In this document: positions 1-64,000 of the stretch, in pieces
Position numbering within the stretch: the stretch's first letter is position 1
Layout: the number at the start of each line of letters is the position of its first letter
DNA from: Alphaproteobacteria bacterium
Lineage (GTDB): Bacteria > Pseudomonadota > Alphaproteobacteria > Micavibrionales > Micavibrionaceae
Assembly: GCA_024279035.1 (NCBI GenBank)
Contig: JAJRSA010000015.1
Coordinates: 1 to 64,000 of the forward strand
Reading direction: 5' to 3'
Length of the DNA: 64,000 nucleotides
Notes under the pieces: model-generated
Seen by the model: only the letters and a program-made list of their open reading frames with translations
Database searches by the model: none
What the model was told of the DNA's origin: nothing
Position numbers and translations under genes: made by a program

Positions 1-193
1 TCGCAAAATAAATAAGGCTGATTTAAAGCATCATGTTGAGGAAAACCCAGATATGTTTCTTCGTGAACGAGCGGTGATTTTTGGTGTTGATCCTAGCGCT
101 ATTAGTTATGCTTTAAAACGAATGAAAATCGTAAAAAAAAGGAAAGACGATATTTGGAAAGAGAACCAATTTACTGATGGCTCAACGGGGTAA
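1..193 (+). pseudogene. IS630-family transposase, N-terminal fragment (runs off window start)
   Basis: Frame 2 reads RKINKADLKHHVEENPDMFL, then a helix-turn-helix-like stretch ending in KRMKIVKKRKDD, and stops at a TAA at 191-193. This resembles the DNA-binding front half of IS630/Tc1-type transposases. The segment that should follow, with the first catalytic Asp, is absent: the frame runs straight into a different reading frame coding for the C-terminal half. The copy is therefore internally deleted and inactive. Its upstream part lies outside the window. Confidence 0.7.
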
Positions 194-497
194 AAAGTGG
201 TTGGCTCCCTTTGTATTTAAAGGGACATGCACCGCTAAATTGGTAGAAGAATGGCTTCAAAAACTCTTAATGAAAGAGCTTACAAAGCCGAGCATTATCA
301 TAGTGTATAACGCTCCAGTGCATATAAAAAATATCATTAAAGCAATACTCGAAAAACAGGGTCATACTTTATTGTCGCTGCCAAAATATAGCCCAGATTT
401 TAATCCCATAGAACAGTCCTTTGGTGCCATGAAAAAACGAAGAGAGGGAATGCCCATTGATACAACTATTGAGGAACTCATAATGTCTTATTCTTAA
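177..497 (+). pseudogene. IS630-family transposase, C-terminal fragment with a lost catalytic Asp
   Basis: This is the C-terminal half of an IS630 DDE transposase. The typical end block is visible (LLSLPKYSPDFNPIEQSFGA, with the final catalytic Glu in NPIEQ). The middle catalytic Asp normally sits in a DNAPVH-type motif; here it reads YNAPVH, consistent with GAT changed to TAT. Because the preceding part is deleted as well, the protein cannot transpose. The last 50 bp and the flanking sequence recur around 53291-53340, so at least two remnants of the same element remain. IS similarity seems to end at about 510. Confidence 0.75.
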
Positions 498-613
498 TTC
501 AATTTACTATACATTAACAATTGAACGTTACAAGCATGTCTATTGTTGTGCTTGGAAGGGCGTTTTTCTCATTTACCCTTAACGTTTGCGTGAAGCTTCT
601 GCCCTATGGGAGC

Positions 614-853
614 TCATCCACTGAGCCATCCTTTATGGTTCTGAACATGCGCCCACAAATCCGCTTTATTTATCTTACGATGACGGGTCTTGGGGGGTGG
701 CTTTGGTGTGATGTCATCAAGGCTTAACCAACGATAAATAGCGGCGCGAGAAACCCTGAAAACTTTTACTGCCTCAACTTTACTTCCGCCGTTTTGAATG
801 AAGGATAAGACTGAAATCCTGTGGGGGGGAAGGTTTTTTATTTTAAGATATTC
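614..853 (-). pseudogene. IS630-family OrfA-like fragment, second copy, opposite orientation
   Basis: On the minus strand, 79 codons read SVLSFIQNGGSKVEAVKVF, then RVSRAAIYRWLSLDD and RHRKINKADLWAHVQNHKG, ending at TGA (614-616). This is the HTH front of an IS630 transposase. It shares RKINKADL with the fragment at the window start but diverges afterwards, so it is a distinct copy. A TGA lies directly upstream (854-856) and no ATG is available, so the 5' end is decayed. A run of seven G (823-829) lies near its start. The two fragments face each other. Between them, 498-613, I see no gene. Confidence 0.65.
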
Positions 854-937
854 TCAAAGCCCATTTTTCAACGGGCTCAATATAGACCATAGGAAAAATT
901 TACTGTAGTCTCTGCAAAAATCCAAGAAAGAACTTAC

Positions 938-1756
938 ATGCTTCTCTTCCACATTGTTATTCTTGCTATTGTCCAAGGGATTACAGAGTTTCTGCCCATC
1001 AGCTCTAGTGGTCATTTAACATTGCTTCATGGGGTATTTGATGGAGAGAATGTGCAAGCACAATATGAAACCAATCATATGTTTGATATTGCCGTCCATG
1101 TTGGGACGCTTTTAGCCGTTCTTCTTTATTTTTGGAAAGATGTGGGCACAATGGCAACAGGGTTGCTCTGCTTTCATAAGACAGAAAAACGAAGAGATGG
1201 TATTTTAGCGCTTCAAGTTGGTGTAGCATCTGTGCCCGTTATTATTGTGGGCTTTCTTCTTCATACATGGTCACCTGATTTCTTAAGTGCGCTGTATATA
1301 GTGGCATGGGCCAATATTATTTATGCGGTGTTCCTATGGATGTCAGACAAAACCACCGTGAAGAAAGACACATTGGAGAATCTAAGCTGGAAAGATGCTT
1401 TAATTATTGGCGCATCACAAGCGCTTGCGCTTATCCCTGGGACAAGTCGTTCTGGTGTGACCATGACTGCAGCACGCTTTTTAGGCTATAACCGCACAGA
1501 AGCGGCTCGTTTTTCAATGTTTTTAGGGATGGTCGCTATTTCTGGAGCTGGGTTACTTGGGGCGCTTGGGATGGAGTGGAGCAATACGCAACTCGGGCTA
1601 GATATAGGACTGGCTGTTCTTCTCTCTTTTGTGGCAGCCCTTCTTGCTATCACGGTAATGATGCGCTGGTTGGCGCGTGCAAGTTTTACTCCATTTGTAA
1701 TTTACCGTTTGGTTTTTGGTGTCGGGCTTTTGGGTGTTCTCTTTTTAGGAGGATAA
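938..1756 (+). CDS. uppP: Undecaprenyl-diphosphatase UppP (BacA family)
   Basis: This integral membrane enzyme dephosphorylates undecaprenyl pyrophosphate, recycling the lipid carrier for peptidoglycan and other surface polymers. At 272 residues it has the normal family length, with about eight hydrophobic segments. Both signature motifs are visible: GITEFLPISSSGHL near residues 14-27 (active-site Glu17, His26) and PGTSRSG at 167-173 (catalytic Arg171). It is a single gene between the IS630 remnants and the oppositely oriented divL; the two genes converge only 19 bp apart with no evident terminator. A short stem (AGCCC/GGGCT, 858-877) lies upstream. Confidence 0.95.
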   Translation: MLLFHIVILAIVQGITEFLPISSSGHLTLLHGVFDGENVQAQYETNHMFDIAVHVGTLLAVLLYFWKDVGTMATGLLCFHKTEKRRDGILALQVGVASVPVIIVGFLLHTWSPDFLSALYIVAWANIIYAVFLWMSDKTTVKKDTLENLSWKDALIIGASQALALIPGTSRSGVTMTAARFLGYNRTEAARFSMFLGMVAISGAGLLGALGMEWSNTQLGLDIGLAVLLSFVAALLAITVMMRWLARASFTPFVIYRLVFGVGLLGVLFLGG

Positions 1757-1775
1757 ACCCTATCTTACACTGGCC

Positions 1776-4046
1776 TTACACTGGAAAAGACAAAGTAATT
1801 GTTGTGCCTTTATTTTCAACACTCTCTATATTGATGCTTCCATCATGAAGTTCGACAACATTTTTCACAAGGGTAAGTCCTAGCCCTGCGCCCCCTTGAA
1901 TATTATTTTCTCCAAAAGGTTTGAAGAGTGTCTCTAATTCAACTTGAGGGATTCCTGTCCCTGTATCTTGAACAGAGATAAGAATAGCGTCTTTTTTCTT
2001 TGCGACTTTGAGCGTAATAGACCCTTTTGTAGGGGTGCTTGCGATGGCATTTTGGATCAAATGAGTGAGGGCATGTTTAATTCTTTTAGGATCAATGTGA
2101 AGAGATCCAATTGTTTTAGGACATTTCAATGTTAGTTTAATTTGTTTATCGTTGGCCCAATCTTGCGTGATGTCTGTGATATTTTTAAGGAACACGGGGA
2201 GAGAAATATCTTCGGTCTTTAAAGACATGATCCCCGCCTCAATACTTGTGAGGTCCAGGATATCATCGATAAGCGTTTTTAGGGCGTGGCCTGCGTCTTT
2301 CATGCCTGTAGTATATTCTTTTTGCTTTGCATTGAGTGCGCCGAAATATTCTTGATCCATAATATCATTAAATCCTATAAGGGTACTCAGAGGTGTTCTT
2401 AATTGGTATGAAATTTTGGCAAGGAACTCTGTTTTAAGGCGTTGGGCTGTTTCAAGGGCGGTGTTTTTCTCTCGGAGGGCGTCTTCGACACGAATAGAAT
2501 CACTCACATCCGCATAGGTAAACATTGTACCTCCATCAGGGAGTAAGACAGAGGAAAAATCCAAAATTATGCCATCATTGCGTTTGATCAATCCTGTTTT
2601 TTCTAGTCTATTTTCAAAAATACCAAGGATATATTGCCTTCTGTCTGCCCACTGTTTTTCGGCAAAAAGATCTTTTGTTCTATCCAAAATTTTTGTGATG
2701 TGCGGTTCACCTTCCAGATCCTCTGGATTCAGAGACCACATTGTCGAAAAAGTGTAATTCCAGAGCTTTACTCTGCCATCACTACCATAAACGACAATGC
2801 CCTCGGCTAGATTATCAATGGTTTCTTTTTGAACAGCCATGAGGGTGTTATAGGAGGATTCTAGTTCCAGATTACTTGTCACATCTTCAAATACATGTCC
2901 AAGCCCCCCTGTTGGATGAGGGATGATCTGTGTCCGTAAGATTGTGCCATCGGGGAGCGCAATGATATCACTATGGGGGTCCATAAGCTTTGTGAACATA
3001 TCAATCCAGTTTTTCTTATAGGATTTAAAATCTGTTTGTTCAGGCAGGCGTCTGGTTTCTCGTAATTTTTCGAGAATATCTTCTAATTTTGGTTTTTGAT
3101 TGAGCCAACTCTCTTCCAACTGCCAAAGCTGAGAAAACCCTGCATTATAAAAGGTCAGTTGATGATCAGAATTATAGAGTGCAACGGCTGTTTGTAGAGC
3201 GCCAAAAATTGTACGGTACGCACTCATATTAAGCTGGCTGTTGGCTTCTATTTCTTCTTTCCATGTTAGATTTTCAAGAAGTCCCACTGTCATATCGAGA
3301 TGTGGGTAAGGTTTTTCTTGAATTTGGAGGCTATGCCTCTCTCCACCTATAATGCCATGTCCTTCTAGAATCTGTATTTCTCCTGTTTTGAGAGCTGTAA
3401 GCGCACTCTTTTGGGAGTCTATTTTTCTCTGAGAGTCTTTGGGCTTAATAAAAATATTTTTTTGATCTTTGAGGACGTGCTCTTCTGTTGTAGAAAAGAA
3501 ATCACTATAAGATTTATTGCACCATACGATACGTCCCGATTCACTTCTATTCCAAATAGGTTGGGGCAGTGCATCTAAAATATTTTGGAGATTTTTTATT
3601 TCTTTTTCGATACGTCCTGATTTTTTTTGAATGTCTTGGTAAGCCTTATGAGTGTCTGTAATATCTTGCGCCCACAGGACATGATAATGGAGTTGATCGC
3701 TTTCCCCCCAGCGAAATGAAAGCTCTAAATAACGCCCTGTATAGGTCTCTACGATGAGTGTTTTGGGACGAGGGTCTTTGATATAGCTTGTAAGTGTGGC
3801 CTCAAAGCTCGCGGCATCAAACGGCTCTAATGTATTTTGGATATCCTCATGGGAAGAAAATCTCTCTTGTCCAAAAAGGCGTGAAAATCCTGGGCTGTAA
3901 AGAAGTGTGTCATTGTCCACTGACCACCCAAAATAATCCCCGGGCGCTGAATCCAAAAAAACTTTCAGACGCTTTATATCCAAAGGGGATGTTTTTAAAC
4001 AGGGAAGCCAGCTTTTAAAATGTGAGATCTTCTTTCGGCGTGTCAT
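1776..4046 (-). CDS. divL: DivL-like PAS pseudo-histidine kinase with Tyr at the phosphoacceptor site
   Basis: The protein has several PAS-like regions (roughly 30-135, 150-265, 280-400, 410-520), then a dimerisation helix and a HATPase domain with the N, G1 and G2 boxes (GTGIP, GAGLGL) to residue 756. The H-box reads KISYQLRTPL: Tyr (residue 547 here, 549 if counted from an in-frame GTG at 4052) replaces the phosphoacceptor His. This substitution and the length match DivL, the pseudokinase that signals to CckA and CtrA in the alphaproteobacterial cell cycle (Caulobacter DivL: Tyr550, about 769 residues). The neighbouring ahcY is a common divL partner in this class. I see no N-terminal membrane helix, unlike Caulobacter DivL. 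No good ribosome-binding site distinguishes ATG 4046 from GTG 4052. Confidence 0.85.
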   Translation of the reverse strand: MTRRKKISHFKSWLPCLKTSPLDIKRLKVFLDSAPGDYFGWSVDNDTLLYSPGFSRLFGQERFSSHEDIQNTLEPFDAASFEATLTSYIKDPRPKTLIVETYTGRYLELSFRWGESDQLHYHVLWAQDITDTHKAYQDIQKKSGRIEKEIKNLQNILDALPQPIWNRSESGRIVWCNKSYSDFFSTTEEHVLKDQKNIFIKPKDSQRKIDSQKSALTALKTGEIQILEGHGIIGGERHSLQIQEKPYPHLDMTVGLLENLTWKEEIEANSQLNMSAYRTIFGALQTAVALYNSDHQLTFYNAGFSQLWQLEESWLNQKPKLEDILEKLRETRRLPEQTDFKSYKKNWIDMFTKLMDPHSDIIALPDGTILRTQIIPHPTGGLGHVFEDVTSNLELESSYNTLMAVQKETIDNLAEGIVVYGSDGRVKLWNYTFSTMWSLNPEDLEGEPHITKILDRTKDLFAEKQWADRRQYILGIFENRLEKTGLIKRNDGIILDFSSVLLPDGGTMFTYADVSDSIRVEDALREKNTALETAQRLKTEFLAKISYQLRTPLSTLIGFNDIMDQEYFGALNAKQKEYTTGMKDAGHALKTLIDDILDLTSIEAGIMSLKTEDISLPVFLKNITDITQDWANDKQIKLTLKCPKTIGSLHIDPKRIKHALTHLIQNAIASTPTKGSITLKVAKKKDAILISVQDTGTGIPQVELETLFKPFGENNIQGGAGLGLTLVKNVVELHDGSINIESVENKGTTITLSFPV

Positions 4047-4090
4047 ACGCACAGTCTATGAAGAGTGACTCCAAACAACAAGATTTATTT

Positions 4091-4798
4091 TTAGCATAAA
4101 TTATAGAGGGAAATAGGTTTTGAACTATTCTTAGTGTGTGTCATATATTGAATAGGAGCTGTAGACCATTTCCTAACAATGCGGAGGTTTTCGGCATTAT
4201 TTTGAAAATCTGGATCATTTTGTACAAAGATTAAAATAGAGCTCTTTGGTTCTATCGTCTCAGATTTAACAGCTTTAAGATAATTGTTTGCAATGATCTT
4301 TCTATTGATCTTCTCGAACTGTTCTACAGAGATAGTCTTTTTATCTTCAGAATGATTCATATTGTCCTGAATATCATCTAACTTTATATCAATACACTCT
4401 GGATGCGCACTCAGACGGACGATGTAATCGAGGTAAAGTTCATCTTTTTTTCGCGTGAGGTGCGTGAGCATAGAGCAAGATTCATCATTTGCTCCCCATT
4501 CCCTTGCATCATCTACTTCTAAGGACGTATCTTCAAAGAGATCGTGGAACAAGCGAACGATTCTGTGGGAGGCAGAGATGTCTGTTCGTACGATATTCCC
4601 CTGCTCATCACATCCTGCGACGGCATAAAGGTGAGCTACGGTTGGCCGTCCGCTATTGCGTTGCCCACTTCCGCAAACATACTCAAGAATGGATTTTGCG
4701 GTCCCAAAGGTAAAGCACCATCCCTCATTCCCTATTTGCTCACGTGCAATAAGGTCAAGAATATCCTTTTTGAGATTTTTCCGAGATTTTTTAATCAT
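4091..4798 (-). CDS. HD-domain protein resembling the hydrolase half of RelA/SpoT
   Basis: At 235 residues, it shows an HD-type metal-binding pattern: RPTVAHLYAVAG near residue 52, HRIVRLFHDLFEDTS (the HD..ED motif) near 78-92, and KLDDIQDNMN near 137-147. These match the spacing of the (p)ppGpp hydrolase domain of RelA/SpoT and Mesh1-like enzymes. No synthetase or TGS domain is present. By inference it is a phosphohydrolase, perhaps acting on alarmones or another nucleotide; the substrate is unknown. The last 60 residues match nothing I recognise. Its start codon lies inside a long hairpin (4794-4821), so translation may be restricted. It sits between divL and ahcY on the same strand. Confidence 0.55.
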   Translation of the reverse strand: MIKKSRKNLKKDILDLIAREQIGNEGWCFTFGTAKSILEYVCGSGQRNSGRPTVAHLYAVAGCDEQGNIVRTDISASHRIVRLFHDLFEDTSLEVDDAREWGANDESCSMLTHLTRKKDELYLDYIVRLSAHPECIDIKLDDIQDNMNHSEDKKTISVEQFEKINRKIIANNYLKAVKSETIEPKSSILIFVQNDPDFQNNAENLRIVRKWSTAPIQYMTHTKNSSKPISLYNLC

Positions 4799-4821
4799 CC
4801 TCTAACTCTATAGAGGATGAT
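4794..4821 (-). promoter_or_regulatory. 11-bp hairpin covering the start codon of the HD-domain gene
   Basis: ATCATCCTCTA (4794-4804) pairs perfectly with TAGAGGATGAT (4811-4821) across a 6-nt loop. On the minus strand the downstream arm contains both the AGAGG-like ribosome-binding sequence and the ATG of the HD-domain gene (4796-4798). No T-run follows on the minus strand, so a terminator for ahcY is less likely than a structure that blocks initiation unless it is opened, for example by ribosomes or a ligand. Confidence 0.45.
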
Positions 4822-4839
4822 TTTATATATGTCCATTAA

Positions 4840-6150
4840 TTAATAGCGATACGCATCATCCTTAAACGGACCATCTGTTTCAACGCCAATATAGTCAGCT
4901 TGGTCTTGTGAAAGCTTTGTGAGTTTTGCACCCACTTTTTCAAGATGGAGCGCGGCCACTTTCTCGTCAAGATGTTTGGGAAGGACATAAACTTTGTTTT
5001 CGTATTTATCTGCATTCTTCCAGAGTTCAATTTGAGCCAATGTTTGGTTGGTAAACGAAGCACTCATCACAAAGGAAGGGTGACCTGTGGCACATCCGAG
5101 ATTCACCAGACGTCCTTCTGCTAAGAGGATAATGCGTTTTCCATCAGGAAATGTGATTTCATCCACTTGTGGTTTTATGTTTTTCCATTTCATATTGCGA
5201 AGAGGTTCCACTTGGATCTCATTGTCAAAGTGACCGATGTTACAGACAATAGCACGGTCTTTCATATCTCGCATATGATCCACGGTGATGATATCTTTGT
5301 TGCCTGTTGTGGTCACAAAAATGTCCATGTCTGGTGCTTTATCTTCAATAGTGGCGACTTCAAAGCCATCCATCGCGGCTTGGAGCGCACAGATAGGATC
5401 AATCTCTGTGACAGTCACACGTACTCCTTGAGAGGCCAGTGATTGCGCAGATCCTTTTCCAACATCTCCATAGCCACAGACCATGGCTGTTTTTCCCGCC
5501 AGCATGACATCTGTCGCACGGCGAATAGCATCGACAAGAGACTCACGACAGCCATATTTATTATCAAATTTTGATTTTGTAACCGAATCATTGACGTTAA
5601 TGGCAGGGACTTTCAAACGGCCTTCTTCTTCCATTTTTTTGAGGAATAAGACACCTGTTGTTGTTTCTTCAGAGACCCCCTTCACATCGGCCATCAACTC
5701 TGGATAGTCATTATGCATGATGGCTGTGAGATCCCCCCCGTCATCTAAAATCATATTGGGAGTCCAATTGCTTGGACCTTTGATGGTTTGATGAATACAC
5801 CACTCCCCCTCTTCTTCTGTTTGGCCTTTCCATGCAAAGACAGGCACGCCTGTGGCAGCAATGGCAGCGGCAGCTTCATCTTGCGTTGAAAAGATATTAC
5901 AGGAACTCCAGCGCACTTGTGCTCCAAGAGCTGTGAGTGTTTCAATCAAGACGGCTGTTTGAACGGTCATATGAAGACAGCCCACAATACGCGCATCTTT
6001 AAGGGGCTGTTCTTCGGCATATTCGGCACGGATGGCCATCAACCCGGGCATTTCATCTTGCGCCAGATCAATTTGCATTCGTCCTGCATCCGCAAGAGTA
6101 ATATCTTTAACTTTATAGTCGTTTTCAACAGGTTGAGGGGCTGTGGACAT
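4840..6150 (-). CDS. ahcY: S-adenosylhomocysteine hydrolase
   Basis: This cytoplasmic NAD-dependent enzyme reversibly cleaves S-adenosylhomocysteine to adenosine and homocysteine, relieving product inhibition of methyltransferases. At 436 residues it lies in the family range and ends in the characteristic [11 protein letters not shown] that completes the neighbouring subunit's NAD site. Visible motifs are the [17 protein letters not shown] substrate region, the GYGDVGKG dinucleotide-binding loop and NIGHFDNEI. The ATG at 6150 is preceded by CGGAGA at good spacing. It stands upstream of the HD gene and divL, and the ahcY/divL neighbourhood is common in alphaproteobacteria. Confidence 0.97.
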
Positions 6151-6211
6151 GATTTTGGTCTCCGTTCATAAAATATTTACTTTTTCAGGGCATACTCAAA
6201 GTCTGAAATTC

Positions 6212-6237
6212 TTTATGAAGCCTACGCATTTCATAAA
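6212..6237 (-). promoter_or_regulatory. Stem-loop in the ahcY/6277 divergent intergenic region
   Basis: TTTATGAA (6212-6219) and TTCATAAA (6230-6237) form a perfect 8-bp stem around a GCCTACGCAT loop, about 60-90 nt upstream of ahcY and 40 nt upstream of the divergent gene. It could be a protein-binding palindrome or an RNA leader hairpin. It does not match an SAH or SAM riboswitch pattern that I can recognise. Confidence 0.3.
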
Positions 6238-6276
6238 AAAAGGCAAGCGAGAAACACACAAAAGGATATACATCCA

Positions 6277-6660
6277 ATGATAGATAATGATTTTAAAACA
6301 GCCAAAGAGACTCCACGATTTTCTTATCGGCATCATCCCGCCCACGAAAAATCTTTTACAATTTTAGAACGCACTAGAGAAAAAGGGTATGAACCTATAG
6401 GGCATTACACAGTTTTAGATTTACAGGAAAAAGAAGTGCTCTCAGAAAAGAAAATAATAAATTTGATTTCTCTTTTAAATGGTCAAGAGCAAATTCTTGA
6501 TTTATCAGAAGACGTTAAAGGATCTCGTCTTTATTACCATGAGGATCCAGGAACAGAAAAAGATCAAACAAGAATAGTTTTCTATCGTCAGGATGGAACA
6601 GGCATTTCAAAAGAAAATGCACTCTTTCTCATTGATAAGGAGGTCTGGGGACATGCTTAA
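6277..6660 (+). CDS. Hypothetical protein, 127 aa
   Basis: I do not recognise this protein. It is soluble and highly charged, with no signal peptide or membrane segment. Its N-terminus is basic and His-containing (FSYRHHPAHEKSF). The centre looks like a mixed alpha/beta region, and the C-terminal half contains RLYYHEDPGTEKDQTRIVFY. It has an AAAAGGA ribosome-binding site about 9 nt before the ATG. Its last codons overlap a possible 33-residue ORF with its own AGGAGG. It diverges from ahcY and converges on chvG, the position where other alphaproteobacteria often carry hprK/PTS genes, but it resembles neither. Confidence 0.6.
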   Translation: MIDNDFKTAKETPRFSYRHHPAHEKSFTILERTREKGYEPIGHYTVLDLQEKEVLSEKKIINLISLLNGQEQILDLSEDVKGSRLYYHEDPGTEKDQTRIVFYRQDGTGISKENALFLIDKEVWGHA

Positions 6661-6754
6661 ACAAGGACAGCTCATTAAACAGTTTTTAATTCAAACGGAT
6701 GGTATCCCATCAAACTCTCTAGAGCCCGATATGAATCAAGAACCAAAGTATTAA
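6653..6754 (+). CDS. Possible 33-aa peptide overlapping the end of the 127-aa gene
   Basis: An ATG at 6653 overlaps the upstream stop by 8 nt and is preceded by AAGGAGG about 8 nt away. The frame runs 33 codons (MLKQGQLIKQFLIQTDGIPS...) to a TAA at 6754, six bases before the convergent chvG stop. The strong Shine-Dalgarno and translational overlap argue for expression; the length and lack of homologues known to me argue for caution. Confidence 0.35.
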   Translation: MLKQGQLIKQFLIQTDGIPSNSLEPDMNQEPKY

Positions 6755-6759
6755 GCTTT

Positions 6760-8430
6760 TTATTTTTCTCTATGTATCGGTAAGATGAGTGTGAAGACAG
6801 CCCCTGTAATTGTACCATCCTCCTTCTTATTATTGTGTGCTTCAATCGTACCGTTATGCGCCTCTACAATTTGTTTGACGATGGACAGTCCAAGCCCAGA
6901 ATGATGGGTGTGGCCTTCTTTTTTAGGACGATCTGAATAAAAGCGTTCAAATATTTTCTTATTATGTGTCTCTGAAATCCCAACTCCCATATCCTGTATA
7001 GAAATTGTGATCATGTTAAAATTGTTATAAAGGTGGAGAGAAACACTATCCCCTTTTTTCGAGAAAGAGAGCGCATTATCAATGATGTTTGTCAAAACTT
7101 GGATAAGTTTTTCTTGATGCCCATTGATGAAGAGCTCTCCCGATGTTTGATCGGTGAGTGTAATTTTAGCTATGCTCGCTTTGTGTTCGTAATGTGTTTT
7201 GTAAATATTGTATATACTTTCAATTAAGGGAGATACTTTTATAGGTTCCATTTTTCCATGAGAAAGCTCTACATCCAAGCGGGTTGATTTTGAAATATCG
7301 GTGATAAGGCGATCAAGGCGATCCACATCATGTTCAAGTATTTTAAGAAGTTGAGCCTTGTCTTCTTCATCTTTTATTTTTTGGAGTGTTTCCAAAGCAC
7401 TTTTGATTGATGTGATGGGGTTTTTGAGCTCGTGAGAGACATCAGAGGCAAAAGATTCAATCGTCCCCATTCTGTCCCACAGAGCTTCAACCATAGTATT
7501 TAAGGCAATAGATAATTCTCCAATTTCATCTCCTCTGTTACTCATATCAGGAATAGCATGAGCCCCTTGATGAGATTCAGAATGGATAGATTCTGCCGCT
7601 TTAACCAATTTTCTAAGAGGGTTGGTAATTGTGCTCACGAGATACAAAGAGAAGGCAATAGATAATGTTAGAATAGAGATAAAAATTCTAAAAATATCTT
7701 CCTGAAATTGTGAGAGTTCTGCAGCTAATGTTTGTGCAAAATATGTTACAGAGATAGCCCCTATAATTTTTTTATGAGCAAAGATAGGGGTAGAACTGGA
7801 AAAAACGAGTTGGTTGGCTTCTGTACTCCACGCCGCAATATTGTGAAGCCCTGTAAGGCTTTCTGGTATCCCTGGAATAGACTCTACGTGACTCAAGTCA
7901 ATAGATGGATAGAGAGGGACATTATAGCTCACATACGTAATCTGCATCAAAGAAGAAATGAAATGACCTGTTATTTTTTTGAGAAGAGACGTTTCTCTTG
8001 AGGGGGATTTAACCAATATTTTTCCTGTATTGAGAAAAATACCCTGATTTTTAGTTACCAATATAACCTGATCGTTAGGAAGCATATCAAGAATTTTCAT
8101 GCCTTCTTTTGCACTAATAAGCTGTCTTTCTTTGAACTGTTCACTTTTCTCAACAATATGGGCGTAAAGTTTTGTACGTGTATGTAAGAGCTCTAACTCT
8201 GTATTGATAAGGCTTTCTCTATGATCTCCCATAAGTGACAAACCAAAGAGTAAAACAATTAAAGGAATCAGGTTAATCCCTAGAACTGTGAGCATCATAC
8301 GGGCAGGATGATACTTTTTCTGGCCATCGCTTTGACGCATAGAACGTAGGTGTATACGGGCATACGAGGGTAATATAGCAGGAATTTTACCCGAAATTTT
8401 ATCAAAGAGTGTCTTTGTATTTGTATCCAA
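6760..8430 (-). CDS. chvG: ChvG/ExoS-type sensor histidine kinase
   Basis: This inner-membrane sensor kinase pairs with ChvI to control envelope and acid/host-associated responses in alphaproteobacteria. There is a membrane helix at about 46-68, a periplasmic sensor domain to about 247, a second helix at 248-268, HAMP (269-322), a dimerisation/phosphoacceptor helix with SHELKNP (His333), and a HATPase domain with DMGVGI and HSGLGLSIVKQIVEAHNG. The length (556) is near the family norm. The open frame starts at a TTG (8430) overlapping chvI by 29 nt; ATG at 8340 is the next good start, so the first 30 residues are uncertain. It is co-transcribed with chvI. Confidence 0.9.
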   Translation of the reverse strand: MDTNTKTLFDKISGKIPAILPSYARIHLRSMRQSDGQKKYHPARMMLTVLGINLIPLIVLLFGLSLMGDHRESLINTELELLHTRTKLYAHIVEKSEQFKERQLISAKEGMKILDMLPNDQVILVTKNQGIFLNTGKILVKSPSRETSLLKKITGHFISSLMQITYVSYNVPLYPSIDLSHVESIPGIPESLTGLHNIAAWSTEANQLVFSSSTPIFAHKKIIGAISVTYFAQTLAAELSQFQEDIFRIFISILTLSIAFSLYLVSTITNPLRKLVKAAESIHSESHQGAHAIPDMSNRGDEIGELSIALNTMVEALWDRMGTIESFASDVSHELKNPITSIKSALETLQKIKDEEDKAQLLKILEHDVDRLDRLITDISKSTRLDVELSHGKMEPIKVSPLIESIYNIYKTHYEHKASIAKITLTDQTSGELFINGHQEKLIQVLTNIIDNALSFSKKGDSVSLHLYNNFNMITISIQDMGVGISETHNKKIFERFYSDRPKKEGHTHHSGLGLSIVKQIVEAHNGTIEAHNNKKEDGTITGAVFTLILPIHREK

Positions 8431-9103
8431 TGCCGTACACCGTCTCTATATGGTTAAATTCTTGATCAGACTCTCTGAATTTTCGTCTGACCCGTTTGAT
8501 ATGAGAATCAATAGTACGATCATCAACATAGACGCTATGCCCGTAAGCAATATCAATAAGCTGATCTCGTGATTTTATATGTCCAGGGTGCTCTACAAGT
8601 GTTTTGAGGAGTAAATATTCACTCACTGTTAGATTAATAGGGTCGTTTTTCCATGTGCAGGTGTGTTTAGCCTCATCAAGTTTAAGATGTCCACGTGTTA
8701 TAATATTAATATCATCCGTAATCTCTTTCCCTTCTGAGAGCATTTTACGTCTGAGAAGAACACGAATACGCTCCATCAAAAGTCGTTGGGAAAACGGCTT
8801 GGTGATATAATCATCTGCCCCCATACGGAGACCTACAATTTCATCAATTTCATCGTCTTTAGACGTTAAAAAAATAATCGGAAAGTGAAACTCTTTACGA
8901 AGCTCTTGGATAAGCTCTATCCCGTCCATGTTTGGCATTTTAATATCTAATATCGCCAAATCAGGTTGAGAATTTTGAATGCCTTCTAATCCCTCTCGCC
9001 CATCATTATAAACAGAGACATCAAATCCTTCGGCTTTCAGCGCCATGGACACTGAAGTCGTAATATTCTGATCATCGTCTACAAGAGTGATTGTATGAGC
9101 CAT
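8402..9103 (-). CDS. chvI: ChvI-type OmpR-family response regulator
   Basis: The 233 residues comprise a receiver domain with the acidic pocket DDD (9-11), phosphoacceptor Asp53 in LAILDIKMPNMDG and Lys in DYITKPFS, followed by a winged-helix DNA-binding domain (RDQLIDIAYGHSVYVDDRTI, with DSHIKRVRRKF as recognition helix). The protein is cytoplasmic and is phosphorylated by the overlapping downstream gene product ChvG. The overlap of coding ends supports translational coupling. Confidence 0.93.
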   Translation of the reverse strand: MAHTITLVDDDQNITTSVSMALKAEGFDVSVYNDGREGLEGIQNSQPDLAILDIKMPNMDGIELIQELRKEFHFPIIFLTSKDDEIDEIVGLRMGADDYITKPFSQRLLMERIRVLLRRKMLSEGKEITDDINIITRGHLKLDEAKHTCTWKNDPINLTVSEYLLLKTLVEHPGHIKSRDQLIDIAYGHSVYVDDRTIDSHIKRVRRKFRESDQEFNHIETVYGIGYKYKDTL

Positions 9104-9126
9104 AGTATAGCATACTACCTATATTT

Positions 9127-10443
9127 TTATAGTTTCACCACTCGTTTTTTTTGAGGCCTTACATTTTCTCTGTCTGCTAAAATTGCGCCTGCGAGGTAGA
9201 GAGAGCCTGTAATGAGCATACGGGTGTTTTTATCTTGTGAGTCAAGAGCGTCCTCGGGAGAAGAGGCTGTCGTCACGGGACAATGAGCAATCTGTTGAAT
9301 CTGTGTTGCAAGATCCTGCGCTACCATACCAGACTCTACAGAGGGAATATCAATGGCGGTTATGCTTGATAGATAGGGAAGAAGAGGCATAAGAAAAGCC
9401 TTTGGATCTTTTCTACTCATCATGCCAATGATAAGGTGAAGAGGTTTATCACTTTCTTCTGCCCATCGCTGTGCTTGTAGCGCCAGAGCCACCCCCGCAC
9501 TCTCATTATGTCCGCCATCTAGCCACAGATTATCCTCTAGTTTTTGAAGACGGGCTCTCCATGTGGTATTTTGAAGGGCTTCACCCAATATTTGAATATC
9601 TGTCTCTGGATATTGCGTCAAAATAAGAGCCAGAACCGCCCCTGCATTTTTGATCTGGTGTGCCCCCAAAAGAGAAGGAAGAGGGAAAATATACTCATTG
9701 TTTTTGAGGGTAAGTATAAAGCCTGTCTTTGTTTCTTTCGTTGTCCACTCATGCCCATAGCGGAGAAGAGGAATATTAAGCTCTTTAGCACGTTTTTCAA
9801 ATACATCCATAACCCCCGCATCCAGCGCCTCTTGCGTTTGTGCGCCAATAATGCAGGGCGCATTTTCTTTCATAATCCCTGCTTTTTCGGTAGCAATGTC
9901 CACAAGTGTGTGTCCTAGATAGTCTGTATGATCAAATGAGATGGTTGTAATAAGCGTTGCGACGGGGGTTTTGATGACATTTGTAGCATCCAAACGTCCC
10001 CCTAATCCTGTTTCTATGATGCTAAAATCAGCGTGTGTCCGAGAGAATGCTAAAAAAGTGGAGGCAATCACAATTTCAAAATAAGAAATAAGGTCTCCTG
10101 CATTGACACTCTCACACTCATCAAGAAGGGCCATATAGCTTTCAGTTGTAATTTCTTGGCCTGCCAGAACAATACGTTCATTAAACCGTACAAGGTGAGG
10201 AGAGGTCATAACGTGGCATGTATACCCAAGATGTTCTAAACAGCTCCGAAGAAACGCTGCTGTTGAGCCCTTCCCATTTGTACCTGCGATATGAAGCGCA
10301 GGGGGAATTTCGAGATGAGGGTTTTCAAGCTTGTCTAAAAACCGCTCTATGCGTCCAAGAGATAAATCGATGCGCTTAGGAAATTGCGCCGCAATTCGCT
10401 CTGTAATGCTATAAAGCCTGTCTTCTATAGGGGCGTTTTGCAT
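9127..10443 (-). CDS. folC: Bifunctional folylpolyglutamate/dihydrofolate synthase
   Basis: FolC adds glutamate to dihydropteroate and to reduced folates using ATP. The Mur-ligase-type P-loop GTNGKGS lies at residues 54-60. The family motif with FSIIETGLGGRLDATNV and the catalytic SFDHTDYLG follow. The C-terminal Mur ligase domain includes LDGGHNE. At 438 residues the length is normal. It follows accD by 9 bp on the same strand, completing the trpA-accD-folC order typical of alphaproteobacteria. The C-terminus is basic (RPQKKRVVKL). Confidence 0.95.
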   Translation of the reverse strand: MQNAPIEDRLYSITERIAAQFPKRIDLSLGRIERFLDKLENPHLEIPPALHIAGTNGKGSTAAFLRSCLEHLGYTCHVMTSPHLVRFNERIVLAGQEITTESYMALLDECESVNAGDLISYFEIVIASTFLAFSRTHADFSIIETGLGGRLDATNVIKTPVATLITTISFDHTDYLGHTLVDIATEKAGIMKENAPCIIGAQTQEALDAGVMDVFEKRAKELNIPLLRYGHEWTTKETKTGFILTLKNNEYIFPLPSLLGAHQIKNAGAVLALILTQYPETDIQILGEALQNTTWRARLQKLEDNLWLDGGHNESAGVALALQAQRWAEESDKPLHLIIGMMSRKDPKAFLMPLLPYLSSITAIDIPSVESGMVAQDLATQIQQIAHCPVTTASSPEDALDSQDKNTRMLITGSLYLAGAILADRENVRPQKKRVVKL

Positions 10444-10452
10444 GAATGTTGG

Positions 10453-11511
10453 TTAGTGTGTTGCTGTTTTTTGAGAGGGGGTCTGAGACTTATTTTTCTT
10501 ACTTTGATGTCTCTTTTTGGCTTTCTTCTTCTTGTTTCGAGCTTTATCTAAGCTTGTAACATTCCCTTTTGTTTTTTCTTTTCGGTCTTTGTTGTCTGGG
10601 AATGGTGTCTGTTCGGAAGATCCATTTGGCTCATTTTTACCTTCAGGGGTATAGTCCTTTTTCGTCTCCATCAAAAGTGTTAAAATTTTCCCTATTTTTG
10701 TGTTCAACTGGTCACGAGACACAACCATGTCGACCATCCCATGCTCAAGTAAATATTCTGCGGTTTGAAAATCATCAGGGAGTTTTTCACGGATTGTTTC
10801 TTCAATCACGCGCTTTCCAGCAAATCCAATCATAGCCCCAGGCTCGGAAATATGAATATCACCCACCATTGCAAAAGAGGCACTCACCCCTCCTGTTGTT
10901 GGGTGTGTAAGGAGAACAATATAGGGGAATCCTGCATTTTTAACCATGGTCACCCCCACAATTGAACGAGGCATCTGCATCAAAGAAATAGCCCCTTCTT
11001 GCATCCGTGCGCCTCCCGAAGAGGGGACAACAATCAAAGCAGCTTTTTCTTTTACAGCCGTTTGTGCGGCCGTCACGAGCCCTTCTCCAACGGCAGCCCC
11101 CATTGAGCCCCCCATAAAGGAAAAATTAAAGGCGGCCACGACAGCTTTTTGCCCTCCGATCCTCCCCAATCCGACAATGAGGGCGTCTTTTTCTTTGGTT
11201 TTTGCACGAGAGTCTTTTAAGCGATCCACATATTTCTTTTTATCTTTAAATTTAAGAGGGTCTTCAGGGACGTTAGGGAGTTTAATTCTACTATACTCTC
11301 CCTGATCAAACAAAAGCTCAATTCTTTTTTGAACGGTAATCTTCATATGGTGACCACAATGATGACACACAGCATCATTGTCTGTCATTTCTCGATGAAA
11401 AATCATCCCCTCACACGCAGGGCATTTCTGCCAGAGATTATCAGGCACGTCCTTTTGTTCTCCAACAATAGACCTAATTTTTGGACGAATATAACTTGAT
11501 AGCCAGTTCAT
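10453..11511 (-). CDS. accD: Acetyl-CoA carboxylase carboxyltransferase subunit beta, Lys-rich tail
   Basis: AccD with AccA transfers the carboxyl group from carboxybiotin to acetyl-CoA, making malonyl-CoA for fatty acid synthesis. The zinc ribbon is visible (Cys30, Cys33, Cys49, Cys52: CPAC and CHHC). It is followed by the crotonase-like core with SSGGARMQEG and the TTGGVSASFA oxyanion region. The core ends near residue 290; a tail of about 60 residues follows that is extremely rich in Lys and polar residues (ARNKKKKAKKRHQSKKNKSQ). Many alphaproteobacterial AccDs have short disordered tails, but this one is notably basic and might bind RNA, DNA or membrane. Confidence 0.95.
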   Translation of the reverse strand: MNWLSSYIRPKIRSIVGEQKDVPDNLWQKCPACEGMIFHREMTDNDAVCHHCGHHMKITVQKRIELLFDQGEYSRIKLPNVPEDPLKFKDKKKYVDRLKDSRAKTKEKDALIVGLGRIGGQKAVVAAFNFSFMGGSMGAAVGEGLVTAAQTAVKEKAALIVVPSSGGARMQEGAISLMQMPRSIVGVTMVKNAGFPYIVLLTHPTTGGVSASFAMVGDIHISEPGAMIGFAGKRVIEETIREKLPDDFQTAEYLLEHGMVDMVVSRDQLNTKIGKILTLLMETKKDYTPEGKNEPNGSSEQTPFPDNKDRKEKTKGNVTSLDKARNKKKKAKKRHQSKKNKSQTPSQKTATH

Positions 11512-11547
11512 GTGTGTTCTTTCTTCTCTTTAAATAATATCCAGATA

Positions 11548-12342
11548 TTAACCTAAAGCCCTAGACAATGCACGTATTTGTACAGTAAGAATTTCAACCA
11601 CTTTATCTCTTGGCGTTGTTTCAATGGTTTGAACAAGGGCTGAGCCTACAATAATAGCATCACTGAGCGCAGACATTTCTTTGGCGTCCTCTGGGGTTTT
11701 AATTCCAAACCCAATGGCAATGGGGAGATCCGTTTGTGTTTTAAGCATTTCAATATGCGTCCGCACATGGTTAATGTCTGCACTCGCCGTCCCTGTGACC
11801 CCTGCGATAGAAACATAGTAAAGAAATCCGCTTGCGCCCTGTGTAATTTTCCCCATGCGCTGTCTATCTGTGGTAGGCGTTGCCAAACGAATGAGATCAA
11901 TCTCATTGGTATGTGCACATTGGATAAGGTCTTGTCCTTCCTCAGGAGGCGTATCAACGATCAAAACTCCATCAACGCCTACTTGCCCAGCATCTTGGAA
12001 GAAAAGCGCTTCCCCATAAGCATGAATAGGATTGGAATACCCCATAAGGATAAGAGGAGTCTCTTGATTATCCTCTCGGAAAATCTTTACCATTTTCAGA
12101 ATTTTTTTGAGAGTCATCCCATTTTTAAGAGCCCGTATCCCTGCTTTTTGAATAGTCTCTCCATCAGCCACAGGATCACTAAACGGCATCCCAATTTCAA
12201 TCAGATCAGCGCCTGCCTTGGGGAGAGCGTTAAGAATTTCAACACTGGTCTCAAAATCAGGGTCTCCTCCCATAACAAACGTAATCAATCCTTTGCGTTT
12301 TTGAGTTTTAAGCTGTTCAAATGTAGTTTGTATACGAGACAT
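11548..12342 (-). CDS. trpA: Tryptophan synthase alpha subunit
   Basis: TrpA cleaves indole-3-glycerol phosphate to indole, which is channelled to TrpB. The TIM-barrel signature with LIEIGMPFSDPVADG is present, giving catalytic Glu49 and Asp60 at the canonical positions. The phosphate-binding loops (GFGIKTPEDA and VGSALV) are intact. The length (264) is normal. It lies upstream of accD and folC on the same strand. trpB does not follow on its other side, so the trp genes are at least partly dispersed. Confidence 0.96.
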   Translation of the reverse strand: MSRIQTTFEQLKTQKRKGLITFVMGGDPDFETSVEILNALPKAGADLIEIGMPFSDPVADGETIQKAGIRALKNGMTLKKILKMVKIFREDNQETPLILMGYSNPIHAYGEALFFQDAGQVGVDGVLIVDTPPEEGQDLIQCAHTNEIDLIRLATPTTDRQRMGKITQGASGFLYYVSIAGVTGTASADINHVRTHIEMLKTQTDLPIAIGFGIKTPEDAKEMSALSDAIIVGSALVQTIETTPRDKVVEILTVQIRALSRALG

Positions 12343-12383
12343 GTGGGGAGTATAAAGAGAGAGAGAGGAAGTGCAAGCGGTGT

Positions 12384-12845
12384 TTACACACCCACATGAA
12401 CCAAAATTTCATGCACGCCATCCTCAAAAAAGCGAGGGCCATAAAGTTCAAAATCTGTTTTATAGCTTCGTTCTAAATCCGATGACCAGATAGCTGTCCA
12501 TGTATCAATAAGCGCAGTAGGTTGGTCTCCTGTGGCACTCATGACGGCATAGGACTGATCTTTAATCGTAACACAAAAGAACGAGTCAGGCATCGCTCCT
12601 CTCTCAACACGATAACCAATGGTTAGCCGATAGGGTTTCTCATGGTCTCCCTCATAGTCGGAATAAACCGCATAAATAGTATCATTGGCTTTATGTCGTA
12701 CCCTCTGTCCAACCTTCTCTTGAAAAAACCGCTCCCAGAGATGGTTTATATCCTCTGTCGCTTTTGTATGATCAGTGATCATAGAAATTCCTACAACGTC
12801 AAAGCTATTAATGTCTGCAAGTCCTGCTTTGATATCGTAGGTCAT
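12384..12845 (-). CDS. GyrI-like / Cass2-type effector-binding domain protein
   Basis: This stand-alone 153-residue domain is likely a soluble ligand-binding protein. The pattern DVVGISMITDHTKATEDINHLWERFF at the N-terminus and the ending DFELYGPRFFEDGVHEILVHVGV are typical of the bacterial effector-binding fold (AraC/GyrI-like, integron Cass2). No DNA-binding domain is attached. These domains bind small amphipathic or cationic drugs, but no ligand can be assigned here. It sits between trpA and the divergent fabG. Confidence 0.7.
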   Translation of the reverse strand: MTYDIKAGLADINSFDVVGISMITDHTKATEDINHLWERFFQEKVGQRVRHKANDTIYAVYSDYEGDHEKPYRLTIGYRVERGAMPDSFFCVTIKDQSYAVMSATGDQPTALIDTWTAIWSSDLERSYKTDFELYGPRFFEDGVHEILVHVGV

Positions 12846-13030
12846 TTGTAACTGATATGTGATTAAAGAAGAAGCTCAAGGGTAATGGAATTTTTATTAT
12901 AGTAATAGCTATAAGCGGATTTAGTATTTTCTTCCACATCTTTATGACTGAGCCCAGATAAATTAAATTTGCTTGTTTTTTGATGAAGGCTTGTTTATTT
13001 TTCGATAAGGACAACAATAAAGGATAAAAT

Positions 13031-13768
13031 ATGTTTGATTTGACAGGAAAAACAGGACTTGTGACAGGGGCGACTGGGGGGATTGGCGCATCCATTGCGA
13101 CAGCACTCCATGCGCAAGGGGCCTCTATTGGAATTTCAGGACGTAATGAAGATAAACTGAAAGCACTCGCTGAGACTTTAGGAGGAAATGTGCATGTTTT
13201 ACCTGCAGATTTATCCGCGGATGAAGCCATAGTCGACTTGGTGAAACGCGCAAATGAAGCATTGGGTGGGATTGATATTTTGGTCAATAACGCAGGTCTG
13301 ACACGGGATAATCTGTCTATGCGGATGAAAGATGAAGAATGGCAAGATGTTCTCGACGTCAATTTAACAGCGCCCTTTAAGCTCGCCAAAGCCGTACAAC
13401 GGGGCATGATGAAAAATCGTTATGGGCGGATTATCAATATTGCGTCTGTGGTTGGTGTAACAGGTAATCCTGGGCAATGTAATTATGTAGCCTCTAAAGC
13501 AGGCATGATTGGATGGTCAAAAGCGATGGCACAAGAAATTGCAAGCCGTGGAATTACTGTGAATTGTATTGCCCCTGGCTTTATTGCCACAGCAATGACA
13601 GACGCCCTCACAGAAGACCAAAAAGAAACGATCAATGCTAAAATCCCAGCAGGGCGCATGGGCGCCTCACATGATATTGCACATGCCGTTGTCTATCTTG
13701 CGAGTGAAGAAGCAGGATATATCACAGGCTCTACCACCCATATAAATGGTGGAATGGCCATGATTTAG
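13031..13768 (+). CDS. fabG: 3-oxoacyl-[acyl-carrier-protein] reductase
   Basis: FabG carries out the NADPH-dependent reduction of 3-ketoacyl-ACP in fatty acid elongation. This 245-residue short-chain dehydrogenase has TGATGGIG at 12-19 for cofactor binding, NNAG at 86-89, and catalytic Ser139, Tyr152 and Lys156 (YVASK). An AAAGGA ribosome-binding site precedes the ATG. In most alphaproteobacteria acpP and fabF follow directly. Here the deacetylase gene and three dotA-like genes intervene and acpP resumes 9.8 kb later. The upstream gap 12846-13030 shows no gene. Confidence 0.96.
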   Translation: MFDLTGKTGLVTGATGGIGASIATALHAQGASIGISGRNEDKLKALAETLGGNVHVLPADLSADEAIVDLVKRANEALGGIDILVNNAGLTRDNLSMRMKDEEWQDVLDVNLTAPFKLAKAVQRGMMKNRYGRIINIASVVGVTGNPGQCNYVASKAGMIGWSKAMAQEIASRGITVNCIAPGFIATAMTDALTEDQKETINAKIPAGRMGASHDIAHAVVYLASEEAGYITGSTTHINGGMAMI

Positions 13769-13801
13769 ATCTTTAAACATAGACTTCCCCCCTTTTGTAG
13801 A

Positions 13802-14596
13802 ATGAAAAAAACCTATCTGACTATTGATGATTCTCCTTCTCCAAATACAGGAAAAGTGATTGAATATTTGGGTCAAAAAAATATTCAGGCTTTATTTTTT
13901 TGTATTGGAGACCATCTAGAAAAATATCCTGATGCGATGGAGGAGGCCCTACACGCTGGGCATGTTCTCGCGAACCATACATATACCCATCGGCGTTTCA
14001 GTACCCTATCTTTTGGGGCGTGTATTCAAGAGATTGAAAAAACGGAACATTTGATTGACCGATGCTATAAAAAAGCTAAGAAAATCCGCACAGGAAAATA
14101 TTTTCGGTTTCCCCATATGGATAGAGGAACGGCGGGATGGGTTGTGGATTATGATGCTATCGATGAGATCTATCGAGAAGAGGTCATTACTCTGTTTGCA
14201 GACGGTCTTAACATTACGCTTGAGCGACCAACGGATGAGATGATTGAAAAGAAGCACCAGCTTCAAGCCTACCTCAAACAAGAAGGCTATATTCAACCCT
14301 TTAAGGGGGTAACACATCCATGGTTTCAAGGGACAGAGTTAGAAACTGCCCGAGATTGTATGTACAGTTTCTCAAACAGTGACTGGATGCTCCTTGATCG
14401 TCATCGTGGCCAATGGCCGTATAAGACCGAAGAAGATCTTAAAGCTAAGATTGATCATGATAAATACCTAAATGATGAGACAAGTACTCATATTATTCTG
14501 GCACACGATAAACCTGAACCTGAGCTGTTCCCTATATTTAAAACCACCCTCGATCATATGATCGAGAGTGGTTTTGTATTTTTAGATATCAATTAA
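13802..14596 (+). CDS. NodB-homology polysaccharide deacetylase family protein
   Basis: The 264-residue protein begins directly with the NodB core: TIDDSP (catalytic/metal Asp pair), then NHTYTH (metal-binding His pair), and RFPHMDRG in the motif-3 region. The 120 C-terminal residues carry the weaker HIILAHDKPE end motif. There is no signal peptide, so it is either cytoplasmic or uses an unusual route. The family removes N-acetyl or other acyl groups from glycans; the substrate here is unknown. It starts 33 bp after fabG on the same strand. Its 3' coding end contains a strong hairpin followed by T-rich sequence. Confidence 0.8.
   Translation: MKKTYLTIDDSPSPNTGKVIEYLGQKNIQALFFCIGDHLEKYPDAMEEALHAGHVLANHTYTHRRFSTLSFGACIQEIEKTEHLIDRCYKKAKKIRTGKYFRFPHMDRGTAGWVVDYDAIDEIYREEVITLFADGLNITLERPTDEMIEKKHQLQAYLKQEGYIQPFKGVTHPWFQGTELETARDCMYSFSNSDWMLLDRHRGQWPYKTEEDLKAKIDHDKYLNDETSTHIILAHDKPEPELFPIFKTTLDHMIESGFVFLDIN
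14543..14580 (+). terminator. Intrinsic terminator embedded in the end of the deacetylase coding sequence
   Basis: A perfect 18-bp palindrome, CTCGATCATATGATCGAG (14549-14566), is extended by flanking ACCAC/GTGGT and followed by TTTTGTATTTTT. It ends transcription of the fabG-deacetylase unit while still encoding DHMIESGFVFLD. The convergent dotA-like gene ends at 14608, so the terminator has been folded into coding sequence. Confidence 0.65.
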
Positions 14597-14607
14597 TTAG
14601 AAAATTA

Positions 14608-17535
14608 TCATTTCGCTAAAGCAGCATCGATTTTAGCACTTTGAGCTTTCTGCGCTGCTTGACCCGCTGCCGCATCTTGCGAGCCTTTAATCCCTTTCAC
14701 GCCCCCTTCAAGACCTCCAAGACCTTGCTGGAAGATCATTCCTCCCCCAATTGCTGCATATTGTGTGAGACTTTGTGCTGCATCTTCGGAATTATCTCCA
14801 AAGCTTGTCACAGAGGACCCCATCCACCGTAAGATACTGTTGGGAATCATATCGATCAGTTTGAATGACGAGAGGGCCATCATGTACAAAATCACGGCAT
14901 AAATGATGAGGAAGAAGAATTGATCAATTTTTCCTCGTGACCATGATATTGCATTGGCAACTGTTCCTCCCCCAGAGGCCGCAGGATCCAGAGAGTTAAA
15001 CCCAGTTGCATTAACCGTGACAAGATCCCATATATTATTGAGAACAGAGGCCATCGCAGCAAAAATAAGAATAGAAGCCAATAAACCAAATACGATGAGA
15101 ATAGGCCTTAAGAAGATCTCAAAAATCAAATAATACCCATTCATAGCGCCTTCTCCAGGCAAGCCATCTCCATCAATACGAAGATGACCCAGTGCCCATA
15201 ACGGAGCCCCCACCATCGCTTCAAAGATCCCTTTCACCCAGTTTCCAACGGCAAAGAAAAAATACACAAAAGGAAGGAAAGGAATAACATAGAAAAGAAT
15301 AAACCCAATGGTAAGCCCCATGCCTGCAATCCCGAATGCCGCGCTCATTCCTGTACAGCCAACATCTTCCCCTGCAGCACACGCACCTGCTCCAAGCGCC
15401 CCTATCCCTAAATTGAGAATAGCACTTTCAATCAAACTTTTACCAACGCCTGCAATTTGTGCCAAAGGATGAATATTTTGGTTTGCGGGACTTCTTAAGT
15501 TCATTAACCCTTCTGTCCCGAACATCAAATTAATGATATCTGTAAAAGGATTCCCCGTTGGTTTGTCTGTTGCCGTTGATTCTGCAATATTAGCCGCTTT
15601 GAAAACATCATGATAAACTTGTGCCGCAGTCTCCTCGTTTTTACGCTTAAAAGGAATAATCTTTTGCTTAATCGAAGGGCTAAAACTATTCACAACATTA
15701 GAAAAACTTTCATCTAACATTTCATGTTGCATAGCCGCATACGTCATAGTTGCTGGGTATGCTTTAACATCTGGGAGATTTCTAGAGGCACCAACCATTG
15801 CACCATTCATTTGAGCAATACGATTATACCAGATTCCAGCGCCACCCCACCCACGTGCCAATAACTGACCAGGGAGATTAAAGTCTGTGGATGTTTGCTG
15901 TGTTAAAACAGCTGTCGCAATAATTTCATTTATACTCCCCGCTCCAGGAGCAGCAGGAGGAAAGCCCCCTGCATAGAGATATTTTTCTCCAAGATTCGTA
16001 AAATCAACATTTAAAGCAGGAGGTGGCGCCGCTGGCGTAGGTGGCCACGCCCCCGAATGTAACCATGCCGAACTCGTTATTTGTTGTGGAATATTTCCAA
16101 GACGTAACCGTGCATAATGGAGTCCCAGATCTCGCATAGCTGGATCATCCCACATGGCTGCAATCATTTCATAGTAACGCCGTTGAATCTCGAGTGCACC
16201 CGGTTCATACAGCGAAGAATTTTTAAGAACCAACTCTCCACAATAGGGAGACACTCCTCCTTTTTCCATACCATAACGCGCAGGATTTAGCTCTCCAAAG
16301 CGGATTAAAATATCTCCATTTTGATAAAAAGTGCGCGCTTGAGCATAGGATGTAATTGGCGTAGTCCCCGGTATTCCTCCCCCCCCCCCTCCAGGAGCCA
16401 CTGCAGAACTACCAAGCGTTGCATGAGAATTAGCAAAAGGCTCTCTATTAGGGGTTCCTACAGCTTTAACAAGCCAAGGATGAATAGCATTTCTTTGATT
16501 GTTAGGCAAAGAATTCTGGGTTCCAGAAGGATGCGTCCCCCCCTCTTGTTGTAAAGCAGCATCTTCTATGATGGCACATGTTTTAGCCAAAATCATAAAG
16601 GTTACAAGCCTCTTTGCATCAGGTCCGTTGGGGGTTGCAATCATATTTGCAGAGTTGATTAACCCTCCCCCTGAAATAGCACCTGCTAAATTTACATTAA
16701 AAGTTAACCATCCGTTGGTTGCCATATTAGACCCAAGCTTTGCGGCATAAAGCACAATATATTGAGAACTATTTAAACCACTTCCTAGGGGAACAAGAAG
16801 ACCAATGGCTACGACTAACCTGATTGGTGCCCACACAGTATTAAATCTTTTTCCAAATGGTGTTCCTGTTTGTGCGGTTTCTGCTGTAATCGCAATGGCA
16901 TAATAGACAATAAGGAGCATTCCAATAATGAGGAGCCCTGTACTATAGAACTGAAACATACTGTGTAGCGCTAAATGAAATGGCCATGGTGCTGGAGGAA
17001 CCGCCATAACATTAACAGTATCAAATGTAAGTTGGGGTGTGAGCCCATAGCAAGGCGTTGCCGTCGTTACACAAGAGTTAAAAATATTAGGAACACCAAA
17101 AACCCGATCTAAAAGCATAAAGGCTATATCCTGATTTGGATCAGAGAGCGCATTCGTTCCAAAATAGACAGCAAATGGCGTTGCCATTGCTGCCGGAGAA
17201 ACAATAGCTAACATCAAAAATACAAACTGGCCTGCAATCAGGATAAGGGCCGCCAGTAATATAAAATATAAGATAATCTGATCCAGATTTTCACGCTTAA
17301 AAACAAGGTTCTTACTTGCTTCTGCAACAACATGACGAACACCAAAACGACCAATATTGGCAGAATTAAGATAAGGATGGCCCGCGGGAATAAGACGAAC
17401 AATATTATATATACTCGCCATAAGAAACGCAAAATAAGAAAATCCAGAGGCGACAAGGTCATAAAGTCTAGGGAATAACCCAGGAAGCATACTGTACTTC
17501 AGAAAAGGACGGACGTGACTAACTTTTTTACTCAT
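14608..17535 (-). CDS. dotA: DotA/TraY family type IVB secretion membrane protein, copy 1
   Basis: This 975-residue polytopic inner-membrane protein follows the DotA/TraY plan: an N-terminal block (LPGLFPRLYDL, HPYLNSANIGRFGVR), membrane helices near 30-50 and 85-120, a conserved cytoplasmic/TM block with FGKRFNTVWAPIRLVVAIG, a long periplasmic region, then HPLAQIAGVGKSLIESAILN and a C-terminal TM cluster. Motifs shared with the other two copies include PYCGELV and GWGGAGIWYNRIAQMNG in the periplasmic part, and WALGHLRIDGDG. DotA is part of the type IVB secretion/conjugation channel. It is last in the dotA trio, separated from copy 2 by 128 bp. A run of 11 G on the coding strand encodes a Gly6 tract. 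Confidence 0.85.
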   Translation of the reverse strand: MSKKVSHVRPFLKYSMLPGLFPRLYDLVASGFSYFAFLMASIYNIVRLIPAGHPYLNSANIGRFGVRHVVAEASKNLVFKRENLDQIILYFILLAALILIAGQFVFLMLAIVSPAAMATPFAVYFGTNALSDPNQDIAFMLLDRVFGVPNIFNSCVTTATPCYGLTPQLTFDTVNVMAVPPAPWPFHLALHSMFQFYSTGLLIIGMLLIVYYAIAITAETAQTGTPFGKRFNTVWAPIRLVVAIGLLVPLGSGLNSSQYIVLYAAKLGSNMATNGWLTFNVNLAGAISGGGLINSANMIATPNGPDAKRLVTFMILAKTCAIIEDAALQQEGGTHPSGTQNSLPNNQRNAIHPWLVKAVGTPNREPFANSHATLGSSAVAPGGGGGGIPGTTPITSYAQARTFYQNGDILIRFGELNPARYGMEKGGVSPYCGELVLKNSSLYEPGALEIQRRYYEMIAAMWDDPAMRDLGLHYARLRLGNIPQQITSSAWLHSGAWPPTPAAPPPALNVDFTNLGEKYLYAGGFPPAAPGAGSINEIIATAVLTQQTSTDFNLPGQLLARGWGGAGIWYNRIAQMNGAMVGASRNLPDVKAYPATMTYAAMQHEMLDESFSNVVNSFSPSIKQKIIPFKRKNEETAAQVYHDVFKAANIAESTATDKPTGNPFTDIINLMFGTEGLMNLRSPANQNIHPLAQIAGVGKSLIESAILNLGIGALGAGACAAGEDVGCTGMSAAFGIAGMGLTIGFILFYVIPFLPFVYFFFAVGNWVKGIFEAMVGAPLWALGHLRIDGDGLPGEGAMNGYYLIFEIFLRPILIVFGLLASILIFAAMASVLNNIWDLVTVNATGFNSLDPAASGGGTVANAISWSRGKIDQFFFLIIYAVILYMMALSSFKLIDMIPNSILRWMGSSVTSFGDNSEDAAQSLTQYAAIGGGMIFQQGLGGLEGGVKGIKGSQDAAAGQAAQKAQSAKIDAALAK
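16379..16389 (-). repeat. Homopolymer G11 (coding strand) inside dotA copy 1
   Basis: Eleven consecutive C on the + strand (16379-16389) encode part of a Gly6 run (APGGGGGGIPG) in the periplasmic region. Runs of this length slip readily; a change of one base would truncate the protein about 60% from its C-terminus. Confidence 0.9.
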
Positions 17536-17551
17536 AAAAACCTTCTGTTCT

Positions 17552-17625
17552 ATATTCTATCCTATTATCATCAGATATAGATAAAATTTTAGTAAATTTA
17601 CCTATATATTCTACCATATTCTACA
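17552..17625 (-). repeat. Direct repeats ATATTCTAYM upstream of dotA copy 1
   Basis: ATATTCTACC (17606-17615) and ATATTCTACA (17616-17625) are tandem copies with a 10-bp period, and a third copy, ATATTCTATC, lies at 17552-17561, directly before the dotA copy 1 start (17535). One-helical-turn spacing suggests an operator. Read on the minus strand the units contain TAGAAT, which could also serve as a -10 box for a separate promoter of this copy. Confidence 0.4.
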
Positions 17626-17663
17626 CTAGAAGCCATCAAATACAGCCTAAGGTATTAAATTCG

Positions 17664-20369
17664 TTATTTAAATGGAGATATTGCTCCTCCTGCCACTTGT
17701 CCTAATCCTTTTGCTCCATCTTTCAGAGCTCCTGTTAATTCTCCCCCAAGAACACCGCCTCCAATTGCAGCATATCTAATTAAATTATCTGCAGCATCTT
17801 CTGCTTTGTCTCCGAAACTTTCAACCCCTTCTCCAATCCAGCGCAAAATACTGTTAGGGACAAGATCAATGAGTTTAAAGCAAGAAGTTGCCATGATATA
17901 AATCAAGACAACATAAAGAAGTGTGAAGAAGAATTGATCGACCTGACTCCGATAATATTCTATATCTAAGAAAGTAGCCACACCCGTCCCAGAAACATAT
18001 GTCCCAGGCGTAGAATAAGAATCATATCCCGACAAGTTTGCCGCAACGAGATCAAAAAGCTCGTTCATAACAACCGCCATCGCCGTAAAAATAGAGACGG
18101 CAGCAAGCATGCCAAATACCGTAAGAATAGGTCTAAGAAAAATTTCAAGAAGAAGAACATATCCATTTTTTGCCGCAGGGCCTGAAATACCATCCCCATC
18201 AATTTTTAAATGGGCAAGCGCCCATAAAGGAACAGCAACCATTGCTTCAAAGATGGCTTTAACCCATTTCCCCATTGCAAAGAAGAAATAAATAAAAGGA
18301 AGAAATGGTAAAATATAAAAAAGCAAAAAGCCTGTGGTGAGCGCAATAGATCCAATAGTAATAAAAGTACCGGAGAACCCTTCTGCCATAACACTGGCTG
18401 GCTTCTCGTTTGCGGAAGAGGCTGCCCCTGCTCCAAAAGAAAGAGTCATTCCAATCCCAATATTTGTGATGGCACTTTCAATAATGCTTTTTCCAAGCCC
18501 TGACATTTGTGCCAAAGGATGAACATCATTGTTTTCTCGTAGATCAAAAAGACCATCCGCACCAAAGATAGTGCTCAAAATAACCCCTATGGGGTTAGAA
18601 TCTTCTTTTGCATCTGGTGTCGGATCAAGATCATCATCTGTAAAAACCTTATAAATTTCATTAAGATGACCAGCGACTTCATGATCGCGCGCCGCTTGCC
18701 AACTAAATGCTGTATCTTTTGGTTCCTTGGGAAGCTGAGGGTTATATTTATCAAGTGCAAATAATTGTGGAGCCATGCGCTTTTTTTCTTGGGCCACAAA
18801 CTCCATAACTTCTGGGAGATCCTGACCATAAGGTATTTCATAAGTAGCCGTGATAATGGCCCCATTAATCTCAGAAATCTTATTAAACCATAGACCTGCA
18901 GCGCCCCACCCTTGATCAAGAAATATTCCACCATAATCAAATCCAGTATATCCAGTAACACTGGCAGGGCTAAGTGTTGCTACTAAGGTGGCCTCTAAAT
19001 TCGTCTGTGTCATAGAAATGAGGTTTCTAAGGTAAGTGACAGGTGGGGCGTTCGTACATCCCCCCCCCCAAATAGCGGGACAAGCAACAGCTCCGACAAA
19101 CGTAGAGAAACCATACCGTTCTTCTGCAATTTTTTCTGCCATCTGATTTAAATTGGTATTATTCCAGAGGGACTCCATTATATCGAAATACGCTTCTGAA
19201 ATTGTAAGAGCAAAAGGAACATTTGTCGAATCGATAGAAAGAACTATTTCTCCACAATACGGACGAATACGAGACGCATAAGTACCATGTATAGGAGGAG
19301 TTGCCGTACTTCCATTTTCTCCATATCTGATACGGATATCCTTGTGCCCAGCATAAAAAGCCAATGCCGCAGCAAATGTTGAAGGTGAGACAGATGCTGT
19401 CCCTGTATATAAATAAGGTTGGATATCCTTATCGTAGACTCGTTTATAGGCTGCACGACAAGACGTTACGAGATGATAGAACTGTACAAGTGTTGTTAAG
19501 TCTGGAGAATTGGGCTTAACAATCATATTAGGCGCGTCAGATCCAAGCGCATTCGTTAGACTAATATTAAAAACTTTCCATCCGTTTGTGCCAAGACCAG
19601 ACCCCCAATTGGCCACATTTAAGAGAAGATATTGACCTGTATTAATTCCGTTGGCGAGAGGAAGAAGGAGGGCGACAGCCAGAACCAATCTAAGAGGGGC
19701 ATAGACACTTCCAAATCGCCGTCCAAAAGGAGATCCTGTTTGTGCCGTCTCAGCAACAACGACAAAGAAATAGTATAAGATAATAAGCAAAGCAACAACG
19801 AGCATACAAGCACTATAAAATTGAAAGAGGGCATGCAGGCCTATATGGATTGGCCATGGAGTTGCAGGCAAGGCACTCGGAGCGCCCGTACATAAGACAC
19901 CTTGAGCAATACAGGAATTAAAAACATTTGGAACACCAAAAATGCGATCCAACATTATAAGAGCAAGATCATCATCAGGAGGTGTTGTTTGAAACAATCC
20001 CGTAATTATTGTTGCAAAGGCTGACCCAGAATAAGAACAAAGAAACAAGAGGATAGAAATTAATTGTGCCAAGAGAAGAAGAAATGCACAAGAGACAAGA
20101 ACAAATAACACGATCTGGTCAATGTTCTTCCACGACCATTTAAGGTTAGTATATGCCTCTAAAATAACATCTCTGACTCCAAAACGATTTATATTGTCAG
20201 CATTCAGATAAGGATGCCCTGCAGGAAGCAAGCGTGTGATAGAAAACAGATATGCAGTAAGAAAGGATAAGTAACCAAAATTAAATCCAAATTCTCGAAA
20301 GCGAGAAGAAATCTCTGGCATAACAGCATAGCGAATAGATCGTTTTAAAAGAGTCGACTGCGGTCTCAT
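17664..20369 (-). CDS. dotA: DotA/TraY family type IVB secretion membrane protein, copy 2
   Basis: The 901-residue paralogue has the same architecture as its neighbours: N-terminal HPYLNADNINRFGVRD, first TM pair, FGRRFGSVYAPLRLVLAVALLLP, a periplasmic region with RPYCGEIVLS and GWGAAGLWFNKISEINGA, HPLAQMSGLGKSIIESAITN, then a TM cluster with WALAHLKIDGDG and SCFKLIDLVPNSILRWIGEG. It is the shortest of the three. Its ATG overlaps the stop of copy 3 (ATGA), so copies 3 and 2 are translationally coupled. A G10 run lies in the middle (19060-19069, encoding WGGGC). Confidence 0.85.
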   Translation of the reverse strand: MRPQSTLLKRSIRYAVMPEISSRFREFGFNFGYLSFLTAYLFSITRLLPAGHPYLNADNINRFGVRDVILEAYTNLKWSWKNIDQIVLFVLVSCAFLLLLAQLISILLFLCSYSGSAFATIITGLFQTTPPDDDLALIMLDRIFGVPNVFNSCIAQGVLCTGAPSALPATPWPIHIGLHALFQFYSACMLVVALLIILYYFFVVVAETAQTGSPFGRRFGSVYAPLRLVLAVALLLPLANGINTGQYLLLNVANWGSGLGTNGWKVFNISLTNALGSDAPNMIVKPNSPDLTTLVQFYHLVTSCRAAYKRVYDKDIQPYLYTGTASVSPSTFAAALAFYAGHKDIRIRYGENGSTATPPIHGTYASRIRPYCGEIVLSIDSTNVPFALTISEAYFDIMESLWNNTNLNQMAEKIAEERYGFSTFVGAVACPAIWGGGCTNAPPVTYLRNLISMTQTNLEATLVATLSPASVTGYTGFDYGGIFLDQGWGAAGLWFNKISEINGAIITATYEIPYGQDLPEVMEFVAQEKKRMAPQLFALDKYNPQLPKEPKDTAFSWQAARDHEVAGHLNEIYKVFTDDDLDPTPDAKEDSNPIGVILSTIFGADGLFDLRENNDVHPLAQMSGLGKSIIESAITNIGIGMTLSFGAGAASSANEKPASVMAEGFSGTFITIGSIALTTGFLLFYILPFLPFIYFFFAMGKWVKAIFEAMVAVPLWALAHLKIDGDGISGPAAKNGYVLLLEIFLRPILTVFGMLAAVSIFTAMAVVMNELFDLVAANLSGYDSYSTPGTYVSGTGVATFLDIEYYRSQVDQFFFTLLYVVLIYIMATSCFKLIDLVPNSILRWIGEGVESFGDKAEDAADNLIRYAAIGGGVLGGELTGALKDGAKGLGQVAGGAISPFK
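19060..19069 (-). repeat. Homopolymer G10 (coding strand) inside dotA copy 2
   Basis: Ten consecutive C on the + strand encode Trp-Gly-Gly-Gly-Cys in the periplasmic region. Together with the G11 in copy 1 this is the second long G tract in the dotA trio; copy 3 has none of comparable length. Confidence 0.9.
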
Positions 20370-23275
20370 GGCGTTGTCCCTCCAGATCCTGTCCCAGTGG
20401 GGGGCTTCCCTAGCCCTGTAGCGGTATTGCTAAATCCTGCAATATTCGAGGACGTGTTAGCGCCCACCACCCCACCTAACCCTGTAGCACCGCCAACTCC
20501 CTTTCCAAGGGCTTCACCTACAGTCGATACACCTTGCCCAATAGCAGGAGCAAAACGATACGTAGCCATAGAGGCATATCGATAGAGGCCATCTGCTGGA
20601 TCTTTTGCCATATCTCCAAAGGACTTCACTCCCGCATTAATCCAACGTATTACACTGTGAGGAATTTGATCAATAAGCTTAAAAGAAGACGTTCCAATCA
20701 TATAAACAACAATAATATACATGACGAGGAAGAAGAATTGATCAACGTTATTTCGATGATATCCCATTGTTAAAGGATTATTCAATGAGGCCATCTCAAC
20801 AGTAACGCCTGATAAATTATCTGTGACAAGATCCCATATATTATTTAAAACCGCGACAGAAGCAGAAAAGATAGCGGTTGATGCGATAAGGCCAAACAGG
20901 ATGAGTGTTGGGCGAATAAAGATTTCTAAGAGCAGGTAATAACCCGATTGAGCTTCTTTGGAAAAAAGGCTATCTCCTTTCAATTTTAGATGCGCTAAAG
21001 CCCAAAGTGGAACACCCACCATAGCCTCAAAAATTGATTTTATCCACCCAGACGCCGCAAAGAAACTGTATAAAAATGGCATAAAAGGGACGATATAGTA
21101 AAGAACAACCCCGAGTAAAATTCCAATGAAAGAAAGAGCAGAAAAGAAACCTGCCATCCCTGTAAAAGCACTCCCTAATCCTTCTCCTGCAGCATTCATA
21201 GTCCCTCCTATAAATGAAGCACCTGCGGCAAGGGTTAAATTTGTAATGGCATTTTCAATTAAGTTACGGCCAATGGAAGATAATTGCGCCAAAGGATGAA
21301 GGTGATCCTGCTCTCTGATCGTTAAAATAGGGGTTAAACCAAAGATAGAGGCCAATGATCCTTCAAAAGGATTGGCTTTTGAAGCCATATTTCTTGGATC
21401 CGCCCCCCCATCAGACGTCCAGTAGTCATACGCAACAAGAAGCGTTGAACTGATTTGCCTATCTTGTTCATTGTCAAATTTTACATTTCTATTACCATCG
21501 GCAACAGGTTGAAAAATATTTAATGGATCAGTATTTGGATTAGTAGAAAGCTTATACTCTTTAGATTTTTCCATCACTTCTGGAAATTTCCCTGGGTGCG
21601 GTATAGCCGAAACGCCAATGACCACATCCCCATTCCATTCAGAGATTTTGTTATACCATATGCCTGCTGTCACCCACCCTCTATTCAGATCAGCTGCCGT
21701 TGGCGTAAAGGGACTTGGAACAATCGTCATCAAACCTGAAATGGTTAGATCAACTATATCATTAAAAACACGTCTAAATTCTGATGTTGAAAAAGCTCTA
21801 TGATTTGGAGAAAGCTCTGGGTTATTACAAGCTCCCAATCCTGTGTATGAAGACCCTAGTCCACAGGGTGAAATAAGGTTATATCCTTTATTTTGAAGCT
21901 TATGAGCGACAATTTTATATCCAAATGTTTGAGGCCTCTGGATTTCTGGAAGAGTAGAAAAAATCAACGGATTGGGCTCTGAAAAAAGAGTCATGACCTC
22001 AACATAATAAGCCCACCCTAACGCCGTTTGCAATTGAGGAATGGTAAGGTTTTTATACGGGAAAACAAGGTCTCCACAATAGGGGCGTACGTTTCCTGTA
22101 AGCTTAGGATAATCTGTTATACTTTTATGACCAAAATATATATAGACATCGCTCGTCCCATAAAATGTAAGAGCATCGTTAAAATTAACGACTCCAGGGC
22201 TTGAAAACACAAGTTGTGAAAGCCCTGCTCCAGCATTTACTTTTACAAAGTAAGGCTGGATATCAATATCATACATTTGCTTATAGGCATAAATGCATGT
22301 ATGTATTAAATTAGCATACGCAATTAGTCCTGACACATCAGGAGCTTGAGGATGCACAATCAATCCATTTGATACATAAGAGCCTCCACCACTATAGGAT
22401 GGCGCTTGAGTATAGGCATTTCCATTGACATCAGTGTAGCTATAATTCGGTCCTTGATATGCAATGGGAGCACCTGTCCCAAAAGGGGAGGTAACACCTG
22501 GAGCTGCGTTAAATGCAAGCCATACATTGGTTGCCACACCCGACCCATATTTTGCAACATAGAGAAGTATGTACTGCGCAGAATTAAGACCATAATTTCC
22601 CATGGGAACAAGGAGTCCAAGAGCCAGAACTAGCCTCAATGGCCCCCATATTTTATGAAACCTTTCTCCAAAGAGATTCCCCGAAAAAGCGGTTTCCCCA
22701 ACAATTGACACAATATAATATAGAAAGATAAAACCAGCAAGAATCCACAGAGCAGTATTATAAAATGCTAACATACTATGCAGTCCGACCTGAAAAGGCG
22801 TTGGGAAAACAGGCACAGTTGCAGCATATCCAGAGTTATACACACCAGGTATACCAAAAATACGATCTAAAATTTCAAAGGCAATATCAGTCGCTGGACT
22901 TGCAGTAATGACAGTTGCCATCAATGCATGAGCACTATTCGAAAAAAAAGAAAAGGCGAATCCAAAAGCAAAAAGAATAAACAAAAAGAATGTTAAAAGC
23001 GTCGCTCCAAACACAACAATTTTATCAATATTCTTGCGATCAAATGTAAGTTCATTTGCAGCAACAGAGACCAGAGAAACAATTCCAAATCGTCCATAAT
23101 TATCCATATTAAGATAAGGGTGCGTTGCAGGCAAAAGCCCTAAATTTTTATAAAGGCTGGCCAAGAACATGGGGAGGTAATAGAAGTGACTAAACAATGT
23201 TTTCAAGCGTGGAAATACGCCCGGTAAGGTCGCATACATAAACACATTTTTTGGTTTTAATTCAACCTCTTGCAC
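20366..23275 (-). CDS. dotA: DotA/TraY family type IVB secretion membrane protein, copy 3 (first in operon)
   Basis: The 969-residue paralogue is transcribed first. It starts at GTG (23273-23275) preceded by a strong AGGAGGGG six bases upstream, which decides the start. The order of blocks is the same: LPGVFPRLKTLFSHFYYLP, HPYLNMDNYGRFGIV, TM pair, FGERFHKIWGPLRLVLALGLLVP, periplasmic RPYCGDLVFPYK and GWVTAGIWYNKISEWNGD, HPLAQLSSIGRNLIENAITN, TM cluster with WALAHLKLKGDS and SSFKLIDQIPHSVIRWINAG. A Gly/Thr-rich tail ends the protein (GLGKPPTGTGSGG). Extra Cys residues (SPCGLG, GACNN) lie in the periplasmic part. No other secretion genes are adjacent. Confidence 0.85.
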   Translation of the reverse strand: MQEVELKPKNVFMYATLPGVFPRLKTLFSHFYYLPMFLASLYKNLGLLPATHPYLNMDNYGRFGIVSLVSVAANELTFDRKNIDKIVVFGATLLTFFLFILFAFGFAFSFFSNSAHALMATVITASPATDIAFEILDRIFGIPGVYNSGYAATVPVFPTPFQVGLHSMLAFYNTALWILAGFIFLYYIVSIVGETAFSGNLFGERFHKIWGPLRLVLALGLLVPMGNYGLNSAQYILLYVAKYGSGVATNVWLAFNAAPGVTSPFGTGAPIAYQGPNYSYTDVNGNAYTQAPSYSGGGSYVSNGLIVHPQAPDVSGLIAYANLIHTCIYAYKQMYDIDIQPYFVKVNAGAGLSQLVFSSPGVVNFNDALTFYGTSDVYIYFGHKSITDYPKLTGNVRPYCGDLVFPYKNLTIPQLQTALGWAYYVEVMTLFSEPNPLIFSTLPEIQRPQTFGYKIVAHKLQNKGYNLISPCGLGSSYTGLGACNNPELSPNHRAFSTSEFRRVFNDIVDLTISGLMTIVPSPFTPTAADLNRGWVTAGIWYNKISEWNGDVVIGVSAIPHPGKFPEVMEKSKEYKLSTNPNTDPLNIFQPVADGNRNVKFDNEQDRQISSTLLVAYDYWTSDGGADPRNMASKANPFEGSLASIFGLTPILTIREQDHLHPLAQLSSIGRNLIENAITNLTLAAGASFIGGTMNAAGEGLGSAFTGMAGFFSALSFIGILLGVVLYYIVPFMPFLYSFFAASGWIKSIFEAMVGVPLWALAHLKLKGDSLFSKEAQSGYYLLLEIFIRPTLILFGLIASTAIFSASVAVLNNIWDLVTDNLSGVTVEMASLNNPLTMGYHRNNVDQFFFLVMYIIVVYMIGTSSFKLIDQIPHSVIRWINAGVKSFGDMAKDPADGLYRYASMATYRFAPAIGQGVSTVGEALGKGVGGATGLGGVVGANTSSNIAGFSNTATGLGKPPTGTGSGGTTP

Positions 23276-23575
23276 TAAAAACCCCTCCTATTATAGATAT
23301 AGTAATATATCTTCATTTTATCAAAAAAGTGATAAATTTTATTTAATTTCCTTTATATTGTAGCATGATAGATAAAAAGAACGCCAACTTTTCACCATAA
23401 TTTTTTTATGCTCAAAAAACATATCCACAACATCTTTTTGATTTTTTCTGACCACAAGGTCGATTTAGCTCCCATTACATGCTACCAAAATAAAAGTCTT
23501 GCAATCGGGATAGAGGGGCTATATCTTCACGCCCGATTGACTTCATAGACGTGAACGAACAGAAAAGGAAATACT
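23276..23575. other. Divergent intergenic region between dotA copy 3 and acpP
   Basis: This AT-rich spacer must carry promoters for both directions. On the acpP side, CAATCGGG (23502-23509) and CCCGATTG (23532-23539) form an 8-bp inverted repeat with a 22-nt loop. A TTGCAA (23499-23504) and TATATC (23520-23525) could be promoter elements, but with only 15 bp spacing. On the dotA side, before the AGGAGGGG, the sequence is a near-repetitive TATAGATATAG tract. No gene is visible. Confidence 0.45.
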
Positions 23576-23812
23576 ATGAGTGACGTAGCTGAACGCGTAA
23601 AAAAGATTGTTGTTGAACATCTTGGCGTAGAAGAAAGCAAAGTTTCAGAAGCGGCAAGCTTCATTGATGATTTGGGCGCAGACTCATTGGATACAGTTGA
23701 GCTTGTGATGGCCTTTGAAGAGGAATTCAATGTTGAAATTCCTGATGATGCCGCAGAAAAGATTCAAACTGTTGGAGATGCTGTGTCCTTCATCTCTGAG
23801 AATGTTGCATAG
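23576..23812 (+). CDS. acpP: Acyl carrier protein
   Basis: This 78-residue acidic four-helix protein carries fatty acyl chains on phosphopantetheine attached to Ser37 in [10 protein letters not shown]. The ribosome-binding site AAGGAA sits 6 nt before the ATG. It is followed 40 bp later by fabF; its usual upstream neighbour fabG is 9.8 kb away beyond the dotA trio. Expression is probably from the intergenic region described above. Confidence 0.97.
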
Positions 23813-23852
23813 TCGCCCCATTTTAACTCCCCATTTACTGACGTAGAAAATT

Positions 23853-25130
23853 ATGAGACGTGTTGTTGTTACAGGTTTAGGGATGGTGTCCCCCCTCGGT
23901 GTAGGGGTTAACCATAACTGGTCTGCAATTACGCGCGGGCAAAGCGGGATTCGTAAAATAGATCGTTTTGATGCATCTGATATTTCGTCCCGAATTGCTG
24001 GACTTGTTCCTTATAATTCAGAAATTTTTGGAAAAGGTAAAGAGTATGCTTTTGATCCTGACAAATATGCTAGCCCCAAAGATCAAAAGAAGATTGATAC
24101 ATTCATCCTCTATGCCCTTGCCGCGGCAGCAGAAGCCGTTGAAGACAGCGGCTGGACACCAGAAGATGAGTTATCATTAGAGCGTACGGGCGTGATGATT
24201 GGCTCTGGGATTGGTGGATTACAAACAGTTCATGAAACAGGACGAACATTGGATGCTAAGGGACCACGCCGTGTGTCCCCTTTTTCTGTGCCTGCCATGC
24301 TGATTAATTTAGCCTCTGGACATGTCTCTATCAAATATGGCTTTAAAGGCCCTAATCACTCTGTCGTGACGGCCTGCGCCAGCGGAACACATGCCATTGG
24401 AGACGCAGCACGTATGATTGCCCTTGATGACGCCGATGTTATGGTCGCAGGGGGCGCAGAAGCAGCTGTGAACCGTATTGGCGTATCTTCTTTTGCGGCG
24501 GCGCGTGCCTTATCGACTGGTTATAATGATACACCAAAAGAAGCCTCTCGCCCTTTTGACGAAGGACGGGATGGTTTTGTCATTGCCGAAGGGGCGGGGA
24601 TTTTGATCTTGGAAGAATATGAACATGCCAAGGCTCGGGATGCACATATCTACGGTGAAATTATTGGATACGGTCTCTCAGGAGATGCCCATCACATTAC
24701 CTCTCCTGCCCCTGATGGAAGTGGTGGATTTCGAGCTATGAAGGCTGCTTTGAAACGCGCAAAAATTAATCCTGAAGATGTAGATTATGTGAATGCACAC
24801 GGGACATCTACTCCCATGGGAGATGGAATTGAATGTGGAGCCATAAAACGTCTTTTTGCGAATACACTTGAGACAGTCTCTATGTCCTCCACAAAATCCT
24901 CTATCGGACACTTACTTGGGGCGGCTGGGGCTGTAGAAGCAATTTATTCCTTTAAAACTCTGGAAACAAATATGCTTCCCCCAACATTAAATTTGGATAA
25001 TGTTTCTGAGCCTTGTCAAGGTATTGACCTTGTCCCTAAAGAAACAAAAGAAAAGACTGTAAATATTGTTCTTTCAAATTCCTTTGGTTTTGGTGGAACA
25101 AATGCCAGTCTTGTCATGAAGTCGGTGTAA
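23853..25130 (+). CDS. fabF: 3-oxoacyl-[acyl-carrier-protein] synthase II
   Basis: FabF condenses malonyl-ACP with acyl-ACP to elongate fatty acids and regulates the unsaturated fraction. At 425 residues it shows the nucleophile Cys175 in VVTACASGTH, the two catalytic His residues in NAHGTSTPMGD and SSIGHLLGAAGA, and the C-terminal NSFGFGGTNASL loop. It has the normal length and no domain loss. It follows acpP and converges with argS, whose stop lies 3 bp away; no hairpin separates them. Confidence 0.97.
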   Translation: MRRVVVTGLGMVSPLGVGVNHNWSAITRGQSGIRKIDRFDASDISSRIAGLVPYNSEIFGKGKEYAFDPDKYASPKDQKKIDTFILYALAAAAEAVEDSGWTPEDELSLERTGVMIGSGIGGLQTVHETGRTLDAKGPRRVSPFSVPAMLINLASGHVSIKYGFKGPNHSVVTACASGTHAIGDAARMIALDDADVMVAGGAEAAVNRIGVSSFAAARALSTGYNDTPKEASRPFDEGRDGFVIAEGAGILILEEYEHAKARDAHIYGEIIGYGLSGDAHHITSPAPDGSGGFRAMKAALKRAKINPEDVDYVNAHGTSTPMGDGIECGAIKRLFANTLETVSMSSTKSSIGHLLGAAGAVEAIYSFKTLETNMLPPTLNLDNVSEPCQGIDLVPKETKEKTVNIVLSNSFGFGGTNASLVMKSV

Positions 25131-25133
25131 TTA

Positions 25134-26891
25134 TTACATTCGTTCGGGAACTTTAATTCCCAATAGCCCCATACATGTTTCAATTTGATCCAAGATAAGC
25201 TTGCACAAAGCTAAATGGCTTGATTTCACAGTCTCATTTCCCTCAGACAAAATATGGCAGTGATTGTAAAAACTACTAAAATTCTGGGCAAGGCTATACA
25301 CATAATCACAGAGGATATGTGGCGTATAATTGCGACAGGTTCCCTCTAAAACATCAGGAAATGTTGTGAGAAGGAGAATAATCTCTTTATTGCTTTCCGA
25401 AACGAGAATGTCTTTGAAAGAGTGATCTCCTGCTTTTTTCAAAAGAGATTTAATACGTACAGCTTGATAGAGAATATAAGGCCCTGTCTTGCCCTCAAAA
25501 GAGGTTAAGCGATCTAAATCAAAGATATAATCAGAAATTCGGTTATTTTGAAGATCTGCAAATTTAATGGCAGAGATCCCTATTTTTGTTGCAATATCAT
25601 TTTTTTCTTTGTCTGATAAATCATTTTCTGCATGAACTTCGTTAAGCTTCTCTAGGGATTTGTGAATGGCCATCTCTAGAAAGTCGTCAAGCTTCATTAC
25701 ACCACCTTCACGGGTTTTAAATGGTGTTCCGTCTGTTCCGTTCATTGTACCAAATCCTGCATGGATGAGCTCTGTAGAGTCAGGAACAATCCCTGCTTTT
25801 TGAACAGCTCGAAAGACTTGCTCAAAATGAAGATGTTGACGTTGATCCGCCACATAGATGATTTTAGACGGATGATACAAATTCATACGTTCTACAAGCG
25901 TAGCCATATCAGTTGTTCCATACATTACAGCCCCATCTTTTTTGTAAAGGATAAGAGGGGGAATCTCTTTCGTATCATTGTGTTGCTCAACAGAAATTAC
26001 AAGAGCGCCTTCACTTTGAAGGGCGTAAGATTTTTCCTTTAGGAGATCAACCATTGGAGCAATCAGATCGTGGACATCAGACTCCCCCTTCCACAAATCA
26101 AAATGAACATCGAGAGATGCATAGTTTTCTTTCATGCTTTCCACAGAGACATTTGTAAAATGCTTCCACAGAACGTAATATCCAGCTCGTTTGTTTTGAA
26201 GATCAAGTGTTGCACTTTGTGCCTGTTTATGGCGGTCTGGATCAGCTTTACAAGCTTTGGAAGCGGTCGGGTAAAGTTCTTCAAAATCTTTAATCGTCAA
26301 AGGAGTTTCTTGAGGATAATCCCCCGAAAAATCAGGATCAAAATAAACCCAATTAGGATAACGAATTTCAAGTTCTGACAAAATCATCCCCATGGGCGTA
26401 CCCCAATCTCCCATATGAACGTCGGAGATTGTTTTATAGCCAACATAAGACAAGATTTTCCGCAAAGAATCACCAATAATGGCTGTCCTTATATGTCCGA
26501 CATGCATTGCTTTTCCAAGATTTGGCCCTCCATAGTCAAGCACAATAGTTTGCCCTTGCCCTAGATTAGGAGCTCCAAATCTGTCCGTCATAATCGTTTG
26601 TTGGAGGTGACTTTGGAGATACGCATCCGTAACAGTGAGATTGATAAACCCAGGGCCTGCGATTTCAACAGTTTCAAATTCTACCCGATCTCTGAGAAGA
26701 GCCACAATATCTTCAGCAATCTGACGAGGGGCTTTTTTAGCAATACGCGCAGCACTCATCGCCCCATTACATTGAAACTGTGCCAGATCAGGACGATCGG
26801 AGACATCCACTTGCCCAAGTTCGACAGGGAGCTCCAGTTGAACAAAAATGTCTGAGACAATCTCAGTAAGACGAGAAGAAAGTGAGGACAT
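25134..26891 (-). CDS. argS: Arginyl-tRNA synthetase
   Basis: This class I aminoacyl-tRNA synthetase has 585 residues. The N-terminal Add1-like domain is followed by the HIGH-equivalent GKAMHVGHIRTAIIGD near residue 123. The catalytic core includes YVADQRQHLHFEQVF, and the C-terminal anticodon domain begins near 460. The KMSK equivalent is degenerate, as is usual in ArgS: FKTREGGVMKLDDFL. It is 13 bp downstream of gyrB on the same strand, so probably co-transcribed. Confidence 0.96.
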   Translation of the reverse strand: MSSLSSRLTEIVSDIFVQLELPVELGQVDVSDRPDLAQFQCNGAMSAARIAKKAPRQIAEDIVALLRDRVEFETVEIAGPGFINLTVTDAYLQSHLQQTIMTDRFGAPNLGQGQTIVLDYGGPNLGKAMHVGHIRTAIIGDSLRKILSYVGYKTISDVHMGDWGTPMGMILSELEIRYPNWVYFDPDFSGDYPQETPLTIKDFEELYPTASKACKADPDRHKQAQSATLDLQNKRAGYYVLWKHFTNVSVESMKENYASLDVHFDLWKGESDVHDLIAPMVDLLKEKSYALQSEGALVISVEQHNDTKEIPPLILYKKDGAVMYGTTDMATLVERMNLYHPSKIIYVADQRQHLHFEQVFRAVQKAGIVPDSTELIHAGFGTMNGTDGTPFKTREGGVMKLDDFLEMAIHKSLEKLNEVHAENDLSDKEKNDIATKIGISAIKFADLQNNRISDYIFDLDRLTSFEGKTGPYILYQAVRIKSLLKKAGDHSFKDILVSESNKEIILLLTTFPDVLEGTCRNYTPHILCDYVYSLAQNFSSFYNHCHILSEGNETVKSSHLALCKLILDQIETCMGLLGIKVPERM

Positions 26892-26904
26892 ATTCTACCG
26901 TACC

Positions 26905-29364
<2,460 letters not shown>

Positions 29365-29494
29365 TTAAACCTAACATATTAAAATAAAACATTTTTTCTG
29401 AATATTTGAACAGAGATTATTTATAGCATTTTATGGAAGGAAATCATAGGGAAAACCCCAGAAAAGAGTGTATTCTTTTACCACAGAGCCTCTC

Positions 29495-29593
29495 TGTCAT
29501 CGCCTGAATGTGTTTACACATTCTAGGGCGATCCAGAGTGTAAGATCTCAATGGATTCCCCTAGAATTGTCTACGACAATTCAGGGAATGACA
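29495..29593. repeat. Composite palindromic element with TGTCAT/ATGACA ends
   Basis: The 99-bp element begins with TGTCAT and ends with ATGACA. It contains two hairpins: ATCGCC-GAATGTG-TTTA-CACATTC-GGGCGAT (29499-29532), and GAATTGTC-TAC-GACAATTC with outer CCCT/AGGG (about 29558-29587). ATCCAG and TGGAT face each other in the middle. This mirrors the dispersed palindromic repeats, ending in GTCAT/ATGAC and carrying GATCCAG/TGGATT boxes, known from many Proteobacteria. It lies between gyrB and the lapA-like gene, both leftward, so it sits in the gyrB leader. Only one copy is in this window. Confidence 0.6.
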
Positions 29594-29605
29594 AAGAAAG
29601 GATTC

Positions 29606-29920
29606 TTATAATGAGGTTTCAATGACAGGAGTAGATGAAACAGGATTTTTGCGGGATTCTTCTAAATCAACCTCAAGTCTCTTAATCTCTTTTGTGCTGT
29701 GACGGAGTTTTGAGCGTGTTTTGTGGCCACTGAACCACACCATAACGCCTCCCCAGAAAAACCCCAGTGTGAGAGCGGTTAAAATGATGGCATAGAGGGG
29801 AATATCATAAGGATCATGAAAGAGACTCCATTTCACAGAAACCAGATCAAGATTACTCACACTGAATACAATAACAATCACAGAGACAATAAATGTGAGG
29901 AGCCAACGGAGAATGCCCAT
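29606..29920 (-). CDS. LapA-domain small inner-membrane protein
   Basis: The 104-residue protein has two transmembrane helices (about 5-24 and 42-64) joined by a short loop (DLVSVKWSLFHDPYDIPLY) and a charged coiled-coil tail (KTRSKLRHSTKEIKRLEVDLEESRK). This is the LapA layout; in enterobacteria LapA works with LapB to regulate lipopolysaccharide synthesis. Here it follows ihfB by 18 bp, as in other alphaproteobacteria. No LapB partner is nearby. Confidence 0.8.
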   Translation of the reverse strand: MGILRWLLTFIVSVIVIVFSVSNLDLVSVKWSLFHDPYDIPLYAIILTALTLGFFWGGVMVWFSGHKTRSKLRHSTKEIKRLEVDLEESRKNPVSSTPVIETSL

Positions 29921-29938
29921 CAGGGAGAATCCTCTCTC

Positions 29939-30226
29939 TTATGCGTTCTCGTCGTTAAGACGTTCGCGTAATAATTTTCCTGTTTTGAAGAAAGGCATAG
30001 ATTTTGGTCCAACATCAACACTTTCGCCCGTGCGAGGATTACGCCCGACCCGTGCCGCGCGTTTTTTAACGGAGAAAGCGCCAAAGCCACGCAATTCAAC
30101 ACGGTCTCCATTGACCAAAGCTTGTATAATCTCATCAAAGATCGTGTTTACAATTGTTTCAACATCTCGCAAATAAAGATGGGGGTTGCGTTCTGCCATC
30201 CGCTGAATGAGTTCTGATTTTGTCAT
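29939..30226 (-). CDS. ihfB: Integration host factor subunit beta
   Basis: This 95-residue DNA-bending protein of the HU/IHF family starts [17 protein letters not shown] and contains the beta-arm sequence [17 protein letters not shown]. The proline that intercalates into DNA is in NPRTG. The start and length fit IhfB rather than HU. It normally pairs with IhfA, which is not in this window. In alphaproteobacteria it often follows rpsA; here rpiA and a structured repeat intervene. Confidence 0.95.
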
Positions 30227-30330
30227 GGGTCACTCTCTTGTTTCAAAAATGTTTCTAATGTCTATTTATATCATTGTTTTACATGAGAAAGCAAGAGACT
30301 TTGTGATGATAGCTAAATGTTTGAACATCA

Positions 30331-30390
30331 GGGGCGCGACTGCGCCCCCGTCCCGTATGGGACGAAGCCTGCGTGGCATCTGAACGCATA
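30331..30390 (+). repeat. Two-hairpin structured repeat, copy A
   Basis: Hairpin 1 is GGGGCGC-GACT-GCGCCCC (30331-30348). Hairpin 2 is GTCCC-GTAT-GGGAC (30350-30363). They are followed by the conserved tail AAGCCTGCGTGGC (30365-30377) and TGAACG. The second copy at 47400-47463 has the same order and tail, but both stems use different base pairs. It lies 14 bp from the rpiA stop codon, downstream of rpiA, and could act as a terminator, an RNA-stability element or a mobile REP-like unit. Confidence 0.6.
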
Positions 30391-30403
30391 TAAACAGTAT
30401 GAT

Positions 30404-31105
30404 TTAGCCAGAGACTATCTCTGGATTATAGCCTTCAAACAGACCAGACTCAACAACACCTACGATCGACTTGATTATTTTCTCCGTCCCTTTTTCTATA
30501 GTGTCTAGAGAAATATCGAGCAAAAAATTTCCATTTTCGGTGACAACAGGCCCATCTTTTTTTTCTGCAAGTCTGAGATGAATTGCTTTTGGAGACAGAA
30601 GATCTTCCAGTTGTTCTTTGACAAGATTGAGCGCATCAGGAACAACTTCAACAGGAATAGGGAATTTCTGCCCTAGTTTCTCTACAAGTTTTGTTTTATC
30701 TGCAATGATGACAGCCTGTTTTGCGGCGCTCATAATAAGCTTTTCTCTAAATAATGCACCGCCTCGTCCTTTGATCAAACGAAGGTCTGAGTCAATTTCA
30801 TCAGCCCCATCAAAGCACCAATCCGGTCTTTTTTCTAATAAGCTCGCCATAGGGAGATTTAAGAACGCACAGACCATTTCTATTTCTCGTGAGGTTGGAA
30901 TGAGCGTCACATTAATGTTTTCCGCCTCACAGCGATCTGCAATGGCTTGCAACGTCAAGAAGCACGTTGATCCTGAGCCTGCTCCCACAATGTCGTCATT
31001 GGTGAGTCTCATTGCCAATTTCTGTGCAATTGCGGATTTTTCCTCAAAGTTAGAAATTTCCTTATTCCATGTATCTCTATTATAAAAATGGGTGTCCCAC
31101 GTCAT
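30404..31105 (-). CDS. rpiA: Ribose-5-phosphate isomerase A
   Basis: RpiA interconverts ribose-5-phosphate and ribulose-5-phosphate in the pentose phosphate pathway. Motifs in order are VGAGSGST (phosphate-binding), FDGADEIDSDLRLIKGRGGAL (catalytic Asp and Glu) and IIADKTKLVEKLG. The length (233) is normal. It starts at an ATG preceded by a GGAG-type site and is transcribed leftward between rpsA and ihfB, separated from rpsA by a bidirectional terminator. Confidence 0.95.
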   Translation of the reverse strand: MTWDTHFYNRDTWNKEISNFEEKSAIAQKLAMRLTNDDIVGAGSGSTCFLTLQAIADRCEAENINVTLIPTSREIEMVCAFLNLPMASLLEKRPDWCFDGADEIDSDLRLIKGRGGALFREKLIMSAAKQAVIIADKTKLVEKLGQKFPIPVEVVPDALNLVKEQLEDLLSPKAIHLRLAEKKDGPVVTENGNFLLDISLDTIEKGTEKIIKSIVGVVESGLFEGYNPEIVSG

Positions 31106-31156
31106 TTTGCTCTCCTGAGTGTGTGTCTCTTACTATAACTTTATACGCACTATCAT

Positions 31157-31187
31157 TAAAAAAGCCAGCATAGAAGCTGGCTTTTTA
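31157..31187 (-). terminator. Bidirectional-looking intrinsic terminator after rpsA
   Basis: AGCCAGC (31163-31169) pairs with GCTGGCT (31176-31182) over a 6-nt loop, with A-run upstream and T-run downstream on both strands. On the minus strand it ends the rpsA transcript 28 bp after its stop and shields rpiA. Confidence 0.8.
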
Positions 31188-31209
31188 TATTCTTTATGGA
31201 GACTCAAAT

Positions 31210-32925
31210 TTACTTTGAGTCTTTTGGCTTGTCTTGAAGCGCAGCACCAAGGATATCACCCAAAGACGCCCCTGATTCGGTAGATCCGAACTCTTCGAGC
31301 GCTTGTTTGTCTTCCTCAAGCTCACGGGCTTTAATGGAGAGATCAACCTTACGGTTTTTCGCATCAACCGAAAGCACCTTCGCATCAATTTTTTCACCAA
31401 TCGCAAAACGGTCTGTGCGTTGCTCAGAACGCTCACGGGAGAGATCAGCCTTCTTGATCGTTCCAACCACACTGTCATTCACGCTCACTCTTACGAGTGT
31501 TGCCTTCACTTCAGTGATCATTCCTGTGACGATAGCCCCTTTGAAGACTCCCTCCATAGCGCCTTGAAAAGGATCATCTGACAATTGCTTAATGCCAAGC
31601 GCAACGCGCTCATTATCAGAATTGATGTCCAAAATTTTCACTTCAATATCCTGCCCTTTTTCAAAAGCTTTTAAAGCATTTTCAGAGGAATCCTCCCATG
31701 AAATATCAGACAAGTGAACCATGCCGTCAATATCTTCTCCGACACCAATAAACATACCAAATTCTGTAATATTATTGATTGGACCTTTGACAATATCGCC
31801 AACTTTACGCTCAGCTTCAAAGGCAACCCAAGGATTTTCAAGAGCTTGTTTAATACCCAGAGAAATCCGACGTTTTTCTGTATCAACGTCCAGAACAACA
31901 ACATCAACTTCCTGAGATTTAGATACAAGCTTGCTTGGGTGGATGTTTTTCTTTGTCCAAGACATTTCAGACACATGAACAAGACCTTCAATTCCGCCTT
32001 CAAGCTCAACAAACGCACCGTAATCAGTGATATTTGTGATCCGTCCAGTAAATTTTTCACCTTTCACGTATTTTTTCTCGAAGCCATCCCAAGGATCAGA
32101 TTCAAGTTGTTTCATGCCCAGAGAAATTCGTCCACTTTCCTGATTAAAGCGAATGACCTGTACTTCAATTGTTTGACCAACGGTCAAAACGTCTGATGGG
32201 TGATTAACGCGTTTCCAAGAGAGATCTGTGACATGAAGAAGTCCATCGACGCCCCCAAGATCCACGAATGCACCATAATCTGTGATGTTTTTAACAACAC
32301 CCTCAAGAACAGCGCCTTCTGCTATATTCTCTAGAATTTCGCTACGGATTTCCGCACGACTTTCTTCAAGAATAGCACGACGAGAGACAACAATGTTCCC
32401 GCGTGGGCGATCCATTTTCAAAATCACGAATGGCTGAGGCACATCCATCAAAGGCGCAATGTCTTTGATCGGACGGATATCCACTTGGCTTCCTGGCAAG
32501 AACGCAATAGCGCCTCCAAGATCCACAGTGAACCCCCCTTTCACACGGTTAAAGATAACCCCTGTGACTTTTTCTTCTTTCTCATGTGATTTTTCAAGCT
32601 CAGTCCAGACTTCTTCACGACGCGCTTTTTCACGAGACAATGACGTCAGGCCATCACGACCCTCCATCCGCTCCACAAACACTTCGATCACATCTCCCAT
32701 GTTTATTTCAGGACTTTGTCCTGGGAGTGAAAACTCACGCAAGGGAATGCGTCCTTCAGATTTCAAGCCTACATCAACAATCGCGAATTCTGTATCAATG
32801 TTAACAACAGTTCCGTTAACAACAGATCCCTCGATTGATTTATTATCATTAAATATTTCTCCTAAGAGAGCCGCGAACTCAAGCGAGCCCTCGCGGTCTT
32901 TTAAATTTGCAGCAATATGTGCCAT
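31210..32925 (-). CDS. rpsA: 30S ribosomal protein S1
   Basis: S1 unwinds and docks mRNA on the 30S subunit. Six S1 (OB-fold) domains run from about residue 30 to 545, the repeated GAFVDLGGVDGLLHVTDLSW and GAFVELEGGIEGLVHVSEMSW units being the clearest. The C-terminus is acidic. The start is taken at the ATG at 32925 (MAHIAANLKDREG), giving 571 residues; a longer frame to 32982 adds 19 residues unlike S1. An AAAGGAAA lies about 10 nt upstream. The leader holds a nested hairpin (32977-33008). Confidence 0.96.
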   Translation of the reverse strand: MAHIAANLKDREGSLEFAALLGEIFNDNKSIEGSVVNGTVVNIDTEFAIVDVGLKSEGRIPLREFSLPGQSPEINMGDVIEVFVERMEGRDGLTSLSREKARREEVWTELEKSHEKEEKVTGVIFNRVKGGFTVDLGGAIAFLPGSQVDIRPIKDIAPLMDVPQPFVILKMDRPRGNIVVSRRAILEESRAEIRSEILENIAEGAVLEGVVKNITDYGAFVDLGGVDGLLHVTDLSWKRVNHPSDVLTVGQTIEVQVIRFNQESGRISLGMKQLESDPWDGFEKKYVKGEKFTGRITNITDYGAFVELEGGIEGLVHVSEMSWTKKNIHPSKLVSKSQEVDVVVLDVDTEKRRISLGIKQALENPWVAFEAERKVGDIVKGPINNITEFGMFIGVGEDIDGMVHLSDISWEDSSENALKAFEKGQDIEVKILDINSDNERVALGIKQLSDDPFQGAMEGVFKGAIVTGMITEVKATLVRVSVNDSVVGTIKKADLSRERSEQRTDRFAIGEKIDAKVLSVDAKNRKVDLSIKARELEEDKQALEEFGSTESGASLGDILGAALQDKPKDSK

Positions 32926-32976
32926 AGGTATTAGTTTCCTTTCAAGGATTAAATAGAGGTGAGTGTCCACATTTTC

Positions 32977-33008
32977 CCGCAACCAAAGAAACCTTTGACC
33001 GCGTGCGG
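32977..33008 (-). promoter_or_regulatory. Nested hairpin in the rpsA leader
   Basis: CCGCA (32977-32981) pairs with TGCGG (33004-33008), and inside it CAAAG (32984-32988) pairs with CTTTG (32993-32997). It lies 52-83 nt upstream of the rpsA ATG. S1 represses its own mRNA in other bacteria through structured leaders, so an autoregulatory role is plausible but inferred. Confidence 0.4.
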
Positions 33009-33057
33009 AAGAAACACCTGCTATGGGTTATGCAGTTTTTTTCAATAAATGCAAGGA

Positions 33058-33714
33058 TTAAAGCCTCTTGCGACGAATAATCTCTAAAGAGCGCTCTAAA
33101 ACCTCTTGAGCCGTCATAGTCGATGTATTGAGAATGACAGCATCTTCGGCAGGGCGTGTAGGGGCAATTGACCGCCCACTATCCCGCCCATCACGAATAT
33201 GAAGTTGTTTTAAAATATCCTCATAATCAGCGGGAATCTTTTTATCTTTAAGCTGTTTAAAACGCCGTTGGGCTCTCACCTCTGAACTAGCATCAATAAA
33301 GAGCTTTACATCGGCATTAGGGCAAATCACTGTGCCGATATCTCGCCCTTCCATAACCACGCCTGCACAAGGGTGTGTCGAAAAATCTTGTTGGAGCATA
33401 AAGAGAATGTCTCGCACCTCTTGAACGGCGGCAACTTCGGACGCTCCTTTTGACACTCTCTCCGTCCGAATGGTTGGATCATTTTGAAGAGAGAGATCGT
33501 AATTCTTATGGAGGAGATGAGCCGCCTGAACAGCTTCCTTTTCTTGTGCAGGATCTAACCCTTGATCAAGGGCTGTTTTGGCCACACCTCTATATAATGC
33601 CCCTGTGTCCATATATTCAAACCCCAGAGCCTGCGCAATTTTCGAGGCCAAAGTCCCCTTCCCGCTTGCTGTTGGGCCATCAATTGCAATAATAAAAGGA
33701 GGTTTTTGGAACAT
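33058..33714 (-). CDS. cmk: Cytidylate kinase
   Basis: Cmk phosphorylates CMP and dCMP. The P-loop GPTASGKGTLA lies at 13-23, the CMP-binding YMDTGALYRGVA at 35-46, and VMEGRDIGTVICPNAD near 120-135. At 218 residues it has the normal length. The gene sits between aroA and rpsA in the order aroA-cmk-rpsA conserved across Proteobacteria; it begins 3 bp after the aroA stop. Confidence 0.96.
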   Translation of the reverse strand: MFQKPPFIIAIDGPTASGKGTLASKIAQALGFEYMDTGALYRGVAKTALDQGLDPAQEKEAVQAAHLLHKNYDLSLQNDPTIRTERVSKGASEVAAVQEVRDILFMLQQDFSTHPCAGVVMEGRDIGTVICPNADVKLFIDASSEVRAQRRFKQLKDKKIPADYEDILKQLHIRDGRDSGRSIAPTRPAEDAVILNTSTMTAQEVLERSLEIIRRKRL

Positions 33715-33717
33715 GGT

Positions 33718-35085
33718 CTAACGCAAATGTTTAATTTTTTCATGAGAGAAATCAATAGGATCTATAGCTTGTGCTTCCACAGTATGAAAACATGCCCCAA
33801 TGTCATTCATCGACTCAATAAAGTTCGGAAAAGACGTCAGAATAGGAGAGGCGTCATCAATTGTGATGGGGTCGTCTGTTACTGTGCCCAAAACAAGAAA
33901 ACTCATCGCAATACGGTGATCAAGAGCCGTTTCTATGGTTACCCCTCCCCGAGGTGGAGCACCCGTACCATGAATGATCAATGTATCCTCGCCTTCTTCT
34001 AACTGTACGCCACATTGCGTCAAGCCCTTGGCCATGACTGCCAAACGATCGCTTTCTTTCACGCGAAGCTCTGCTAACCCGCTCATCATACTTATGCCGT
34101 CTGCACAGGCAGCCGCCACTGCAAAAATAGGAAATTCATCAATCATAGAGGGGACACGATTGGCAGGAACGTTTACTCCCTTTAAGGGACTGCCTTTAAT
34201 GATAAGATCCGCGACTACTTCGCCTCCTTGTGTGCGTTTGTTTTTCAAAGTAATGTCTGCGCCCATCTCAATCAGCGTTTCATATAAACCAAACCGTCGT
34301 GCATTGATCCCAATATTATTTAAAGATACTTCTGCGCCCTCAGAGAGCAGAGCTGCAACAGTGGGGAAAGCCGCAGAACTCGGGTCTGCAGGCACATCAA
34401 TGGCACATCCTTCCAGAAATTGGCCACCTTCGAGTGCAATCTCCAACCCTTTTGTGTTAATGGTCACTCCAAATGCCCCAAGCATCGTTTCTGTATAATC
34501 TCGGGTCAGTTCCAATTCTGTAATATGTGTTGTCCCTTTGGCGTTTAATCCTGCCAAAAGCAGCGCTGATTTGACCTGTGCAGAGGCAACGGGAAGTTTG
34601 TATGTGATGGCATTAAGAGTCTTTGATCCTGTAAGAGTCAAAGGCAAACACCCTGTTTCATTATCCCCAAAAGACGCCCCCATCTGACGGAGAGGCTCAA
34701 CAACACGATTCATAGGCCGTTTGGACAAAGACTCATCACCTATAAACGTCGCCGTGACATCATGTCCTGCAACCAATCCCATGAGAAGACGCGTAGATGT
34801 TCCACTATTGCCCATGTTCAACGGGTTTTGGGGAGATTTAAATCCTTTGGAGCCAACCCCTTGAATACTCCAGACCCCATCCCCTCTATCAGTAATTTTT
34901 GTCCCCAGCGCTCTCAATGCATTGGCGGTACACAGAACATCTCCACTGTTTAAAAGCCCATACACCAAAGTTTCCCCCTCCGAAATCGCTCCAAACATAA
35001 GCGCACGATGAGAAATGGACTTGTCTCCAGGAACACGAATATGCCCCTGAAGAGAGGATGATTTTGAGGAAATAATACTGTTCAT
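33718..35085 (-). CDS. aroA: 3-phosphoshikimate 1-carboxyvinyltransferase (EPSP synthase)
   Basis: AroA transfers enolpyruvyl from PEP to shikimate-3-phosphate in chorismate biosynthesis. Motifs seen: VPGDKSISHRALM, LNMGNSGTSTRLLMGL, the GDESLSKRPMNR region, and LRVKESDRLAVMAKGL. The open frame reaches a TTG at 35112, but the ATG at 35085 gives the usual N-terminus (455 residues). No ribosome-binding site precedes that ATG; instead TATAAT ends 7 nt before it, so the mRNA may be leaderless. The sequence 96-102 region (GNSGTS) resembles class II bacterial enzymes, but I do not assign a class. Confidence 0.95.
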   Translation of the reverse strand: MNSIISSKSSSLQGHIRVPGDKSISHRALMFGAISEGETLVYGLLNSGDVLCTANALRALGTKITDRGDGVWSIQGVGSKGFKSPQNPLNMGNSGTSTRLLMGLVAGHDVTATFIGDESLSKRPMNRVVEPLRQMGASFGDNETGCLPLTLTGSKTLNAITYKLPVASAQVKSALLLAGLNAKGTTHITELELTRDYTETMLGAFGVTINTKGLEIALEGGQFLEGCAIDVPADPSSAAFPTVAALLSEGAEVSLNNIGINARRFGLYETLIEMGADITLKNKRTQGGEVVADLIIKGSPLKGVNVPANRVPSMIDEFPIFAVAAACADGISMMSGLAELRVKESDRLAVMAKGLTQCGVQLEEGEDTLIIHGTGAPPRGGVTIETALDHRIAMSFLVLGTVTDDPITIDDASPILTSFPNFIESMNDIGACFHTVEAQAIDPIDFSHEKIKHLR

Positions 35086-35091
35086 TTGTCC

Positions 35092-35097
35092 ATTATA
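35092..35097 (-). promoter_or_regulatory. -10 box placing the aroA transcription start on its ATG
   Basis: TATAAT on the minus strand ends 7 nt before the aroA ATG (35085), and no Shine-Dalgarno lies between. Only a weak -35 (TTGTTC, 35117-35122, 19-bp spacing) is visible. Confidence 0.4.
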
Positions 35098-35142
35098 TAC
35101 ACAGACATTCAAGAAAGAACAAGGGAGGAGAGAGGGAAAAGC

Positions 35143-37317
35143 CTACGCCTCAAAATGATCAAATGAACCTGAATAATTCTCAATAAATTTTATAAATTCA
35201 TTGTCTGGAACGGCGCGTGAATAGCGGAATCCTTGAACTTCATCACATCCTTGATCCATTAAGAATTTCTGATGCTCAAATGTCTCCACACCTTCCGCGA
35301 TAACTTTAAGGTTAAGAGCATGTCCAAGAGTAATAATGGTACTAGCTATGGAGGCATCATTATCATCTATCAACGCATTCCTGATAAAAGATTGATCAAT
35401 TTTGAGGCGATCAATTGGGAAACGACGAAGATAGGACAAAGAGGAATAGCCTGTTCCGAAATCATCAATTGCAAGCTCTACTCCAAGAGCATGAAGCTCT
35501 TTCAGGATTTTGACGGTATGGTCAATATCATCCATAAAAGCACTTTCTGTCACTTCTAATTCAAGGAGGTGAGGCTGAATTTTTGTTTCCTTCAAAATAT
35601 TTCGTGTGTAAGCAACGATATCACTTTGTTGAAATTGAACACCAGAGACATTGACAGCAATACGAATATCTTGCCCACTATCATGCCATTTTTTAGCGGT
35701 CTGGCAGGCTTTTCTTAGAACCCATTCGCCGATCGGTACAATGAGACCAGACTGTTCGGCCACGGGAATAAACTCACCGGGCGAAATCCATTGTCCTCCT
35801 TCTTTACTTTGGTCTGGTTTCCACCACCGAAGAAGAGCCTCTGCACCAATAACTTTACCCGTATTAAGATCAAGCTGAGGTTGAAAATTAAGGCTTAACT
35901 GATCTGTTTCAATGGCATCCCTAAGATCACGCAACATTTGGAAGCGGGCTTGTACAGCCTGATCAAAATCTTCCATGTATTCACGGTAATTATCACGTCC
36001 TGCTTCTTTTGCACGGTTAAGTGCAATATGTGCATTTTTAAGAATTTGATCTGGTTCGAATCCATCATCAGGAAACGTAGAGACACCAAGAGAGGCGCGA
36101 ATTTGAAAATCTTCATTAAAGACAGAAAATGGTGCCATACGGATCAAGGAAAGTACTTTTTCCGCGGCCTGTTTCGAGCTCTTCATTGTCCCAGAGAGAG
36201 GCATTTTAATAGAAAACTCATCCTCTCCTATTCGCGCGACAATCGCCGTTTCGGGTAATGAAGATCTCAATCTGAGACCCACAGATTTTAAAATGGCATC
36301 TCCAACATTATGCCCCATTGAATCATTGATATCTTTGAAATGATCAATATCAAGAGTAATAATGGCACATCTGAGATTTTTCTTATATGGCGTATTCTCT
36401 TCTCGTTTTCCAAATTCTGCAAGTTTTTCAAGAAAGTTAATACGATTTGGAAGCCCTGTTAAAGGATCAAAGTAAGCAAGTTTGTGAATTTGATCTTGCG
36501 CTCTGTTTTTGATTTCATAGATATTCTTTGCGTTTTGCTGAATAAGCTCCTGTGCAAGAAAAATTACATTTCCAATTTCATCCTTTTTTGAAAAAGGGGA
36601 CGGTTCAACATTTGGGTTTTCAGGATTTTGGGACGCAAGTGCTAAATTTTTCTGAAGAAATATAATAGGCTCAAGCAACCATTTTCCAAGCGCCATCATC
36701 AAAACAACTGTCACAAAAGCAGACATAAGAAGCATAATGAGGATTGTCTGTTTGACATGATTTCTGATATCTTGTGCAACACGAGTAGAATCCAGACGGA
36801 TGACCATATAATAAGGCTGGCTATTTAAATCTCGTGGACGAAGAATTATTTCATAATTTTTCCCGTTTTGACTACGGTATGTCTTATCTAGATCTCGCGC
36901 ACCACTCATGAATATATTGGTCGGCTCCCCTCTGTACCCCAACAGATTAAAATCCAGAGAATAAACAGAAAAACCACTGATGGGCGTGTGCGCAATCAAT
37001 CGTTGCATCTCACCATTATCGAACGGCATCGCAAGTCTGCCTGTATGTTTATAATTCAATGTTGGAATAATCGCTGTTCTCGCACTTTTCTCAAGCACAT
37101 GTAGCTTAGACATCTCATAATCATTCAGGGTAACTGCAAGAATAGCAGCCTGCACAGCCATAATCGTTAGGAAGACTGCAAAAGCAACGCGCCAACTTAA
37201 CTGGCTTCTCCAGAGTTGTCCTCCTGATGTCAGAAGCGTTATTATGTTCGTTTTTAATGTAGTTCCAGATTTATCAGACGAGCGTGTCTTCAATTTCGTC
37301 ACAGTAAAGTTTGACAT
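35143..37317 (-). CDS. Membrane-bound GGDEF/EAL protein (cyclic di-GMP turnover)
   Basis: The 724-residue protein has an N-terminal helix (about 44-66), a periplasmic sensor region, a second helix (about 190-212) with a HAMP-like linker, a GGDEF domain (DPLTGLPNRINFLEKL to about 455) and an EAL domain to the end. The diguanylate cyclase signature reads GEDEF instead of GG[DE]EF, so cyclase activity is doubtful. The EAL domain keeps EALLRWW, ELEVTESAF, DDFGTGYSSLSYLRRFP, KIDQSFI and IAEGVET, so phosphodiesterase activity on cyclic di-GMP is likely. It is monocistronic, between aroA and the DUF2726 gene. Confidence 0.88.
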   Translation of the reverse strand: MSNFTVTKLKTRSSDKSGTTLKTNIITLLTSGGQLWRSQLSWRVAFAVFLTIMAVQAAILAVTLNDYEMSKLHVLEKSARTAIIPTLNYKHTGRLAMPFDNGEMQRLIAHTPISGFSVYSLDFNLLGYRGEPTNIFMSGARDLDKTYRSQNGKNYEIILRPRDLNSQPYYMVIRLDSTRVAQDIRNHVKQTILIMLLMSAFVTVVLMMALGKWLLEPIIFLQKNLALASQNPENPNVEPSPFSKKDEIGNVIFLAQELIQQNAKNIYEIKNRAQDQIHKLAYFDPLTGLPNRINFLEKLAEFGKREENTPYKKNLRCAIITLDIDHFKDINDSMGHNVGDAILKSVGLRLRSSLPETAIVARIGEDEFSIKMPLSGTMKSSKQAAEKVLSLIRMAPFSVFNEDFQIRASLGVSTFPDDGFEPDQILKNAHIALNRAKEAGRDNYREYMEDFDQAVQARFQMLRDLRDAIETDQLSLNFQPQLDLNTGKVIGAEALLRWWKPDQSKEGGQWISPGEFIPVAEQSGLIVPIGEWVLRKACQTAKKWHDSGQDIRIAVNVSGVQFQQSDIVAYTRNILKETKIQPHLLELEVTESAFMDDIDHTVKILKELHALGVELAIDDFGTGYSSLSYLRRFPIDRLKIDQSFIRNALIDDNDASIASTIITLGHALNLKVIAEGVETFEHQKFLMDQGCDEVQGFRYSRAVPDNEFIKFIENYSGSFDHFEA

Positions 37318-37431
37318 TCATTCTAATCCCTTTTGAGCCCTCAATATTGGATGGCTAGCTACTCACTAGAAACCACGCACTATTAAAATTCTACATAAAT
37401 ATAGTTAAATTTTAGTTTATTTATTAGGGAA

Positions 37432-37938
37432 TTATAATATATTTTTTTTAATATTTCCAACGATAAGTTTTTGATTATACATATCTTTTACAAGAATTCG
37501 TATCAGAGGGACGCGTGCTGCCACAAGGGCTTTATTCACAAAAATATCACGACGTTGGCGATGGGCCTGATCGTGAGAAGGGTCGTCAAGCTCTATACAC
37601 AGCTTGATATCTGCCGTATGAGGATCAAAAAGGACGAAGTCTATGTGTTTCGAAGAAATTTGTGGGCCATATCCTTTTTGCCAGTTCCTCTCTGTACAAT
37701 TGATAATGTCCGCAAGACGCACTTGAGGAGCAATTTCAAGGCTAAAAGGTAAACCCGATAAGGATTTTTTGCAGATCTGTGAAAGTATTTTATAAAATTT
37801 TAGTTCCGTTTGGGTTAAAAGTGTTTGGCGTGCAAAATAAGGATCTTGTTTTTGTCCCAAAAATGAATAGGCAACAGCAAAAATCAGGACACTCACACAT
37901 CCTCCCACAACCCATTCTATAGGAACAGGATTAAACAT
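37432..37938 (-). CDS. DUF2726-domain protein with one N-terminal membrane helix
   Basis: At 168 residues, it has an N-terminal hydrophobic helix (WVVGGCVSVLIFAVAYSFLG), then the DUF2726 core: LLTQTELKFYKIL, APQVRLADIINC, HIDFVLFDPHTADIKLCIELDDPSHD and RRDIFVNKALVAARVPLIRI. The D...E-x-D/H arrangement resembles the restriction-endonuclease-like fold that DUF2726 shares, suggesting nucleic-acid binding or cleavage; the function is not established. It overlaps the pyrC stop by 8 nt, so it is coupled to pyrC. Confidence 0.75.
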   Translation of the reverse strand: MFNPVPIEWVVGGCVSVLIFAVAYSFLGQKQDPYFARQTLLTQTELKFYKILSQICKKSLSGLPFSLEIAPQVRLADIINCTERNWQKGYGPQISSKHIDFVLFDPHTADIKLCIELDDPSHDQAHRQRRDIFVNKALVAARVPLIRILVKDMYNQKLIVGNIKKNIL

Positions 37939-39031
37939 TGAGCGTCCAAGGCAATGTAGTCATGTTTAACCCAAGAGGGAGAGGTACAATACTTTCAGCT
38001 TTCGTATTTAATACGTTCACCACACTCTCTTCTCGTACAAGATCAAATGTTTTATCAGGAATAGGGAGCCCATAAAAGTGAGCGCCATTCAAACATAAAA
38101 AGCGTTCAAAAATCTCTTGAGACAATCTGTCATCCAAATTAAGATTGGTTTTCTCAAACGCCGTCGCATAGAGTTGTGGCGCGATACCTCCTGTAAAGCA
38201 CCCCGCCGCACATCCACACTCTGTTGCCTTTGTTGTATGAGGGGCGCTGTCCGTGCCCGCAAAAAACTTCGTATTATAAGGGTCTATAACCGCTTGGCGG
38301 AGGGCATCACGATCAGCCTCAAATTTAACTAAAGGCAAACAATATAAATGATATTTTAAGCCTTGCACGAGATGTCCCACAGTGAACAGGAGATGTTGTG
38401 GCGTCACACTAGCCACAATATTTTTTCCAGAGATGTGAACAAAATCCACCGCTTCTTTCGTGGTGATATGCTCACAGACAATCTTGAGATTTGGGAATTT
38501 CTCTCTTAGTTTTGGCATGACCTTCAGATAAAAGCTTTTTTCTGCATTTGTTGTGGCATCAAAATAATCAACTCCAGATAGTCCATGATCTTCTCCATGA
38601 ACACACAAAACGATTCCGTGCTCTTCCATCGCGTGTAAAACACCATTATCCATGAAAGATTCAAGGGGGCACCCATGGTCCGCGTTCGTTGTCCCGTGGG
38701 GAGGATAATATTTACAGGCCCTTAAAAGCCCAGATCTTTTTCCATTCTCAATCATTTGAACAGTCGTATCTTTTGTTAAATACAAAGGAATTATAGCCAC
38801 TTTAAAAGCGTCTCCTCCCGCATGCACAATTTGGTGGAGATAATATTCTATGCTCCAATAGTCAAGAGGATCAGAGTCCAAGACTTTTCCAACAGGGGGC
38901 TTTGTATTGGGCATCGCCAAAACCCCTGCACATCCCATATCAATCTGAGCTTGAATATAGGCATTCATATTCTCTCCTTGGCGGAGATGAACATGAAGAT
39001 CATACCAGAGGGGAAGTGTTATTGTTGTCAT
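37931..39031 (-). CDS. pyrC: Dihydroorotase (class II, PyrC type)
   Basis: PyrC closes carbamoyl-aspartate to dihydroorotate in pyrimidine synthesis. The metal-binding pair HVHLRQG is at 13-19, with MPNTKPPVG, the catalytic/metal CVHGEDH and CEHITTKEA, and DSAPHTTKATECGCAAGCFTGG near the end. The length (366) is close to class II enzymes. It is transcribed leftward with the DUF2726 gene and diverges from the cysteine-rich peptide and cysS. Confidence 0.95.
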   Translation of the reverse strand: MTTITLPLWYDLHVHLRQGENMNAYIQAQIDMGCAGVLAMPNTKPPVGKVLDSDPLDYWSIEYYLHQIVHAGGDAFKVAIIPLYLTKDTTVQMIENGKRSGLLRACKYYPPHGTTNADHGCPLESFMDNGVLHAMEEHGIVLCVHGEDHGLSGVDYFDATTNAEKSFYLKVMPKLREKFPNLKIVCEHITTKEAVDFVHISGKNIVASVTPQHLLFTVGHLVQGLKYHLYCLPLVKFEADRDALRQAVIDPYNTKFFAGTDSAPHTTKATECGCAAGCFTGGIAPQLYATAFEKTNLNLDDRLSQEIFERFLCLNGAHFYGLPIPDKTFDLVREESVVNVLNTKAESIVPLPLGLNMTTLPWTLNV

Positions 39032-39032
39032 T

Positions 39033-39062
39033 TTGGTATGTGATCATGATTTATGCTAGAAT
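39033..39062 (+). promoter_or_regulatory. Possible promoter of the cysteine-rich peptide
   Basis: TTGGTA (39033-39038) and TAGAAT (39057-39062) are separated by 18 bp. They lie 31 bp upstream of the micropeptide ATG, which has its own AAGGAGA. The -10 matches consensus at 5 of 6 positions and the -35 at 4 of 6. Confidence 0.4.
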
Positions 39063-39093
39063 GAAAGAGTAAACACAAAAAAGGAGAAAACTC

Positions 39094-39168
39094 ATGGACT
39101 GTCTGTGTACACAATGTGACTGTAAAAAGCCCTGCGATAAAACATGCGATTGTTCTTGTTGTAAGTAG
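39094..39168 (+). CDS. 24-aa cysteine-rich, metallothionein-like micropeptide
   Basis: The frame encodes 24 residues: MDCLCTQCDCKK followed by PCDKTCDCSCCK. Nine are cysteines, arranged as C-x-C, C-x-C, C-x-C-x-CC pairs, with acidic and lysine residues between and no aromatic residue. This composition is that of metallothioneins and small metal-binding peptides. AAGGAGA lies 6-12 nt before the ATG and a plausible promoter lies upstream, so it looks genuinely expressed. It sits between divergent pyrC and cysS, 33 bp before cysS; co-transcription with the cysteinyl-tRNA synthetase would link it to cysteine supply. It is too short for homology-based naming. Confidence 0.6.
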   Translation: MDCLCTQCDCKKPCDKTCDCSCCK

Positions 39169-39201
39169 CTTGCAATAGAGTCGCTCATCTATTAAAGACA
39201 A

Positions 39202-40545
39202 ATGATGAATGATTTACAATTGCACAATTCCTTAACACGCCAAAAAGAAATTTTTGTGCCAATAGATCCTGCCCATATCCGTCTTTATGTGTGCGGACCT
39301 ACGGTATATAATTACGCCCATATTGGGAATGCACGCATGGCAGTTGTGTTTGATCAATTGTCTCGTGTCCTCCGCGAGATCTATCCAAAAGTAACCTATG
39401 TTTCTAATATTACAGATATAGATGACAAAATTATAGGAGCGGCCCAAGATACAGGGGAAGAAATCTCTGTCATTACACAAAGATTCACCAAAATTTATAA
39501 TGCAGATATGGCATCTTTATACGCCAAAGCCCCTGACATTCAGCCTTTGGCTACCCAACATATTGGCGAGATGATTGAGATTATCGAACGTCTTATCACA
39601 AACGGACATGCCTATGCTCAGGATGGACATGTTTTATTTCATGTCCCCTCTTTTGAAAAATATGGTGGGCTCTCAGGGCGTACACGGGAGGAGCAGATTG
39701 CAGGGGCTCGTATTGACGTGGCTTCCTACAAAAAAGATCCTGCGGATTTTGTCTTGTGGAAACCCAGCACATCAGATCAACCAGGATGGGATAGCCCATG
39801 GGGATTTGGACGCCCAGGATGGCATATTGAATGTTCTGCCATGGCAGAAAAACATTTAGGGCTTCCTTTTGATATTCACGGAGGGGGCGCAGATCTTAAA
39901 TTCCCTCATCATGAGAATGAGATTGCACAAAGTTGCTGTGCTCATGGACATACCGATGATCTCTCACAATTTTCAAAATTTTGGGTGCATAATGGCTTTG
40001 TGACTGTCAACGGTGAGAAAATGTCTAAATCTCTAGGGAATGTCACGCTTGTCCATGATTTGCTTGATCAAGGCATTGCAGGCGCAGTTATTCGCCTTGC
40101 GCTTCTGTCATCACATTACAGACAGCCTTTAGATTGGACACAAGATAAAATTCATCAGGCGAAAAAACTTTTGGCTAAAATATATAATATTGTTGGAGAG
40201 GAGACACATGACCCTCTCCTCTATGCCCCCATTTTTGAAGCCCTTAAAGATGACCTAAACACGCCTAAGGTTCTGGCAGAGTTAAATGGGTTGATCAAAA
40301 GTGATTCCTCAGATGAAAAGAAAAAACAATATTTGGTATGGGCTTTGCAGATATTAGGATTACCTCTCACCATGAAACAAAATAACACTCTTGATGAAAA
40401 TAAAATAAACGCCCTCATTGAAGAGCGTACACTTGCCAAAGCCAATAAAGACTTCAATCGATCGGATGCCATTCGAGATGAACTTCTAAAAATGGGAGTT
40501 ACACTCAAAGATACACGAGATGGCACGCTTTGGACAAAAATTTAG
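39202..40545 (+). CDS. cysS: Cysteinyl-tRNA synthetase
   Basis: This class I synthetase charges tRNA-Cys. It shows CGPTVYNYAHIGNAR (HIGH equivalent, Zn-binding Cys) near residues 31-45, the WHIECSAMAEKHLG zinc region, GGGADLKFPHHENEIAQS and KMSKSLGN. The DALR-like C-terminal part is short, giving 447 residues against about 460 in E. coli. The start at 39202 (MMND) or 39205 cannot be separated. It follows the cysteine-rich peptide and is followed by the degenerate ffs-like segment. Confidence 0.96.
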   Translation: MMNDLQLHNSLTRQKEIFVPIDPAHIRLYVCGPTVYNYAHIGNARMAVVFDQLSRVLREIYPKVTYVSNITDIDDKIIGAAQDTGEEISVITQRFTKIYNADMASLYAKAPDIQPLATQHIGEMIEIIERLITNGHAYAQDGHVLFHVPSFEKYGGLSGRTREEQIAGARIDVASYKKDPADFVLWKPSTSDQPGWDSPWGFGRPGWHIECSAMAEKHLGLPFDIHGGGADLKFPHHENEIAQSCCAHGHTDDLSQFSKFWVHNGFVTVNGEKMSKSLGNVTLVHDLLDQGIAGAVIRLALLSSHYRQPLDWTQDKIHQAKKLLAKIYNIVGEETHDPLLYAPIFEALKDDLNTPKVLAELNGLIKSDSSDEKKKQYLVWALQILGLPLTMKQNNTLDENKINALIEERTLAKANKDFNRSDAIRDELLKMGVTLKDTRDGTLWTKI

Positions 40546-40560
40546 AATCTAATTTTAAAT

Positions 40561-40645
40561 ATAGAAAACCGAGCATGACCCAGATGAGGGTTCGCTGCAC
40601 AAATTTCTATAAACCCTATGTTATTGGCGCGCACCATATGGACAA
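40561..40645 (-). pseudogene. Degenerate partial copy of the SRP RNA gene
   Basis: ATAGAAA-CCGA-CATGACCCAGAT followed by TTCG.TG matches the 3' arm of ffs (41347-41384) with only scattered changes. Further on, TTGGCGCGCACCATATGGAC (40623-40642) resembles the ffs 5' arm (TTGGCGAAGCACC...CATG). The conserved domain IV between the arms, GGTCAG...GAAGCAGCC, is not recognisable. It therefore cannot be a functional SRP RNA. It lies about 790 bp from the intact gene, same orientation, on the other side of the GNAT gene. Confidence 0.55.
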
Positions 40646-40788
40646 GGACGTATTGAGATCTTCGTGTAACAAAATAAAAGAGAAAATAATTGTTGCAAAA
40701 AGAGAACACCAAAAATTAAGAGCAAAGGGGTGTCCTTTGTGTTTTGTTCACACTAAAATAGAGGTATTTGTTAAAAACGTAAAGCCAA

Positions 40789-41316
40789 ATGAGTGAGCCA
40801 ACATTGATGTTTATCAGACTATCGAAGAGGGACGATTTATCATATCTTGCTGGAGTAGAACGCTCAGCAGCAAAAAGATTTGTATTATATTTTGATAACG
40901 ACACCTCCTATACAGACAGAACTTTAGACCATAAAATTCTTTTGAAAGCTCATAGAAATAAGAGTCTCTGGATTGCTTTAGAACAAGGAAAGCCTGTTGC
41001 TTTCCTTGCCTCGACACAAATTGATAGCATGCTCCATATACAAGAAATGTCTGTCCTGTTTGAGTATCAAGGGAAGGGGATTGGAACGTGCCTAATAAAC
41101 AAGCTTATTGTAGAAGCAAAAAAAAGAAATCATCTACAAATAAGTCTTACAACAGATTGTTCTATTCCTTGGAATAAGCCTTTTTATAAGAGAAACGGGT
41201 TTAAACAGACAGAATTTAACGCATGCCCCCCTGACTTAAGAAAGATACTGCTCCGTGAGAAGGGGCATCATCATATTCCAGACAATCGAGTTGCAATGAT
41301 TTTTACTATTCCATAA
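40789..41316 (+). CDS. GNAT-family N-acetyltransferase
   Basis: The 175-residue protein has the GNAT core: MSVLFEYQGKGIGTCLINKL contains the acetyl-CoA pyrophosphate loop (QGKGIG), followed by the beta5/alpha4 region SLTTDCSIPWNKPFYKRNGF, where Tyr in FYKRNGF is typical. Start ATG 40789 or 40807 (MFIRLS). The acceptor substrate is unknown. The gene is the only content of the roughly 790-bp segment bounded by the intact and degenerate ffs sequences, between cysS and ffs; it appears to have arrived or been duplicated there secondarily. No integrase is nearby. Confidence 0.8.
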   Translation: MSEPTLMFIRLSKRDDLSYLAGVERSAAKRFVLYFDNDTSYTDRTLDHKILLKAHRNKSLWIALEQGKPVAFLASTQIDSMLHIQEMSVLFEYQGKGIGTCLINKLIVEAKKRNHLQISLTTDCSIPWNKPFYKRNGFKQTEFNACPPDLRKILLREKGHHHIPDNRVAMIFTIP

Positions 41317-41347
41317 CGCTATTCTTTTGAGAAGGAACAAACGACTA

Positions 41348-41441
41348 TAGAAAGCCGAACATGACCCAGATAAATTCGTTGTGGCTGCTTCCTTTCGGAT
41401 CTGACCAAATTGGCGAAGCACCTGCCCATGTCGACTTTCCA
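41348..41441 (-). ncRNA. ffs: Signal recognition particle RNA (4.5S type)
   Basis: On the minus strand the universally conserved SRP domain IV is present: GGTCAGATCCGAAAGGAAGC followed by AGCC, with a GAAA tetraloop and the Ffh-binding internal loop. The transcript ends pair: TGGAAAGTCGA near 41441 with TCGGCTTTCTA near 41348, giving a 15-bp stem with one bulge. The predicted length, 94 nt, fits the short SRP RNA of alphaproteobacteria. The 5' end is where the promoter predicts it. With Ffh it targets nascent membrane proteins to FtsY. Confidence 0.88.
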
Positions 41442-41447
41442 TGGACA

Positions 41448-41476
41448 GATATAGAGAAAAGAAGGAACATCTTCAA
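41448..41476 (-). promoter_or_regulatory. Sigma-70-type promoter of ffs
   Basis: On the minus strand TTGAAG (41471-41476) and TATATC (41448-41453) are spaced by exactly 17 bp. The -10 box ends 7 bp before 41441, which is independently the first paired base of the SRP RNA. Confidence 0.7.
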
Positions 41477-41519
41477 GAAAAATATGCGGTGAAAAAAAAT
41501 AGTATGGTATACACAGAGT

Positions 41520-42455
41520 ATGTCAGGTTTATCGAATGTTTTTTATCTTAAAATTTTAATTTCTATTGCGCTTCTCGCTTTTATTGCTACGCAGGTGAAT
41601 TGGGGAGATGTCAGCCCCTCTTTCTCTAACATGTCAATATCAGGGCTGGCGTGGGCTTTTATAGCGCTTACATTCCAAACACTTGTTTTGGGTGTAAGAT
41701 GGTATTTCATTGTGAATACAGGACGCCAGCGCATGGATTACAAAAAAGCGCTCCAGATTACCTTTGCCTCTTTGATTGCCAATTTTATGTTCTTGACCTC
41801 TGTAAGCGGGTTAGCTGTGCGTGTTATATTAACTGTACGAGAGAAAGTCTCTCTTCTTTTTGCGCTGGGGGCAAGTGTAATTGACCGTTTAATGACCCTT
41901 CTTGCCCTTCTTATTCTGGCAGCTCTTTTTATGCCATTTGCCCACACTTATATGGGGAAAGAACTTATGATTATGGCGGCGAGTCTTTTTGCTACATTAC
42001 TTGTCTTGGGGCTTGGACTTTATGCGCTCTCGAAAACACACTATGGCTCTTTTCTAAAATCATCTCGAAAAACAGCATGCACCCTTAAATATATGCAAAC
42101 CATTTTTACAAAACCACACTTATTCAGTTCGATTATCATGGTGAGTCTGATTGCGCAACTTTTCTATTTTGGGGCGGTTTATATTTTATTACAAGGGCTT
42201 GAAATTGATATTAAATTTGTTCAATTGCTCACTGTTTTGCCTATGATTGCTCTGATCTCAAGTCTCCCTATCGGGATTGGAGGATGGGGGGTCAGAGAAG
42301 GGGCTTTTGTCTATGGCCTCGGCATATTAGGGATTGGGATGGAGCAAGCGTTCCTTGTCTCTATTCAAGTCGGTTTATTGGGGCTTGTCTCCGCCACTCT
42401 CGTAGGATTGCCCACATGGTTTATACAAGACCGGAAACAGACACAAAAAGTATAA
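41520..42455 (+). CDS. YbhN/flippase-like (lysylphosphatidylglycerol synthase TM region) membrane protein
   Basis: This 311-residue protein has about eight hydrophobic helices and matches the flippase-like/LPG synthetase transmembrane family (the TSVSGLAVRVILTVREKVS region, then SLPIGIGGWGVREGAFVYGL near the end, a hallmark of the family). No catalytic synthetase domain is attached. Members often accompany glycan and glycolipid genes and are thought to translocate or bind lipids. It starts the + strand part of the glycan cluster and is followed after 2 bp by the O-antigen ligase-like gene. Confidence 0.8.
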   Translation: MSGLSNVFYLKILISIALLAFIATQVNWGDVSPSFSNMSISGLAWAFIALTFQTLVLGVRWYFIVNTGRQRMDYKKALQITFASLIANFMFLTSVSGLAVRVILTVREKVSLLFALGASVIDRLMTLLALLILAALFMPFAHTYMGKELMIMAASLFATLLVLGLGLYALSKTHYGSFLKSSRKTACTLKYMQTIFTKPHLFSSIIMVSLIAQLFYFGAVYILLQGLEIDIKFVQLLTVLPMIALISSLPIGIGGWGVREGAFVYGLGILGIGMEQAFLVSIQVGLLGLVSATLVGLPTWFIQDRKQTQKV

Positions 42456-42457
42456 AA

Positions 42458-43705
42458 ATGATCTCTGTTCTTTTGTGTCTTTTGGGCATAGGCATTCAAA
42501 CTCAAATTTTATTTGGGGTGACAGACTCTTATATGGGACTACGCCTTAATCTTGGGGATTTTGTTATGCCTTGTGCAGGTGTGATTATTTTCATCTCTCT
42601 TCTGCGTCGCCGTTCTTTTTGGCCTCAGTGGCAAAGCCCTTGCCGAGATGTGTGGTTCTATATGCTCCTTGGTTTGATCTTCATGGGGCTTGGGAACGCC
42701 TATATTCAGGAAGGCACTCTCAGTCATTGGGCAGTGTTCAATCGTGGAATAGGCTGGTTTGTCCTCACAGGTTATATATTTTTTGCAGGGTGGGGTGTCA
42801 CTAATCTCTCAGAAAAACATGTTCTTATTTTTATGAAAGTCTTTCTCCTTTTCACATTTGCAACAATAATATGTGGGACAGTTTGGTTTTTTCTGTTTCG
42901 GTTAGAGAGTGATCATACAAATACAACCTATCTCTACATTCAATTTTCTGGGCTAATGGGCAATCGTAATGCCTTTGCTTTTTTGATGATCTGTAGCCTT
43001 GTCTTATATACATACTTTGATGATATAAAGATGATCATACTTCCTAAAATTCAGAGCTATCTGACTTATATAATCTGGTTTTTTCTACCTCTGGCTATGA
43101 TTTTTAATGGCTCACGGGCAGGATGGGTTGGGTTAGGTCTTGTGATTGTGTGGTTTCTCCTCTCAAAATTCAAATATACGCTCCGTTTTATTCTCCCAGC
43201 GCTTCTTCTGTCTTCTTTGGTTGTGGTATATATGTATACGCACAATTCTAAATCTGTCTTTCGTGAAGATCAAAACAACAAAATGTCAAATCTCGGAGAC
43301 GCCAAAACAGATCAACTCCGTTTAACTGTGGCAGAGGATGCGCTTGAATTGTGGGCAGAGCATAAATTTTTGGGGGCAGGAATCGGAAGCTTTTTGCTTT
43401 ACCAAGAAAACAAACATGGACAGATCTTAGATCAAATTGATAATAGTGCGCTTTGGGTTTTGACAGAGCTAGGGATCTTTGGGGCTTTGGTTTTTGGAAG
43501 CTTTTATATGATGGCGTTAATCGCCCTCTGGCGTACCTATAAAACCCGACAAGACCCGCAAGATATGTACGGTGCCCTTGCCCAAGCCATGATGGTGATT
43601 ATGGTTTTATTTGCGTTGTTTTCTCTTGTGCATCAAATATTATATGCACGCTATCTCTGGTTTTTACTGGGAGTGGCGCTGGCTAAACCTCAACACGCTT
43701 CTTAA
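42458..43705 (+). CDS. O-antigen ligase / Wzy-like polymerase family membrane protein
   Basis: The start is taken at the ATG 2 bp after the flippase-like stop, giving 415 residues; a longer open frame reaching back to 42284 overlaps the previous gene and is not needed. It has about ten membrane helices and a large periplasmic loop containing FLGAGIGSFLLYQENKHG, the pattern (H..G-x-G) of the WaaL/Wzy superfamily, preceded by MIFNGSRAGWVGLGL, where Arg is conserved. Such proteins polymerise or ligate lipid-linked glycans. It overlaps the convergent acyltransferase gene by 23 bp. Confidence 0.8.
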   Translation: MISVLLCLLGIGIQTQILFGVTDSYMGLRLNLGDFVMPCAGVIIFISLLRRRSFWPQWQSPCRDVWFYMLLGLIFMGLGNAYIQEGTLSHWAVFNRGIGWFVLTGYIFFAGWGVTNLSEKHVLIFMKVFLLFTFATIICGTVWFFLFRLESDHTNTTYLYIQFSGLMGNRNAFAFLMICSLVLYTYFDDIKMIILPKIQSYLTYIIWFFLPLAMIFNGSRAGWVGLGLVIVWFLLSKFKYTLRFILPALLLSSLVVVYMYTHNSKSVFREDQNNKMSNLGDAKTDQLRLTVAEDALELWAEHKFLGAGIGSFLLYQENKHGQILDQIDNSALWVLTELGIFGALVFGSFYMMALIALWRTYKTRQDPQDMYGALAQAMMVIMVLFALFSLVHQILYARYLWFLLGVALAKPQHAS

Positions 43706-44213
43706 TCTGCGCAGGGACACCTGCCACAAGTGTGTTTTCTGGAACATCTTCGCGCACAACAGAGCCTGCCGCGACAATCGCATTTTGTCCAATCGTTACC
43801 CCTGGGAGAATAATGGCACGAGACCCAATCCATACGCCTTCTTTGATGACGATGGGCTTGGCTGTATGAGGGCGAGGGAGAGCTTTAATACTCTGATCTA
43901 AAGAATCTGTCGTGAGAATAACATCAGGAGAAATCACAACATCATTGCCCAATTTAATACCCCCGCGTGCCATCATCATCACGCCATGGTTAAGCGCGCA
44001 CCGGTCTCCAATGACAATATTGTGGTGACCGCTAATCCGCACGGCTCCAAAAACGCGCAGATCACGGCCACATTGTTGAACACTGGCACGGATCAAAGAT
44101 TTTCTTAGAAAGCGTGTCAAATGATCCCAGATGTAAAGCATCGTAAACATTGCTTTTTTAAGAGGCGACAAGTGACGGACTCGGGTTGTGATCTCATTCA
44201 TGTTTTTATCCAT
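43683..44213 (-). CDS. Left-handed beta-helix acyltransferase (WcaF/maltose O-acetyltransferase type)
   Basis: The protein has an N-terminal helical part, then hexapeptide repeats (DRCALNHGVMMMARGGIKLG, DVVISPDVILTT, EGVWIGSRAIILPGVTIGQN, AIVAAGSVVREDVPENTLVA). This is an acetyl- or acyl-CoA-dependent transferase acting on sugars. The start at 44213 overlaps the sulfotransferase stop; 44201 and 44237 are alternatives. The final repeats and the GVPAQIKKRVE end are typical of sugar O-acetyltransferases in polysaccharide clusters. It closes the leftward TylF-sulfotransferase-acyltransferase operon. Confidence 0.85.
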   Translation of the reverse strand: MDKNMNEITTRVRHLSPLKKAMFTMLYIWDHLTRFLRKSLIRASVQQCGRDLRVFGAVRISGHHNIVIGDRCALNHGVMMMARGGIKLGNDVVISPDVILTTDSLDQSIKALPRPHTAKPIVIKEGVWIGSRAIILPGVTIGQNAIVAAGSVVREDVPENTLVAGVPAQIKKRVEV

Positions 44214-44974
44214 CCTGTTAAATCTCGTCCAAGACATTCAGAGAGAGCCTCTATCTCAGGCGCACAGAGCGCATTCAGCTCTTCCCGAAACGGGGGAGGA
44301 ATGCCCTCCAGATATTCTTTTTTCCCAGAGAAGGCCTTGTGCCCCATCTTTTCAAAGAGTTTATGCCCAACCCGTGCAGAGAGTGTGTTTTTAGGGCGCG
44401 CAACATTTACTTTTTTGGTCAAAGTCTCTGGTATAAAAGACGACTCAATGTCTAAAAAACTGTATAAATCTTTGACTATTTGTTCAGGATTGTCTTTCAG
44501 ATCATCAAAATAAACAGGCATAATATTATGCGCCTCAACATGCTGCATCAGCCATGCGATATGCGCAGAGATAAGCCCTGGTTCAACCCATGCCCGAAAC
44601 CAGACATAGGTGTCTAAAATTTCTTCAAATGTATAAGTGATATGCCCTAAGCGCTGGACATGCCAATAGCCCGAAAAAGCGCGTTCCACAGGATTGCGCA
44701 CCCCAAAGGCAAATTTAGCGTCTGGATTATGCGTGAGAATACGCTCCAGCGCCTGCACAGAATTAATATAGGTTGGCGTACAATCAATTTTCAATTGCCC
44801 GTCTGTTTGAGGGGGGTAAAGTGACTCGTACCACGCCTCCCCTTTATAAAAATTTACATCAAAATAGTTGCTTTCAGACTGCTCCGTTGCACAAATTTGA
44901 GGATGTTCTTTCAAACATTCAAAGACCCATGTAGAGGCTGTTTTAGGGGGGCCAAGATAGAAAAAATCAATCAC
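44198..44974 (-). CDS. Sulfotransferase domain protein
   Basis: The PAPS-binding 5'-phosphosulfate loop is LGPPKTASTWVFECL near residues 7-21, and the 3'-phosphate site is RNPVERAFSGYWH near 96-108. These identify a sulfotransferase of the heparan/NodH-like type transferring sulfate from PAPS to a glycan. The GTG at 44974 overlaps the upstream methyltransferase stop (GTGA) and has GGAG 8 nt before it; an upstream TTG would add 5 residues. The length is 258. No PAPS synthesis genes are in the window. The product suggests a sulfated surface glycan. Confidence 0.85.
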   Translation of the reverse strand: MIDFFYLGPPKTASTWVFECLKEHPQICATEQSESNYFDVNFYKGEAWYESLYPPQTDGQLKIDCTPTYINSVQALERILTHNPDAKFAFGVRNPVERAFSGYWHVQRLGHITYTFEEILDTYVWFRAWVEPGLISAHIAWLMQHVEAHNIMPVYFDDLKDNPEQIVKDLYSFLDIESSFIPETLTKKVNVARPKNTLSARVGHKLFEKMGHKAFSGKKEYLEGIPPPFREELNALCAPEIEALSECLGRDLTGWIKT

Positions 44975-45756
44975 GACTTCACTCCACAAATATTGCCCGT
45001 TGAGGCATCATAGTGAAAATAGAGATCATGGGGATGAGCCGCAAAATACTCATCAACCGCCTGTTTTGAACCTGCCCATGCGCCATAATCATCAACAATC
45101 AGAATACCTCCCTTCACAAGCTTGGGAAATAAATGCTCCAACTCATGTTTAGTAGATTCATACCAATCCGTATCCAAGCGCAAGAGCGCAATCTCATCAG
45201 GCATTTCTTTCGGGAGTGTGTCTTCCACTTTCCCTTGTATTGTATGAATTTTATCGGGGGGATAGCCCGTATCCCCAAGCACTTTTTGAACGGTCTCTAA
45301 TGCTCCAACAGACCAATCACTTTTACCATCTTTTTGATAGGTCTCGTATAAAGCATCCGCTTTCATAGTCGTAAAAAAACTAAAATCTTTGTCTGTTGGC
45401 TCACTCATTCCCTCAAATGTGTCATAAAGATAAAAATCCCGTGACACATCACCTTGCTTCACAAGATGTTCTGCCATAATCGCTGTACACCCCCCTTTCC
45501 ACACGCCACACTCTACAATTGCGCCTTGAATCTTGTGTTTGGAAATATGATCTGTCGCATTAAACGCCGTATATAACCCTGGCCATTTCACCATCGAAAA
45601 AGCACAATATTTTTTATAAAGTGTTTTAAAATCATCAGAAATTGCCGTCGGCAAAGCCTCTTGCCCTCGTGGCCGATACCGCGAGACCTCAAGCCCTAGA
45701 GATCGTAAGAAATCTCGTAGCCAGAACCGAAATGTTTTATATGATTGAGCAGACAT
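44971..45756 (-). CDS. TylF/MycF-type macrocin O-methyltransferase family protein
   Basis: This is a 261-residue SAM-dependent methyltransferase. It shows IQGAIVECGVWKGGCTAIMA (SAM-binding motif I), YLYDTFEGMSEPTDKD, the metal-binding LLRLDTDWYESTKHELEHLF and GGILIVDDYGAWAGSKQAVDEYF. The TylF family methylates sugar hydroxyls, including in bacterial polysaccharides and rhamnose units. It starts the leftward operon with the sulfotransferase and acyltransferase, so it probably modifies the same surface glycan. The gap 45757-45893 to dnaB shows no gene. Confidence 0.88.
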   Translation of the reverse strand: MSAQSYKTFRFWLRDFLRSLGLEVSRYRPRGQEALPTAISDDFKTLYKKYCAFSMVKWPGLYTAFNATDHISKHKIQGAIVECGVWKGGCTAIMAEHLVKQGDVSRDFYLYDTFEGMSEPTDKDFSFFTTMKADALYETYQKDGKSDWSVGALETVQKVLGDTGYPPDKIHTIQGKVEDTLPKEMPDEIALLRLDTDWYESTKHELEHLFPKLVKGGILIVDDYGAWAGSKQAVDEYFAAHPHDLYFHYDASTGNICGVKS

Positions 45757-45893
45757 GGTCTCTCGAGTTTACAGCTTTTATCCCATGGTTCAAGAGGGCA
45801 TACACAAAGGGAAGCACCTCTTATCCCCGTAATTCACAGGGCAAGATCAAATAGTCATGCCCTTTCTTTTCTCTGTTAGTGTAGAGTGGAGAG

Positions 45894-47399
45894 ATGAACA
45901 ATATCGCACATATGACACAAGACTCGGTCGAGATGGTATCCACCGAAACATCCCCACAAACGCACCTTCCTCATAACTTAGAGGCAGAACAAGGTTTGAT
46001 TGGGGCCTTATTATTGGACAATAAAGTCTTGGAACGTGTAGCAGATCTCTTAAAGCCTGTGCATTTTTATGCAGGCGCCCATACTCGTATTTATGAAGCG
46101 ATCCATGTTCTTGTTGAGCGCGGACAAGCCGCCACTCCCGTCACGCTCAAAGGTTATTTTGAGAAAGATCAGGATTTAAACTCTGTGGGTGGGGTTGAAT
46201 ATCTGGCAGATCTGGCAGGCTCTGTGGTGAGCTTAACCAATGCAGAAAGCTATGCACATACAATTTATGATCTCTATTTGAGGCGTGAGCTGGTGAGTGT
46301 CGGGAGTGACATCATTGAAGATGCCCGTGGTTTTTCCATTGATCAAGAAACAACGGAAACCATTGAAAAAGCAGAAGCAGAGCTTTTTAAGCTCGCAGAA
46401 AGCGGAGAATCTAAAGGTGGATTCGTAACCCTAAGAGATTCGGTTGTCACAGCCATTGAAATTGCAGAGAAAGCCTATAACACCCAAGGTCAAGTCACGG
46501 GGGCGACAACAGGTCTTGTGGATATAGATAAAAAACTGGGCGGATTACACCCCTCTGATTTATTAATTCTCGCCGCGCGTCCCTCTATGGGGAAAACAGC
46601 GCTGGCCGTTAATATTGCCTTTAATGCCTCCAAAAGATATGCCGAATCGGGAGGGAAAGAAGGAGCTGTCACCGCCTTTTTCTCGCTTGAGATGTCTCAC
46701 GATCAGCTCACGACACGTATTCTTGCCGATCAGGCCAGTATCTCAGGAGACTCTATTCGGAAAGGACATTTAACCCAAGATCAATTTAGAGATTTTGCAC
46801 AAGCTGCACACGCTCTCAGCCAAATTCCTCTTTACATTGATGATACGCCTGCCCTCTCTATTGCTGCCGTGCGCACACGCTCTCGTCGCCTCAAAAGGCA
46901 ACATGGATTAGGCCTCATTGTCGTTGATTATCTTCAGCTCTTACGAGGATCTGGGAGCAAACAATCAGAAACAAATCGTGTCAACGAAGTGTCAGAAATC
47001 ACCAGAGGTCTAAAAGCCCTTGCTAAAGAACTCCAAGTCCCTGTCCTAGCTCTCTCGCAATTGTCTCGAGGCGTAGAATCTCGTGATGATAAACGCCCTA
47101 TGCTCTCTGATCTCCGAGAGTCAGGTTCAATTGAACAAGATTCTGATGTTGTCATGTTTATTTATCGGGAGGAATACTATCTCTCTCGTGAAGAGCCAAG
47201 CCAAAAAACAAGCGAATCTGCCGAGAAATTCAATGAACGCTACGAGACATGGTCGCGTCGAATCCAAGACATGGCTAATCTCGCCGAAGTCATCGTTGCC
47301 AAACAAAGACACGGCCCTATCGGCCCCATCAAACTCCAATTCGACGCAAACTACACGCGTTTCTCAGATTTAGCACAAAGTTACGATCAAGATCATTAA
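45894..47399 (+). CDS. dnaB: Replicative DNA helicase
   Basis: DnaB, 501 residues, unwinds DNA at the fork. An N-terminal DnaG-interacting domain (PHNLEAEQGLIGALLLDN) is followed by a linker and a RecA-like core with Walker A ARPSMGKTAL near 225-235, Walker B GLIVVDYLQLL, and the QLSRGVESRDDKRPMLSDLRE element with the arginine finger region. GGAGAG lies 3 nt before the ATG; a second Met (MTQDSVEM) is possible. There is no intein. It is single and ends directly before structured repeat copy B. Confidence 0.97.
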   Translation: MNNIAHMTQDSVEMVSTETSPQTHLPHNLEAEQGLIGALLLDNKVLERVADLLKPVHFYAGAHTRIYEAIHVLVERGQAATPVTLKGYFEKDQDLNSVGGVEYLADLAGSVVSLTNAESYAHTIYDLYLRRELVSVGSDIIEDARGFSIDQETTETIEKAEAELFKLAESGESKGGFVTLRDSVVTAIEIAEKAYNTQGQVTGATTGLVDIDKKLGGLHPSDLLILAARPSMGKTALAVNIAFNASKRYAESGGKEGAVTAFFSLEMSHDQLTTRILADQASISGDSIRKGHLTQDQFRDFAQAAHALSQIPLYIDDTPALSIAAVRTRSRRLKRQHGLGLIVVDYLQLLRGSGSKQSETNRVNEVSEITRGLKALAKELQVPVLALSQLSRGVESRDDKRPMLSDLRESGSIEQDSDVVMFIYREEYYLSREEPSQKTSESAEKFNERYETWSRRIQDMANLAEVIVAKQRHGPIGPIKLQFDANYTRFSDLAQSYDQDH

Positions 47400-47463
47400 G
47401 AGACAGGACTGTGTCTCCGTCTCGTAGAGAGACAAAGCCTACGTGGCGCTTGAACGTCATATA
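47400..47463 (+). repeat. Two-hairpin structured repeat, copy B
   Basis: Hairpin 1 is GAGACA-GGACTG-TGTCTC (47400-47417). Hairpin 2 is GTCTC-GTAGA-GAGAC (47419-47433). The tail AAGCCTACGTGGC (47435-47447) and TGAACGTCATATA correspond to copy A at 30331-30390. The stems differ from copy A in base identity while remaining complementary. It occupies the whole gap between the convergent dnaB and ctaB genes and its tail includes the ctaB stop, so it may serve as a terminator for both. Confidence 0.6.
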
Positions 47464-48350
47464 GAGTGATCTAACATAAGCACAGCAAACAAGGCAAAAA
47501 GATAAAATACTGAATAGCCAAACATCTGTTTTGCAGATCTATGTGTTTTATCCCTGAGTGTTAAAAGTGCGATGACAATAAACCCTCCACTAAGAATGAA
47601 GGCACTCACACCATAAATCATACCTGCAAATCCTAGCCCCCATGGCGCAAGCGTAACAGGAAACAAAAGAATTGTATAAAATACCATCTGGGTTTTTGTA
47701 TGAGGCTCTCCTGCCGTGACGGGCAACATTGGGATTTTTGCGCGCTTGTAATCTTCATTGGCAAAGAGCGCCAATGCCCAAAAATGGGGGGGAGTCCACA
47801 TAAAAATAATGAAAAACAACAAAAGCGGATAAAGGGTCACACCCCCTGTGACGGCCGCCCACCCAATCATCGGGGGGAAAGCCCCTGCAGCACCTCCAAT
47901 CACAATATTATAGGGCGTACGGGGTTTGAGCCAGATCGTATAAATCACCACATAGAAAAAACTGGCGAACATCAAAAGACCTGCTGCCACCCAATTGGTT
48001 GCTAATCCCATCATCATAAAAGCTACAAGGCTCACAAAAATGGAAAAGCCCAACGCATTATCAGGATGGATCAACCCAGTTGGTAAAGGCCTGTTTTTTG
48101 TACGATTCATAATCGCATCAAGATCTCGTTCAAACCACATATTGAAAGCCCCCGCCGCCCCCGACCCCAAAGCCAAGGCGAGAATAGACAATATTGCAAC
48201 AAACGGGTGCATTTCTGCTCGTGCAGGAGCCACCCATAACCCTACAAACCCTGTAAATACAACAAGACTCATCACACGGGGTTTAAGGAGTTCAAAATAC
48301 CCCTTGAGAGAAGAACGAGTATCCGACGGTATAGAAGAAGATAGAGTCAT
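47457..48350 (-). CDS. ctaB: Protohaem IX farnesyltransferase (haem O synthase)
   Basis: This 297-residue UbiA-type prenyltransferase has about nine membrane helices and the first Asp-rich motif MWFERDLDAIMNRTKNRPLP (DxxxD), the second WTPPHFWALALFANEDYKRAKIPMLP, and PYNIVIGGAAGAFPPMIGW between. It makes haem O for terminal oxidases. coxB/ctaC genes, its usual partners, are not adjacent. It precedes nothing on its 3' side but repeat copy B. Confidence 0.95.
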   Translation of the reverse strand: MTLSSSIPSDTRSSLKGYFELLKPRVMSLVVFTGFVGLWVAPARAEMHPFVAILSILALALGSGAAGAFNMWFERDLDAIMNRTKNRPLPTGLIHPDNALGFSIFVSLVAFMMMGLATNWVAAGLLMFASFFYVVIYTIWLKPRTPYNIVIGGAAGAFPPMIGWAAVTGGVTLYPLLLFFIIFMWTPPHFWALALFANEDYKRAKIPMLPVTAGEPHTKTQMVFYTILLFPVTLAPWGLGFAGMIYGVSAFILSGGFIVIALLTLRDKTHRSAKQMFGYSVFYLFALFAVLMLDHSI

Positions 48351-48363
48351 GCAGCCTCACATA

Positions 48364-48888
48364 CTATTTTCTTTCCAATTCTGCAATTCTAAGTTGTCGT
48401 GCTCGCGTTAAAATAGCATCTTCTAATTTACGGGCTGTGTCTGAAGCAGGAGTTACACTTACATTGTTCACTTGTTTAAAGACTGTCACCTTTACCGCAG
48501 AGGCTTTTAGTTCTTTCCCTAAGATAAAAACATTTAATTTAAGCTGTTCATTCGGTGTGTTGGCATCACTGTGCCAATCTGTGAGAATTGTTCCTCCGAA
48601 AGGATCAGCACTCGCCAAAGGCATGAAAGAGACTGTATCTAAAGCAGCGCGCCATAAAAAGCTATTGACGGTAATCCCTTCGCTGTTCTTGTTTTCTTCT
48701 CCGCTTGGATTCAGGAGAGACCCTTTCCCAAAAATACTCGGTGCATCCGCGTAAATACCGCCATATTGTTCGGTAGAGGCACGATCAGCCCCTGTTGGAT
48801 ATTTGGCTTCTCTCTCAATATTGCTACATGCCGTTAGAACAAAGAGTGTTGACGTGATAAAGAGGACAAGTGTATTGATCTTAGTCAT
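48364..48888 (-). CDS. DUF3576 lipoprotein
   Basis: The 174-residue protein has a signal peptide with lipobox FVLTAC (Cys21) and the DUF3576 core (NSFLWRAALDTVSFMPLASADPFGGTILTDWH, then ELKASAVKVTVFKQ). The family is largely confined to alphaproteobacteria and is anchored in the envelope; its role is not established. It is 13 bp upstream of ctaB on the same strand, so probably co-transcribed. Upstream is the 318-bp gap to porin. Confidence 0.85.
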   Translation of the reverse strand: MTKINTLVLFITSTLFVLTACSNIEREAKYPTGADRASTEQYGGIYADAPSIFGKGSLLNPSGEENKNSEGITVNSFLWRAALDTVSFMPLASADPFGGTILTDWHSDANTPNEQLKLNVFILGKELKASAVKVTVFKQVNNVSVTPASDTARKLEDAILTRARQLRIAELERK

Positions 48889-49206
48889 ATTCTATAGCCT
48901 TGGTTTATTTATGCTTGATATCTCTACCATGTGAAATGAAGCTCTACAAGTCCAGAGACACTTCTAAAACTTAGAGTTTCAAAGAATAAGGCGCTTCATA
49001 CAAAAAACAAGAGTGTTGCAAAAATACCACTATTTTATAGAGGGAGATCTATATCTTTTTCCTTCCCCTTGAGTTTTAAAAGTTTTCGCTCACAATAAGG
49101 GCGTATTCGAATAATTCGGGTACATCTTTGTTGGCCGATGTCGGTCTAATTTTAATCTTAATGGTTCATTTTACATTGCGTAGAACAAAATAATTGGAGG
49201 ATAACC
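48889..49206. other. Intergenic region upstream of the porin gene
   Basis: A possible porin promoter is TTGTTG (49128-49133), 17 bp, TTTAAT (49151-49156), 51 bp before the ATG, which has a GGAGGA site. A 10-bp palindrome TATTCGAATA (49104-49113) and an imperfect GGCCGATGTCGGTC palindrome (about 49133-49146, overlapping the promoter) could bind a regulator. The first half, near the DUF3576 start, shows no gene. Confidence 0.4.
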
Positions 49207-50373
49207 ATGAAAAAACTACTTTTAAGCAGCGTTGCTGTGATCAGTCTTGCCGCAGTCGCTACACCAGCGTCCGCTCAAGGACTAAAGCTTGACCTTGGTG
49301 GTCATTATAAAGGGTACGGCGTAATCAATAGCCAAGACGAAGCGACTGGTTCTGAAGCCCGTTCTGTTGACTGGCTACAAGAAACTGAAATTCACTTCGG
49401 TGGAGAAACAACTTTGGACAGTGGCCTAACAGTTGGAGCTCATTTCGAAGCTGACTCAGATGCAAATGATTCATTTTCTGTTGATGAGTCTTATGCTTAC
49501 TTTGCTGGCTCATGGGGTCGCGTTAACCTTGGGGATGAAGATGGATCTGCATACTTACTACAAGTTGCTGCCCCTTCAGCTGACTCAAACGTTGATGGTA
49601 TTCGTCAGTTCGTACAAGGCGTGAACTATATGGTTTCCCCAATGGGTGCTGGTTTCATGAACTGGGATGGTTTCGACTATGATAACGATCTTACAAATGA
49701 TGCTAACAAATTGACATACTTGTCACCTATCATGAACGGTTTCCAAGCGGGTGTTTCTTATACACCTGACACACAAGACTTGGCGTCTCGTCAAGGTGTG
49801 ACTGGTGCGCCTGGTGGATTTGCAAACAGCAGCCTTGCTGGTGTAAATGCAGATGATGTTGATGGTGCCTGGGGTGAAGCTTATGAAGGAGCTGTACGCT
49901 ACGAAGGTTCATTCAATAATGTTGGTGTTATCGCTGGTGCAGGGTACACAACAGTACGCCTTGAACAAGATGGGGCTGTCGCTGCTGCCGCTGGTGAAGA
50001 TGATTATGACGAGTGGAATGCTGGTCTTGATCTTGACTTCGGTGCGTTCGGACTTGGTGTTGTTTACACAGAAAACAACAACGGTTCAGACACAAACGGT
50101 GCTGATTCAAATGAGACATGGGTTGTTGGTGCAGACTACACAACTGGTCCATTTAAATTGGGTGTATCATACTTGAACAACGAAAATGAAGCGTTGCAAA
50201 CTGCTGGTACAGAAGTTGAAACAGACCGCTACACAGGTGGTGTTGTTTACACATACGGCCCAGGCATGAGCTTCCGTGGATCAATCAGCTACATTGATCA
50301 TGAAGTTGAAGGATCTTCTACAAGCGATACAGATTCTACAAACCTTCTTTTGGGAACACAAATCAACTTCTAA
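49207..50373 (+). CDS. Outer-membrane general porin
   Basis: This 388-residue protein has a signal peptide MKKLLLSSVAVISLAAVATP with AxA-type cleavage after ASA (about residue 23). The mature part is acidic, Gly/Asn/Tyr-rich, with alternating beta strands; it contains YAYFAGSWGRVNLGDEDG, a porin-type L3 region, and ends in the C-terminal Phe signature (LLLGTQINF). It belongs to the alphaproteobacterial trimeric porin family. Base use differs from its neighbours (more regular, T/A-ending codons such as GGT and GCT), consistent with high expression. A strong terminator follows directly. Confidence 0.92.
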   Translation: MKKLLLSSVAVISLAAVATPASAQGLKLDLGGHYKGYGVINSQDEATGSEARSVDWLQETEIHFGGETTLDSGLTVGAHFEADSDANDSFSVDESYAYFAGSWGRVNLGDEDGSAYLLQVAAPSADSNVDGIRQFVQGVNYMVSPMGAGFMNWDGFDYDNDLTNDANKLTYLSPIMNGFQAGVSYTPDTQDLASRQGVTGAPGGFANSSLAGVNADDVDGAWGEAYEGAVRYEGSFNNVGVIAGAGYTTVRLEQDGAVAAAAGEDDYDEWNAGLDLDFGAFGLGVVYTENNNGSDTNGADSNETWVVGADYTTGPFKLGVSYLNNENEALQTAGTEVETDRYTGGVVYTYGPGMSFRGSISYIDHEVEGSSTSDTDSTNLLLGTQINF

Positions 50374-50401
50374 TCGAAGTCGATCATAAGAATTTGAGAA
50401 A

Positions 50402-50426
50402 GGGCGCTTGCGAGCGCCCTTTTTTG
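50402..50426 (+). terminator. Intrinsic terminator of the porin gene
   Basis: GGGCGCT-TGCG-AGCGCCC (50402-50419) forms a GC-rich stem and is followed by a run of seven T. It lies 28 bp after the porin stop. Confidence 0.9.
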
Positions 50427-50504
50427 TGTTTAGATTTAACACCCTAAAATAATTCCCCTCTTGCCCGAGATAAGATAAGCTCTGACAAAAAGTGAGCGTC
50501 CTCT

Positions 50505-51407
50505 ATGCCGACCATTAAAATTATCGCAGGCCCTACCGCAAGTGGAAAATCTTCTTATGCACTGGAAGTTGCCCGTCAGTGTGACGGGGTAATTATTAAT
50601 GCAGATTCTATGCAAATCTATAAGGATCTGCCGATCTTAACGGCACAGCCTCCTCTTGAAGAACAAGAAGATATTCCCCATAGGCTCTATAGCGTTCTTG
50701 ATGGCGCGCACCGTTTTGATGCGGTGCAATGGAGCAATATGGCCAAAGCAGAGATTGAAACCTGCTTTAAAAACGATCAAACGCCCATTCTTGTCGGGGG
50801 AACAGGCTTTTATTTGAAAGCTTTGATGGAGGGGCTCTCTCCTATTCCAGATATTCCTCTTGAGATTAGACATTTCACAGAAAAACTCCAAGAAATGACA
50901 GGTAATCCCGGATTTCATGCGCTCCTCAAAGCTAAAGACCCTACACTTTCTGAAAAGCTTGATCCGATGAACACCCAGCGCCTTATCCATGCATGGGAGG
51001 TTTTAGAAGCGACAGGAAAGCCTCTTTCCTACTGGCAGTCTCTGCCCAAAGACGCACCTCCACAAGAATGGGCGTTTGAGGTAACACTCCTCCTCCCCGC
51101 ACGTGAAAAGCTCTATCAAAATATAGAAAATCGGTTTGATGAAATGCTGGATAAAAATGTGATGGAGGAGGTCATCACTCTCCACACGCGGATTGAAAAT
51201 GGAGAGGTCGCCGAAGATGCCACCATTATCGTCGCCCATGGATATCGTGCCCTGCGCGATTACCATCTCGGTCTAAAATCTCTAGAAGAGGTGCGGAGTA
51301 TAGGAATTATAGACACACGTCGCTATGCTAAACGCCAATACACATGGTTCAAAAACCAGATCAAAGAAGAGGGGAATGTGAAAAAGCTCACATTTGTGGA
51401 TATATGA
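50505..51407 (+). CDS. miaA: tRNA dimethylallyltransferase
   Basis: MiaA adds dimethylallyl to A37 of tRNAs reading UNN codons. At 300 residues it shows the P-loop GPTASGKSSYA at 9-19, INADSMQIYKDLPILTAQP, the LVGGTGFYLKALMEGLSPIP binding region and RRYAKRQYTWFKNQ near the end. It begins a compact run of genes: two tiny membrane ORFs and a hydrolase follow, each overlapping the previous stop. Confidence 0.96.
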   Translation: MPTIKIIAGPTASGKSSYALEVARQCDGVIINADSMQIYKDLPILTAQPPLEEQEDIPHRLYSVLDGAHRFDAVQWSNMAKAEIETCFKNDQTPILVGGTGFYLKALMEGLSPIPDIPLEIRHFTEKLQEMTGNPGFHALLKAKDPTLSEKLDPMNTQRLIHAWEVLEATGKPLSYWQSLPKDAPPQEWAFEVTLLLPAREKLYQNIENRFDEMLDKNVMEEVITLHTRIENGEVAEDATIIVAHGYRALRDYHLGLKSLEEVRSIGIIDTRRYAKRQYTWFKNQIKEEGNVKKLTFVDI

Positions 51408-51511
51408 CCCAAAACAGCATAAAAGGCATCCTTTTATATATTTCCTCCACCTTTTTTCTCGTGTTTATGATGGTTTTTGGCTATCTCATTTGGCAGGATA
51501 TTCCACAATGA
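51404..51511 (+). CDS. 35-aa single-pass membrane peptide coupled to miaA
   Basis: The ATG overlaps the miaA stop (ATGA). The peptide has one long hydrophobic stretch (ILLYISSTFFLVFMMVFGYL) flanked by short polar ends, MTQNSIKG and WQDIPQ. Its stop overlaps the start of a second small ORF in the same way. Consecutive ATGA junctions make translation by coupling likely. The function is unknown; I do not recognise a family. Confidence 0.45.
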   Translation: MTQNSIKGILLYISSTFFLVFMMVFGYLIWQDIPQ

Positions 51512-51612
51512 ATATCTGGATCGGAGGGTTAATTGTTACTGCCAGTAACTTAGTGATTGTCTGGCGCGAAATGAATCCTAACAGAAAGGCTCTCTCTCAT
51601 GAAAAAACTTGA
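51508..51612 (+). CDS. 34-aa membrane peptide, second in the miaA chain
   Basis: The ATG overlaps the previous stop (ATGA). It has a short hydrophobic helix ([19 protein letters not shown]) followed by a basic/polar tail ([15 protein letters not shown]). It overlaps the start of the hydrolase gene (51599) by 14 bp. The paired arrangement with the preceding peptide suggests a two-component small membrane unit, or leader-type coupling for the hydrolase. The function is unknown. Confidence 0.4.
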
Positions 51613-52357
51613 ATTTAACGGCGCACAAGGCCATATGTTGGCGGCACGCCTTGATGAACCTAAGGAGGGCAAGATCAAAGCTTATGCGCTCTTTGCCCAT
51701 TGTTTTACCTGCACAAAAGATATTTTTGGGGCATCCAATATTGCAAAAACGCTTGTCCAAGAAGGATATGCCGTTCTTAGATTTGATTTCACAGGGCTAG
51801 GCGCCAGTGAAGGAGATTTCTCCAATACAAATTTCTCTTCTAATATTGAGGATTTAATCTGTGCTGCTGATTTCATGAGAGAGACTTTAAAAGCACCCCA
51901 ATTAATCATTGGACACTCTTTAGGAGGGGCAGCCGTTTTAGTCGCCGCACGGGATATTCCAGAGGTAAATGCTGTGGCAACAATTGGTGCCCCTGCAGAC
52001 TCTGGACATGTCGCCCATAATTTCTCACAAGACCGTGCCAAAATCATGAATGAGGGAGAAGCAGAGGTTTGCTTGGTTGGGAGACCGTTTACAATCAAAA
52101 AGCAATTCATAGAAGATATTGAATCTCAGAACATGGAGCATGCCATTGCAACACTCAACAAACCGCTCCTCGTGCTCCATGCCCCAGCAGATGCAACGGT
52201 CGGGATACAAAATGCCGCAAAAATCTTTGAGACCGCCCGCCATCCTAAAAGCTTTATTTCTCTAGACACAGCAGATCATCTTCTCAGCAAAAGAGAGGAT
52301 GCCACCTACACAGCCCACGCCATTTCTGGATGGGCTGAGCGTTATATTACTGCATGA
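51599..52357 (+). CDS. Alpha/beta hydrolase (OsmC-associated type, without OsmC domain)
   Basis: This 252-residue alpha/beta hydrolase has the nucleophile elbow GHSLGGAA (Ser near 107), the early strand region [44 protein letters not shown], and the catalytic His in [15 protein letters not shown]. Related proteins often carry a C-terminal OsmC domain; here the frame stops after the hydrolase. The substrate is unknown. It is the last gene of the miaA chain. Its stop overlaps the convergent gene by 11 bp. Confidence 0.8.
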
Positions 52358-52937
52358 AGAAGCCTTCTGGACCATACTCCCCTATAACTTCATGTGTTTT
52401 ACTATCCACAACACGGACAAGTTCAACCCCTTTGGTCTTACGGTGGTACTCTATATTAAAGCTTTTGAGTTTATTAAACTTGTCGTTATCTGTCATATAA
52501 TAGAAATCTGATTCTATCCCTACAGTGCGCTTCATATGTTGGTCAACATACTGTTTTTCCAAGCGATCAACGTAGAGCTCATCCAGCGTTGCAAGGGTGC
52601 TTTTGATCGCACGGCGCTTATCTGCGCCTGAAAGATGATAAAAATTAGCTCCGACCTCTACAATGGAGACATGATGTCGATCAATGTAATACTCCCCCAA
52701 AATTCCAGCATTATGGAGCTTTTTTGCATCCAAAAATGGCTCTTTATCCAAACTTGTCCATTGAAGAGGCTGTTCATAGCGTGAAGATTCAAATTTATGT
52801 TGCATATCAACACGCTCAAATCCATGTCGTGTTTGTGCTTGAGGATGCCCCCACTGCCACCATTTAGATCCTGCCATTGCTGTACTAGATCCAGCAACCA
52901 CAGAGAGAATAACGCCACAGACTATAAGTGTTTTCAT
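52347..52937 (-). CDS. Hypothetical secreted protein
   Basis: At 196 residues, it has an N-terminal signal peptide ([18 protein letters not shown], probable cleavage after AMA). The mature part is soluble, rich in His/Tyr/Trp/aromatic residues ([17 protein letters not shown]) and ends [12 protein letters not shown] recognise no domain. It is probably periplasmic or secreted. It converges with the hydrolase and borders the scar region on its upstream side. Confidence 0.6.
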
Positions 52938-53008
52938 GATTGACTCCTTTTTGACCCGTCATTAAAAAAATTAACTCTTCATTATGATTACACTGATATA
53001 ATGAAGAA

Positions 53009-53179
53009 ATGATTAACGCTTTAAATAGTTCTGTCAGTGGATTAATTACTCAATCGACAAAAATTCAGGTTAGTGCTTTAAATATCGCGAGGGCCAATAT
53101 CCAGCGGATCTTTAGATCCAGACAATCTCCGACAACCTTATCAAGCGTTAGTGATTATAGTATTTTAGATTTTAAATAA
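53009..53179 (+). pseudogene. Truncated flagellar basal-body-rod-like N-terminal motif (56 aa)
   Basis: The 56-codon frame begins MINALNSSVSGLITQSTKIQ then VSALNIARANIQ. The pattern (I-x-x-A-[LV]-x-x-[AS]-x-S-G-[LM]..Q..[RK]....A.NIANA) is the N-terminal signature of flagellar rod/hook proteins (FlgB/FlgC/FlgF/FlgG). After residue 32 it becomes unrelated (RIFRSRQSPTTLSSVSDYSI) and stops. No other flagellar gene is in the window. It may be a remnant of a lost flagellar gene, or a small stand-alone protein of the kind found in other alphaproteobacteria. Confidence 0.5.
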
Positions 53180-53207
53180 TACATGTTATAGTCATTCTAT
53201 GACCTAT

Positions 53208-53340
53208 CAATTACCCCATAGGAAAGTAGCCATAAAAGCTTACGTGACCTCATAAAAAAAACGACAGGAGAGCATGCCAGTAGACACAAACTATTGAGGA
53301 ACTTATAATGTCTTATTCTTAATTCAATTTACTGTAAATT
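53208..53340 (+). mobile_element. 3' remnant of the same IS630 element as at 1-510
   Basis: CTATTGAGGAACT, ATAATGTCTTATTCTTAATT and CAATTTACT at 53291-53335 match 466-510 at about 47 of 50 positions. Upstream, AAAACGA...GAGAGCATGCC and CCCCATAG align more weakly with the transposase C-terminus (positions about 395-460). The reading frame is destroyed. It lies in the same orientation as the first remnant, 52.8 kb away. The preceding gap, 52938-53008, contains no gene. Confidence 0.75.
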
Positions 53341-53459
53341 ATATTACAGAAGCATAAACATAAGTAAGAAAACTAAAAACTCTTTAAAATTTATATTTTG
53401 ACATATCTTGGATATAGCTCTATGTTTTCATTTTTAATTATATAAAAAGAGAAACGAAA

Positions 53460-53627
53460 ATGAACAACTCCATTATAACCAAAGTTTGCAAGACAATCGA
53501 CGAACCTCTTGCCATAGCGCTGATCCCTGTGGCCATGGCATTTGGCATCGCAGCAATTGGAGCCCTAACAGTTACAGCAATCGGTGTTGATCTCTATAAT
53601 AATTTTCCAAAAAAGACTCACGGCTGA
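53460..53627 (+). CDS. Small hydrophobic protein, 55 aa
   Basis: The ATG at 53460 (RBS AAAGAGAAA) starts a 55-residue frame with an amphipathic start (MNNSIITKVCKTIDEPLA), one long hydrophobic stretch (IALIPVAMAFGIAAIGALTV) and a short tail (GVDLYNNFPKKTHG). The stop lies 10 bp inside the end of the convergent L,D-transpeptidase gene. It is not a recognised family. Composition and size resemble small membrane proteins; it may belong to the scar region around it. Confidence 0.45.
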   Translation: MNNSIITKVCKTIDEPLAIALIPVAMAFGIAAIGALTVTAIGVDLYNNFPKKTHG

Positions 53628-54358
53628 GCCTTAAATACATATTGTCCATTCTGATGTAAGACTCTTGGGGGACGTTTAGTCGTTTCAAAATACTCATAGC
53701 CTGTGCGAATATTTTTCCAAAATGGGCTCCATGAGGAGAGAATATGGGTGCGCATGGCCTCATCTGTCAGAGGGAAGGGGAAGATGTGGACAGGGACGGC
53801 ATATTGTCCTCTTTTGTGCGCCATTTCGACAATGGCATAAATCTCTTCAATGGCAGGATCTGTCATTGCATAACACCCAACAGATTTACATCCTCCATGC
53901 ACCATCAAAAGAGAGCCTGTCCGTCCTAAGGATTGATCGAGCTTATTGGGAAATCCCAAGTTAAAAGAAAGATGGTGTTGGCTGTTGGGATTCATAGATT
54001 GAGGAGTCACATAGTAAAATCCTTCTGGGGATTGTTTATCGCCTTCTTTTAATTTAGGGCCAAGATGGCCTGAGAAATTACAAATGGGATATTCTTTATA
54101 GAGCGCATAGCGAGAGGTTCCATCTTCTTGAATCCACAGCTCTAAAATGGAAGGCTCTTTAAAAATCCGAATAAAAACAGGAGAGCCGAGGGACACTGTT
54201 CGAAATTGAAAATCATACTGGACACGCTCAACAACACGCGAACGATGAAGAGGGCTCCAATTTTCCCATCCTGACTTTAAATCATCGAGTGTCTTTTGAC
54301 ATCCCAAAAGGGTAAACGTCACAAAAACAAGACAGATAGAGGCAAGCATTCTCTGCAT
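53618..54358 (-). CDS. YafK-type L,D-transpeptidase-like lipoprotein
   Basis: At 246 residues, it has a lipobox LLGC (Cys20), then a YkuD-family catalytic domain: YALYKEYPICNFSGHLGPKL, KEGDKQSPEGFYYVT and the active site VHGGCKSVGCYAMTD with His154 and catalytic Cys162. Such enzymes form or cleave 3-3 peptidoglycan cross-links or release Braun-type lipoprotein (YafK/DpaA). It is 14 bp downstream of rho on the same strand, so likely co-transcribed. Confidence 0.88.
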   Translation of the reverse strand: MQRMLASICLVFVTFTLLGCQKTLDDLKSGWENWSPLHRSRVVERVQYDFQFRTVSLGSPVFIRIFKEPSILELWIQEDGTSRYALYKEYPICNFSGHLGPKLKEGDKQSPEGFYYVTPQSMNPNSQHHLSFNLGFPNKLDQSLGRTGSLLMVHGGCKSVGCYAMTDPAIEEIYAIVEMAHKRGQYAVPVHIFPFPLTDEAMRTHILSSWSPFWKNIRTGYEYFETTKRPPRVLHQNGQYVFKAQP

Positions 54359-54372
54359 GAAGAGAGTCCGCC

Positions 54373-55632
54373 CTATTGATTCATTGAAGTAAAGAACTCG
54401 TTATTATCTTTGGTGCTTTTCATTTTCCCCATCAGGAATTCAATGGCATCCACCGTCCCCATAGGATTCAAGATACGGCGTAATACCCACATTTTTTGGA
54501 GGGTGGAAGGGTCAACAAGAAGTTCTTCCTTCCGTGTGCCTGATTTTTGGATATCAATCGCAGGGAAGATCCGTTTATCTGAAATTTTTCTATCCAAGAC
54601 AATCTCTGAGTTTCCTGTCCCTTTAAATTCTTCAAAGATCACTTCGTCCATCCGTGATCCTGTTTCTATCAAGGCTGTGGCAATAATGGTTAAAGATCCG
54701 CCTTGTTCAATGTTTCTCGCTGCTCCAAAGAAACGCTTTGGGCGCTGGAGGGCATTGGCATCTACTCCTCCTGTTAAAACCTTCCCAGAGCTTGGGACAA
54801 CGGTATTATAAGCACGTGCTAAACGTGTAATTGAGTCCAACAAAACCACAACATCTCGCTTTTGCTCGACGAGGCGCTTTGCCTTTTCCATGACCATCTC
54901 TGCGACTTGAACGTGACGAGAGGCAGGCTCATCAAATGTCGAGGACACAACTTCTCCACAGACAGAACGTGCCATATCGGTGACCTCTTCAGGGCGTTCA
55001 TCAATTAAAAGAACAATTAAATACGCATCAGGATGGTTTTCAGCAATGGAGCTCGCTATGTTTTGGAGCATGACTGTTTTCCCTGTCCGAGGAGGCGCAA
55101 CAATCAAAGCCCGTTGTCCAAAGCCTATCGGCGCAACCATTTCAATAATGCGCTGCGTATTTCCTTTTTTGGTAGGATCTTTTGTTTCAAGCTTAATTTT
55201 ACGATCAGGGTAAAGGGGCGTCAGATTATCAAAATTAATACGATGACGCACACGATCGGGAGTTTCGTTATTAATCGTCTCGACTTTTAAAAGCGCAAAA
55301 TAGCGCTCATTGTCTTTTGGGGCACGAATACCGCCTTCAATAGTGTCTCCAGTGCGTAGACCAAAACGGCGTACTTGCGCAGGAGAAACATAGATATCAT
55401 CAGGGCCTGGGAGGTAATTTTCCTCGGGAGAGCGCAAAAATCCAAACCCATCTTGAAGAACTTCTAAAACGCCTACGCCAGAAATAGGCACGCCCTGTTC
55501 GGCCAACTTTTTGAGCACAGCAAACATAATATCTTGCTTGCGCATATTGCCACAATTTTCGATATCGAGCTCTTCTGCAAATGCTAAAAGCTCGGCAGGG
55601 GTGCGGGTTTTAAGATCCTGTAAATTCATCAT
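54373..55632 (-). CDS. rho: Transcription termination factor Rho
   Basis: This 419-residue hexameric RNA helicase terminates transcription. It has an N-terminal RNA-binding OSB fold ([23 protein letters not shown]), Walker [13 protein letters not shown], Walker [17 protein letters not shown], the Q-loop [20 protein letters not shown] and R-loop. The length is typical. No insertion domain is present. In many alphaproteobacteria rho lies near hemE-hemJ at the origin; the same grouping occurs here. The start is MMNLQDLK (55632 or 55629). Confidence 0.97.
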
Positions 55633-55835
55633 GTCTGGTATGGGGGGTTATATTCTATATATTTCGATTAGATTATTTCTAAAAACAACACAGTTTTTTG
55701 ATAGGTATTTCTCTCAAGGACAAAATCCTGAACTCTTCATAAAAGCTCTAAAACTAAATAACTCTTCTTGTAGGGATTTCCGTCAAAGACACCTCACCTA
55801 TAACGATAGGAAATAAACTTGTCAAGAGGTAAACA

Positions 55836-56282
55836 TCAAAATGGTTTGACAACCGCCAGAATAATAATAATTACCATCAGAAGCGCTGGAATCTCATTCC
55901 AAATTTTATAAAATTTAGCGGAATGCGTGTTTTGATCAGATTCAAATTTTTTGCGCCATGTGGCAAAAACCATATGGAGCGCACTCAGCCCCACCACACA
56001 TAAAAGTTTGACATGGATCCAGCTTTGGTCAAACAGAGTCGGGTTTCCAACACTCATCAAAAATCCAAAAATCCACGTAGAAAGCATCGCAGGGGTCATA
56101 ATCATCTTTAAGAGCCTGCGCTCCATAATTTTGAATGTCTGACTTGTTAGAGAATCATGCCCTACATCCACATGGTACGCAAACAACCGTGGGAGATAGA
56201 GTAACCCTGCCATCCATGCGATAACTGAGATGATATGAAAAGCTTTGAACCAGAGAGAGTATGAGCTAATAAAATCTTGCAT
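55836..56282 (-). CDS. hemJ: HemJ-type protoporphyrinogen IX oxidase
   Basis: HemJ oxidises protoporphyrinogen IX in bacteria that lack HemG and HemY. The 148-residue, four-helix membrane protein has SLWFKAFHIISVIAWMAGLLYLPRLFAYHVD (conserved His and Arg in the first loop), KMIMTPAMLSTWIFGFLMS, SWIHVKLLCVVGLSALHMV and NEIPALLMVIIIILAVVKPF. The longer frame to 56372 adds 30 unlikely residues, so the ATG at 56282 is chosen. It stands between hemH and rho. Confidence 0.92.
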   Translation of the reverse strand: MQDFISSYSLWFKAFHIISVIAWMAGLLYLPRLFAYHVDVGHDSLTSQTFKIMERRLLKMIMTPAMLSTWIFGFLMSVGNPTLFDQSWIHVKLLCVVGLSALHMVFATWRKKFESDQNTHSAKFYKIWNEIPALLMVIIIILAVVKPF

Positions 56283-56351
56283 ATTTTCATTGACATATAT
56301 TTTTAAATGGTTTATATATTGGAGTGTAACCACATATTCAAGGAGAATGAT

Positions 56352-56546
56352 ATGAAAGAATCTACAAAACAAGCATGGGGCGACGCAGGGAGCTTTTTTA
56401 AAAGCATGGCTCTGTCTTCAGAGTTTCTTATCATGGCAACTCTCGCTATTCCATCTTGCGCTGGTGTTATAATGCTTAACGAACAACCTTCTCAAGAGAT
56501 TACAAGCTCAGTCTCTACCCAACAAGTTCAGCCAGTCCAGAAATAA
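56352..56546 (+). CDS. Small membrane protein, 64 aa
   Basis: The ATG at 56352 has AGGAGA 5 nt upstream, so it is preferred over an earlier in-frame ATG (56307). The 64-residue product has one hydrophobic stretch (FLIMATLAIPSCAGVIML) and a hydrophilic Gln/Ser tail (NEQPSQEITSSVSTQQVQPV). It is coded opposite the haem genes and its last 32 bp overlap the end of hemH. The family is unknown. It resembles the 55-residue hydrophobic protein at 53460 only in general layout. Confidence 0.5.
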   Translation: MKESTKQAWGDAGSFFKSMALSSEFLIMATLAIPSCAGVIMLNEQPSQEITSSVSTQQVQPVQK

Positions 56547-57462
56547 AAAATTTGTGAGAGCCTACGGTGTTAATTTTTTCGAACCCAACAATACCTAGAT
56601 CTTGAGCCATTTTACGATATTGAATATCGATTTCTACCAGTGTTTCTATGTGCTCTTGTGTAAAAGAATGTGGATAGATCATAACAGAAACATTATCCTT
56701 AGCCGCTCTTTGGAGTTCTTCTTCAACAGTTGGGCCAATCCATTTTAGGCGTCCAATACGAGATTGGTAGCACATTGCCCACTCTAAATCTGGACTATCC
56801 AGTTTGTCTACTATTTTTTGAACGGTGCGCTCACATTGCTCTTGATAAGGATCTCCCGCTTTAATAATTTTTTCTGGGAGGCCATGCGCCGAAAACAAGA
56901 GACGAGGGAGATCCCCTTCCTGTTGTTTATAAACATCCAAAATATTATCAACAGAGGCCTGAATAAACCCTTCCATCTCTGGATAGGATTCAATTTTTGA
57001 GGTTGGCACATCGAGTTTTTGTTTCCTACACTCTGTTTCCCACGCTTCAAAAGAAGATTTTGTTGTTGTCGTTGAATATTGCGGATAGAGAGGGAGAAGA
57101 ACGATTTTATCGGGCGCATAGTCTTTGACCTCTCGCACAACAGGCTCTGCCATCGGAGACCAATAGCGCATACACACAAACACCTTATGTTCATCATCTT
57201 TCCCCTTGTTCAACTCTTTTTCAAGAGCTTCAGCTTGCTTCAAAGAATTTTCAAGCAAAGGAGAAGAATATCCAAGTTCCGCGTAACTCTCCCCAGCCTC
57301 TCTTCGAGATCGTCTTTTTGAGATCATCTTAGCAAGCCCCCACCGCAAAGGGAGAGGAAGTTGAATAATATTCTTATCCATAAAAAAATTCATCAAGAAA
57401 GGTTCAATGGCCTCACGAGAATCTGGACTTCCGAGATTAAAAAGAACAACAGCTACTTTCAT
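56515..57462 (-). CDS. hemH: Ferrochelatase
   Basis: HemH inserts iron into protoporphyrin IX. At 315 residues it has the start VVLFNLGSPDSREAIEPFLMNFF, the KMISKRRSRREAGESYAELGYSSPL region, VLLPLYPQYSTTTTKSSFEAW, catalytic His in LLFSAHGLPEKIIKAGDPY and the acidic VEIDIQYRKMAQDLGI. It starts inside the stop of hemE (ATGA), and hemJ follows downstream: a hemE-hemH-hemJ unit for the end of haem synthesis. Confidence 0.95.
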   Translation of the reverse strand: MKVAVVLFNLGSPDSREAIEPFLMNFFMDKNIIQLPLPLRWGLAKMISKRRSRREAGESYAELGYSSPLLENSLKQAEALEKELNKGKDDEHKVFVCMRYWSPMAEPVVREVKDYAPDKIVLLPLYPQYSTTTTKSSFEAWETECRKQKLDVPTSKIESYPEMEGFIQASVDNILDVYKQQEGDLPRLLFSAHGLPEKIIKAGDPYQEQCERTVQKIVDKLDSPDLEWAMCYQSRIGRLKWIGPTVEEELQRAAKDNVSVMIYPHSFTQEHIETLVEIDIQYRKMAQDLGIVGFEKINTVGSHKFFISGLAELVG

Positions 57463-58478
57463 GAGGCCTGTCGTATCACATCCAAAACCTCTTGCACATG
57501 GGTGGGGGGCGTTTCTTTGATAATTCCATGCCCCAAATTAAAAATAAAAGGACGCCCTCTCATCTCAGAGCAGATTTCTTTTACGCTCTCCCTCAAGGCG
57601 TCTCCCCCTGAAAGCAAAAGCCTGTTATCTAAATTTCCTTGTAAAACAATATCCGTGTTTATCTCAGACATTTTGATATCTTCCCCCACACTTAGCCCAT
57701 CAACCCCTGTTTTTTGGGTATATCCTTCCAACCAGTCTACGCTCACATGTCTTGGAAATCCAATGATAGGGACATGAGGATATGTTGCTTTCACCGCCTC
57801 AATAATACGGTGTGTAGGCTCAACGCACCAGCGTTCAAAATGATCTTTATTTTTTAACAAACCTGCCCAACTATCAAAAATTTGGAGAATTTCACATCCT
57901 GCTTTTATTTGTCCTTTCAGATAGATAGATGTTGACTCAACGAGAATATCTATCAGTCTTTCAAACGCTTTTGGCTTATTTTCAGCCATTTCAAAAACTT
58001 TAGGGAAATTGGTCTTCCCGTGCCCTTGTGCCATATAGCATGCCACTGTCCACGGTGCGCCTGCAAAGCCAATAAAGCTTGTTTTGGGGTGATTTTGATC
58101 AAGGTCTTTTCTAACATTTAAAACCGTTTCATAAATCTTTTCAAATTTAGAATCGAGACCATCCAGTGATAATCTCTCTAAATCTTTGACCTCAAGAAGA
58201 GGGCCTTCTCCCTCTTGAAATCTTAATCCTTGCCCTAACGCATGAGGTACAATCAAAATATCTGAAAACAAAATAGCGCCATCCATCCCATAGCGCCGAA
58301 TAGGTTGAAGAGTAACCTCTGCTGCCAAGTGTGCGTTATAGGCAAGATCTAAGAAAGAGCCTGCCTGCTGTCTACTCTCTCGGTATTCAGGGAGATAACG
58401 TCCTGCTTGCCTCATCATCCATACGGGAGGAAGAGGATAAGCTTGTTTTGTTTTTAAGAGCTCTAAAAGATGTTTCAT
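57459..58478 (-). CDS. hemE: Uroporphyrinogen decarboxylase
   Basis: HemE converts uroporphyrinogen III to coproporphyrinogen III. At 339 residues it contains PPVWMMRQAGRYLPEYRE (substrate-binding Arg pair), the catalytic Asp in GAILFSDILIVPHALGQ, IGFAGAPWTVACYMAQGHG and FNLGHGIIKETPPTHV. It is the first gene of the haem unit and lies immediately beside the probable origin, as in Caulobacter and Rickettsia. Confidence 0.96.
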   Translation of the reverse strand: MKHLLELLKTKQAYPLPPVWMMRQAGRYLPEYRESRQQAGSFLDLAYNAHLAAEVTLQPIRRYGMDGAILFSDILIVPHALGQGLRFQEGEGPLLEVKDLERLSLDGLDSKFEKIYETVLNVRKDLDQNHPKTSFIGFAGAPWTVACYMAQGHGKTNFPKVFEMAENKPKAFERLIDILVESTSIYLKGQIKAGCEILQIFDSWAGLLKNKDHFERWCVEPTHRIIEAVKATYPHVPIIGFPRHVSVDWLEGYTQKTGVDGLSVGEDIKMSEINTDIVLQGNLDNRLLLSGGDALRESVKEICSEMRGRPFIFNLGHGIIKETPPTHVQEVLDVIRQAS

Positions 58479-58781
58479 GCCTCATACCTAAATCATTATA
58501 TATATATAGTATAGGTTGTTTATAGTTGTAGGGCCTGTGTAAAAGTGGATTAAATCTTATCCCATTTCTTACCCCCAGTATCGAAAGGGGGGACTCCCCC
58601 TTTGTTTTCGGTGAGTCTCTCATTTTCATCCCTGTTCTTGGGATATCATAAATTTAGTTTTCCCGTCTGTATAAAGAATAAAAGAAGATGGGATGGATAA
58701 GGGATAGAACTTATCCTCTGTGTTATCCTCAGCCTTCACTAGGGACTTTCCCACAGAGTTTTCCTGTGTTAAAAAGAGCCT
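58479..58781. other. Probable chromosomal replication origin (oriC)
   Basis: The 303-bp gap between hemE and a rightward gene has no ORF. It contains an AT-rich tract (58496-58530, with alternating TATATATATAG) suited to unwinding and several DnaA-box-like 9-mers: TTATCCTCA (58723-58731), TTATCCTCT (58711-58719), reverse TTATCCATC (58692-58700), TTTCCCACA (58747-58755) and TTATCCCAT (58557-58565). Most match TTATCCACA at 6-8 positions. A perfect hairpin AAAGGGGG-GACT-CCCCCTTT lies at 58584-58603. GANTC sites are at 58592 and 58613. The position next to hemE matches oriC in several alphaproteobacteria. Confidence 0.65.
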
Positions 58782-59396
58782 ATGAAACAACTCTCTTATC
58801 TCAAGCTTAACACATCAGAAACCCGCGATCTTTTAAAAGAGATCAATCCTTATATGGATGGGGTTGATATTCCAAATCAAAATGCAGATGTTCTTGTCGC
58901 AGCTCTTCCCTTCTATCCTGGATATCGCCTTGTAGAAATAAGTGATCGCTCTCATAGCCCCGTGCGTAAAAGATTTGCCCTCTATAAGCATGATGATATT
59001 GTTATTATTGATTATACAAATGCACCGCTCTATTCGCTCAATGGGCGCTGTCCTATCGCTCTTTCTCAAGATAATATTATAGGATATATACAGTTCTTCT
59101 TCTCTTTTGTACGCGGACAACATGGGTTTTTTCACACCATCGAGTCTGTCGATGAAATTCATTGGAAAGAAAACCCTCCCCCGAATGCACGACGCTCTTT
59201 GTCTGAAATGATTCAACCTATGAGTATAAAATCAATCGAAAATGATGGATCTTATATCATCACTGCCAATATTATTTTCAAAAATGCCTTGTTTCAATGC
59301 TTGGTGACTGTTCAACAAAATGGGCTTGTGCGTTTATCAAATGAGTCCATTCTCATTCAGGATTTACCTCTATTAGATGACGTTGTTGGTGCCTAA
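58782..59396 (+). CDS. Hypothetical protein next to oriC, 204 aa
   Basis: I do not recognise this family. The 204-residue protein has no signal peptide or strong membrane segment; the hydrophobic parts (DVLVAALPFYPGYRLVE and YIQFFFSFVRGQHGFFHTIE) look like beta strands or a buried core. The C-terminal half shows a regular strand pattern with FLQCLVTVQQNGLVRLSNES-like rhythm. In Caulobacter-type origins the rightward neighbour differs. Its promoter would lie inside the oriC region. Confidence 0.6.
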   Translation: MKQLSYLKLNTSETRDLLKEINPYMDGVDIPNQNADVLVAALPFYPGYRLVEISDRSHSPVRKRFALYKHDDIVIIDYTNAPLYSLNGRCPIALSQDNIIGYIQFFFSFVRGQHGFFHTIESVDEIHWKENPPPNARRSLSEMIQPMSIKSIENDGSYIITANIIFKNALFQCLVTVQQNGLVRLSNESILIQDLPLLDDVVGA

Positions 59397-59486
59397 ACTC
59401 ACGAATTTTGTTGAAAACAGAAAAAAGAGGTATACTATACCTATCATGCATTTACATTTTCACGATGAAAGAAAGAGAGAAAAATC

Positions 59487-60197
59487 ATGCAATCGAATCG
59501 TTTTGACACACAACAAAATATTCAAGGAAAGGTCTATGATGTAGGATTACGTGCACATATGACCCGTATCTATAACCGTATGGTTGTAGGAATCCTTGTC
59601 ACAGGCATCGTGTCGTATATAACGGCCAATACAGGGCTCGTGAACATTATTTTCGCAAATAAGATCCTGATGTATGCCATTATATTCTCCCCCTTGGCCG
59701 TTGTCATGTTTGGGTTTAACCCAACAAAAATGCCAGCGAGTAAATTGAGATTTTCCTTTGGATTAATCTCTGTCCTTTATGGTTTAAGCTTTGCAGCTAT
59801 CTTTATGGTCTATACAGGCACAGACATTGCTCGCGCTTTCTTTATTACTTCAGGAGCGTTTGCAGGACTAAGCTTATTTGGTTATACCACAAAGAAAAGC
59901 CTAGATGGTTTAGGCTCATTCCTTGTCATTGGAATGTTTGGCCTCTTGATTTTGGCGGTTATCAATATGTTTGTAGAGTCTTCTCTCATGCAAAATGTTA
60001 TTTCTGCTGCAGGAATTCTTATTTTCGGAGGATTAACTGCATGGGAAACCCAACGCATGAAAGAAAGCTATAGCCCAAGCTATGGAGAAGAAGCTAACAG
60101 TCGTATGGCATGGATGTCTGCGCTCAATCTATATATAAGCTTTGTCGCGCTCTTTCAGCACATCCTTCACTTTACAGGGATGCTCTCAGGGGATTAG
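59487..60197 (+). CDS. Bax inhibitor-1/YccA (TMBIM) family membrane protein
   Basis: The 236-residue protein has a short N-terminal cytoplasmic segment and seven hydrophobic helices. The TMBIM pattern is present: TRIYNRMVVGILVTGIVSY, SFGLISVLYGLSFAAIFMVYTG, FFITSGAFAGLSLFGYTTKKSL, and the C-terminal ALNLYISFVALFQHILHF. Bacterial members such as YetJ act as pH-sensitive calcium leak channels, while YccA interacts with FtsH. The start has a GAGAGA site. It neighbours TerD/CaCA genes, which are also linked to calcium. Confidence 0.92.
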   Translation: MQSNRFDTQQNIQGKVYDVGLRAHMTRIYNRMVVGILVTGIVSYITANTGLVNIIFANKILMYAIIFSPLAVVMFGFNPTKMPASKLRFSFGLISVLYGLSFAAIFMVYTGTDIARAFFITSGAFAGLSLFGYTTKKSLDGLGSFLVIGMFGLLILAVINMFVESSLMQNVISAAGILIFGGLTAWETQRMKESYSPSYGEEANSRMAWMSALNLYISFVALFQHILHFTGMLSGD

Positions 60198-60211
60198 CTG
60201 TAGCTTTATGG

Positions 60212-60238
60212 GGTTCTGTCGCAAACGTTAAATTTTTA
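60212..60238 (+). mobile_element. Possible solo IS6-family terminal repeat
   Basis: GGTTCTGTCGCAAA (60212-60225) closely resembles the ends of IS6-family elements (GGTTCTGTTGCAAA). No transposase and no matching inverse end lie nearby, so it would be a relic. A chance match to a 14-bp motif cannot be excluded. It occupies the gap between the BI-1 gene and the convergent terD-like gene. Confidence 0.3.
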
Positions 60239-60267
60239 GAAAAAAGTACAAACCTTGCAGCTAATAA

Positions 60268-60996
60268 CTAACTTGTTGCAATGACCAAACCATATTTTGT
60301 GGCAATACGCGCAAGTCCCCCTTCATCCACTTCACCAAGTGCATGAAAAACCCAGCTATTCGCCTTTCTTTCGAAATATCCAATAGAGAGACCATTTGCA
60401 ACATTTTCACTTTCAAGGACTTGTTTAAGCTCTTCATCCAAAAAGTAACGAAAAATTTCTTGTTCTGTATCTTTATCTTCAACACGCATATACACATTGC
60501 GAACATTATTAAAAGAATATCCTTTTATATCAGGGTCATATATTGTAAGTACAACCATAATTTTTGCAACATCAAAGGGAATTTTCGATAAATCAGCAAA
60601 GATTTGCTCATCATCTCCTGTGCCCGCGCCTGTTCGACTATCCCCTGTGTGCTTGATGGCCTCCTCCAGAGTCTCTTCATTCCCGTAAAAAATAAAGTCA
60701 CTGTCTTCACGAGTGAGATCTTCTTTGTCTAAAAGAAAAAGACTAAGATCAAGGTCCGCAACAGATTCATCAAAACCAATGAGATCCCATCCTACCCCAA
60801 TAAGGGCCTGTTTAAGGGTTGGTGCAAGCTCAGACAGATCAGCTGTTTGGCCTTGTTTAATGGTATTAAAGCGATCATCAGGATGGCTATCGTCAAATGT
60901 CCCTGGTTTCTGAGTAGGAGGAAAAATCTCTTGAGGCGCAGAGTTATTCTCTTTTTCAGAAGGTGTATCAGATGGGGGGGGGGATGGATCTGTCAT
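60268..60996 (-). CDS. TerD-family calcium-binding stress protein with N-terminal poly-C tract
   Basis: The 242-residue protein has a disordered N-terminus (MTDPSPPPSDTPSEKENN, to about 45) and a TerD domain: TLKQALIGVGWDLI, VADLDLSLFLLDKEDLTREDSDFIFYGN, HTGDSRTGAGTGDDEQIFAD (the Asp-rich calcium site) and KIMVVLTIYD. TerD-fold proteins bind Ca2+ and appear in tellurite, phage and stress systems. The start ATG has AAGGAGAA nine bases before. A C10 run begins at codon 5, where slippage would silence the gene. A Na+/Ca2+ exchanger gene lies 14 bp upstream. Confidence 0.88.
   Translation of the reverse strand: MTDPSPPPSDTPSEKENNSAPQEIFPPTQKPGTFDDSHPDDRFNTIKQGQTADLSELAPTLKQALIGVGWDLIGFDESVADLDLSLFLLDKEDLTREDSDFIFYGNEETLEEAIKHTGDSRTGAGTGDDEQIFADLSKIPFDVAKIMVVLTIYDPDIKGYSFNNVRNVYMRVEDKDTEQEIFRYFLDEELKQVLESENVANGLSIGYFERKANSWVFHALGEVDEGGLARIATKYGLVIATS
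60974..60983 (-). repeat. Homopolymer C10 (coding strand) at codons 5-8 of the terD-like gene
   Basis: Ten G on the + strand encode Ser-Pro-Pro-Pro immediately after the start codon region. Loss or gain of one base would shift the frame within the first 8 codons, an on/off configuration characteristic of phase-variable genes. Confidence 0.9.
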
Positions 60997-61010
60997 ATAA
61001 AAAATTCTCC

Positions 61011-62021
61011 TTAAAGGGGGCTATAACTCGGAATTGATGCCCCATCTCCCCAGTATAAAGCGAAAAGACCAAAAATATAAGCGCAATATACTAAAACCAT
61101 CGTAACACCGACACGACGCCCAATTTTGCGTACAAAAAAGACCATAAAACTAAAGAACAGTGCCACGCCTATGACGGCCCATATATCAAACTGTATCATT
61201 TGAGGAGAGATTGACTCTTGTGTAAATGCTTTAAAGAGAGAGGCAATTCCAAGGATTGAGAGAATATTAAAGACGTTTGATCCAATAATATTTCCAAGGA
61301 GAAGCTCTGTTTCCTTTTTGCGCGCTGCTGCAATTCCTGTCGCCAGTTCTGGTAGAGAGGTTCCAATGGCAATCACAGTCAACCCAACAACAGCATCTGG
61401 AATCCCAATGATTGAGGCACTTACTTGCGCCCCTCTGACCAAAAATTCAGCTCCAAGAGAAATAAGGACAAGCCCCTTAATAAGGAAGAGACTGGCCACC
61501 CATAGACTCTTGTAACTTTCATCCTCAGTCGGTAGATGAACATCTGACTCCTTATGAGAGCGTACCTGCCACATCACATAGACAACGAGCAAAATCAGCA
61601 TTAAGCTCCCTGCTAAAGCTGTAATGCTTCCAAACATTAATAGCCCCGCCAAAATAGCCGTGGCCACTAACATCATTACAATATCACGCCAAAGTGCTTG
61701 CGGAGATGCAATCAGGGGCGTTACACACGCAGCAGCTCCAATCACAAGAAGAATGTTCGCAATATTAGATCCTAAAATATTTCCAAGTGCTATCCCTCCT
61801 GCCCCTTTCAAATTGGCATTGATCGCCACAATTAACTCAGGCAGAGAGGTTCCAAATCCAACAATAGTAAATCCTACCAAAAGAGGAGGAATTCCAAATT
61901 TATTAGCCACGTACACCGATGTATTGACGGTTGTATTTCCGCCTCGGATCAACATCAAAATTCCTAATCCTAAAGCGCCACATGCCAGAAATAAAATCTG
62001 ACCTTGCGTTAATTCATTCAT
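61011..62021 (-). CDS. CaCA-superfamily Na+(K+)/Ca2+ exchanger (YrbG type)
   Basis: At 336 residues, it has about ten membrane helices and the two inverted alpha repeats: GFTIVGFGTSLPELIVAINA with GNILGSNIANILLVIG (about 50-92), and GLTVIAIGTSLPELATGIAA with GNIIGSNVFNILSILG (about 212-258). The acidic Glu in SLPE and Asn/Ser in GSN form the cation site. It exports or exchanges Ca2+ across the inner membrane. It lies between two TerD-family genes in the same direction. Confidence 0.92.
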   Translation of the reverse strand: MNELTQGQILFLACGALGLGILMLIRGGNTTVNTSVYVANKFGIPPLLVGFTIVGFGTSLPELIVAINANLKGAGGIALGNILGSNIANILLVIGAAACVTPLIASPQALWRDIVMMLVATAILAGLLMFGSITALAGSLMLILLVVYVMWQVRSHKESDVHLPTEDESYKSLWVASLFLIKGLVLISLGAEFLVRGAQVSASIIGIPDAVVGLTVIAIGTSLPELATGIAAARKKETELLLGNIIGSNVFNILSILGIASLFKAFTQESISPQMIQFDIWAVIGVALFFSFMVFFVRKIGRRVGVTMVLVYCAYIFGLFALYWGDGASIPSYSPL

Positions 62022-62064
62022 ATTTTACAACAACTTTCATTTTATTGAGTGTAGATCTACATCT

Positions 62065-62799
62065 TTAAGGTGTTTTTCGGCCATCATCCCATTCAAGCCC
62101 AAACCCATAGGCCAGATCCATTTCATTATGTCCTGGAAAATACTCTGTGTAATTGGTCACCACAAGACCGTTTCTAACATTTTCAAGTTCTGCAATGACG
62201 CACAATCCCAAATCTTTCATATGTGAAGAAAGAGTGACAACGATGGGAGGCTGATCAGGGACTTGAAGTTGAATTTGAGGCCTCACTTGTGCCCAGTCCA
62301 TTGCCCCATCGTAAATATATACATATACAAGAAGACGTTTTATTCCCGACCATTTGTCTCCATTGATCAGTAAAAATTCATCATCCCCTTCAGAGTCTCC
62401 TGTCCGCTCATCCCCAGACAAACGAATATAAGGAGATGTGTTTAGATTTCCAAATAACTTCCCGAAGGCTTGAAGTGCTCCGCGCGTTCCATCTTGAAGC
62501 TCATACAAACATCCAAGATCTAAATCGATATTGGCTTTTCTCTTCTTGGTTCTCAATCCAAATAGGGATTTTTCTTCAATAATCATGTTATCCCATGCAG
62601 CCCCCACTCTGATTTGAGTAAACCCCCCTTCTGGAGGAGAAAGAGACTGTGCCTCTCCACTGCGACTAATAAAATCATAATTTCCAGAGACATCATTGGG
62701 ATTAATATATCCTGCGGCCCCCCGTGCTTTCCCACGCCCTGAAAAATTGGCGCGCGATTCTGTTGCTCGCTTAATTGACTGTTGTGATCCTTCACTCAT
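62065..62799 (-). CDS. TerA-like TerD-family protein
   Basis: The longer frame to 62910 contains 37 improbable residues; the ATG at 62799 has GGAGAG 5 nt before it and gives 244 residues (MSEGSQQSIKRATESRANFS). The N-terminal basic region is followed by a TerD-like fold: RVGAAWDNM, KANIDLDLGCLYELQDG (the DLDL signature), PYIRLSGDERTGDSEGDDEF (acidic calcium site) and KRLLVYVYIYDGAMDW, ending AYGFGLEWDDGRKTP. It resembles TerA rather than TerD. It is the first gene of a leftward three-gene unit with the exchanger and the TerD-like gene. Confidence 0.85.
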   Translation of the reverse strand: MSEGSQQSIKRATESRANFSGRGKARGAAGYINPNDVSGNYDFISRSGEAQSLSPPEGGFTQIRVGAAWDNMIIEEKSLFGLRTKKRKANIDLDLGCLYELQDGTRGALQAFGKLFGNLNTSPYIRLSGDERTGDSEGDDEFLLINGDKWSGIKRLLVYVYIYDGAMDWAQVRPQIQLQVPDQPPIVVTLSSHMKDLGLCVIAELENVRNGLVVTNYTEYFPGHNEMDLAYGFGLEWDDGRKTP

Positions 62800-62976
62800 A
62801 GTAACTCTCCAATTTGACTGTGCTTGATGGGTTAGAATAGGCCATCCAATGGAAAGCAACAAGAGAAAGGGGTGAAAAATCAGTGTTTTCTCCTCTTCAC
62901 ACAACTCCACGTGACTTTGCGTCCTAATTTTGCAAAGATAGGGTATGAATAATCATGCCAGATGCTGAGTATCAAC

Positions 62977-64000
62977 ATGCTTCAAACCTTACACATATCC
63001 AATGTTGTTTTAATCGACTCTCTCACACTCGATTTTAATACAGGGTTATGCGCCCTTACAGGGGAAACAGGTGCTGGAAAATCGATATTACTTGACTCAT
63101 TGGGGTTGGCGATGGGCGCACGGTCTGAGGCTCGGCTTGTACGAAAGGGCGCAGAACAAGCCAGTGTAACAGCCACATTTCATATCAATAAATCCTCTTT
63201 TCTCTACAGTATGCTCTCTGAACAAGGGCTTTCTACCTCTGATGAGCTTATCCTTCGTCGTATTGTTAAACAAGATGGTAAAAGTAAGGCATGGATCAAT
63301 GATCAACCTGTGAGCATTACCTTCTTAAAAGAGGTTGCTGCTTGCCTAGTAGAGTATCATGGACAATTTGAAACGCACGGGCTCAGAGACCCTGAGAGTC
63401 ATGGTATAATGCTCGATTCCTATGCGCAATTAACCACAGATATACGAGTGCTAGGCACGATGTGGCGCGCGTGGCGTCAGGCTGAAAAGGCCTTGAAAAC
63501 AGCTATAAAACATGCTGATGAGGCACAGGAAGAAGAAGAATATCTCCGCGCATGTTTAGATGAGCTCTATATACTTGCACCTGAACAAGGAGAGGAAAGT
63601 ATGTTAATAGAATTGCGCCAGCGCCTCAAAAATAAAGAGGCAATTGTGCAGGCTCTGAAGACAGCTCAAAAACATCTTACCAGTGATAAGGGTGCCGATA
63701 ATGCGCTTGTTCAAACGACACGTATCCTTGATCGTGCCCAAGATAAAATTGGTGAGAGTGTAGAAAGTATGATGGCACAACTTGATATTGCACTTGATAA
63801 TGTAAGAGAGGTTACCAATACCATTGACACTCTCATGGCTGACTTTCAAGAGGAAGACATATCGCAAGAAATTCTTGATGATCGCTTATACGCTCTGCGC
63901 TCGGAAGCACGTAAACATAATTGTTTAGTGGAGGAGCTTTCTGCTAAACGGGAGGAGATTGCCCAAAAACTTTCTCAGATTGAAAGCCAAGGCGATATAT
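62977..64000 (+). CDS. recN: DNA repair protein RecN (5' part; continues beyond the window)
   Basis: An SMC-like ATPase acting in double-strand break repair. The 341 codons present (from ATG 62977, MLQTLHISNVVLIDSL; another ATG lies at 62962) contain Walker A LTGETGAGKSILLDSLGLAM, the conserved ARLVRKGAEQASVTATF region, WINDQPVSITFLK and EYHGQFETHGL (RecN-specific HGQ..h). The heptad-rich coiled coil begins near residue 165 and runs to the window edge. The C-terminal ATPase half is outside. It diverges from the terA-like gene. Confidence 0.95.
   Translation, partial: MLQTLHISNVVLIDSLTLDFNTGLCALTGETGAGKSILLDSLGLAMGARSEARLVRKGAEQASVTATFHINKSSFLYSMLSEQGLSTSDELILRRIVKQDGKSKAWINDQPVSITFLKEVAACLVEYHGQFETHGLRDPESHGIMLDSYAQLTTDIRVLGTMWRAWRQAEKALKTAIKHADEAQEEEEYLRACLDELYILAPEQGEESMLIELRQRLKNKEAIVQALKTAQKHLTSDKGADNALVQTTRILDRAQDKIGESVESMMAQLDIALDNVREVTNTIDTLMADFQEEDISQEILDDRLYALRSEARKHNCLVEELSAKREEIAQKLSQIESQGDI

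What the first reader, a model, noticed from the sequence alone, without database searches (positions are those of the whole stretch)
14608..23275. Three tandem, full-length DotA/TraY paralogues
Type IVB systems usually have one DotA. Here three 901-975-residue paralogues with identical block order lie in one unit (3 and 2 coupled by ATGA). All share periplasmic motifs PYCG[ED][LIV] and GW..AG[IL]W[YF]N[RK]I, which I do not know from described DotA. The pattern suggests either a hetero-oligomeric DotA channel or antigenically alternating versions. No other dot/icm genes are adjacent.
Basis: partly seen in the sequence, partly recalled or inferred. Interest (0 to 1): 0.75.

Follow-up and report, generated by a model that had tools for sequence, protein, structure and literature searches.

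The report
Three tandem copies of secretion-channel gene
A little-known group of bacteria related to the predator Micavibrio nearly always carries three side-by-side, intact versions of a gene for the inner channel of a secretion machine, where related machines usually carry one; this makes it possible to ask whether that channel is built from mixed parts.

Summary
In detail: three full-length DotA/TraY (VirB6-class) genes lie head to tail at 14608-23275. Copies 1 and 2, modelled, match Legionella DotA best (Z 21.3, 21.8). They belong to a type IVB system: dotB, C, D, G, H, I, L, M, N, icmT and weaker dotF and dotO lie on other contigs. The array is not local: of 55 complete arrays in MAGs related to Micavibrio, 49 have three genes and 6 four. 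The window copies are under purifying selection. Phylogeny suggests two old types; the middle gene groups with the first type in the window's lineage and with the last type in the other, so a third copy arose, or was overwritten, at least twice. A second multiplied family (2-6 matches in 33 of 36 family genomes) resembles TraW, the VirB5/IcmX-class partner. Close precedent: tandem VirB6 of Rickettsiales. Whether the ring is mixed is untested; no fixed copy-specific residue was found. New variant of a known kind.

The parts
20366..23275 (-). DotA/TraY paralogue, copy 1 (first transcribed), 969 aa, A-type
   Evidence: TIGR04346 E 5.1e-58; model pLDDT 78.6, best PDB match 9ngy DotA Z 21.3; phylogeny
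17664..20369 (-). DotA/TraY paralogue, copy 2, 901 aa, A-type in this lineage
   Evidence: TIGR04346 E 4.4e-79; model pLDDT 84.7, best PDB match 9ngy DotA Z 21.8; A-type group not rejected, p-AU 0.654
14608..17535 (-). DotA/TraY paralogue, copy 3, 975 aa, C-type
   Evidence: TIGR04346 E 3e-69; PDB 9ngy DotA by sequence E 3.7e-19; C-type clade, SH-aLRT 97.9; not modelled
20366..20369 (-). ATGA overlap of the copy 1 stop and the copy 2 start (translational coupling inferred)
   Evidence: negative gaps in 15 of 116 junctions of named arrays, nine of them -4
17536..17663 (-). 128-bp spacer between copy 2 and copy 3
   Evidence: median gap in named arrays 23.5 bp
23021..23275 (-). N-terminal extension of copy 1 (about residues 1-85) ahead of the first hydrophobic segment; copies 2 and 3 have it too
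   Evidence: the five plasmid TraY proteins looked at begin with a signal-peptide-like N-terminus (by inspection)
22067..22084 (-). PYCGDL, copy 1 (Cys400)
   Evidence: alignment A1; this Cys and Gly are invariant in A8, 51 sequences
19245..19262 (-). PYCGEI, copy 2 (Cys372)
   Evidence: this Cys and Gly are invariant in A5, 86 sequences
16231..16248 (-). PYCGEL, copy 3 (Cys432)
21644..21679 (-). GWVTAGIWYNKI, copy 1
   Evidence: counterpart in Legionella DotA and R64 TraY
18876..18911 (-). GWGAAGLWFNKI, copy 2
15817..15852 (-). GWGGAGIWYNRI, copy 3

Best explanation
The three genes encode three DotA/TraY (VirB6-class) inner-membrane protochannel subunits of a chromosomal type IVB secretion system of Micavibrionaceae. 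Shown here by sequence and models: family identity, fold (copies 1 and 2), an intact three-gene array kept across the family, purifying selection, the presence of most of the rest of the machine, and multiplication of a TraW-like (VirB5-class) partner. Inferred: they are expressed together from one operon and work together in one machine, most likely as a mixed (hetero-oligomeric) DotA layer made of an A-type and a C-type subunit plus a third, lineage-specific copy, under the TraW/IcmX-like caps, in the manner suggested by the tandem VirB6 proteins of Rickettsiales. If the ring is a pentamer as in Legionella, the three cannot be present in equal numbers.
For: DotA family and fold. Rest of the T4BSS in the same genome: dotI, dotH, dotG, dotN, weak dotF, a weak VirB4-like gene taken as dotO, TraQ-like, dotB, dotC, dotD, icmT, dotL, dotM. 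Three genes in 49 of 55 complete arrays, four in 6; 55 of 55 arrays on one strand, median gap 23.5 bp, 99 of 116 junctions at most 60 bp. pN 0.237/0.273/0.225 against saturated pS 0.76-0.78 for copies 1/2/3, in the range of dotI, H, C and D (pN 0.21-0.28). Position-clustered phylogeny with an A/C split; composition differs between copies at 126 of 741 columns beyond the highest of 60 permutations. DotA and IcmX form a pentameric protochannel in Legionella (passages of PMC12857230; table in PMC12624023). TraW-like partner multiplied.
Against: No column is fixed differently between the copies at the 90% level (0 copy-specific, 95 shared fixed columns), so there is no signature of obligate fixed positions in a ring. 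Copies 2 and 3 are rejected as single clades (p-AU 0.0005 and 0.0098): the third subunit is not one conserved component. Same-position proteins of different genomes are only slightly more alike (medians 42.5, 41.4, 39.6%) than different-position ones (38.7%). TraW-like number does not track DotA number (G043: one DotA, seven TraW-like matches). Six of 55 arrays have four copies. G025, a single-contig family genome (89% complete) with dotH, dotI, a DotB-like gene and five TraW-like genes, shows no DotA match. Neither the TraW-like profile nor the TraW profile found IcmX in the PDB. No expression or interaction data exist; the 128-bp spacer before copy 3 could hold a promoter.
Confidence: 0.45

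Rival explanations
1. Each paralogue makes its own homopentameric protochannel on a shared core, paired with different TraW/IcmX-like caps, so that one cell carries several T4BSS variants for different partners or substrates.
For: Copies keep the 95 shared fixed columns and full length; TraW-like genes are also multiple, 2-6 matches in 33 of 36 family genomes and five in one run in the window's genome; Bartonella trwJ-H (virB5-7) copies were linked to host-cell surface structures (passage of PMC2653234).
Against: Tight one-strand arrays with overlaps imply joint expression; DotA and TraW-like copy numbers do not match.
Confidence: 0.3
2. Dosage or redundancy: the copies are interchangeable and are kept because more DotA is needed.
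For: No fixed copy-specific residues; the third copy arose or was overwritten at least twice; separate two- and four-copy arrays in other families of the order.
Against: About 40% identity after long divergence, position-specific clustering and composition are unlike a simple dosage array; number kept at three or four in 55 of 55 complete arrays.
Confidence: 0.15
3. Alternating or phase-variable versions, one expressed at a time.
For: Divergent loops between conserved blocks.
Against: Tight co-directional junctions; longest shared repeat found 84 nt at 76% identity; no mosaic block in copy 2.
Confidence: 0.04
4. Left-over or recruited DotA genes with a role outside a T4BSS.
For: The array lies away from the other dot genes in this genome; five family genomes have DotA but no DotH match (G017, G018, G021, G030, G033), two of them, G030 and G033, rated 97-100% complete.
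Against: The window's genome has most of a T4BSS; 50 of 57 genomes have DotH and 56 of 57 DotI matches; missing loci in MAGs can be unbinned contigs.
Confidence: 0.05

Closest known systems
Legionella Dot/Icm DotA (PDB 9ngy, 9nh0)
   Same: Same fold (copy 2: Z 21.8, 592 residues aligned at 6.7 A; copy 1: Z 21.3, 581 at 5.9 A), shared GW..AG block and C-terminal membrane block
   Different: Three paralogues instead of one (single copy in Legionella is recalled); N-terminal extension of about 85 residues; below the DotA equivalog cut-off
IncI plasmid R64 TraY/TraW and alphaproteobacterial T4BSS plasmids (Acetobacter, Roseomonas, Lichenicola)
   Same: Same families: R64 TraY vs the DotA profile 99.3%, E 1.6e-20; a TraW alignment vs the multiplied TraW-like family 97.0%, E 1.3e-10
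   Different: One DotA/TraY gene in each plasmid region looked at; no N-terminal extension in the five proteins looked at
Tandem VirB6 paralogues of Rickettsiales (four in Anaplasmataceae, five in most Rickettsia)
   Same: Tandem multiplication of the VirB6-class channel subunit, kept through speciation, all four expressed in Anaplasma phagocytophilum (passages of PMC7648143 and PMC2653234)
   Different: Those are type IVA systems with extended and, in part, surface-exposed VirB6; here it is the IVB subunit DotA, of near-constant length (872-1098 aa in 55 complete arrays)
Bartonella Trw (several copies of trwL and of trwJ-H)
   Same: Multiplied VirB5-class component, like the TraW-like arrays here (passage of PMC2653234)
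   Different: Type IVA system; the passage does not name VirB6 among the multiplied parts

Membership tests
DotA/TraY (TIGR04346) | Profile score over the curated cut-off of 100 bits | tested here: met
   234.3 (copy 3), 266.8 (copy 2) and 197.2 bits (copy 1)
DotA/TraY (TIGR04346) | Fold of the Legionella DotA protochannel | tested here: met
   Copies 1 and 2 modelled: 9ngy is the best PDB match, Z 21.3 and 21.8, next rows Z 9.9; copy 3 by sequence only, E 3.7e-19
Legionella-type DotA equivalog (NF033886) | Score over 500 bits | tested here: not met
   155.5, 158.6 and 159.8 bits
DotA/TraY (TIGR04346) | Pentameric assembly with an IcmX/TraW-class cap | not testable with these tools
   No complex prediction was available; the homologue's state is taken from passages of PMC12857230 and PMC12624023
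Type IVB secretion system | Core complex DotC, DotD, DotG, DotH | tested here: met
   DotC PF16932 E 6.9e-79 and DotD PF16816 E 1.7e-31, over their Pfam cut-offs; DotG NF033900 E 6.5e-28, below its cut-off; DotH PF12293 E 4.1e-70, over cut-off
Type IVB secretion system | ATPases DotB and DotO and coupling proteins DotL, DotM, DotN | tested here: met
   DotB 404.9 bits against a cut-off of 463.3; DotL by IncI TrbC E 1.5e-113 and DotM E 1.1e-50, both below their cut-offs; DotN 110 bits over its cut-off of 100; DotO only by gene order, length and a weak VirB4 match, E 1.7e-4
Type IVB secretion system | Adaptors and accessory parts (IcmS, IcmW, IcmQ, IcmF, DotU) | not tested
   No search was made for them
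TraW/IcmX (VirB5 class), for the multiplied family | Profile similarity to TraW | tested here: met
   A2 vs A6 (seven proteins, five annotated TraW): 97.0%, E 1.3e-10, 307 columns; vs A7 (five of these): 69.1%, E 4.4e-5; single proteins: Roseomonas 92.4%, E 5.2e-7, Acetobacter 16.6%, E 0.0015, R64 not significant; two control comparisons about 0.1%
TraW/IcmX (VirB5 class), for the multiplied family | Similarity to the solved Legionella IcmX | tested here: inconclusive
   Neither A2 nor A6 found IcmX among PDB sequences at E up to 10; no fold could be made
VirB6 (type IVA) | Fold of TrwI/VirB6 | tested here: inconclusive
   Z 9.9 (255 residues, 7.0 A; 253 residues, 7.0 A), in the range where helical proteins can match by arrangement alone; for copy 1 a sodium-calcium exchanger also reached Z 9.9

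The most novel reading that the evidence does not exclude
Micavibrionaceae build a combinatorial T4BSS protochannel: a mixed DotA ring of an A-type, a C-type and a re-invented third subunit, capped by members drawn from a set of TraW/IcmX-like proteins, giving a repertoire of channel-cap combinations for contact with other cells; selection for three DotA genes was met independently in two lineages.
Probability: 0.2. Interest if true: 0.8.

Novelty: new variant of a known kind. Interest (0 to 1): 0.55.

Why it matters
DotA was recently seen as a pentameric gatekeeper in Legionella (described in PMC12857230, passages read). A bacterial family in which three co-selected DotA genes are the rule makes the question 'can the VirB6-class ring be mixed?' testable by gene removal and co-purification.

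Tried and rejected
PF11388 (Pfam DotA) gave nothing in the own genome, but it rang in none of the 14 control genomes either, so this says nothing. A first genome-contig scan with one protein found no relative; the profile scan found 179, of which the best 80 were kept, 70 distinct loci, so the named set is biased towards close relatives. Genes beside the DotA arrays in relatives looked like T4BSS lipoproteins at first; the representatives tested are MlaC, MlaA, LptF/LptG, a leucyl-aminopeptidase family protein and an ABC-F-like protein. The TraW-like profile found no solved structure at E up to 10, a TraW profile only chance-level PDB matches; the single R64 TraW did not match, and the match became strong only with a TraW alignment. 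A search for fixed copy-specific residues gave none. A window scan for gene conversion in copy 2 gave no clear block. 'A single ancient triplication into three orthologous subunits' was considered after and rejected by AU tests; the A/C grouping was named after seeing the tree, which weakens its test. Literature: ten searches, of which I saw the listed rows (titles and starts of abstracts), showed no report of multiplied DotA; the library lacks most subscription papers, and the PNAS 2025 DotA-IcmX paper and the Ehrlichia VirB6 paper were not held.
Full report
What is there. Three minus-strand genes lie head to tail between an acpP-fabF pair (23576-25130; names by recognition, not by a call) and a polysaccharide deacetylase (13802-14596, PF01522): copy 1 at 20366-23275 (969 aa), copy 2 at 17664-20369 (901 aa), copy 3 at 14608-17535 (975 aa). 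Copy 1 has an AGGAGG just upstream; copies 1 and 2 overlap by ATGA; 128 bp separate copies 2 and 3. All three exceed the cut-off of the DotA/TraY family TIGR04346 and lie far below the Legionella-type DotA equivalog. AlphaFold models of copy 2 (pLDDT 84.7, pTM 0.82) and copy 1 (78.6, 0.72) match Legionella DotA 9ngy best (Z 21.8, 592 residues, 6.7 A; Z 21.3, 581 residues, 5.9 A). The R388 VirB6 homologue follows at Z 9.9, which for helical proteins is not conclusive; for copy 1 a sodium-calcium exchanger scores the same. By Foldseek 9ngy is the only PDB match at E <= 0.001 for copy 2. Copy 3 was not modelled; it matches 9ngy by sequence (E 3.7e-19).

PYCG[ED][LIV] and GW..AG[IL]W[YF]N[RK]I are in all three window proteins. 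Among 50 triplets (49 named three-gene arrays and the window) the strict GW form is in 19, 11 and 10 of 50 for copies 1, 2 and 3, and P-x-C-G in 42, 50 and 44 of 50. Legionella DotA has GW..AG at the aligned place, R64 TraY an aligned GW...GAWY and CG, and a Lichenicola TraY GWTSAG and a CG. They are local forms of wider features. A real difference is an N-terminal extension: by a simple hydropathy scan the first hydrophobic segment starts at a median of residue 87.5 in 84 family sequences (range 20-166) and at medians of 90-113 in the other six families of the order (15 sequences, one as low as 35), whereas five plasmid TraY proteins begin with a signal-peptide-like N-terminus (by inspection).

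The rest of the machine. In the same genome (1.82 Mb, 40 contigs) contig C6 holds dotI, dotH, dotG, a weak dotF, a TraQ-like gene and a shorter similar one, dotN and a 995-aa gene with a weak VirB4 match, taken as dotO, an order like Legionella icmL-K-E-G-C-D-J-B (recalled). C3 holds a DsbG-like gene, a transglycosylase, dotD, dotC, dotB and icmT. C10 holds dotM and dotL. Several score below equivalog cut-offs, so the system is divergent. Across 57 genomes (own included), DotH matches in 50, DotI in 56, DotA in 55 and a TraG/TraD-type C-terminus, which is not specific to DotL, in 56; a DotB-profile match over 300 bits is in 51, counted from the list (the 57 of 57 there includes other ATPases).

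Conservation of the array. In the 70 named loci, 55 arrays were complete (at least 600 bp beyond the array on both sides, no frame running off): 49 with three genes, 6 with four. The 15 others show 2-4 pieces and are cut by or close to a locus end, or hold a broken copy. In 32 of the 36 family genomes I read the array: 28 show three (three of these cut at an end), one four, and three show two at a contig end (counted). The two sets overlap strongly and are not independent. Of the other four, G002, G016 and G021 have matches on fragments and G025 has none. In the other families of the order one gene is found in G036, G041, G040, G042, G046, G048, G039 and G043, but four in G049, two in G050, at least two in G044 and, by match positions only, two in G056 and at least two in G053. 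In a sample of 398 genomes of the phylum, own included, 12 others had a match, 11 with one and one with two pieces on two contigs; only two candidates per genome were scored. All 55 complete named arrays are on one strand; of 116 junctions 99 are at most 60 bp and 15 overlap. In 21 of 34 loci a gene of one cluster (three members tested: MlaC) occurs, as a rule directly beside the array; neither the window nor its same-genus relative L059 has it.

Selection and history. Against the same-genus relative, pN is 0.237, 0.273 and 0.225 for copies 1 to 3 while pS is saturated (0.76-0.78), so dN/dS has no value but selection is clearly purifying; dotI, H, C, D and G show pN 0.21-0.36, dotB 0.10, dotF 0.43. 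A 99-row tree (five duplicate or partial loci and partial rows under 500 aa were left out) clusters copies largely by position. AU tests on 15 of the 26 family genomes with three usable copies, plus 5 outgroup rows, do not reject one clade for copy 1 (p 0.21) but reject it for copy 2 (0.0005) and copy 3 (0.0098). Two groups fit: A-type (copy 1 of all, copy 2 of the window's lineage; the tree that holds them together is 8 log units better than the free search, p 0.65) and C-type (copy 3 of all, copy 2 of the other lineage; SH-aLRT 97.9). These groups were named after seeing the tree. The reading is an ancestor with at least two types and a third gene gained twice, or overwritten by conversion; a window scan (6 and 20 genomes) shows no mosaic block. 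Within the other lineage copies 2 and 3 are themselves weakly rejected as clades (p 0.045 and 0.031), so turnover continues.

Division of labour. No column is fixed at 90% in a copy-specific way, against 95 fixed in common, yet 126 of 741 well-filled columns differ in composition between copies beyond the highest of 60 within-genome permutations. The best match of a copy in another genome has the same position in 77.6%, 63.5% and 54.5% of 2450 comparisons for copies 1, 2 and 3; for the window's copy 2 the commonest best partner is copy 1 (31 of 49) and for its copy 3 it is copy 2 (27 of 49). Median identities are 38.4-40.7% between copies of one genome and 42.5, 41.4 and 39.6% between same-position copies of different genomes.

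A second multiplied component. Near dotI in relatives lie runs of genes for secreted-looking proteins of about 450 aa; the three tested have no convincing Pfam or NCBIfam match. Their profile matches an alignment of seven T4BSS-plasmid proteins, five annotated TraW and two hypothetical (one by position before DotA, one by a TraW tblastn hit): 97.0%, E 1.3e-10, 307 columns; with the five non-alphaproteobacterial ones alone 69%, E 4.4e-5. Single proteins gave 92% (Roseomonas), 17% (Acetobacter) and nothing (R64); two control comparisons gave about 0.1%. A review's table puts TraW, IcmX and VirB5 in one row and TraY, DotA and VirB6 in another, both pentamers (PMC12624023, passage); the link to IcmX rests on that table, since neither profile found IcmX in the PDB. 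Matches (which can include fragments) number 2-6 in 33 of 36 family genomes and 1-7 in 14 of 21 others; the window's genome has five in one run with an unlike 258-aa gene between (L094). Their number does not follow DotA's.

How it most likely works. The genes are almost certainly DotA subunits, and their arrangement implies that they are made together. The best mechanistic reading is a mixed DotA layer under TraW/IcmX-like caps, by analogy with Rickettsiales, where four or five tandem VirB6 genes are kept and, in Anaplasma phagocytophilum, all four are expressed (PMC7648143, PMC2653234, passages; an Ehrlichia study of interacting VirB6 paralogues is known to me only from its title in reference lists). 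Separate homomeric channels are nearly as likely, and dosage is possible. Nothing here tests interaction.

Noticed in passing
L094:6605-13614 (own genome C7), L045, L082, L084: Runs of secreted TraW/IcmX-like proteins (five in the own genome, with an unlike 258-aa gene between) without a convincing Pfam or NCBIfam name; likely VirB5-class caps.
   Followed up: partly
G025 (L045): Single-contig family genome (89% complete) with dotH, dotI, a DotB-like gene and five TraW-like genes but no DotA/TraY match.
   Followed up: no
G030, G033 (L073, L055): Three intact DotA genes but no DotH and no TraW-like match in genomes rated 97-100% complete; loss or unbinned contigs.
   Followed up: no
L118:5632-8579: One DotA copy split into two overlapping frames (175 and 807 aa), the only frame-broken copy I noticed; decay or assembly error.
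   Followed up: no
L041:1336-2106 (own genome C22): Second, remote DotI/IcmL-like gene (NF038072, E 6.6e-10); 48 of 57 genomes have two or more DotI matches.
   Followed up: no
L049 (G049): Separate four-copy DotA array in another family of the order, one copy of 1396 aa, recalling the extended VirB6 of Rickettsiales.
   Followed up: partly
L065, L044, L063 and others: In many genera the DotA array is followed by a convergent mlaC-mlaA-lptF/lptG run and often preceded by an ABC-F-like gene, but not in the window or its same-genus relative.
   Followed up: yes
window:23021-23275 and the start of copies 2 and 3: Conserved N-terminal extension of about 85 residues in DotA of this order, absent from the five plasmid TraY proteins looked at.
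   Followed up: partly
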